From: Methanothrix sp.
GTDB lineage: Archaea; Halobacteriota; Methanosarcinia; Methanotrichales; Methanotrichaceae
Direction: 5' to 3'
Length of the DNA stretch: 32,291 bases
Assembly (NCBI GenBank): GCA_026394555.1
Contig: JAPKXZ010000042.1
Location: 1-32,291, forward strand
Every line of letters begins with the position of its first letter. The first letter of the stretch is position 1. The position numbers were made by a program, and so were the translations under genes. Shown here one piece after another: positions 1 through 32,291 of the stretch. The notes beneath the pieces were generated by a model that saw only the letters and a program-made list of their open reading frames with translations, made no database searches and was not told where the DNA came from.

Positions 1-141
1 TGTGAGCCCGGTTATGTGGTGGTATTTTATAGAGGGGATGTGCTTGGGTGCGGTCTGTACTCACATGGCAAGCTTGTGTCCCAGATTCCCAAAGAACGAA
101 GAATGGCAAGCACTGTCAAGAGCGAGGACTGCCCGGATTAA
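1..141 (+). CDS. C-terminal fragment of an RNA-modification/PUA-like protein (5' end outside window)
   Basis: Reading frame 1 is open from the first base to TAA at 139-141 and encodes the last 46 residues of a protein. The segment GCGLYSHGKLVSQIPKERR is seen. In my recollection this resembles the C-terminal PUA-like end of archaeal NOL1/NOP2/sun-type RNA cytosine-C5 methyltransferases, which bind RNA and methylate tRNA or rRNA, but the catalytic domain lies outside the window. The gene ends 30 bp before the cofH GTG, so the two may be co-transcribed. The coding call is fairly safe; the function is tentative, and another PUA-domain protein is possible. Confidence 0.5.
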   Translation, partial: CEPGYVVVFYRGDVLGCGLYSHGKLVSQIPKERRMASTVKSEDCPD

Positions 142-171
142 GAGCATTGCGCATGTGATATTTGGGGGAGC

Positions 172-1242
172 GTGAAAATCCTGATGATCTCGAATGTCGC
201 GGAGACTCTGGAAACGGTTACATCTCTTGCAGAGCCATATTCTGACCAAAATGAGCTGAAGCGGCTCTGGTCAGAGCCCGTGCGCCTCTTTCGCTTGTCA
301 AATGCCCTGCGGGAAAAGAGTTGCCAGGATGAGGTCTCTTTTGTCATAAACCGAAATATCAACTTCACCAATGAATGCACAGGGACCTGCCGGTTCTGCT
401 CTTTCAAGCATGGTATTATCTATTTCCTGACGCACGAGCAGATTTTAGAGCGCACCGGCGAAGCAGAGCGATTGGGCGCAACGGAGATCTGCCTGCAAGG
501 GGGGCTCGCCCCAGAAATGATGCTTGAAGATTACTGCCGGATCCTGGAGCTCGTACATCGCGACTTTCCCAGGATGCACCTGCATGCCTACTCGCCCATG
601 GAGGTGAAGCACATGTCCCGAAATTCTCATGTTGAGGTGAAAGAGGCCCTGCGGGAGTTAAAAAGAAGTGGTCTAGGCTCCATGCCCGGCACGGCGGCTG
701 AGATTCTTGTCGACTCTGTGCGAGCGAAGATATGCCCGGATAAGTTGAAGGCAGAGGAGTGGCGGCAGATAATCATGACGGCGCATATGCTGGGAATTCC
801 TACCACTTCGACCATGCTCTTTGGCCATGTGGAGAGCTTAGAAGATCGCCTCCGGCACTTGCAGATCTTAAAAGAGATTCAATTGGAAACGGGAGGTTTT
901 ACAGAGATGGTTCTGCTTCCCTTTATTCCTGATAATAATATGCTGGGCAAGATTGCCAAAGGTGCCGATCTCTTAGATCGTCTGAAGATGCATGCTCTGG
1001 CCAGAGTGGCTCTTTATCCCAACATCACCAACATCCAGGCGAGCTGGACCAAATTGGGCCGAGAAGCTGCGGCTGCGGCTTTGGATTGGGGCGCCAACGA
1101 TCTGGGAGGAACGCTCATGGATGAAGGAATCGCCCGCAATTCCCTTGAGGCACCCCGTATATCCGCGGCGGAGCTGATAGAGTTGATAGAAGGGCGGGGA
1201 AAGAGGGCGGTGCAGAGGACTACCCTGTACGAAAGAGTATGA
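172..1242 (+). CDS. cofH: CofH, 5-amino-6-(D-ribitylamino)uracil--L-tyrosine 4-hydroxyphenyl transferase (F420 synthesis)
   Basis: Radical SAM enzyme that, with CofG, makes the deazaflavin chromophore (FO) of coenzyme F420 from tyrosine and the ribityl-diaminouracil intermediate of flavin synthesis. The protein has 356 residues, a normal CofH length. The CxxxCxxC cluster motif is C69, C73 and C76 inside NFTNECTGTCRFCSF, the pattern typical of CofH rather than CofG. The C-terminal half holds NIQASWTKLG and GANDLGGTLMDEGI, also hallmarks of the CofH/MqnC group. The start could be GTG 172, only 1 nt after GGGGGAG (164-170), or ATG 184, 13 nt after it; neither spacing is ideal. No cofG is visible in the window. 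ribH, which acts in the related flavin pathway, lies about 20 kb away. In a methanogen CofH is far more likely than the menaquinone enzymes MqnE/MqnC. Confidence 0.9.
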   Translation: MKILMISNVAETLETVTSLAEPYSDQNELKRLWSEPVRLFRLSNALREKSCQDEVSFVINRNINFTNECTGTCRFCSFKHGIIYFLTHEQILERTGEAERLGATEICLQGGLAPEMMLEDYCRILELVHRDFPRMHLHAYSPMEVKHMSRNSHVEVKEALRELKRSGLGSMPGTAAEILVDSVRAKICPDKLKAEEWRQIIMTAHMLGIPTTSTMLFGHVESLEDRLRHLQILKEIQLETGGFTEMVLLPFIPDNNMLGKIAKGADLLDRLKMHALARVALYPNITNIQASWTKLGREAAAAALDWGANDLGGTLMDEGIARNSLEAPRISAAELIELIEGRGKRAVQRTTLYERV

Positions 1243-1291
1243 TTAATCTGACACATCTGACACCAAACTGCGACGATAAGCTTTACATATT

Positions 1292-2140
1292 TTGACGATA
1301 CACTCCCTGCTGGTGGGGATCATTAGAAATATAATAGTCATTTTGTTAATCGCTTTGCAGGTTTTCGTCATCCCCTGGTCGGCGGCATCGGCCAGGGATG
1401 TTACCGTCTCGGGATCATCAACCGTGATGCCTCTGGCCGAGGTTACCGCAGAGCAATTCAATATGCTGCAGAAGGATTATGTGGTAACGGTTTCCGCCGG
1501 GGGGACCGGTGCCGGAATTCTCGGCATTGCCGAGCGCAAGAATGACATAGCCATGGCCTCTCGTGAGGTAACTGAGGACGAAAGGCAAAGATTTGGCGAC
1601 TCTTTTGAGGAGTTCTTGGTCGGCCTGGACGGCATCAGCCTGGCGGTAAGCGATGAGGTATACCTGGCGGGAGTGACGGGCCTCTCCCGACAGCAGGTCA
1701 AAGATATCTATTCTGGAAACATCACCAACTGGAAGGAGCTTGGCGGCCCGGATGCAGAAATCTACGTGATATCCCGAGAGGAGGGTTCCGGAACCCGCGA
1801 TAGCTTCAATGAGGTAGTCCTCGGCAGCAGAGATGCCGAGACGCCGGGCGTTGATACTGTGGCCTTTGGCGGGGCCGAGGTCAAGACTGCCATATCGGGA
1901 AGCGATAAGGCGATAGGCTATCTGGGTTTCAACTATTTGGGGGGCGGCGTTGCCGGCATAGCCTTTAACGGAGTCGCACCAAGCTACGATAACATAAAAT
2001 TGGATCTCTATGAGTTGCACCGGCATCTCTACTTCTACACCTTCGGAAAGCCTACGAACGGTGCACAAGCATTCATAGATTTCGTGCAAGGGCCCGAGGG
2101 CCAGAAGATGGCAGCGGAAGAGGGTTTTATACCAGTTTGA
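1292..2140 (+). CDS. PstS-like phosphate-binding protein, copy 1
   Basis: Secreted substrate-binding protein of the phosphate ABC transporter type (PBP-like family). A hydrophobic N-terminal signal (IIVILLIALQVFVI) ends near WSAASA. The mature protein starts with VSGSSTVMPLAEV, where the SGSST loop is the usual phosphate-binding segment. GSGTRDSFNEV around residues 170-180 is the second anion-binding loop. No lipobox cysteine is seen, so it is either free or held by an uncleaved signal. The frame opens with TTG 1292, and GTG 1313 is an equally reasonable start. Neither has a clear ribosome binding site, so a leaderless mRNA from the TATA-like TTTACATAT around 1282-1290 is possible. No pstC, pstA, pstB or phoU is nearby, so it is an orphan binding protein in tandem with a paralogue. 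Confidence 0.85.
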   Translation: MTIHSLLVGIIRNIIVILLIALQVFVIPWSAASARDVTVSGSSTVMPLAEVTAEQFNMLQKDYVVTVSAGGTGAGILGIAERKNDIAMASREVTEDERQRFGDSFEEFLVGLDGISLAVSDEVYLAGVTGLSRQQVKDIYSGNITNWKELGGPDAEIYVISREEGSGTRDSFNEVVLGSRDAETPGVDTVAFGGAEVKTAISGSDKAIGYLGFNYLGGGVAGIAFNGVAPSYDNIKLDLYELHRHLYFYTFGKPTNGAQAFIDFVQGPEGQKMAAEEGFIPV

Positions 2141-2240
2141 TCCTTTTGCCGATTCTCGCCGCCAAAAGAAGGTGGACGTGGGACACCTCACCTGCGGCCT
2201 GACATCAACCTTACATAATAGTATTGCAAATCACGTCTTG

Positions 2241-3074
2241 ATGAGAGCCGAAAGCATGCTATTGATATTGTTGCTGTTTTTTATCCTGGCGGGAGCGTCC
2301 AGTGGAGCCAGAGAGGTGACAGTTGCAGTCTCGGGGTCCAGCACAGTCATGCCCATGGCAGAGCTCGCTGCCGAGGAGTTCAATATGATACAGGACAACT
2401 ACACCGTGAACGTAAAATCGGGAGGTAGCGGCGTAGGCATCGTGGACGTAGCCGAGGGCAGATCGGATATTGCCATGAGCTCCCGAGAGATTAAACTGGA
2501 AGAGCGGCAGAGATATGAGACGCCAACGGTACGTTTTATCGAGCAGCCGGTGGGATTCGATGCCATATGTCTGGTAGTAAGTCCAGATGTGTATGATTCT
2601 GGAGTAACAGCACTCACCAAAGATGAGGTTAAACAGATTTATGCCGGAGACATAACCAACTGGGAGGAGCTGGGAGGGCCGAACACGGAAATATTTGCCA
2701 TTGGCAGAAGGGCCGGCTCAGGAACTAGAGACACCTTCAATGAGATCATAATGGGAAGCCGGGAAGCAGAAACTCCCGCGGTATCTTATGATGCGGGGGA
2801 GAGCTCTGAGGTCAAATTCAGTACGCAGCGCAGCGACAACGCCATCGGCTATATGGGATACAGCTTCGTCATGACGGGAGACACTAAGGTTATCTCTCTG
2901 GATGGCATAGAGCCCTCGATTGAGAGCATAAAAAGCGGCGCTTATCCTCTGGCCAGGAAGCTTTTCTTTGTCACTTTGGGTGAGCCCTCGCCCGGTGCCA
3001 AGGCCTTTATTGATTATATTTTGAGCCCTGGTGGTCAGAAGATAGCTACAGAGAACGGTTTCATACCGATCTGA
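2241..3074 (+). CDS. PstS-like phosphate-binding protein, copy 2
   Basis: Paralogue of the gene just upstream, with the same fold and landmarks: signal peptide (LLILLLFFILAGASSGA), VSGSSTVMPMAEL at the mature N-terminus, an SSREI block, and GSGTRDTFNEII in the middle. The start is placed at ATG 2241 because the open frame before it (from GTG 2172) has no signal-peptide character, whereas ATG 2241 leads straight into the hydrophobic segment. ATG 2256 is an alternative. A TATA-like CTTACATAA lies about 30 nt upstream, which would fit a leaderless transcript. The two genes are clearly a tandem duplication that has diverged widely, with family motifs retained but most surface residues changed. 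Expected role: capture of phosphate or a similar oxyanion outside the membrane. Confidence 0.87.
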   Translation: MRAESMLLILLLFFILAGASSGAREVTVAVSGSSTVMPMAELAAEEFNMIQDNYTVNVKSGGSGVGIVDVAEGRSDIAMSSREIKLEERQRYETPTVRFIEQPVGFDAICLVVSPDVYDSGVTALTKDEVKQIYAGDITNWEELGGPNTEIFAIGRRAGSGTRDTFNEIIMGSREAETPAVSYDAGESSEVKFSTQRSDNAIGYMGYSFVMTGDTKVISLDGIEPSIESIKSGAYPLARKLFFVTLGEPSPGAKAFIDYILSPGGQKIATENGFIPI

Positions 3075-3088
3075 GATCGGCGCTATCA

Positions 3089-3107
3089 AATTTTTCATTT
3101 TTTTTCC
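3089..3107 (+). terminator. T-rich tract after pstS copy 2
   Basis: TTTTTCATTTTTTTTCCC lies about 15 bp after the second PstS-like gene. Archaeal RNA polymerase terminates at runs of T in the non-template strand without needing a hairpin, so this is a credible terminator. No strong stem-loop precedes it. Confidence 0.5.
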
Positions 3108-3195
3108 CACTTGAAATTTAATATCTTAGGAGTATGAATTTTGGGATGGATTGATCGCATCGGAGATCTTTGTGAATAATTAGTATATAATCTTC

Positions 3196-3247
3196 GGAAA
3201 GATTTATACATAAGTAGCTATTTCAGCCATAAGACAATTGGAGGTGG
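3196..3247 (+). promoter_or_regulatory. Archaeal promoter and ribosome binding site of the VPPGQ secreted protein
   Basis: GGAAAGATTTATACA at 3196-3210 is a textbook archaeal BRE plus TATA box. Transcription would start about 25 bp downstream, near 3230. A strong Shine-Dalgarno sequence GGAGGTGG follows at 3240-3247, only a few bases before the ATA at 3252. Both signals point to the small downstream ORF and show that it is expressed, or was until recently. Confidence 0.7.
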
Positions 3248-3251
3248 AAAA

Positions 3252-3485
3252 ATAAGAGCAATAAGAAAAATACTAGCGCTGCTATTAATAATCGTAGCAA
3301 TCGTTGGCATGGCTTCGGCAGGTTCAGGGAACGGTCGTGGCGTCGGGAACGGTCAAGATGAGGGATTCGTCCCACCAGGCCAGGGTGGCGTGCCACCAGG
3401 TCAAGACGAGGACCAGGTCCCACCGGGCCAGGATCCAGGCTTTGTGCCACCAGGGCAAAGCATTGACTGGCTGCCCGAGGTCTAA
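3252..3485 (+). CDS. Small secreted VPPGQ-repeat protein with apparent ATA start
   Basis: The frame from ATA 3252 to TAA 3483-3485 encodes 77 residues: basic start (IRAIRKI), hydrophobic signal core (LALLLIIVAIVGMASA), then a Gly/Asn/Gln-rich tail with four VPPGQ units (VPPGQGG, VPPGQDEDQ, VPPGQDPG, VPPGQSID) ending in DWLPEV. Upstream in frame there is no ATG, GTG or TTG back past the ribosome binding site. The next in-frame ATG (3309) lies inside the signal peptide. The GGAGGTGG ribosome binding site ends 4 nt before the ATA, exactly where a start belongs. So this is either a rare ATA (AUA) initiation codon or an ATG-to-ATA mutation that silenced the gene. The function is unknown; a short exported proline/glutamine-repeat peptide could be a cell-surface or sheath component. 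Confidence 0.55.
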   Translation: MRAIRKILALLLIIVAIVGMASAGSGNGRGVGNGQDEGFVPPGQGGVPPGQDEDQVPPGQDPGFVPPGQSIDWLPEV

Positions 3486-3534
3486 TATCCTAAAAATTTT
3501 GGATCTTCGGTATTTCCATTTCAGTGTCCTTTCT

Positions 3535-3783
3535 TCAGCCCGGCCCGTCCAGCAGCTTGAGGTAATACACCACAGCCACCACCAGCGGCACAAAACCGGC
3601 CAGGAGAGCCCAGTAGGCCCGCTTTAAATTGCGATGCTTGTAGCCCACCGGCCTTAGGTGCGGGCGTACGGGCGCATGCCCACGCGGTCGAGCGGCCCCG
3701 CGTCCGGGGGCAGCGCACGAGAATGCGAAACGAGATTTGGAAGAAAAAAAAATTCTTCCAATAGATGTATCAATCAGTACCAT
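3535..3783 (-). other. Possible small membrane-protein ORF or gene relic in a GC-rich island
   Basis: The 310-bp stretch between the VPPGQ gene and the first kinase contains a notably GC-rich patch (about 3540-3720). On the minus strand an 82-residue ORF ends in a membrane-like segment (RAYWALLAGFVPLVVAVVYYLKLLDG) preceded by a basic, Pro/Arg-rich part. The last 35 residues look protein-like and could be the end of a lost membrane protein; the N-terminal part looks like random coding. No convincing start or ribosome binding site is visible. I do not recognise the family. It may be a relic, or simply a shadow ORF. Confidence 0.2.
3737..3761 (+). repeat. Perfect inverted repeat in the leader of kinase gene 1
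   Basis: TTGGAAGAA (3737-3745) and TTCTTCCAA (3753-3761) form a perfect 9-bp stem around a loop of seven A residues. It lies 34 bp before the kinase start codon. The same hairpin, one pair shorter, is found before the second kinase at 7021-7043, so it was duplicated with the gene or is kept for regulation. It could be an operator, an mRNA stability element or an attenuator. Confidence 0.75.
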
Positions 3784-3795
3784 TCATCAGTAATC

Positions 3796-6700
3796 ATGGG
3801 CAATGACATCATCGATCGCAGAGAGGTTCTGGAAGCTCTGCGAAAAGCCAAGCAAGCTACAAAGGACAGCCAGGCCCAGTACGAGCAGGCCGTATCGATG
3901 ATATCCGATATCGTCTGGCGCTATGATGTCAATGCCAAAGGTAAGCCTGTCGGCTCCTATATCTCGCCGGTAGCGGATAGGATGCTCGGCTTGCCGGACG
4001 GCACCATAGGAAACAGCTTTGACAAATATTTCACTTATGTTCATCCAGATGACTTGCCGGCTGTGCAGAAGATAATTTCTGAGGGGATACGAACGCTTGA
4101 AAAAGATAAAACCGCCGAATACCGTCTGCGAAAGGCTGACGGCACGACGTTTTGTGTTGGTTCTAAGGGTTCGGCTTATTCTCAGCCGGATGGCGGAGTT
4201 TCCGTCTTTGGCACCACCAGCGATATCACTGAGCGAAAGCAGGCGGAAGAGGCGATCGCCGAGAGTCATAAGCGCCTAACGGATATTCTGGATAGCCTTG
4301 ATTCTTTGGTTTATGTGGCGAATTTCAATTCTTACGAGCTATTGTTCATCAATAAATATGGTCGTGACACGTGGGGTGACGTGCAGGGGCGAAAATGTTG
4401 GCAGGTCATTCAAAAAGACCAAAAAGGCCCATGTTCATTTTGCACGAATGATAAACTAGTGTCTGATACCGGGATCTCGACCGGTGTGTGCCTGTGGGAG
4501 TTTCAAAATACGGTTACCGGTAGGTGGTATGAATGCCGGGACCAAGCGATCCCTTGGACCGGCAAAACGCTGGTTCGTATGGAAATCGCCACCGACATCA
4601 CAGAACGCAAAAAGGCGGAGGAGGCTCTACGGCAAAAGAAAGAACTGGCCCAGCTATATCTTGATATTGTGGGGACAATAATTATCTCCATCAGCTCTGA
4701 CCATACCGTAAGTCTGGTCAACCAGGCCGGTTGTCGTCTGCTGGGATACCGTGAAGATGAGATTATAGGCACGAACTGGTTTAGCCGTTTTTTGCCGGCG
4801 CGGGCAAAGGCGAATGTTGAAGAGATATTTGATCATTTGATGGCCGGGATTATTGAGCCTGTCAGGTATGTAGAAGGCATGGTATTGACCCGCAATGGCG
4901 AGGAGCGAATTGTTTCCTGGCATAACACCATATTAAGAGACGAGGCGGGAAATATCACAGGTACCCTTTCTTCCGGCGAAGATATCACAGAACATAAGAA
5001 GGCGGATGAGGCGTTGCGAGAGAGTGACGCGCGATATAAGCGAATAGTCGAGACTGCCAACGAAGGCATCATGATCATGGATGATCAATTCCGCTATGCT
5101 TTCGTGAACCAGAAGCTGTCCGACATGCTGGGTTATCAAGCAGAAGAGATGCTTCGTCGGCCGGTAACCGCCTTCATTTTCGAAGAGGACCTCCCTGATC
5201 ACAAAGCCAAGATGGAAATGCGTGTATCCGGCGCAGGGATGCAATATGAACGCAGGCATCGTCGCAAGGATGGAAGCTGCTGCTGGACTATAGTATCGGC
5301 AACACCGCTCAAAGATGAAGCCGGCCGGTTTGCCGGATCCTTTGCCATGCTTACCGATATAACCGAGCGCAGGTTGGCAGAGGATGCCCAAAGAGAGAGC
5401 GAGAAGAAATTCAGAGCTGTCTTTGAGACCGCCATGGATTCCATCTTCATAAAGGACGCCAATTTGCGGTACATTCAAGCCAATCCCGCTATGGAAAGGC
5501 TTTTTGGACTTCCTTTGTCTGAGATGGTGGGTAAAACCGATGAGGATTTATTCGGCAATGAAGCGGGAGCGCATATCCGAGATATGGATCTCAAGGTTCT
5601 GGCGGGCGAGATCGTTGAAGAGGAGCACACAAAGCCTGTAAATGGCGTTTTACACACCTTCCACGTCATCAAATCTCCTATGCGTGAAAGCAATGGAAAG
5701 ATCACGGGGATGTGCGGGATCGCTCGAGATATCACAGAGCGCAAACACGCAGAAGAAGAACTTAAAATGGCCATGGATGCTGCGGAAGACGCCGCCCGCG
5801 CCAAATCCGAATTCCTGGCCAACATGAGCCACGAGATTCGCACTCCCTTGAACGGCGTCATCGGCATGATCGGGTTGCTGCTGGATATGAATTTGAATGC
5901 TATGCAGCTTGAATATGCACAAATCGCTCGTTTCAGCGGCGAAATCCTTTTGTCTCTCATCAACGACATCCTGGACTTCTCCAAGATTGAAGCGCGTAAA
6001 CTGGAGCTGGAAACGCTGGACTTTGATCTGCGCTCTACGCTTGATGATACGGTAGATCTCCTGGCAGTCGGCGCTCGTGGGAAAGGGCTGGAGCTGGTCT
6101 CTATGGTGCACCCTGCCGTGCCGTCGCTTCTGAGAGGTGATCCAGGAAGGCTGCGCCAGATTCTGGTCAACCTGGGAAGCAATGCCGTGAAGTTTACCGA
6201 GAATGGCAAGATAGTGATTCGTGCCGGCCTGGAGAACGAAGACGAACGAAATGCCATAATTCGCTTCTCTGTCAGCGATACTGGCATCGGCATCTCGGAA
6301 AACCGACAGGATATTCTCTTCTCACCTTTCACTCAGGCGGACAGCTCGACAACACGCAAATACGGCGGAACCGGTCTGGGGCTGGCCATCTCCCGGCAGC
6401 TTGCCGAGCTGATGGGTGGCAGGATCGGCCTGGAAAGCGAGGAAGGCAGGGGCTCATCCTTCTGGTTCACAGCGGTGTTTGAGAAACAGCTTGCAAAGAC
6501 TGGATCTGTAGATAAGGGATTTGCTGAAATTGAGGGAGAGGGAGCAATAGAGCGCTTCGCTGCCGGGCCAGCTATTTCCGAATCGTTCAAACGCAAAATA
6601 CGCATCCTAGTGGCGGAGGATAATCCCGTAAACCAGAAAGTAGCCCAGGCAATGCTCCGAAAGATGGGGCTGCAAGTAGATGTTGTGGCCAATGGTCTGG

Positions 6701-6987
6701 AGGCCGTCAATGCGCTCCAGACCATTCCCTACCACCTGGTATTGATGGACTGCCAGATGCCTGAGATGGACGGTTTCGAGGCCACAAGCAAAATCCGCCG
6801 GCAAGGATCGAAGGCTCTCAATCCAGGCATTCCCATCATTGCCATGACGGCTCTCGCCATGCAAGGTGATCGGGAGATGTGCATTCAGGCTGGAATGAAC
6901 GATTTCATTGCCAAGCCGGTCCAGCAAAGAGAACTGGCGGAAATGCTTGCCATGTGGCTGGCCAAAAAGACGGGCGATAAGCAGTAG
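3796..6987 (+). CDS. Soluble PAS-rich hybrid sensor histidine kinase 1
   Basis: Two-component hybrid kinase of 1063 residues from ATG 3796. This start is chosen because the same [15 protein letters not shown] begins the paralogue at 7083, and the frame upstream (from 3658) is low-quality GC-rich sequence. No membrane segment is present, so it senses a cytoplasmic signal. Five PAS repeats can be read at roughly residues 30-145, 160-275, 285-400, 410-530 and 535-652, each closing with a DITERKxAE-type linker. The second has a Cys-containing loop ([10 protein letters not shown]). A HisKA domain follows with the phospho-acceptor His679 in [11 protein letters not shown]. The ATPase domain (about 780-895) has the N box [15 protein letters not shown] and [12 protein letters not shown]-terminal receiver domain carries Asp985 in [13 protein letters not shown]. 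The signal is unknown; redox or small-ligand sensing by PAS is an inference. Confidence 0.92.
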
Positions 6988-7020
6988 GTTGGAAAGGTCT
7001 TAGGTTGAACGATTGGATAT

Positions 7021-7043
7021 TTGGAAGAAAAAAAATCTTCCAA
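7021..7043 (+). repeat. Inverted repeat in the leader of kinase gene 2 (copy of 3737-3761)
   Basis: TTGGAAGA (7021-7028) and TCTTCCAA (7036-7043) form an 8-bp stem with an A7 loop, 39 bp before the second kinase ATG. The flanking leader, including AATAGA and ATCAATCAG, also matches the leader of kinase 1. The conserved part therefore includes the hairpin and the following 5' UTR. Confidence 0.75.
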
Positions 7044-7082
7044 TAGAGATATCAATCAGAACAATTCATATTAGTGATAACC

Positions 7083-10000
7083 ATGGGCAATGACATCATC
7101 GATCGCAGAGAGGTTCTGGAAGCTTTGCGAGAAGCCAAGCAAGCTACGCAGGACAGCCAGGCCCAGTTCGAGCTGGTCGTATCGATGATATCCGATATCG
7201 TCTGGCGTTATGATGTCAATGCCAAAAGAAAGCACGTCGGCTCCTATATATCGCCGGTGGCGGACAGGATGCTGGGCTTGCCGGATGGCACCATCGGAGA
7301 TAGCTTCGAAAAATACTTTTCCTATGTTCATTCCGATGACTTGCCAGCCATGCAGGGGACCCTTTTCGAAATGATACGAACGCTTGGAAAGGATAAAACC
7401 GCAGAATACCGCATGCGAAAGGCTGACGGCACCACGCTTTGGGTTCTTTCCAAGTTTTCGGCTTATTCCCAGCCGGACGGCAAAGTCACTGCCTTTGGCA
7501 CTACAAGCGATATCACTGAGCGCAAGCGGGCCGAGGACGCGCTGCGGGAGAGCGAGGAAACATACCGAGCCATCTTTGACGAATCAATAGCCGTGGTTTA
7601 TGTATTTGACAACACGAAGAACTTCGTCAATACCAATCAAGCCGGATTAGACTTACTGGGCTATTCACGAGAGGAACTCCTGCAAATGAGCATTCCAGAC
7701 GTGGATGCCGATCCAGTCGTTGTCTTGCCGGCCCACCAGGAACTTCTTTCTGGAGGGCGACTCATCAACTACGAACACAGGCTTCGACGGAAAGATGGTA
7801 CAATCGTCACGGTGTTAAACAACTCGAGGCCGCTCACGGACTGCCATGGGAAAGTAGTTGGTTTGCTCAGTACATTGATCGATATCACCGAGCGCAAGCG
7901 GGCGGAGGATGTGCTATGGGAGAGCGAGGAGCGTTTCCGCACCCTTTTCGAAAGTTCTCAGGATGCCTTGATGATCCTCGCCCCGCCCTCCTGGAAGTTC
8001 ACCTCCGGCAACAAAGCGGCTTTGGAGATGTTTGGGGCGAAAGACATGACTGAATTTACCTTGCTCGGTCCCATGGATGTGTCTGCGAAACGCCAACCAG
8101 ATGGGCAGCTCTCCGCCGACAAAGCCAGGGAGATGATCGAGACGGCGATTTGTGAGGGCTCCCACTTCTTCGAATGGACTCACAAGCAGCTTTGCGGCGA
8201 GGAGTTCCCAAGCACAGTGCTGCTTACTCGCATGGAGCTGCAAGGTGAGACGATAGTCCAGGCCTCGGTACGTGACATTTCTGCCCAGAAAAAGGCGGAG
8301 AAGGCGCTATGTGCATCGCATCTAATCATCGAAGGGATTATCAACGCCATACCCGTGCGGGTATTCTGGAAGGATAGAGATCTCGTTTACTTGGGCTGTA
8401 ATGCGATATTCGCACAGGATGCGGGCTATGCCGATTCGAAAGACATAATCGGCAAAGATGATTACCAGATGGGGTGGCGTGACCAGGCGGAATTATATCG
8501 TGGCGATGACCGCCAGGTTATCGAGAGCGGACGCTCAAAGTTACTTATCGAAGAACCTCAGACAACCCCTGAAGGGAACACCATCGTCCTTCTTACGAGC
8601 AAGATACCTCTGCACAGTTCAGAGGGGGAGATCATCGGCGTACTCGGAACGTATATGGATATCACCGAGCTTAAGCAGGCCGAATTAAGCCGTGCGCGTT
8701 CCTTGCTACGCCAGGAGCAGTTGAACCTGCTTCAACAAACTCTGCTAAGCCCCGGCAAATTGGAGCAGAAACTCAAGAAGATCACCGATGGCGTGGTGGA
8801 TATCTTCGGGGCCGACTTTTGCCGCATTTGGATCACCGGTTCCGGTGACCTCTGCGATGTCGGGTGCATACATGCGGCGGCGACTGATGAACCGCATGTC
8901 TGCCGTTATAAAGACCAATGTCTTCGGCTCCTTGCCAGTTCGGGACGGTATACCCACACGAACGGTGAAGTTCACAGACGCGTGCCTTATGGTTGCTACA
9001 TGATAGGGCGCATCGCGTCGGAGCAGGAGCACAGATTCCTTACCAACGATGCGCAGAACGATTCTCGGATTCACAACCGCGCATGGGCAAAGGAGAACGA
9101 CCTCGTCTCGTTTGCCGGTTACCAGTTGCGTCTACCTGGTGGAGATGCCTTGGGTGTCATGGCACTTTTCAGCAAACAACCTATCACCGGCGAGGAAGAT
9201 GCCCAGCTCAACATCCTTAGTAATACAGTCACCCAAATCATTCAGACCGCTCGTGCCGATGAAGATTTGCTTGAGACTCTGAACGAAGCTAACAGACTTA
9301 ACAAGTATCTCAATGAGCAGACCGCTCGATCCAATGAGATGATTGATCTGGCCAGGAAGGCCAACGCCGCCAAGAGCGAATTCCTGGCCAATATGAGCCA
9401 CGAGATTCGCACCCCCTTGAACGGCGTCATCGGCATGATCGGATTGCTGCTGGATATGAATTTAAATGCCGAGCAGCGTGAATACGCAAAAATCGCTAGT
9501 ATCAGCGGCGAAATACTGTTGTCTCTCATCAACGACATCCTGGACTTCTCCAAGATTGAAGCGCGTAAACTGGAGCTGGAAACGCTGGACTTCGATCTGC
9601 GCTCTACCTTCGACAATATGACAGATCTCCTGGCAGTCGGTGCTCATGAGAAAGGGCTGGAGCTGGTCTCTATGGTGGAGCCCGACGTGCCGTTGCGGCT
9701 GAGAGGTGATCCAGGAAGGCTGCTCCAGATTCTAGTCAACCTGGGAAGCAATGCCGTGAAGTTTACCGAGAAGGGCGAGATAGTGATTTGTGCCAGCCTG
9801 GAGAACGAAGACGAACGAAACGTCACAATTCGCTTCTCGGTCAGAGATACAGGTATCGGCATCCCGGCAAATAGGCAGGATATTCTCTTCTCACCGTTCA
9901 CTCAGATGGACGGATCGACAACACGCAAATATGGTGGAACCGGTCTGGGGCTGGCCATCTCCCGGCAGCTTGCCGAGCTGATGGGTGGCATGATCGGCCT

Positions 10001-10541
10001 GGAAAGCGAGGAAGGCATTGGCACGACCTTCTGGTTCACCGCGGTATTTGAGAAGCAGCCAGCGGGCTGTGGATCTGCAGATGAGATGCTTGCTAAAATC
10101 GAGGGAGGAAGTGCTCTAGACCGTTTCGCGACAAGGTCAGCTATCTCCCAATCGTCCAAACGCAAAATACGCATTCTGGTGGCGGAGGATAATCCCGTAA
10201 ACCAGAAAGTTGCCCAGGCAATGCTCCGAAAGATGGGGCTGCAAGCAGATGTTGTGGCCAATGGTCTGGAGGCCGTCAATGCGCTCCAGACCACTCCCTA
10301 CGACCTGGTGCTGATGGACTGCCAAATGCCTGAGATGGACGGTTACGAGGCCACAAGAAAAATCCGCCGGCAAGGATCGAAGGCACTCAATCCAGGCATT
10401 CCTATCGTTGCCATGACTGCTCTCGTCATGCAAGGTGATCGGGAGAAGTGTATTCAAGCCGGAATGAACGATTTCATTGCCAAGCCGGTTAAGCGAAGAG
10501 AACTGGCGAAAATGCTTGCCCGTTGGCTGGAAATAATGTGA
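7083..10541 (+). CDS. Soluble PAS/GAF hybrid sensor histidine kinase 2
   Basis: Hybrid kinase of 1152 residues, paralogue of the gene 95 bp upstream. ATG 7083 matches the start of the paralogue; GTG 7074 is possible but unlikely. No membrane segment is seen. Four PAS domains lie near residues 30-143, 160-270, 283-398 and 413-533. A GAF-type domain follows (about 553-723) and contains several cysteines (CDVGC, CRYKDQC, YGCYM), perhaps a metal or redox site. HisKA carries His773 in [11 protein letters not shown], the ATPase domain (about 873-990) has DTGIGI and [10 protein letters not shown], and the receiver carries Asp1079 in [11 protein letters not shown]. The first PAS and the whole kinase-receiver core are almost the same as in kinase 1, down to long runs of identical bases, while the middle sensor modules differ completely. 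Its stop overlaps the next gene (ATGTGA). Confidence 0.92.
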
Positions 10542-10915
10542 ATGGCTTAAGCGAGATTGCCGAGCCGGAGAAAAAAAGGTTGCTCGATTTAGCATCAGGC
10601 ATGGATAGAATCATACTTCTTCTTCTCTTTGAGACCGGCCTTGATCTTGAATACCTGATTAATCTATGCGTCTCTGATCTGGACACAAAGAGCGGACAGC
10701 TCCGAGTTGCTGCGGACAGAAAGATCCAGCTTTCCAGTACTGCGCTTTCTGAGATTAGGGAGTTTCTGAAAAAGCGTCCCGGACAGGTCTATCTCCTGGA
10801 AGGAAGGTGCGCAAAGCCGGTAACCAGCAAGTGGAAGCGATGCGTGCTGGAAAACCTGCTGCAAAAAGCCGGTAAAGAAAAAATAATAAGTATGGAAAAT
10901 AATAAGAATGAATAG
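10538..10915 (+). CDS. Degenerate tyrosine-recombinase-like protein
   Basis: 125-residue protein starting at GTG 10538, which overlaps the TGA of kinase 2 by 4 bases (GTGA) and suggests translational coupling. Residues about 18-45 ([20 protein letters not shown]) match the start of the catalytic domain of XerC/D-type integrases, usually LLLLxxTGLRxSELLxL. The following [11 protein letters not shown] and [11 protein letters not shown] also fit the fold. The essential first catalytic arginine after TGL is aspartate here, and the protein stops before the HxxR and tyrosine motifs. It therefore cannot be an active recombinase. It may be a relic of an integrase, or a small protein that reuses the fold for DNA or protein binding next to the kinase. 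TTG 10523 is an alternative start. Confidence 0.6.
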
Positions 10916-10930
10916 GCAAAACACCTTCCC

Positions 10931-11377
10931 ATGCAATATTCCGAGGGAAGTATAGGCCGGGTATTCGTCCTGAGGATGGACCATGGCGAAGAATTGATTG
11001 AATCGCTGCAAAAGTTCCTGCAGGAGAAGAAGATTGAGTCTTGCACGGCCCTTTTCATGGGGGCACTACGTGATGGCCGGGCAGTGACCGGTCCCATGCT
11101 GCCGATAGTCCCTCCCACCCCCAATTTTGAAGCCTATGAGAGTGCCTGGGAGGTTTTCGGCATGGCTACAATTTATCCATCAAATGAGGGGCAAAAGTTG
11201 CACATACATTCTGCATTGGGACGAGGCAGGCAGTCCATCTTGGGATGCATTCGAGATAAAGCTGAAGTCTACCTGATTGTGGAAGCGGTATTATTCGAGA
11301 TCTGCGGTCTTGCGGCAGAAAGAGCCTGGGATGAAAAGATGCAGCTTTATCTGCTCACTTTGAAGAACCGGCTTTGA
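10931..11377 (+). CDS. PPC/DUF296-domain protein
   Basis: 148-residue protein matching the PPC (DUF296) family along its whole length. GRVFVLRMDHGEELIESL opens the domain, FMGALRDGRAVTGP and PPTPNFEAYE follow, and LHIHSALGR contains the conserved histidines thought to bind metal in prokaryotic members. The plant relatives are attached to AT-hook DNA-binding proteins; stand-alone prokaryotic members form trimers of unclear function, often proposed to be DNA-binding or regulatory. It starts 15 bp after the integrase-like gene, and may share the transcript with kinase 2. No clear ribosome binding site is seen. Confidence 0.85.
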   Translation: MQYSEGSIGRVFVLRMDHGEELIESLQKFLQEKKIESCTALFMGALRDGRAVTGPMLPIVPPTPNFEAYESAWEVFGMATIYPSNEGQKLHIHSALGRGRQSILGCIRDKAEVYLIVEAVLFEICGLAAERAWDEKMQLYLLTLKNRL

Positions 11378-11734
11378 CCTAGGTTTTATGTGTAAAGATG
11401 AGCAGGCAGGATCGCGAAGGGCAAATATCGCAGACAAGCGTATCCATTAGTGTTTGGACATGCCGGAACAAGGAAAGACTTACCTATTTTTGATATCTGT
11501 TTAGAGTCAATTATTGCCGATAGTTCAACTGAATTAGCGACAACTATTAATAGTACTACTTTTAGGATAAGTTTTAAAAATTTATGGCAAAACGGAAAGC
11601 TCTACTCTGTTGTACCTCTCCTAATTGGCATGAGATATTTGTCATCTAATATTTTAATCTCATATCATTTTTGTCAAATTTAGTACATAAAATGGCCATG
11701 AGAAATTTTTGTAAACAAAAGTGTAGCCCATAGA
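11378..11734. other. AT-rich intergenic stretch without a convincing gene
   Basis: This 357-bp stretch after the PPC gene is AT-rich compared with its neighbours. A 77-codon open frame on the plus strand (11450-11683) has no ribosome binding site, no recognisable motif and a composition like translated non-coding DNA, so I do not call it. T-rich runs near 11640-11710 could terminate the upstream transcript. Confidence 0.5.
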
Positions 11735-11806
11735 TGTCTATCTATACACATGTGTCCACCTAAAGTGTCTATATATACTAGGGAATATTCTTTAGTAGAT
11801 AGGAGA
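11735..11806 (+). promoter_or_regulatory. Promoter of the DUF1699 gene with a repeated TATA-like element
   Basis: TGTCTATCTATACA (11735-11748) and TGTCTATATATACT (11766-11779) are direct repeats spaced 31 bp, about three helical turns. The second is a good archaeal TATA box with the expected distance to a start site near 11800. The ribosome binding site AGGAGA is at 11801-11806, 4 nt from the ATG, so the leader must be very short. The first copy could be a second promoter or a regulator site; it also overlaps the palindrome TAGAT-gtct-ATCTA (11731-11744). Confidence 0.6.
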
Positions 11807-11810
11807 ATAC

Positions 11811-12218
11811 ATGAGACTTAGAGTAGTTAGCTCAAAAAATGAGATTCCAAATCTCAATCCTAATGAGAAGATGGTTCACCTGGCTTTTCGCGCCAGCAAT
11901 GTAGATTTCCTCAGCTTGATGCAAAGATGCCCCAGGCTGCGAATGATTCAGGTACCACCATCCTACCATAAGACCATGTCCAATGCCATCCAGGTATTCC
12001 TGGACATGCAGGGCATTGAGCTATTGGAAGGAGATGTTTGGGGTCACAGAAAGGATCTGGACGAGTACTTCACCGTGGATGACAGTACCTTGGTAGAGAT
12101 CAGCTCCCTGGTGTCCAGCGGCGTTGCCATAGAGGATCTGGCCAGCCAGGTTCAGAAGAGGGCCAGACTCGGTCCGGACCTCATCAAGTACATCGCCAAG
12201 AGCAAGATCACCACTTAA
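11811..12218 (+). CDS. DUF1699-family archaeal protein
   Basis: 135-residue protein. The stretches MRLRVVSSKNEI, EKMVHLAFRASN, and particularly LLEGDVWGHRKDLDEY are the pattern I recognise from DUF1699, a family found mainly in Methanosarcinales. The function is not known. The first ~85 residues would form a small alpha/beta domain; the C-terminal ~50 residues are helical and charged (VSSGVAIEDLASQVQKRAR) and resemble a helix-turn-helix or tetramerisation segment, so a DNA-binding role is possible but unproven. The gene stands alone with its own strong promoter and a good ribosome binding site. Confidence 0.75.
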   Translation: MRLRVVSSKNEIPNLNPNEKMVHLAFRASNVDFLSLMQRCPRLRMIQVPPSYHKTMSNAIQVFLDMQGIELLEGDVWGHRKDLDEYFTVDDSTLVEISSLVSSGVAIEDLASQVQKRARLGPDLIKYIAKSKITT

Positions 12219-12296
12219 CGACGGGCATTCAGAGACGGGCAAGATAATCCGGCTCTGCCTTTTCCCCTTTTTTTCTCCTATATCCTGTCAAGTTAC

Positions 12297-12496
12297 TAAT
12301 TGACTTAATATAGCATAAAACGACCATATTAAGTTAATATGAAAACGGCCTACAAGTTCCGGCTATACTCAAACAGTCAACAAGAAGCACAATTGGCCTT
12401 AACGCGGGAAACCTGTCGGCATCTTTGGAACAAAGCACTTGCTGAGAAACAGTCCATTCCTTACCTTAATGCCCATCCTTTAGGGTGGGGAGGAAG
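12297..12496 (+). mobile_element. Non-autonomous relic of an IS200/IS605-type element
   Basis: The element consists of a left-end hairpin (ACTTAATAT 12303-12311 pairing with ATATTAAGT 12326-12334), a truncated tnpB start, and a right-end hairpin (CCCATCC 12472-12478, loop TTTA, GGGTGGG 12483-12489) followed by GGAGGAAG. The right-end sequence is typical of the terminal hairpin of IS605-family elements, where it also forms the 3' end of the TnpB guide (omega) RNA. Almost all of tnpB and all of tnpA are missing, leaving a PATE/MITE-like unit of about 200 bp. Exact ends are not fixed because these elements have no target duplication. Confidence 0.7.
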
Positions 12497-12506
12497 TTAC
12501 CGATGA
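12339..12506 (+). pseudogene. tnpB: tnpB remnant (N-terminal helix-turn-helix only)
   Basis: ATG 12339 opens a 55-codon frame starting KTAYKFRLYSNSQQEAQLAL and continuing with CRHLWNKALAEK. This is the N-terminal helix-turn-helix segment of TnpB/OrfB of IS605 elements (usual form KxxKFRLYPtxxQ...xxxxWNxAL). After about 40 residues it runs straight into the right-end hairpin and stops at 12504-12506. The RuvC nuclease domain and zinc ribbon, roughly 330 residues, are deleted. The short product, if made, could not be a nuclease. Confidence 0.75.
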
Positions 12507-12997
12507 GCATGCATAGCGGCGGAATTCTCTTATTCAGGATAAAAGACAAAAGGCTCGAGGTGTTGCTTGTCCATCCTGGTGGCCCCTTTTGGTCAGGAAA
12601 GGATGATGGTGCCTGGTCGATACCCAAAGGGGCGTTTGAAGGGCAGGAGAGCCCACTGGAGGCCGCTAAAAGGGAATTCAAAGAGGAGACCGGCTCTGAG
12701 GTTACAGGGCGGTTCACAAATCTTGGCACAATAAGGCAGCCCAGCAAAAAGATTGTGCACGTGTGGGCACATCAATCTGATTTAGATGTGGCTTATGCCA
12801 CCAGCAATAAATTCACCATGGAATGGCCGAGAAAATCAGGAATCATGAGAGAATTTCCAGAGGTCGATAGAGCCGAATGGTTTGATATTGAGAAAGCCAG
12901 GAAAAAGATCCTGAAAGGGCAAGCCGGTTTTATCGATAGACTTCTGGGGGCGGTCAATTATGGGCCAAAAAAAGAAATTATTGCAGGCCCTCCTTGA
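12503..12997 (+). CDS. Nudix hydrolase
   Basis: 164-residue Nudix hydrolase from ATG 12503 (ATG 12509 is also possible). The Nudix box GX5EX7REUXEEXGU is present as GAFEGQE-SPLEAAK-REFKEETGSE; its glutamates bind the Mg ions that cleave a diphosphate linked to a nucleoside or similar group. GAWSIPKG before the box and VDRAEWFDIEKARKKI after it resemble the ADP-ribose pyrophosphatase/diadenosine tetraphosphatase-like branch, but the substrate cannot be told from sequence. The ribosome binding site GGAGG (12489-12493, 9 nt before the ATG) belongs to the right end of the IS605 relic. The 3' end overlaps mfnB on the other strand by 20 bp. Confidence 0.87.
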   Translation: MSMHSGGILLFRIKDKRLEVLLVHPGGPFWSGKDDGAWSIPKGAFEGQESPLEAAKREFKEETGSEVTGRFTNLGTIRQPSKKIVHVWAHQSDLDVAYATSNKFTMEWPRKSGIMREFPEVDRAEWFDIEKARKKILKGQAGFIDRLLGAVNYGPKKEIIAGPP

Positions 12998-13679
12998 CCT
13001 TACCCACCAGCTCCGCCTGGATGGCGCTCCTGCGGTCTCCACCGCAGACGATGCCCCGTACACCGATGATGTCCGGTTGCAGTCGCAAAAGAAGCTCCAG
13101 GTGGGCGAAGCTGATGCTTCCGGCAATTGCCACCTCCAGACCGGCGGCATGACCCAGAGCAATAAAATCCAGCAGATCTTGCTCGCTCATGAAATCAAAG
13201 GTAGGCTTTCCGTCTTTGATAGCCGTGTCCACCATGACCAGGTCTGCGCCGGCTTTGGCAGCAGCCGCGCACAGGAGCCGGGGCGAGATGGATCCGACCC
13301 GGGCGTAGTCGGAGTAGCCTGATGCAACTACCTTCTTCCCGGCATCGAAGTCCTTGACCGCTCGCACAATGCCCACCAGCATCTCTTCCGCTTGAGCCTG
13401 AGTCTTCACGCCCAAAAGGCCCGCCTTTACGTACTCGGCACCGGATACGGCCGCGCCTAAAGCCGCCAGGCTCGCTGTGCCCGGTTTGAATTCCAGGTCG
13501 CCGATGGTGGCGGAAACCGGTACCCGGCCTTTGGCCAGGTCTGCCACCGCCCGGATGGCCCAGGGAAAGTTCGCGCCAAGGGATCCCTCTTTGGGATTTT
13601 TTACGTCAATTATGTCTGCACCGCCGGCCAGAGCCGCTTGTGCTTCATCGATATTCATGGGGCTAACCAACAATCTCAT
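12978..13679 (-). CDS. mfnB: MfnB, (5-formylfuran-3-yl)methyl phosphate synthase
   Basis: First enzyme of the furan moiety of methanofuran: it converts two glyceraldehyde-3-phosphate molecules to 4-(hydroxymethyl)-2-furancarboxaldehyde phosphate. The family (formerly DUF556) is clear from MRLLVSPMNIDEAQAALAGG, DIIDVKNPKEGSLGANFPW, ATIGDLEFKPGT and VMVDTAIKDGK. The lysines in DVKNPKEG and DTAIKDG are in the conserved TIM-barrel active-site strands. The start is set at ATG 13679 (MRLLVSP), giving 233 residues, the usual length; ATG 13685 is nearly as good. The open frame extends 25 codons further but has no family similarity. The gene is divergent from a HisA-like gene with only 27 bp between starts. 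Confidence 0.93.
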   Translation of the reverse strand: MRLLVSPMNIDEAQAALAGGADIIDVKNPKEGSLGANFPWAIRAVADLAKGRVPVSATIGDLEFKPGTASLAALGAAVSGAEYVKAGLLGVKTQAQAEEMLVGIVRAVKDFDAGKKVVASGYSDYARVGSISPRLLCAAAAKAGADLVMVDTAIKDGKPTFDFMSEQDLLDFIALGHAAGLEVAIAGSISFAHLELLLRLQPDIIGVRGIVCGGDRRSAIQAELVGKVKEGLQ

Positions 13680-13706
13680 ATTCATCCAATCCCGAAAGGA
13701 GCAGTC

Positions 13707-14396
13707 GTGCGATGCATCTATGTCCTCGATATACTTAATGGTGCTGTTGTCCATGCCGTGCGCGGAGAAAGAAGCAGTTATGAGCCTATAGCCGGCTTTT
13801 CTAGAATCGTTTCCACATCAGAGCCGCTGGGCATTCTGCAAGAGCTTCGCCCCAGGGAGGTTTACGTCGCCGACCTTAACCTGCTCACAGGCCGGGGCGA
13901 TAATCTGGCGGTCATAAAAAAGATATCAGCCGTGACCAGGACCATGGCCGATACGGGGATTTCGAAGTACGGCGATCTTGATCGGTTGCCGGCATCCGTC
14001 TCTTTGGTATTGGGCACGGAGACAGCCTCGCTGCAGCTCATTGAAGAGGCGGCAAGAGAAAAGAGAGTAGTAGTAAGCATCGATATGATGAAGAGGAAGG
14101 TGCTTGCCCGCGATCCCGAACTGGCCGGACAGACGCCCTTGCAGCTCTTGCAGAGGTTAAACGGTCTGAAACTGGAGGGCGTTATCCTTCTGGAGCTGGA
14201 TCGGGTGGGCACTTCTGCAGGACTAGACGGACCGTTTCTGGAGGAGGCAGCGGCAATCGCTAAGCATCCCCTCATATTGGGAGGCGGCGTGAAGGGTGAA
14301 GAAGACCTTAAGACTTTGCAGGAGAATGGCTTTTCCGGAGCGCTGCTGGCCACGGCACTGCATAATGGCAGAATACCTGTAGAGCGAGTGCAGTGA
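13707..14396 (+). CDS. HisA-like TIM-barrel protein
   Basis: 229-residue protein from GTG 13707, preceded by AGGAG (13697-13701) with 5-nt spacing; this start gives the family's usual N-terminus MRCIYVLDILNG. It resembles HisA/HisF isomerases: an Asp at the end of strand 1 (LDILNGAVVHAVRG), a second Asp in VVSIDMMKRKVL, and the phosphate-binding glycines in LILGGGVKGEEDL. HisA proper has a different first loop (AIDLxxGxxVRLxxG), so this is probably the methanogen HisA-like paralogue rather than the histidine enzyme. Its place beside mfnB hints at cofactor rather than histidine synthesis, but that is inference. Confidence 0.78.
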   Translation: MRCIYVLDILNGAVVHAVRGERSSYEPIAGFSRIVSTSEPLGILQELRPREVYVADLNLLTGRGDNLAVIKKISAVTRTMADTGISKYGDLDRLPASVSLVLGTETASLQLIEEAAREKRVVVSIDMMKRKVLARDPELAGQTPLQLLQRLNGLKLEGVILLELDRVGTSAGLDGPFLEEAAAIAKHPLILGGGVKGEEDLKTLQENGFSGALLATALHNGRIPVERVQ

Positions 14397-14519
14397 TCTG
14401 AACTATGCCCATCGGCTCGATCCCGTGCTGCGCGTGGTCAGCCGGCTGCTCGACCGGAAAAAAGGCTGGAGGAGCGGCTGCGCTTGGGACCACTTCATAC
14501 GGTAGCAGAAAGCGAGGGT
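14397..14519. other. Convergent intergenic gap
   Basis: This 123-bp GC-rich gap separates two convergent genes. One plus-strand frame reads protein-like (RLEERLRLGPLHTVAESEGL) but has no start and is too short to assign. No hairpin terminator is obvious. It may be a relic. Confidence 0.3.
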
Positions 14520-15179
14520 CTAGATATGGCTGCCGTCACAAAACGGCTTATTCCCTGATCTTCCGCACCTGCAGAGGGTGACGCGGTTTCGGATCTCGTA
14601 CAGTTTGCCGTTCGCTGATTCGATGGGTATGCCTCCCCGTACCCAGAGCGGCCCGTGCTCACCCCTTGGCGGGTATTCGATAACGACAATGGACTTATCC
14701 AATTCGGGCTCTATCACCTTCCCGCTTTCATTGTCCTTGATCACCAGCCGACCTGAGGGGCAGTTGCATGCTTCTTCTATGGCAATCTCCCTGGCTTCCT
14801 GATTTTCTGGATGCTTTACCAGATTCCAGATCCCACCAGCTCGCATGCAGAACCTGGCATGGACGCAAAGATGCTCATTATCGGCCAATGTCAGCTCAGG
14901 ACCACGGATCAATTTTGCCGTTTCGTCAAAGGGCTCATGGTCTCCGGCCTCGGTTCCTTCAAAGGAGATCTTTGCATGAGTCCCATCGCAGAAGGGTTTA
15001 TTCTTCGAGTGACCGCACCGACAGAGTGCATATTTTTCCTGCAAGGGGTATCTCTTAACATCTCGCCAGGTACGGCAGTAGCCCTCATCATCATTGCAAA
15101 TCTCCGAAGTAATAAGGGGGACAATGCCAGTCACGATATATGGACCATTCTTGCTCACAGTGATCTTCATTTCTGTCAT
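14520..15179 (-). CDS. Iron-sulfur protein with two CDGSH domains and a central Fer4_19-like domain
   Basis: 219-residue soluble iron-sulfur protein. CDGSH motif 1 has C53, C55, C64 and H68 (CRCGHSKNKPFCDGTH). Motif 2 at the very C-terminus has C203, C205, C214 and H218. Each should bind a [2Fe-2S] cluster with three Cys and one His. Between them C105 and C111 (CVHARFC) and C138 and C140 (CNCPSG) fit the divergent 4Fe-4S mono-cluster (Fer4_19) family often fused to CDGSH domains. The protein could carry three clusters and act in electron transfer or iron-sulfur homeostasis. ATG 15179 has AGGA 10 nt upstream; ATG 15170 is an alternative. It is the last gene of the kor-rubredoxin-ferritin operon. 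Confidence 0.88.
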   Translation of the reverse strand: MTEMKITVSKNGPYIVTGIVPLITSEICNDDEGYCRTWRDVKRYPLQEKYALCRCGHSKNKPFCDGTHAKISFEGTEAGDHEPFDETAKLIRGPELTLADNEHLCVHARFCMRAGGIWNLVKHPENQEAREIAIEEACNCPSGRLVIKDNESGKVIEPELDKSIVVIEYPPRGEHGPLWVRGGIPIESANGKLYEIRNRVTLCRCGRSGNKPFCDGSHI

Positions 15180-15237
15180 AATCTTTATTTCCTGTAAATT
15201 TCTAATCTGTTTGTGGGTAGTTGACTAATGAACCAAC

Positions 15238-15759
15238 TTAGGGAAATATCTCAAATCCCCTAGGAAACTTGAAGCTTCTCTGTCCCAGTACACTATCCGC
15301 CGCCTCTAAATTACCCTTGTCGTTTCCGGCTGCTTTGACTTTGTTCAATACATTGTTCGAGGACTCCTCCTCTTCCACCTGCTCCTTGATGTACCACTGC
15401 AGGAACTCTTTCGTCGCCTCGTCCCGCTCCTCTTTTGCCACCTTGACCAGGTTTTGAATGAGCCCGGTCACCACACGCTCGTGATCCCAAACATGTTGGA
15501 AAGCCTGCAGAGGTGAAGCCCAGGTGAACTGGGGTGCCTCCACAGCCAGCATCTTTGCTCTGCCGCCTCTTCCGGCCACGTAGTCGAGCATCTTCATGGT
15601 GTGAACCAGCTCTTCCCCGGCCTGCAGTCTCATCCAATGGGCAAAGCCCTTCATATTTATGGACTCGAAATGATAGGACATGGAGAGATAGAGATAGGAG
15701 GAGTACAATTCCCTATTCGCCTGAACATTCAATGCTTCATTCATCTTTTCGCTGAGCAT
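15238..15759 (-). CDS. ftnA: Ferritin, FtnA-type iron-storage protein
   Basis: 173-residue non-haem ferritin that oxidises Fe(II) and stores it in a 24-mer shell in the cytoplasm. The ferroxidase residues are all present at the positions used in bacterial FtnA: E17, Y24, E50, H53, E94, Q127 and E130. The length is typical and no haem-ligand methionine of bacterioferritin is evident. It lies 21 bp after the rubredoxin gene and 58 bp before the CDGSH gene, all on the same strand, so it is probably co-transcribed with them and the upstream ferredoxin oxidoreductase. This suggests a role in iron handling or oxygen protection linked to the redox module. Confidence 0.93.
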   Translation of the reverse strand: MLSEKMNEALNVQANRELYSSYLYLSMSYHFESINMKGFAHWMRLQAGEELVHTMKMLDYVAGRGGRAKMLAVEAPQFTWASPLQAFQHVWDHERVVTGLIQNLVKVAKEERDEATKEFLQWYIKEQVEEEESSNNVLNKVKAAGNDKGNLEAADSVLGQRSFKFPRGFEIFP

Positions 15760-15780
15760 GGCAATACACCCAAGTCCATT

Positions 15781-15942
15781 CTAATTCGCCTTCTCAAATT
15801 GCTCTTTGCCTACACCGCATTCCGGACAGACCCAATCATCGGGAAGGTCCTCGAATGCCGTTCCTGGAGCGATGCCAACGGTGGAATCTCCTTTTTTTGG
15901 ATCGTAGATGTATCCACATACCGTACAAACATACTTATCCAT
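15781..15942 (-). CDS. Rubredoxin
   Basis: 53-residue electron carrier with one iron bound by four cysteines: C6 and C9 in [13 protein letters not shown]39 and C42 in [10 protein letters not shown]. The aromatic core residues and the loop [15 protein letters not shown] are standard. ATG 15942 is preceded on the minus strand by the ribosome binding site GGTGAG. It sits 15 bp after korB and 21 bp before ferritin. In anaerobes rubredoxin feeds electrons to oxygen- or peroxide-reducing proteins; as a partner here it could take electrons from the ferredoxin pool and serve ferritin or peroxide detoxification (inference). Confidence 0.95.
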
Positions 15943-15957
15943 TTTTTTACTCACCTT

Positions 15958-16812
15958 CTAGATGAAATTTTCCAGCAACGTCTTTATTTTGCTGTCTATT
16001 TCCGATAAATTCGGCCTATATTCTGGAAATGACTGATCAAAGCGTTCTGCATCAATTTCATAGAACTTGCCCAGGGGAATAGGAACCTCGGAGCGGTCGT
16101 AGTTCCAGGAGCGAATGATCTTTTGCGCCTCCTCGAAGCTTGAGTCATCGTTCCCCTGCACGGTATAGGTCCACTTATTGTAGTTCTCGTACTGATTGTT
16201 GTAAGAGACGCAGACCTGGAGCACATCCACAAATGAGAAGCCCTTGTGCAATATCGCTTCCTTAAAGAGCTTCTGGAGCTGCTCAATGCCGTGCGTGTAG
16301 CCCCGGGCAATGTAAGACGCTCCCGAAACCAGCATCAACTCGAGCGGGTTCATGGGATGTTCCCTTGTGCCCGTGGGCGTGGACTTGCCCTTGAAGCCCT
16401 GAGGTGATGTGGGCGTATACTGCCCGGTGGTCAGGCCGTAGACGCGGTTGTCGTGCAGGATCATTGTAAGATCGATGTTCCTCTTGGCGGCGAATATGAG
16501 ATGATCAAGTCCCTCGGCCAGGCTGTCTCCATCTCCGGAAAAGCAGATCACCTTTAAATGTGGATTGGCGATCTTTATGGCCGAGGCCGCAGGCAGCGTT
16601 CGGCCGTGAATGGAATAGAAGCTGTTCACATTCATGTAGTCCACGATCTTGGCGTGGCAACCGATGCCGGAGACCAGGACGACGTTTTCTACAGGAAAGC
16701 CTTCGCTGTCCAGCTCTGCCAGAACCATTCTCATGGCACTCAAGATGGAGAAGTTGCCGCAGCCAGGACACCAGGAGTTCTTAGCAGTGGTCGCGAGATC
16801 TTTGGGATTCAT
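15958..16812 (-). CDS. korB: 2-oxoacid:ferredoxin oxidoreductase, beta subunit (KorB-like)
   Basis: Thiamine-diphosphate-binding subunit, 284 residues. It has CPGCGN (C15, C18), GIGCHAKIVDYM, and the ThDP/Mg motif starting GDGD at 93-96 and closing with N122 (HDNRVYGLT). Together with the alpha subunit it oxidises a 2-oxoacid plus CoA to acyl-CoA and reduces ferredoxin, or runs in reverse for CO2 fixation. The start ATG overlaps the stop of korA by 4 bases (ATGA). No extra 4Fe-4S ferredoxin subunit is encoded nearby, so it is the two-subunit KorAB type rather than the four-subunit type usual in methanogens. The substrate (2-oxoglutarate, pyruvate or branched-chain oxoacid) cannot be fixed from sequence. 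Confidence 0.9.
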   Translation of the reverse strand: MNPKDLATTAKNSWCPGCGNFSILSAMRMVLAELDSEGFPVENVVLVSGIGCHAKIVDYMNVNSFYSIHGRTLPAASAIKIANPHLKVICFSGDGDSLAEGLDHLIFAAKRNIDLTMILHDNRVYGLTTGQYTPTSPQGFKGKSTPTGTREHPMNPLELMLVSGASYIARGYTHGIEQLQKLFKEAILHKGFSFVDVLQVCVSYNNQYENYNKWTYTVQGNDDSSFEEAQKIIRSWNYDRSEVPIPLGKFYEIDAERFDQSFPEYRPNLSEIDSKIKTLLENFI

Positions 16813-18521
16813 GCCAGGGCCCTCCCCAGTTGTGCCAGAAGATCTTCTACGGAAAAAGGTCTGCCGTCATATCTCAAAATTCGGTCCTGGGCCTGGATCT
16901 TGATGCCATGAAAGCCTGCCAGCCTGGCCAGTTGGCCGGTCGAGTTGCATTCTACTGCAATGACCCGCTCTACTCCTTGCAGGGCACTTTTCAGCTTTCT
17001 TTCCGGGAAGGGCGAGAGAACCAGCACATGAATCACGCGAAGTCCCAATTTTAAAGCCGCCTCCATGCATACTCCTTTATTCGAACCCCAGCAGAGCAGG
17101 GCGATCTTGCTCTTTTCGTTTCCAAAGACCTTCACAGTCTCGTATCTCTCCAGATCAGCGGCCAGAAATTGGCCTTTTCTCTGGCGTTTGTCGCAGGTCT
17201 CCCTGGTTATTTGGGGGTCCTCAGAGGTTATGCCACTTTCATCGTGAGTGTAGCTGTCCGTCTTGATCACCTGCCCCTTTTGAGGAGGAAAGGCCAGAGG
17301 CGAGACGCCCGTATCTGTGTAGCGGTAGCGTTTGTACTCGCCCTGTCCATCCCAGAGCAGAGGAGCCTGCGATGCTTGTTCTTTCCGCTCGCTTGTCAAG
17401 TCACCTGCATTGTCAATGTCAAAGCTGTACTGGCTCTCGCTGACGATCTTGTCGGTTAGGATAAACGCTGGCACCTGAAACTTCCAGGCCAGATTTAGAG
17501 CTACGCCCGCCCAGTAATAGGCCTCCTCGGCGTCTCCCGGTGCGACTATAAACCTGGGAAACTCCCCCTGGCCGGCATTGAGGACGAAATGCAGATCACT
17601 CTGCGCCGTGTAGGTGGGCAGGCCCGTGGATGGTCCCGTTCTCTGGGCCATTACCACTACCACCGGCATCTCCGCCATGCCGGCCAGGCTGAGCCCCTCG
17701 GTCATGAGGCAAAACCCGCCGCCCGACGTCCCTACTGCCGCTTTAACCCCGGCATAGGCGAAGCCTTGCGCCATGAGCATCACGGCGATCTCGCTTTCCG
17801 GATGAATCACCTTGAGTCCGAAATCCTGGGCATAGCGAGCCATGAAATCGAGCACGCTGGAAGAAGGAGTCATGGGATAGGCCACGTAAGCGCCCAGGCC
17901 CGCTTTAATCAATCCCAGGCTGATGGCCTGGTTGCCGGTTATGATAGGCTCCTCGGTTTGCTTCTTGAAATGACTATCTGCACTTCGATCAATGCGACAG
18001 AACTGCACCGCCTGGTCGTAGCCCTGCCGGGCCACCTGCATATTCAGCTCTTGCATCTTTGGTATATGCTTTTTCAAAACATCTTCCAGGATGGGCCAAT
18101 CTATGCCCACGACCTTGCAGTATCCGCCTATTATGCAGCTATTCTTCATGACCGCGGGGGCAGTCGCTTCCTTGAGGATCTGGGTGATGGTAAGGCCAAA
18201 GCCCCTATGCATTGTGTCGTCAAGTTTTACCTTATCTGCATCGTAAATCACAAAGGAGCTATCCTTAAGACGGCTCTTGTGCGTCTCAACAGTCTCCTGG
18301 TTGAGAGCTATCAGGACATCGATCTGGTCCATGTGAGCGGCGATCTTTTGTCTGGAAGCCCTGACTAAAGAGAAATTATGTCCTCCCCTGATGAGAGAGG
18401 GGTAGTCGTAGTACATGTAAATGTGATAGCCCAGACGGCTAAAGAGGCGAGCCACAGTGAGGCCTGCCTCATTTATGCCGTCACCGGCTATGCCACCGAT
18501 TAGTGTAGAAAAATTATCCAT
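16809..18521 (-). CDS. korA: 2-oxoacid:ferredoxin oxidoreductase, fused gamma-alpha subunit (KorA-like)
   Basis: 570-residue protein fusing the gamma domain (about residues 6-175: GGIAGDGINEAGLTVARL, LIRGGHNFSLVR) to the alpha pyrimidine-binding domain (from about 205: AYVAYPMTPSSSVLDFMA, EIAVMLMAQGFAYAG, GTSGGGFCLMTEG) and a C-terminal transketolase-like domain (about 440-540). YPMTPSS corresponds to the YPITPSS signature of this subunit. ATG 18521 is chosen because TGAGGGG (18528-18534) lies 6 nt upstream; ATG 18527 would touch the ribosome binding site. First gene of a five-gene operon with korB, rubredoxin, ferritin and the CDGSH protein. Confidence 0.9.
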   Translation of the reverse strand: MDNFSTLIGGIAGDGINEAGLTVARLFSRLGYHIYMYYDYPSLIRGGHNFSLVRASRQKIAAHMDQIDVLIALNQETVETHKSRLKDSSFVIYDADKVKLDDTMHRGFGLTITQILKEATAPAVMKNSCIIGGYCKVVGIDWPILEDVLKKHIPKMQELNMQVARQGYDQAVQFCRIDRSADSHFKKQTEEPIITGNQAISLGLIKAGLGAYVAYPMTPSSSVLDFMARYAQDFGLKVIHPESEIAVMLMAQGFAYAGVKAAVGTSGGGFCLMTEGLSLAGMAEMPVVVVMAQRTGPSTGLPTYTAQSDLHFVLNAGQGEFPRFIVAPGDAEEAYYWAGVALNLAWKFQVPAFILTDKIVSESQYSFDIDNAGDLTSERKEQASQAPLLWDGQGEYKRYRYTDTGVSPLAFPPQKGQVIKTDSYTHDESGITSEDPQITRETCDKRQRKGQFLAADLERYETVKVFGNEKSKIALLCWGSNKGVCMEAALKLGLRVIHVLVLSPFPERKLKSALQGVERVIAVECNSTGQLARLAGFHGIKIQAQDRILRYDGRPFSVEDLLAQLGRALA

Positions 18522-18562
18522 CTTCATCCCCTCAATGGATCCATTCATATTATCGTGGCTAA

Positions 18563-18575
18563 CAGTATATATAAA
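18563..18575 (-). promoter_or_regulatory. TATA box of the korA operon
   Basis: On the minus strand TTTATATATACT lies about 45 bp upstream of korA ATG 18521. A transcript starting about 25 bp downstream would have a leader of roughly 20 nt that includes the TGAGGGG ribosome binding site. This is the only good promoter seen upstream of the five-gene operon. Confidence 0.65.
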
Positions 18576-18695
18576 CTATGCAGCAATCAACATAAGAGCT
18601 TTTTTACAGAGTTTTCATTTCGTTTCCAATACTATTATCTCTATTACAACTACGATCATTCTCTTGAATATCCATATGATAATTTCTTTCGATAT

Positions 18696-18749
18696 GTTTA
18701 TATCCCTTAAAGGCAAATTCTTCGTATAATCAATAGAGTATAGGGGTGA
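18696..18749 (+). promoter_or_regulatory. Promoter and ribosome binding site of the secreted protein at 18756
   Basis: GTTTATATC (18696-18704) is a TATA box with the right spacing for a start near 18725. GGGGTGA (18743-18749) is the ribosome binding site, 6 nt before the ATG. The 230-bp region between this gene and korA is AT-rich and serves as a divergent promoter region. Confidence 0.6.
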
Positions 18750-18755
18750 ATTAGA

Positions 18756-19625
18756 ATGAAGGGAGTAGTAATAGCGGCAGCTTTAATTCTAATGCTATGC
18801 TGCTGTACCGTATTGGCGAACCCACCATTGGCGCCACCAATACAGTACGAACAGTTTTGTGAAGCACAGAAGGTATCCGGGAGCGGCGTTATCGATGTCA
18901 GTACCTCGATAGTAGATAAGAAGATTGCTCTGGAGTACTACAATAATATGGCCGGAGACGGCGACTTTGAGCTTGACCAGGAGCATGCTTACTCGCAGAA
19001 TGCTGATAAGCTTCTCAGGAATATTACCTCGGTCAACGGCGGAGATGAGTCAAAGCTAAATCTATTTGAGACGACCAAGCTCACCTATGCCAGCAAGGAC
19101 ACGCCTCTTATGGGTGAGAAGTCCCTGCAATCCAAAGCGTTTTATGGCGGCATAGGTGCAAAGATAAAGGAGTCATTCGCAGTTTATGAGATGGAGAAGG
19201 ATCAGACATCGTTCTTTGCCTCAACCACGCCCTACAATCCCAAGGAGCCGACAATGCCTGTCAACCAGGACTACCTGAAGCTTCTGGCATTGTACTATCC
19301 ACAGGAATATGCCGAGTATATGGCAGCGCCCACGCACACCATAACTCCTGAGCAGCTCATCAAGGAGCTTAAGGATGCGGGAAGGGACACGAACCGTGTG
19401 GCTGCCCTCATGGGCAACGATCCGGCCCACGTGATCGGTCTTGAGACCAAGAATACCTTCAACGGCACATGGGGAACGGATGCTACATGGCATAAGATAT
19501 TCTACAAGGATATTAACGCCCACGAGATGTTCTCCGGAACATTCGAGGCAGAGAAGACCATTAAGTTCCATGAGAATCCTGTGCCCGAAAGAGATCGCCC
19601 TGTTTGCGACGGCATAGATTGCTAG
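18756..19625 (+). CDS. Secreted methanogen protein of unknown function
   Basis: 289 residues. A signal peptide (KGVVIAAALILMLCCCTVLA) with three consecutive cysteines is followed by the mature protein NPPLAPPIQYEQF. No known domain is recognised. The body alternates Gly- and charge-rich beta-like stretches (VSGSGVIDVSTSIVDKK, MAGDGDFELDQEH, FNGTWGTDATWHK, FSGTFEAEKTIKF) and ends with CDGIDC. Several of these stretches resemble residues 1118-1466 of the giant surface protein at 23224, e.g. ESFAVYEMEKD here and GSFHVYEMVDE there. The two probably share a module of a lineage-specific exported family. The gene stands alone with a strong promoter, suggesting abundant expression; a cell-envelope or sheath role is inference. 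Confidence 0.75.
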   Translation: MKGVVIAAALILMLCCCTVLANPPLAPPIQYEQFCEAQKVSGSGVIDVSTSIVDKKIALEYYNNMAGDGDFELDQEHAYSQNADKLLRNITSVNGGDESKLNLFETTKLTYASKDTPLMGEKSLQSKAFYGGIGAKIKESFAVYEMEKDQTSFFASTTPYNPKEPTMPVNQDYLKLLALYYPQEYAEYMAAPTHTITPEQLIKELKDAGRDTNRVAALMGNDPAHVIGLETKNTFNGTWGTDATWHKIFYKDINAHEMFSGTFEAEKTIKFHENPVPERDRPVCDGIDC

Positions 19626-19639
19626 AAAATCAGCAGTCT

Positions 19640-19660
19640 ATCTCTTTTTATTTTTTAAAT
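19640..19660 (+). terminator. T-rich terminator after the secreted protein gene
   Basis: CTCTTTTTATTTTTTAAAT lies about 15-30 bp after the stop codon. Such oligo-T tracts terminate archaeal transcription. The remaining ~115 bp to the next gene hold nothing recognised. Confidence 0.5.
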
Positions 19661-19774
19661 GAATGCCTTGTAGCTTGCTATGCGGGTGCTCGGCCGATTC
19701 ATCAATGAAAATAGAAGAGCTTCAAAAAAAAGAGTGTAGGTTACAGGATATACATATCACAGTATGAAGTGGAG

Positions 19775-20158
19775 TTAAAATGAAATTGCATTGGGCCTGT
19801 TAATGTAACCGGAAATTGTTACATAGTGCAAAATTCTATATCCTGCACCCATATCAACTGCATTGCTTACCTTCTGTAGATTTTCGATGTAGCTGGAGCG
19901 TTCGCTGTCACTCATGCCCTTTGTGGCTTCTTTCAGATCCATGTTCCTAATTAGCTCCCATTGTTCAATTTTTGATAATCTATCCCATTCTTCGCGTGTT
20001 GGTTTCCCTTTCTGGGCGGTCATATCATCGTCTTTCGCAGTGGAAGATAACGCAATTTCATGGCTCATATCGGAAAGGTTACTTGGTTGCCCTACTATCC
20101 GCTTATCAGCCGCACCAGTTACCTTTGCATGTGTCGCCCTATAAAGTCCATATCTCAC
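19775..20158 (-). CDS. Hypothetical small acidic/helical protein
   Basis: 127-residue ORF on the minus strand starting with GTG 20158, preceded by AGGAGAT at a 6-7 nt spacing. The central part (PTREEWDRLSKIEQWELIRN, KGMSDSERSSYIENLQKV) is strongly helical with alternating charge and looks like real protein. The N-terminal 45 residues are less convincing, and an internal ATG (MTAQKGK, residue 46) could be the true start. I recognise no family. It lies between a secreted protein gene and a YjbQ relic, a region of low gene density. Confidence 0.45.
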   Translation of the reverse strand: MRYGLYRATHAKVTGAADKRIVGQPSNLSDMSHEIALSSTAKDDDMTAQKGKPTREEWDRLSKIEQWELIRNMDLKEATKGMSDSERSSYIENLQKVSNAVDMGAGYRILHYVTISGYINRPNAISF

Positions 20159-20298
20159 TATCTAATCTCCTGGCGTCCAGCAACCGTGCCCACTCTTCTT
20201 TAGATATCATGGGCGGTATTCCTTTTCTTGACGCCGATACCGTAATGTCTCATGCTGCACTCTTAAATACTTATCGTAAGCCGCAAAAGTTGTATCGT

Positions 20299-20424
20299 CC
20301 TGAAATTGTTGACGTCATCGTTGAGAGGGGGAGGCTGGCTATGGGAACATGGCAGAGGATACTCTTCTTCGAATTGGATGGGCCCAGACACAGAAGCATA
20401 TCTGTTCGGGTAATGGCCGATTGA
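20299..20424 (+). pseudogene. C-terminal remnant of a YjbQ/UPF0047 protein
   Basis: The frame from 20299 to TGA 20422-20424 reads PEIVDVIVERGRLAMGTWQR, then ILFFELDGPRHRSISVRVM. This is the characteristic C-terminus of the YjbQ/UPF0047 family (GxLxLGTWQxIFFxELDGPRxRxVxV), which includes secondary thiamine-phosphate synthases. About 100 N-terminal residues, with the catalytic His/Asn region, are not found upstream. The open frame continues upstream (from about 20202, MGGIPFLDADTVMSHAALLN) but that part does not look like YjbQ to me and may be a different relic fused by deletion. No functional protein is expected. Confidence 0.6.
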
Positions 20425-20457
20425 TGGGAAAAAATAAATGAGGGAAGATATCCCTGC

Positions 20458-21330
20458 TTATTTGAAAATGGTTGTGCCTGTGGTCCTGGCCAGATCTTTG
20501 AAGGCCGCCATGAGATCCTTTGTGATCTTCCCGGGCTTACCGTCACCTACGACCCTGCCGTCGACCTTGGTAACGGGCGCAACCTCTGCTGCTGTGCCTG
20601 TAACGAAGACCTCGTCTGCCGTGTAAAGGTCGAACAGGCCCAAATCCCTCTCCCGGATTTCATTGCCGCCATCTTTGGCCAGCTCCATGACCGCTTCCCT
20701 GGTTATGCCCTTAAGATTGTTTACGGTAAAGGGCGTGTAGATCTTGCCGCCTTTTACGACGAATATATTGTCTCCGCTTCCTTCAGACAGCAATCCCCGA
20801 GAATCGAGGATGATGGCCTCATTGCCGCCTTTGACATTGGCCTCAATCTTTGCCAGGATATTGTTCAGATAGTTGAGGCTCTTGATGTTGGGCGGCAAGG
20901 TGTCTGGAGCATTTCTGCGCACAGTGACGCTGATTGCCGTGAGGCCGACCTCGTAAAGGTCTCCGTACATTGCCCCCCACTCGACTGCAATAATGATGAC
21001 CGAAGCCAGGCTGCACTTATTGGGGTCCAGGCCCAGGTCTCCGAAGCCCCGGGTAACAATGGGCCGGATATAAGCATCCCGCAGGTTATTCTTCCTCAGC
21101 GTCTCCAGGATTGCCTCGCACATCTCCTCCTGGCTCATGGGAACGCAGAGCAAGATGGCCTTTGCCGAGTCGAAGAGCCTTTGGACGTGATCCTCGAGCC
21201 GGAAGACGCGCCCTCCATAGGCCCTTATGCCTTCGAAGACTCCGTCTCCATAGAGAAATCCGTGATCGAAGACCGAAACCGCAGCCTGTTCCGCCGGAAC
21301 AAACTTTCCGTTAAGATAAATTAGGTTCAT
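20458..21330 (-). CDS. ilvE: Branched-chain amino-acid aminotransferase
   Basis: 290-residue class IV PLP aminotransferase that makes valine, leucine and isoleucine from their 2-oxoacids. It begins with [20 protein letters not shown], followed by [13 protein letters not shown]. The PLP lysine is K150 in [10 protein letters not shown], and the later motifs [10 protein letters not shown] and [18 protein letters not shown] are typical of IlvE. ATG 21330 is chosen because it gives the family start [12 protein letters not shown] 21345 would add five residues, and the open frame further upstream is not family-like. It is divergent from ribH with 120 bp between starts. Confidence 0.93.
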
Positions 21331-21450
21331 AGAGCATCTCGCCATCGGACAATTGCCGAGAATAAATGCGTTTTGATCGTTAATTGAATCGATGGGTTTA
21401 TTAGTGAAGGAAGGAAGGGAGGTGCCTACTTCTAACGGGGTTTGGAGCTT

Positions 21451-21861
21451 ATGGCAAGACTTGGTTTCGTAGTCTCGGAGTTCAATAGGGACATCACCTA
21501 TCAGATGGAGCTTTTGGGCAGAGAGCATGCCCGGTTCCTGGGAGCAGAGGTCGCGACTGTCATTTATGTTCCTGGCGTTTATGACATGCCCCTCGTGGTG
21601 AAGAAACTGCTTCGTCGCGAGGACATCGATGCGGTCGTGACAATCGGTTGCGTCATCCAGGGGGAGACTGCTCATGATGAAGTTGTGGTCTCGCAAGCGG
21701 CCCGAAAGCTGATGGATCTGTCATTAGAGTACGACAAGCCGGTAACTCTCGGCATTACCGGTCCCAAGATGTCCCGGCCTGATGCCCATAAAAGGGTGGA
21801 TTATGCCAAGCGGGCGGTCGAGGCAGCAGTCAAGCTATTGCAGAATCTAGGTGGTGTTTAG
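21451..21861 (+). CDS. ribH: 6,7-dimethyl-8-ribityllumazine synthase
   Basis: 136-residue lumazine synthase, the penultimate riboflavin enzyme, joining 5-amino-6-ribitylaminouracil and dihydroxybutanone phosphate. The start ATG 21451 gives [16 protein letters not shown] lies just upstream. [15 protein letters not shown] and [14 protein letters not shown] are the family's substrate-binding blocks, with catalytic His75 in TAHDEV. The same aminouracil substrate feeds CofH for F420, so the two cofactor pathways are both represented in the window. The 3' end overlaps the possible GTG start of the next gene and lies 4 bp before its ATG, so the pair is coupled. A fragment of a second copy survives at 28471-28510. 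Confidence 0.95.
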
Positions 21862-21865
21862 ACAA

Positions 21866-23002
21866 ATGGTATCTATGCGCATGGCCTCTATTCACGAATC
21901 AACCACTATGAAGATCTCGGCTATGGCCAAAAAGCTGGCTGCCGGCGGCCAGGACATCATCGACATGGGTGTGGGCGAGCCGGATTTCGATACCCCTAAG
22001 TATATTGTCGAGGCGGGCTGCAATTCCATCAGAAAGGGCGAGACGCGCTACGCTCCCACGGTAGGCATCCCCGAACTGCGTCGCATCATTGCCGATAAAC
22101 TGGTCCGGGAAAATTCTCTGCATGTGGCGGCGGATGATGTTGTCGTAACTCCCGGCGCCAAGATGGCCGTATTTGCCGCCATCCAGGCGCTGCTCCAGGA
22201 GGGGGATGAGTGCCTTCTCATCGGGCCTTCCTGGGTGAGCTATGAGCCCTGTGTGTCTTTTGCCGGGGCGAGCGTCTCCTGGGGAAAGGTGGATGAGAAT
22301 TTCATGCCAGTTGATCTGGCGGAGAGCATCAGCGCCCGGACGAGGCTGATCATCGTCAATTCTCCTTCCAATCCCACGGGATCTGTATTCGATCGCAAGA
22401 CCCTGGAGGAGATCAGGGATCTGGCTGTCGATCACAATCTGTCTGTCATTTCCGATGAGATTTATGAGAAGATAATCTATGATCACGAGCACATCAGCAT
22501 AGGCTCAATGCCGGGAATGGAGGAGAGGACTGTTACAATCAACGGCTTTTCCAAGAGCTACGCCATGACTGGCTGGCGGCTGGGTTATCTAGCCGGCCCC
22601 AAGGAGACTATGAAATGGGTGACCAGGCTGCTCTCTCACTCGGTCTCCCAGGCCACGACATTTGTGCAGCGGGCCGGAGTTGCAGCCATGCAGGGGCCGC
22701 AGGATGAGGTGGCTATGATGGCTGCAGAGTTTCGGGCCCGCCGGGATATGCTGGTCTCTGGCTTGCGAAATTTAGGGATACCCTGCAGCATGCCTGGGGG
22801 AGCCTTCTATGTCTTCCCGGATGTCTCCTCCGTGGGAGGAGGCGACGCCTTCACAGATAGGCTGCTCAAAGAGGCTCTGATCGCTGCCACTCCCGGCTCG
22901 GCCTTCGGGCCGGATGGGGCGAATTATGTCCGGCTCTCCTATGCCACGTCGCAGAGCCGGATCTGCCAGGCTCTGGAGAGGATTAAGAAGATCCTCTCCT
23001 GA
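21866..23002 (+). CDS. Class I PLP-dependent aminotransferase (aspartate aminotransferase-like)
   Basis: 378-residue fold-type I aminotransferase. GVGEPDFDTPKYI binds substrate, NSPSNPTGSVF contains the conserved Asn near PLP, ISDEIYEKIIYD carries the Asp/Tyr, and the PLP lysine is K230 in INGFSKSYAMTGWRLGY. FGPDGANYVRLSYA at the end has the carboxylate-binding arginine. The family includes archaeal aspartate aminotransferases, but related enzymes use alanine or aromatic amino acids, so the substrate is only probable. ATG 21866 is 4 bp after ribH stops; GTG 21851 is a possible earlier start. A 5'-truncated, about 85% identical paralogue lies at 28507-29355. Confidence 0.9.
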   Translation: MVSMRMASIHESTTMKISAMAKKLAAGGQDIIDMGVGEPDFDTPKYIVEAGCNSIRKGETRYAPTVGIPELRRIIADKLVRENSLHVAADDVVVTPGAKMAVFAAIQALLQEGDECLLIGPSWVSYEPCVSFAGASVSWGKVDENFMPVDLAESISARTRLIIVNSPSNPTGSVFDRKTLEEIRDLAVDHNLSVISDEIYEKIIYDHEHISIGSMPGMEERTVTINGFSKSYAMTGWRLGYLAGPKETMKWVTRLLSHSVSQATTFVQRAGVAAMQGPQDEVAMMAAEFRARRDMLVSGLRNLGIPCSMPGGAFYVFPDVSSVGGGDAFTDRLLKEALIAATPGSAFGPDGANYVRLSYATSQSRICQALERIKKILS

Positions 23003-23064
23003 TGGAGCCTTCATTTTTTTTAGCCGGGCGGCTGCGGTCGTGATCCGGTTCTTTCTGGCGCGAA

Positions 23065-23087
23065 TCTTCCGGCTGCCTGCCGGAAGA
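23065..23087 (+). terminator. Perfect hairpin after the aminotransferase gene
   Basis: TCTTCCGGC (23065-23073) and GCCGGAAGA (23079-23087) form a perfect 9-bp stem with a 5-nt loop, 62 bp after the stop. It may end or stabilise the ribH-aminotransferase mRNA. There is no T-run after it, so an intrinsic bacterial-type terminator is not certain. The rest of the 220-bp gap holds the AT-rich promoter region of the next gene and its ribosome binding site GGAGGGA (23213-23219). Confidence 0.5.
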
Positions 23088-23223
23088 ATAGCCTTCTGAA
23101 GATGCAGTTTTGTCGCTGCAAAAGCTCTTGATTCTCAACTATCGATAGTTCTATATCCATCAACCAACTTCCACTAAAACCGCTAAAATAGAATTTGGGT
23201 GATCCAATCGCTGGAGGGAGATT

Positions 23224-26200
23224 ATGGATTATAATAAAGATAAACTGGAGACCCTACTAAAAGGTCTATTGATTCTCATTCTGCTCGCAAACTGTGCCGA
23301 TGCCGCGACCCTGACCGTCGGCCCCGGCCAGACATACACCACCATCCAATCCGCCATCAATGCCGCCTCGCCTGGAGACACCATCCTGGTCCAGAGCGGG
23401 ACATACAACGAACACGTTGTGGTGAACAAGCAGCTAACGCTGCGGGGCGTCGGCTCGCCGGTGGTGGACGCCGGAGGCTCAGGCGACGCCATCACCATCA
23501 GTTACGACGGCTGCACCCTGGAAGGATTTGTGGCCAAAGGATCGGGGGCTTATTCCAGAGCCGGAATTAAGGCGACTTCCAGCGGCAACACCCTCTCGGG
23601 CAACACCGCCACCGGCAACTCCGGCAAAGGCATCTACCTCTCTTCCTCCAGCAGCAACACAGTCTCAGGCAACACCGCCACCGGCAACTCCTACGCCGGC
23701 ATCCTCCTCGAATCCTCCAGCAACGGCAACACTCTCTCGGGCAACACCGCCACCGGCAACTACATCGGCATCCTCCTCGAATCCTCCAGCAACGGCAACA
23801 CCCTCTCGGGCAACACCGCCACCGGCAACACCAACACCGGCATCCGCCTCGATTCCTCCAGCGGCAACACCCTCTCGGGCAACACCGCTACCGGCAACTC
23901 CGACGCCTTCAACCACATCGGCGTCGGCATCGTCCTCTCTTCCTCCAGCGGCAACACCCTCTCGGGCAACACCGTCACCGGCAACACCAAAATCGGCATC
24001 CTCATCACTTTCTCCAGCAACGGCAACACCATCTCAGGCAACACCGTCACCGGCAACGACATCGGCATCTACCTCTATTTCTCCAGCAACGGCAACACCA
24101 TCTCAGGCAACACCGTCACCGGCAACGACATCGGCATCTACCTCGATTCCTCCAGCAGCAATACCATCTACCTAAACACCCTCGACAATGCCCGGTCCAA
24201 CGGGGACAACCACTGGAATGCCACCACCACCCAGAGCTATGAGCACAACGGTCGCATCCTGATGGGCCTGCTGGGCAACATCTGGTCCGACTACACCGGC
24301 TTCGACTGCGACGGCATAGGCGATACGTCCTACCTGATTCCAGGGGGATCTGACAAGGACTATCACCCCATCGGCGGCGAAGAGTTCAGCCCCGACCTGG
24401 AGGCGCAGAAGAGCGCTGACAGGACGGAAGCCTATGTCGGCGACTGGATCAACTACAGAATCTGGGTGAACAACACCGGCAAAGTCAGCCTGACAGGCGT
24501 CCGGGCCGAGGACAACGTGACGGGGGCCATCTGGAATGTGGGAACTCTCTTGCCGGGCCAGAACTTCACCAACACCACCAGATACCAGGTGAAGCTGTCC
24601 GACCTGCCCGGACCGCTGACAAACGAGCTGCGGGCCAACGGGACGGCTGATCCCTGCGGCTTGGATATAAACGATTCAGCCACAGAGACTGTGAATATCC
24701 TCTACCGGCCAGATATCCAGGTTGACAAGAGCGCCAACCTGAGCGGCGGCTCGCCCTCCACCATCCTGGGCTTCAAGATCGAGGTCAATAACAGCGGGAA
24801 TGCCGATTTCGCTTCGGTCGATGTGGAAGACCTCCTGCCGCCTGGGCTTGATTATGTCTCCGATGACTCGGGAGTGATCCCCGGCCAGGCCGGGAGCAGA
24901 TACATCTGGAATCTTGGCCCTCTCAACTCCCGCGAGTCACTGAGCTTCAACCTCACCGCCCACATCAACGGCAAAGAGTTCGGGGATCTGGTCAACGCCG
25001 TCAATGCCACCGGCTATCCCGAATACGGCGATCCCGTCAACTCCAGCGCCACGGCAAGCGTTCGGGCGGAAGAGGCCAACATCACAGTCACCAAAGTCGC
25101 CAATCCGGCCTTCGGCTCGCCGGGCACGAATGTCACATTCAACCTGACGGTCACAAACTCAGGCAGCGCCCCGCTGCCTCATGTATCCGTCAGCGACCTT
25201 CTGCCCGCCGGTCTGAGCTACGTCTCATCCTCACCGGTTAGCACTCAGAGCGGCCAGCAGGTCGTCTGGCCGGACGTCGGGCCGCTGGCCACCGGCACGA
25301 GCAGCTCTCTTGAGATCGTGGCCCGCATCGACGGGCCAATTGTGGGCATGGAAACCCTGACCAACCGGGTGGATGTGCAGGCTGAGCCGGAGCACGGCGA
25401 GAACGTCACTGCCAGCGCCATTGCTGATGTCCTGGCCGAGGAGGCCAACATCACCGTCACCAAAGTCGCCGATCCGGCCTTCGGCTCGGCAGGCACGAAT
25501 GTCACATTCAACCTGACGGTCACAAACTCAGGCAGCGCCTCGCTGCCTCATGTCTCCGTCAGCGACCTTCTGCCCGCCGGGCTGAGCTACGTCTCATCCT
25601 CACCGGTTAGCACTCAGAGCGGCCAGCAGGTCGTCTGGCCGAACGTCGGGCCGCTGGCCACCGGCACGAGCAGCTCTCTTGAACTTGTGGCCCGCATCGA
25701 CGGGCCAATTGTGGGCATGGAAACCCTGACCAACCGGGTGGATGTGCAGTCTGAGCCGGAGCACGGCGAGAACGTCACTGCCAGTGCCATTGCCGACGTC
25801 CTGGCCGAGGAGGCCAACATCACCGTCACCAAGACCGCCGACCCTGCTTCCGGCCTGCCTGGAACTCCAATCAATTTCACATTGAATGTGACCAACAGCG
25901 GCAGAAGTCCTCTGCTCCATATCTCCGTCAGCGATCTTCTGCCCGCGGGCCTCGCCTTCGTCTCATCTTCATCCGGAGCTGCGATCAGCGGCCAGCAGGT
26001 CACCTGGCAGGACGCCGGCCCCCTGGCCCCTGGAGCCTCACGCCTCCTCTGGATCAGTGCCGGGATCGACGGCTCAGTCTACGGAACTCTTACCAACCGG
26101 GTTGACGTCACAGCCCGCCCTGAGAACGGAGATCCAATCAACGCCATAGCCACGGCAGATGTGCAGGCGAGTGAAAATCTGATCCTGGTGAAGACGGCAG

Positions 26201-28488
26201 ACAAGCCCGCAGCCCATAGAGGCGAAGACATCACCTACACCGTCACCTTCACCAATCCCAACTCGGATTCCGGATTCTGCTTCACCAACGTCACAGTCTG
26301 GGATGAGCTGCCGCGGGAAGTAGAGCTGGTCTCGGCCTCCCCCGAGACCTCATTCGCATCCAGCACTCTGACCTGGGACATAGGGACAATGTGCCCAGGT
26401 GACGAATTTGTGGCCACCATAGTCGTCCGCATCCCCTTAACCGACATCAACTACGACATGTCCCAGGGCGTCACCGGCAAGGGCTTCGTCAACGTCCACA
26501 ACGACTACGACACCCACCAGGGCCCCGAGTCGATAACCAACTGCGCCTACGCCAAGGCCGACCTGATCGAGACGCTAAAAAGCTGCGCCTCGACCAGGAT
26601 AGTCGATCCTGGAACGGAACTTAAGCGGCGGGAGTTTGGCAGCGGCACATACGATAGCGAAGAGCTGCTGCGCATGCGCACGGAGAACAAGTCTATAAAA
26701 TCAGCGACCAGCCTCTCAGCCGTCCACCAGCCTACCTCATTCGCTCTGCCCCAGAACCGGTCCATAGACTACGGCACGAAGTGGACAGAGAAGTCCAAGG
26801 GCATCAACACCATAACCGGCGCCACGATGAACGAGGAGTACACATTCGCCAGCAAGATCGACAAAGAGAGATCCATAGAACTGGACAAGAACGGCTCGAC
26901 TATGAAAACCGAGGTCGAGTTCGAAGGCACCGGCCACATTGGAGTGCTCAAGAAGGCGGATCCCGACTCCCATCCGAAGGTCCGGCCGATCTACGAGGCC
27001 GGCGAGGACTACGTCGGCAGCTTCCATGTCTATGAGATGGTCGATGAGTACGGCCAGGGCGTCAGCTCGAACAAATCAGTCGCAGGCTACGGCTACGTGG
27101 CAGTCGACAAAAGGGTACGCGACAGCCAGCGCACTTACGAGTCAGGCACCGGCTCCTACCAGAGCGATGAGATCATCGATACTCCGTCCAACTACATAGC
27201 CAAGGACATAAAACTGGTGCACGGGCCCACCGGATACAGCTACACACCAAGATTTGGCGTCAGCCAGAACATGTTATGGAGCGAAGGCATGTGGTCGAAG
27301 AGCGGCTACCTGGCTGGCGGTGACATATTCAAGGATAGCAGCAACTGCGGCCTGCCTGTTATAAAAACGGACAACAGCTCGCCTCCAGCCTCCTACATCA
27401 GCGAGAGGTTCTCTTCGCTGGATAGCCTGAAGAAAGAGACCATTGCCTCCGGCCTCAACGAGATGAAGACCAACGCCAGCTTCAGCGGCATGGCCGACTT
27501 CAAAGTAAAATCAAGAGGCAATAACCGGACTTCCAGGGTCGATAACGAGGAGCGCTATGTAGGCCAATATGACATCACCAGGAAGGTGCTTCTCACCGGC
27601 GTGTCCAGATACGACCGGCCTCACATAACTGTGAAGAAGGAAGGCAACATGACCACCAGGTGGTTCAACAAGACCAATGCCCAGGTTGCCAAGTACGTCA
27701 TAACCATAACCAATGACGGCAACGTGGCTCTAGCTCCCATAAATGTCCGGGACATTTTCCCGCCGGGCACGGAGTACATAGGCTCGTCCATCCGGCCGGC
27801 CAGCCTCTCCCGGACTGATGTCAATTGGACTTTAGTTCATATCGGCATAGGAAACACCATTAAGATCGAGCTGGAGTTGAACTTGACCGAGTACGCGCCC
27901 GGCAACATCGTCAACCGCGTCATGGTTTGCGGCATGAATGGAGACGCCTGCGTATCCGGAGCGGCTTATGCGGCATTGGAATCCGCAGAGCTGCCCTGCT
28001 GCCTGGCCGAGGTTGGACTGGACAAGAGGGCAGTGCTGGATGCCACCGATCCCACGCTGGTCCATTTCACCATCCAAGTGCGCAATAATGCCGACAGCAC
28101 CCTGGCCGCCACGCTGAACGACACGCTGCCAGCCGGCCTGACATTCCTGAGCGCCTCAGCCGAGCCGAGCCGCCAGGAGGGCCCGTTCCTGCAATGGATT
28201 GTTCCCGACCTGAAGCCAGGCGGCGCCGCAACTATCGAATACCAGGCCCGGGCAACCAGGGATGGCAGTTATGTCAACTCTGTGCATCTGGATGCAACTG
28301 CCGTGGATGGGACAGGTTACGACACCGCCGATGCCTCAGCCAGAGTTGAGGTGCGAAGCACCGGTGTGGCGCCCAGGACGACCAGGTACGGGGGCTGGCA
28401 GCCGCCGGAATGGAACATCACAACGCCCGATCAGGGAATAACTGTCGAGTTGAGCCCGGACGAGGATACGGGGGGAGACGGCTCATGA
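23224..28488 (+). CDS. Giant surface protein: NosD-like beta-helix plus DUF11 repeats
   Basis: 1754 residues. A signal peptide (LLKGLLILILLANCADA) precedes a right-handed beta-helix (about 30-330) made of repeated SGNTATGN units. The NosD-type close is at about 318-385 (NIWSDYTGFDCDG). DUF11 Ig-like domains follow at about 391-490, 496-615, 617-739, 740-862, 863-982 and 986-1110. An unusual module rich in GSGTY/EGTGH/SGMAD motifs occupies about 1118-1466, and two more DUF11 domains lie at about 1467-1590 and 1595-1710. Many NxS/T sites suit glycosylation. ATG 23224 has GGAGGGA 4-11 nt upstream. The tail has no transmembrane anchor or sorting signal, and the last residues (GGDGS) are encoded by a relic of ribH read out of frame, so the natural C-terminus has probably been lost. 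An extracellular adhesive or sheath role is inference. Confidence 0.9.
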   Translation: MDYNKDKLETLLKGLLILILLANCADAATLTVGPGQTYTTIQSAINAASPGDTILVQSGTYNEHVVVNKQLTLRGVGSPVVDAGGSGDAITISYDGCTLEGFVAKGSGAYSRAGIKATSSGNTLSGNTATGNSGKGIYLSSSSSNTVSGNTATGNSYAGILLESSSNGNTLSGNTATGNYIGILLESSSNGNTLSGNTATGNTNTGIRLDSSSGNTLSGNTATGNSDAFNHIGVGIVLSSSSGNTLSGNTVTGNTKIGILITFSSNGNTISGNTVTGNDIGIYLYFSSNGNTISGNTVTGNDIGIYLDSSSSNTIYLNTLDNARSNGDNHWNATTTQSYEHNGRILMGLLGNIWSDYTGFDCDGIGDTSYLIPGGSDKDYHPIGGEEFSPDLEAQKSADRTEAYVGDWINYRIWVNNTGKVSLTGVRAEDNVTGAIWNVGTLLPGQNFTNTTRYQVKLSDLPGPLTNELRANGTADPCGLDINDSATETVNILYRPDIQVDKSANLSGGSPSTILGFKIEVNNSGNADFASVDVEDLLPPGLDYVSDDSGVIPGQAGSRYIWNLGPLNSRESLSFNLTAHINGKEFGDLVNAVNATGYPEYGDPVNSSATASVRAEEANITVTKVANPAFGSPGTNVTFNLTVTNSGSAPLPHVSVSDLLPAGLSYVSSSPVSTQSGQQVVWPDVGPLATGTSSSLEIVARIDGPIVGMETLTNRVDVQAEPEHGENVTASAIADVLAEEANITVTKVADPAFGSAGTNVTFNLTVTNSGSASLPHVSVSDLLPAGLSYVSSSPVSTQSGQQVVWPNVGPLATGTSSSLELVARIDGPIVGMETLTNRVDVQSEPEHGENVTASAIADVLAEEANITVTKTADPASGLPGTPINFTLNVTNSGRSPLLHISVSDLLPAGLAFVSSSSGAAISGQQVTWQDAGPLAPGASRLLWISAGIDGSVYGTLTNRVDVTARPENGDPINAIATADVQASENLILVKTADKPAAHRGEDITYTVTFTNPNSDSGFCFTNVTVWDELPREVELVSASPETSFASSTLTWDIGTMCPGDEFVATIVVRIPLTDINYDMSQGVTGKGFVNVHNDYDTHQGPESITNCAYAKADLIETLKSCASTRIVDPGTELKRREFGSGTYDSEELLRMRTENKSIKSATSLSAVHQPTSFALPQNRSIDYGTKWTEKSKGINTITGATMNEEYTFASKIDKERSIELDKNGSTMKTEVEFEGTGHIGVLKKADPDSHPKVRPIYEAGEDYVGSFHVYEMVDEYGQGVSSNKSVAGYGYVAVDKRVRDSQRTYESGTGSYQSDEIIDTPSNYIAKDIKLVHGPTGYSYTPRFGVSQNMLWSEGMWSKSGYLAGGDIFKDSSNCGLPVIKTDNSSPPASYISERFSSLDSLKKETIASGLNEMKTNASFSGMADFKVKSRGNNRTSRVDNEERYVGQYDITRKVLLTGVSRYDRPHITVKKEGNMTTRWFNKTNAQVAKYVITITNDGNVALAPINVRDIFPPGTEYIGSSIRPASLSRTDVNWTLVHIGIGNTIKIELELNLTEYAPGNIVNRVMVCGMNGDACVSGAAYAALESAELPCCLAEVGLDKRAVLDATDPTLVHFTIQVRNNADSTLAATLNDTLPAGLTFLSASAEPSRQEGPFLQWIVPDLKPGGAATIEYQARATRDGSYVNSVHLDATAVDGTGYDTADASARVEVRSTGVAPRTTRYGGWQPPEWNITTPDQGITVELSPDEDTGGDGS
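23583..24160 (+). repeat. Short tandem repeats encoding the beta-helix coils
   Basis: About nine imperfect copies of a GC-rich unit reading GGCAACACCCTCTCGGGCAA plus CACCGCCACCGGCAAC, with spacers of 24-48 bp that encode the remaining turn (IGILLESSSN and the like). Each unit codes for SGNTATGN. The high similarity between units means copy number could change by slippage or recombination. The coding repeat creates long open frames in other phases, which are not genes. Confidence 0.85.
25072..26178 (+). repeat. Three tandem 369-bp DUF11 units
   Basis: Units begin with GAGGCCAACATCAC at 25072, 25441 and 25810, exactly 369 bp (123 codons) apart. The first two are nearly identical in DNA; the third keeps the ends but has diverged in the middle. 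This shows recent in-frame duplication of a whole domain. The same kind of unit, about 360 bp, occurs in the gene at 30.4-32.3 kb. Confidence 0.9.
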
Positions 28489-28510
28489 TGAGATCGTAGT
28501 CTCCCAGGCG
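28471..28510 (+). pseudogene. ribH: Remnant of a second ribH gene
   Basis: Bases 28471-28510 align without gaps to ribH 21660-21699. In the ribH frame they read GETAHDEIVVSQA against [13 protein letters not shown] of the intact gene. Most differences are third-codon changes (GAA/GAG, GTG/GTA, TCG/TCC, CAA/CAG), showing that this copy was under selection before being destroyed. It is joined directly to aminotransferase sequence through GGCG at 28507-28510. Confidence 0.85.
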
Positions 28511-29355
28511 CCAAGATGGCTGTATTTGCCGCTATCCAGGCGCTCCTCCAGGAGGGCGATGAGTGCGCTCTCATTGGGCCTTCCTGGGTGAGCTACGAGC
28601 CCTGTGTGGCCTTTGCCGGAGGCAGCGTCGCCTGGGGAAAAGTGGATAGTAATTTTATGCCGCAAAACATCGCGGAAACTATCAATTCCAAGACGCGGCT
28701 TATCATTGTCAACTCTCCCTCCAATCCCACCGGATCTGTATTCGACAGACAGGTGCTGGAGGAGATTCGTGATCTGGCTGTGGATCACAACCTGTCTGTC
28801 ATTTCCGACGAAATTTATGAGAAGATAATTTATGATCATGAGCACATCAGCATAGGTTCCATGCCGGGAATGGAGGACAGAACCGTGACCATAAACGGTT
28901 TCTCCAAAGCTTATTCCATGACCGGATGGCGTCTGGGGTATCTTACCGGCCCCCAAGAGATCATGAAATGGGTGACCAGGCTTCTCTCTCACTCCGTATC
29001 CCAGGCTACCACCTTTGTGCAGCGGGCCGGTGTGGCGGCAATGCAAGCGCCGCAAGATGAGATTGCATCCATGGTGACCGAGTTTCAGGCGCGTCGCGAT
29101 TTGCTGGTCAATGGCCTGAAGGATTTAGGAATACCCTGCAGCTTGCCTGGAGGCGCTTTCTACGTCTTCCCCGACGTATCCGAATTTGGCGGAGGGGACG
29201 CATTTACCGATAAGCTGCTTAAAGATGCTCTCATCGCGGCCACGCCCGGATCGGCCTTCGGGCCGGGCGGCGTAAATTATATCCGGCTCTCCTATGCTAC
29301 ATCCCAGAGTCGAATTAAACAGGCGCTGGAAAGGATAGGGAGGATTGCAAGATAG
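28507..29355 (+). pseudogene. 5'-truncated second aminotransferase gene
   Basis: From GAKMAVFAAIQ onward this frame matches the intact aminotransferase at 21866-23002. Over the 279 residues from ATG 28516 I counted about 43 differences, so roughly 85% identity. The PLP lysine (K131 of the fragment, INGFSKAYSMTGW), the NPSNPTG block and the C-terminal arginine region are intact. The first ~90-95 residues, including the substrate-binding EPDFDTP loop, are missing. They were lost in a deletion that fused it to a ribH relic. No ribosome binding site precedes ATG 28516. A class I aminotransferase lacking this part is very unlikely to work, so I call it a pseudogene, although the remaining frame is uninterrupted. 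Confidence 0.8.
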
Positions 29356-29404
29356 AGCCATCTTGTTCCGCAACATTTTTGTGCTAAGGTGAAAAAATAC
29401 GTTT

Positions 29405-29857
29405 ATGAAGCCCTTGAAATTGTTCCTTAAAATTTGCATCCTGACCTGTCTCATCTTGATGCTGTCATCTTTGCCGTCAGTGGCTCTGCCAGGGTTGAAT
29501 CTGACCAAGACCTGCAACACATTATCCGCAAATCTCGGCGAAACGGTAGTCTATACCTTCCATCTGAAAAATAATGGGACAGAACCAATAAGAGATTTAA
29601 TGCTACGCGATGACCGGCTGGGAGAGATTCCACTTAATTGCAGCTTGCTCGAAGCGGGTGGATTGTGCAATGCTAGTGTCTCCTATCAGATAATTGAATC
29701 CGATCTACCCGGGCCATTGAAAAATGTGGCGAGGGCAACAGCCAGGTGCAAAGAGAGTATTGTGGTCTCCAATAATGCCAGCTTCGCGATTAGTCTGGGT
29801 ATTTCCGGATATGAGAACCTCTCAAAATATGAGCATCTGAATTCGACCATTCTATAA
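29405..29857 (+). CDS. Short secreted DUF11-like protein
   Basis: 150 residues from ATG 29405, with AGGTGA about 13 nt upstream. A clear signal peptide (LKICILTCLILMLSSLPSVA) precedes a single Ig-like domain: NLTKTCNTLSANLGETVVYT, then LRDDRLGEIPLNCSLLEAGG, then SDLPGPLKNVARATA. It is a paralogue of the N-terminal domain of the next gene (QLTKTSVPAVSVNFGNPVTY, YDDRLGLIPV, DMPGPLKNNAQAFAR). After SLGISG it ends in a short unrelated tail (YENLSKYEHLNSTIL), while the neighbour continues into several DUF11 units. It may be a truncated surface protein or a free exported domain. Extra cysteines (NCS, LCN, RCK) could form disulfides. Exact role unknown. Confidence 0.75.
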   Translation: MKPLKLFLKICILTCLILMLSSLPSVALPGLNLTKTCNTLSANLGETVVYTFHLKNNGTEPIRDLMLRDDRLGEIPLNCSLLEAGGLCNASVSYQIIESDLPGPLKNVARATARCKESIVVSNNASFAISLGISGYENLSKYEHLNSTIL

Positions 29858-29918
29858 TACCGATCAAGTAATTTTGTCCAACTTTTTAAAATATTTTCAT
29901 TTTGATATTTTTTTGCAT

Positions 29919-29984
29919 AGATTTATAAGTCATTGACCAACTTAGTTTAGCTATTAATTGTCGTGCAGGTATTATTAGGAGGGG
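29919..29984 (+). promoter_or_regulatory. Promoter and ribosome binding site of the DUF11 gene at 29989
   Basis: AGATTTATAAG (29919-29929) is an archaeal TATA box in a very T-rich region that also serves as terminator for the previous gene (29885-29914). The ribosome binding site AGGAGGGG (29977-29984) is strong and 4 nt from ATG 29989. The TATA core AGATTTATA is the same as that of the VPPGQ gene at 3200. Confidence 0.65.
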
Positions 29985-29988
29985 AAAG

Positions 29989-30438
29989 ATGAGCAACGCA
30001 GAGCGAAGTGATAGGGGTGTTCTTTCGAAAAAAAGACAATCTCCTCAACCGTATAACTTGAATGAGTTTGGTTCTTTAACTAGAAAATTGCTGGTATTAT
30101 TCTTTATTTTATTTGTATTATTCTCTTTATCGAATACCGCTCTCGCTTTGCAGCTCACCAAAACCTCCGTTCCAGCTGTATCCGTGAACTTCGGTAATCC
30201 CGTTACTTATACCTATAAAATCACGAATAACAACGGTGTGGCTTTGAACAATCTCTCCTTGTATGACGATCGTCTGGGCTTAATCCCAGTAGTCTCGCCA
30301 AATCTTGCCATTAACGAGGTACGTACGGTCACAGCTACACACATTATCAATGCAACCGACATGCCCGGACCTTTAAAAAATAATGCACAAGCTTTTGCTA
30401 GAGATCCAAATAATAATCCGGTGTCATCTCTTAATTAA
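29989..30438 (+). pseudogene. DUF11 surface protein, 5' part before a frameshift
   Basis: 149 codons from ATG 29989. A long basic N-terminus precedes a membrane/signal segment (LLVLFFILFVLFSLSNTALA), then an Ig-like domain paralogous to the protein at 29405. The frame stops at TAA 30436-30438. In the next frame the sequence continues with KASKTLSLGFSGSLTVNK, which lines up with SFAISLGISG of the paralogue, so the two frames were one gene. Either a 1-base insertion (or 2-base deletion) near 30425-30440 has broken it, or there is a sequencing error. Promoter and ribosome binding site are strong. If the stop is real, a 149-residue exported domain is made. Confidence 0.7.
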
Positions 30439-31924
30439 AGCTTCGAAGACGCTTTCTCTAGGATTTTCCGGCAGCCTGACGGTAAATAAAGATCCAAACG
30501 TCGCTGAGCAGACAGTTGGATTTCCTATTTCTTACGATATCAACGTAACAAATGTAAATGGTTTTACGGTTAAAAATATAGCTGCTAAGGACGTGATCTA
30601 CCACCCGACTGCTCATACCGTAGTCGTTAACCTTGACAAGACAACTCTCCTTCCCGGGGAAGTGGCTAGTGGCACTGTAGTCGTATACAACATCGTACAG
30701 GAGGATATCCAGGGTCCACCTGTGGGCAAGATTGGGGCAGGGCTTCCCGTTGTAACCGACTATGCCAGCGCCGTGGGATATCCATCATGGGAAAACCCTG
30801 TAACTGGTGAAACCGTCTCTGGGATCAATACCAAGACCGTTGGCATTCTTTATGAAACCAATCAGGAATCGAAGAAGACCGCCAGCCCAGAGGAGGGTGC
30901 CCCTCATTCTCAAACCACATTTCACATCACCGTCAGCAATCCCGGCAATGTGCTGCTAAACAGGACGGAGCTTTGGGATCAGTTGCCTGCAGGCTTAAGT
31001 TTTGTCTCTGCGACCCCTCCAGAGACATCCGTAAGCACCTCCGGCAGCATTACTACCATCTACTGGACCAACCTTTCCCAGTCATTTAATGCGGTACTTA
31101 ATCCGGGAGATCATTTTGATGCCGATGTCGTTGCCTCATTCAATGGGGACAAATACGGCAAGCTCACAAACCTCGTGACCGACATTGGGTATAACTTGCG
31201 CAATGAGAGTATAACAAATACCACTGAAAAAGATGTCACTGCCAGAAAGCAGAACATCGTCGTGGTCAAGACGCCCGATATTTCCTCTGGTTCCATCGGC
31301 GCGGTTGTAAACTTCACTTTGAATGTTACCAATACCGGAAACATAAGCCTCACCAATGTCTTTGTGAGCGACCTTCTGCCCGCTGGCCTGACCTACGACA
31401 GCTCCTCGACCGGCGGCAGCAACGTCGGCCAGACCGTCTCCTGGTCCGATATCGGTCCTCTGGCAGTTGCCGCCAAGAAATCGCTCTGGATCAAAGGGCG
31501 CATAGACGGCAGCGCCTTTGGCGATCTGATCAACAATGTGGATGTGGAAGGCAAACCCGTATATGGTGACAATGTCACGAACAGCACTACAGCTACTGTT
31601 AAAGCCGAGAAAGCCAATATCGAAGTTACAAAGACTGCTCTACCCAAGACCGGCTCGCTTGGAACTCTGGTCAACTTCACCCTGAATGTCACCAACAATG
31701 GCGTCGCCGATCTACCGCACGTCTTTGTGAGCGACCTTCTTCCCACCGGCCTTACCTTTGACAGCTCCTCGACCGGCGGCAGCAACGTCGGCCAGACCGT
31801 CTCCTGGTCTGATATCGGTCCTCTGGCAGCAGCCGCTAAGAAATCACTCTGGATCAAAGCCAAAATCGATGGCTCAGTCTACGGCACTCTGACGAACAAT
31901 TTGAATGTAGCAGGTAAGGTCTGA
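30383..31924 (+). pseudogene. DUF11 surface protein, middle part between two frame breaks
   Basis: This frame has no credible start of its own: the first ~20 codons (from ATG 30383) are the out-of-frame copy of the preceding exported domain. It carries an N-terminal Ig-like unit (NVAEQTVGFPISYDINV), a second (TFHITVSNPGNVLLNRTELW) and two typical DUF11 units (VVNFTLNVTNTGNISLTNVF, FVSDLLPAGLTYDSSST; then VNFTLNVTNNGVADLPHVFV). The two copies of the segment coding for GLTYDSSSTGGSNVGQTVSW are 360 bp apart and almost identical in DNA. It ends at TGA 31922-31924, created by a 112-bp tandem duplication that shifts the frame. Without the two breaks the gene would run past the window end. Confidence 0.75.
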
Positions 31925-32029
31925 TATCGGTCCTCTGGCAGCAGCCGCTAAGAAATCACTCTGGATCAAAGCCAAAATCGATGGCTCAGTCTACGGCACT
32001 CTGACGAACAATTTGAATGTAGCAGGTAA
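31806..32029 (+). repeat. Exact 112-bp tandem duplication
   Basis: Bases 31806-31917 are repeated without any difference at 31918-32029 (both start GGTCTGATATCGG or its shifted copy and end GCAGGTAA). The unit of 112 bp is not a multiple of three, so the duplication shifts the frame and makes the TGA at 31922. Removing one copy restores one continuous DUF11 frame. Confidence 0.9.
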
Positions 32030-32291
32030 GCCCAAATACGGCGAAAATGTCACGAACAGCACGACTGAGACTGTGACAACTGAGAAAGCCAATATCGAAG
32101 TCACCAAGACTGCTCTACCCAAGACCGGCTCGCTTGGAACTCTGGTCAACTTCACCCTGAATGTGACCAATACAGGTGTCGCTGATCTACCGCACGTCTT
32201 TGTGAGCGACCTTCTTCCCACCGGCCTTACCTTTGACAGCTCCTCGACCGGTGGCAGCAACGTCGGCCAGACCGTCTCCTGGTCTGATATC
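31925..32291 (+). pseudogene. DUF11 surface protein, 3' part (continues beyond the window)
   Basis: After the 112-bp duplication the coding frame (codons beginning at 32031 with CCC) reads PKYGENVTNSTTETVTTEKA, then IEVTKTALPKTGSLGTLVNF and GLTFDSSSTGGSNVGQTVSW to the last base. It is another DUF11 unit, nearly identical to that at 31620-31917. There is no start codon or ribosome binding site, so it is the continuation of the broken gene. The 3' end lies outside the window. Confidence 0.8.

Follow-up and report, generated by a model that had tools for sequence, protein, structure and literature searches.

A scar behind a giant surface-protein gene in Methanothrix is probably one seam of an insertion of congeneric DNA

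Features of the locus

We analyzed a whole contig (C61; 32,291 nucleotides, hereafter the window) from a 75-contig draft genome of a Methanothrix species. The draft is 96% complete with an estimated contamination of 0.71%, and its best named neighbors are 'uncultured Methanosarcinales' (87%), Candidatus Methanocrinis natronophilus (72%) and Methanothrix sp. (68%). The genes and gene pieces described below between 21451 and 29355 lie on the + strand. An intact ribH, which encodes 6,7-dimethyl-8-ribityllumazine synthase, occupies 21451-21861 (TIGR00114, 159 bits). It is the sole copy in the genome, and synteny places it in the resident lineage. Its protein is 98% identical to that of the sister genome G021, and the genes upstream encode proteins that are 91-98% identical to their G021 counterparts. 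An intact class I/II aminotransferase gene (AT) follows at 21866-23002. AT is single-copy next to ribH in every same-genus genome in which it was found, and 17 sampled relatives have a single ribH-AT pair; two close AT copies occur in the window only. We found no further close copy of ribH or AT elsewhere in this genome.

Downstream of AT lies a giant gene for a secreted surface protein (23224-28468) with a NosD beta-helix and eight DUF11 repeats (Pfam PF05048 and PF01345). Its open reading frame continues to 28488, where the protein ends in ...LSPDEDTGGDGS (TGGDGS) before a TGA stop codon at 28486-28488. A previous sequence-only reading of this DNA had proposed that the frame runs into ribH sequence, takes GGDGS from it out of the ribH frame, and has lost its original C-terminus. 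The first two points hold, and no relative examined has a GGDGS end that is free of ribH sequence. The third holds only in part. Homologs end in LSPDED-LAE, LSPDED-LV, LSPEED-VVE, LSPEED-VVQ or LSPDED-LI, each followed directly by the stop codon, and these ends rule out the loss of a real C-terminal domain. The gene in the window is complete through LSPDED, so that, judged against its homologs, only 2-4 terminal residues and the stop appear to have been lost. The terminator of the gene was presumably lost too.

Contig C46 of this genome carries the nearest relative of the surface gene, a paralog with 83% protein identity (support of 100/98 in the tree). G021 has neither gene, and its best match is ~49% identical. 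The paralog itself forms a clean 5.9-kb presence/absence insertion (locus L085, 3494-9404). The corresponding site is empty in G021, with flanks that are 90-95% identical and only 59 nt between them. Such surface genes thus appear to come and go as units. In genome G019, a surface gene of the same subfamily lies ~1.2 kb past AT, which makes a donor with linked AT and surface genes plausible. In several relatives (loci L040, L043, L048 and L050), a gene for a small secreted protein and one for a giant surface protein come directly after ribH-AT. There is little conservation between genomes downstream of AT at these loci, which marks the region as a hotspot of surface-gene turnover. Near the end of our contig, another DUF11 surface gene contains two identical 112-nt tandem copies (31806-32029). 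Their length is not a multiple of three, and the pair may be an assembly artifact or a recent frameshifting duplication.

The surface gene meets a scrap of ribH (28466-28510, about residues 69-83). As the sequence-only reading had recognized, 28471-28510 aligns gap-free to ribH 21660-21699. The two are identical at 33 of 40 positions (blastn E ~1e-6), compared with 23/40 on the same strand and 22/40 on the opposite strand for the runner-up sites in the whole window. The upstream limit of the match lies slightly beyond 28471, at ~28466. Translated in the ribH frame, the scrap reads IRGETAHDEIVVSQA, and its counterpart in intact ribH is 15 residues long. At the join between surface gene and scrap there is a short GGAT or GG.GGAG similarity. 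The other end of the scrap meets AT sequence at a GGCG microhomology (28507-28510), also as previously described.

From 28507 to 29355 runs a relic of AT without its first ~100 codons. It is a pseudogene whose frame is open (ATG at 28516), with no stop in the 276 codons compared. The surface frame and the relic frame are the same, and the ribH frame differs from them; two adjacent TGA codons (28486-28491), both from the ribH scrap, divide the two open frames. The relic had been described as about 85% identical to the intact AT. This figure fits the proteins (85%), whereas DNA identity is 80.6% over 859 bp. Activity of the relic product is unlikely, since the missing codons correspond to a part that is contained in the aligned solved aspartate aminotransferases.

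Two lineages in AT, its relic and the ribH scrap

Sliding DNA identity to G021 is 95-100% across ribH and 85-92% in the first third of the intact AT, then drops to 73-85% past ~22240, where the gene is closest to G003/G014. In a scan for a single breakpoint, the change falls at 22237/22243 (permutation P = 0.0013), and the range by eye is 22150-22243. Left of the breakpoint, 55/62 informative sites are resident-like (clade A). To its right, only 35/62 favor G003/G014, which indicates that the donor was not close to these two genomes. In the maximum-likelihood (ML) tree, the 3' part groups with G003 and G014 (support 99/99), and an AU test rejects its placement within the G021/G010/relic group (P = 0.00056). 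For the 5' part, grouping with G003/G014 is disfavored at P = 0.118, a value above the 5% rejection level. These data suggest that the intact AT is a chimera of a native 5' part and a foreign 3' part. By site scan and sliding identity, 21866-22150 looks resident and G021/G010-like, while 22244-23002, the 3' two-thirds, looks like a foreign allele related to those of G003/G014. The interval between them, 22151-22243, would hold a homologous crossover from native to foreign sequence; the AT alleles match exactly over 20 nt at most (22223-22242).

The relic has the opposite affinity. Its first 400 nt are 93-96% identical to G021 DNA, it groups with G021 in the ML tree (83/88), and an AU test rejects the two AT copies of the window as sisters (P = 0.00016). 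By these comparisons, we take the relic to be the resident-lineage allele of AT. It starts at the equivalent of 22151, the first position of the crossover interval. The resident AT is therefore nearly complete and is split in two, its halves separated by the foreign 3' part of AT, the surface gene and the ribH scrap. A single insertion accounts for this, and no separate deletion is needed. The mosaic structure, the presence of two lineages and the positions of the joins are observed.

The relic also lacks decay. On its branch we counted 25 synonymous and 10 nonsynonymous changes, and the functional G021 gene has 27 and 17. Nonsynonymous changes are not in excess, which rules out a relic long under relaxed selection. 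Together with the lack of stops, this points to a displacement that would be recent relative to the G021 split, or to a fragment that may still be in use; beyond the lack of decay itself we found no sign of such use. Apart from DUF11 repeats, the DNA from 29356 on has no alignable counterpart behind AT in sister genomes, and so it is of no help in proving that the relic sits in its original place.

We compared the ribH scrap with the resident ribH and with the alleles of related genomes. Over 41 positions, it matches G003 at 37, the resident ribH at 33 and G021 at 32. At four sites the resident clade (G021, G010, G024, G018 and the window) shares one base, and the scrap has the G003 base at 4/4. 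From these ~41 nt and four diagnostic sites, the scrap looks foreign. Since it carries the diagnostic bases of the other clade, it is not the front of the relic's own operon. The sequence-only reading had concluded that a second ribH-AT pair once stood here and that the block arose by duplication. With a relic of resident type, a scrap of another clade, an intact AT that looks chimeric, and AT copies that are not sisters, neither conclusion is upheld, and no second pair need have existed.

Elsewhere in the genus, a decayed AT 3' end of 66-70 nt lies just past the intact AT of G021 (locus L039 on G021:C27, 18601-18670). It is 86% identical to G021's own AT and closest to that of G010 (62/70), and is possibly an older, independent displacement. 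A further candidate relic, G017:C187, was rejected as a normal gene broken by N gaps.

Probable origin of the scar

The scar is probably the right-hand seam of a ~6.3-kb insertion of congeneric DNA in the resident AT. Homologous pairing inside AT, with a crossover at ~22150-22243, would have let in DNA from a related congeneric species. The incoming stretch would have carried the 3' two-thirds of the donor AT and probably the surface gene. Its other end, without homology, would have been closed by short matches: the end of the surface gene was presumably joined to a ~41-45-nt scrap of donor ribH, and GGCG presumably linked the scrap in turn to the resident AT at its point of opening. Such a process would leave ribH followed by an AT that is complete though chimeric. 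The surface gene would gain a foreign tail of six residues, and the 3' end of the resident AT would become a pseudogene, recent in origin. The scrap suggests a template switch or the capture of a second fragment. We infer a single event, its direction, the passage of the surface gene along with the donor AT, and a scrap made by template switching or end joining. Against this model, the donor arrangement is present in no sampled genome: homology to G003/G014 stops at the AT 3' end, and a DNA search with 22950-23800 found no such arrangement in relatives. In addition, the closest relative of the surface gene is a paralog in the same genome, so this gene may not be foreign.

If the incoming DNA already carried a foreign AT, the surface gene and a second ribH, owing to an earlier duplication or rearrangement on the donor side, then the join of surface gene to ribH would be imported and only the GGCG join would be local. 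The shared lineage affinity of the scrap and the AT 3' part would follow, and surface genes do lie downstream of AT in relatives. However, a surface gene joined to ribH is absent from the sampled genomes, and the cut in the surface gene falls within its last 2-4 codons and has the look of a break in its own right. We consider an imported join unlikely.

The main risk to the insertion reading is the assembly, as a metagenome contig could mix two congeneric species. The draft state of the genome, the fact that relatives can co-occur, and the near-identical repeats in which the contig ends would all be compatible with such a mixture. However, the right-hand join shares 4 nt only and lies within ~45 nt of another join, and the 20-nt exact match at the left crossover is shorter than usual assembly overlaps. 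Overlaps this short at either seam speak against a chimeric contig. The left flank and the relic are both of the resident lineage, and estimated contamination is low. A search of the genome collection, in which near records may be missing, showed no independent assembly of this genome. An assembly chimera is unlikely.

We find it very unlikely that a tandem duplication of ribH-AT came to flank the surface gene and that a later deletion removed the 3' part of the second ribH together with the 5' part of the second AT. Sequences of ribH and of AT do each occur twice, in the same order, and there is microhomology at the join. However, the result of the AU test on the two AT copies, the different lineages indicated by scrap and relic, and the single pair in the 17 sampled relatives contradict this history, which would also require a later replacement of the 3' part of the first AT. 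It is highly improbable that a mobile element integrated site-specifically in AT and rebuilt the 3' end of the gene, with the displaced end as the other attachment site. Such an element would fit a gene restored with a foreign 3' end, its old end at the far border and the 14 nt that are identical at both borders of the inserted segment. However, the only annotated genes of the segment are AT and the surface gene, with no integrase or mobility gene, the ribH scrap is left unexplained, other genomes have no comparable element at the site, and no structured RNAs or tRNAs were found as integration targets. A search for the exact junction in viral contigs gave no match.

On the insertion reading, the locus appears to be a clear though unremarkable record of DNA passed between related species, and not a deleted twin operon. 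It offers a readable snapshot of a methanogenic archaeon gaining a giant surface gene while an enzyme gene is kept intact, with homology anchoring one end and microhomology closing the other. The locus suggests that Methanothrix-like archaea exchange DNA with congeners in this way; we found no earlier report of it for the genus in the open-access literature. What looks like the relic of a duplicated operon can be a resident allele that was displaced, and this alters the reading of such scars. The AT 3' end could even be a recurrent entry point in the genus, where the conserved AT serves as homologous anchor, its 3' end is replaced, surface genes are delivered and old ends are left behind. The AT scrap in G021 and the giant surface genes after AT in several relatives prompt this idea, which is tentative and, in our estimate, unlikely.

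Comparison with known systems

Some integrating elements supply the gene that they enter with a new 3' end, as phage 21 does in icd. The locus described here is similar in that a foreign 3' end restores the gene and the native end lies at the far border. Unlike in those elements, there is no integrase and no attachment-site symmetry, and the restored part is long (~760 nt) and divergent.

The event resembles homology-facilitated illegitimate recombination (HFIR), described in Acinetobacter baylyi, Streptococcus pneumoniae and Pseudomonas stutzeri, for which microhomologies of 3-10 bp are reported and whose products are usually missing a stretch of recipient DNA similar in size to the insert (PMC3240628). 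RecA-dependent uptake of linear DNA is a further feature of HFIR. As in HFIR, one border is homologous (~22150-22243, in alignable AT), the other has the 4-nt microhomology GGCG (28507-28510), and DNA without homology in the recipient is delivered. Unlike in HFIR, almost no recipient DNA was lost, a deletion being a usual but not strictly required feature, and a ~41-nt scrap lies at the join. Our case also comes from an archaeon and is inferred from a draft genome only. We therefore liken its working to HFIR without claiming proven membership. In the archaea Haloferax and Sulfolobus, end joining based on microhomology has been seen, with enzymes that are unknown (PMC8708640).

A similar displacement of 3' ends has been proposed for Vibrio T6SS effector-immunity arrays and for Rhs loci, and HFIR is put forward there too (PMC5361080 and references therein). 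The displaced parts there are immunity genes or toxin tips and are likely beneficial, whereas here a fragment of a housekeeping enzyme, with no evident use, was displaced. In both, the conserved 5' part is retained, a foreign 3' part comes in, and the old 3' end is orphaned downstream.
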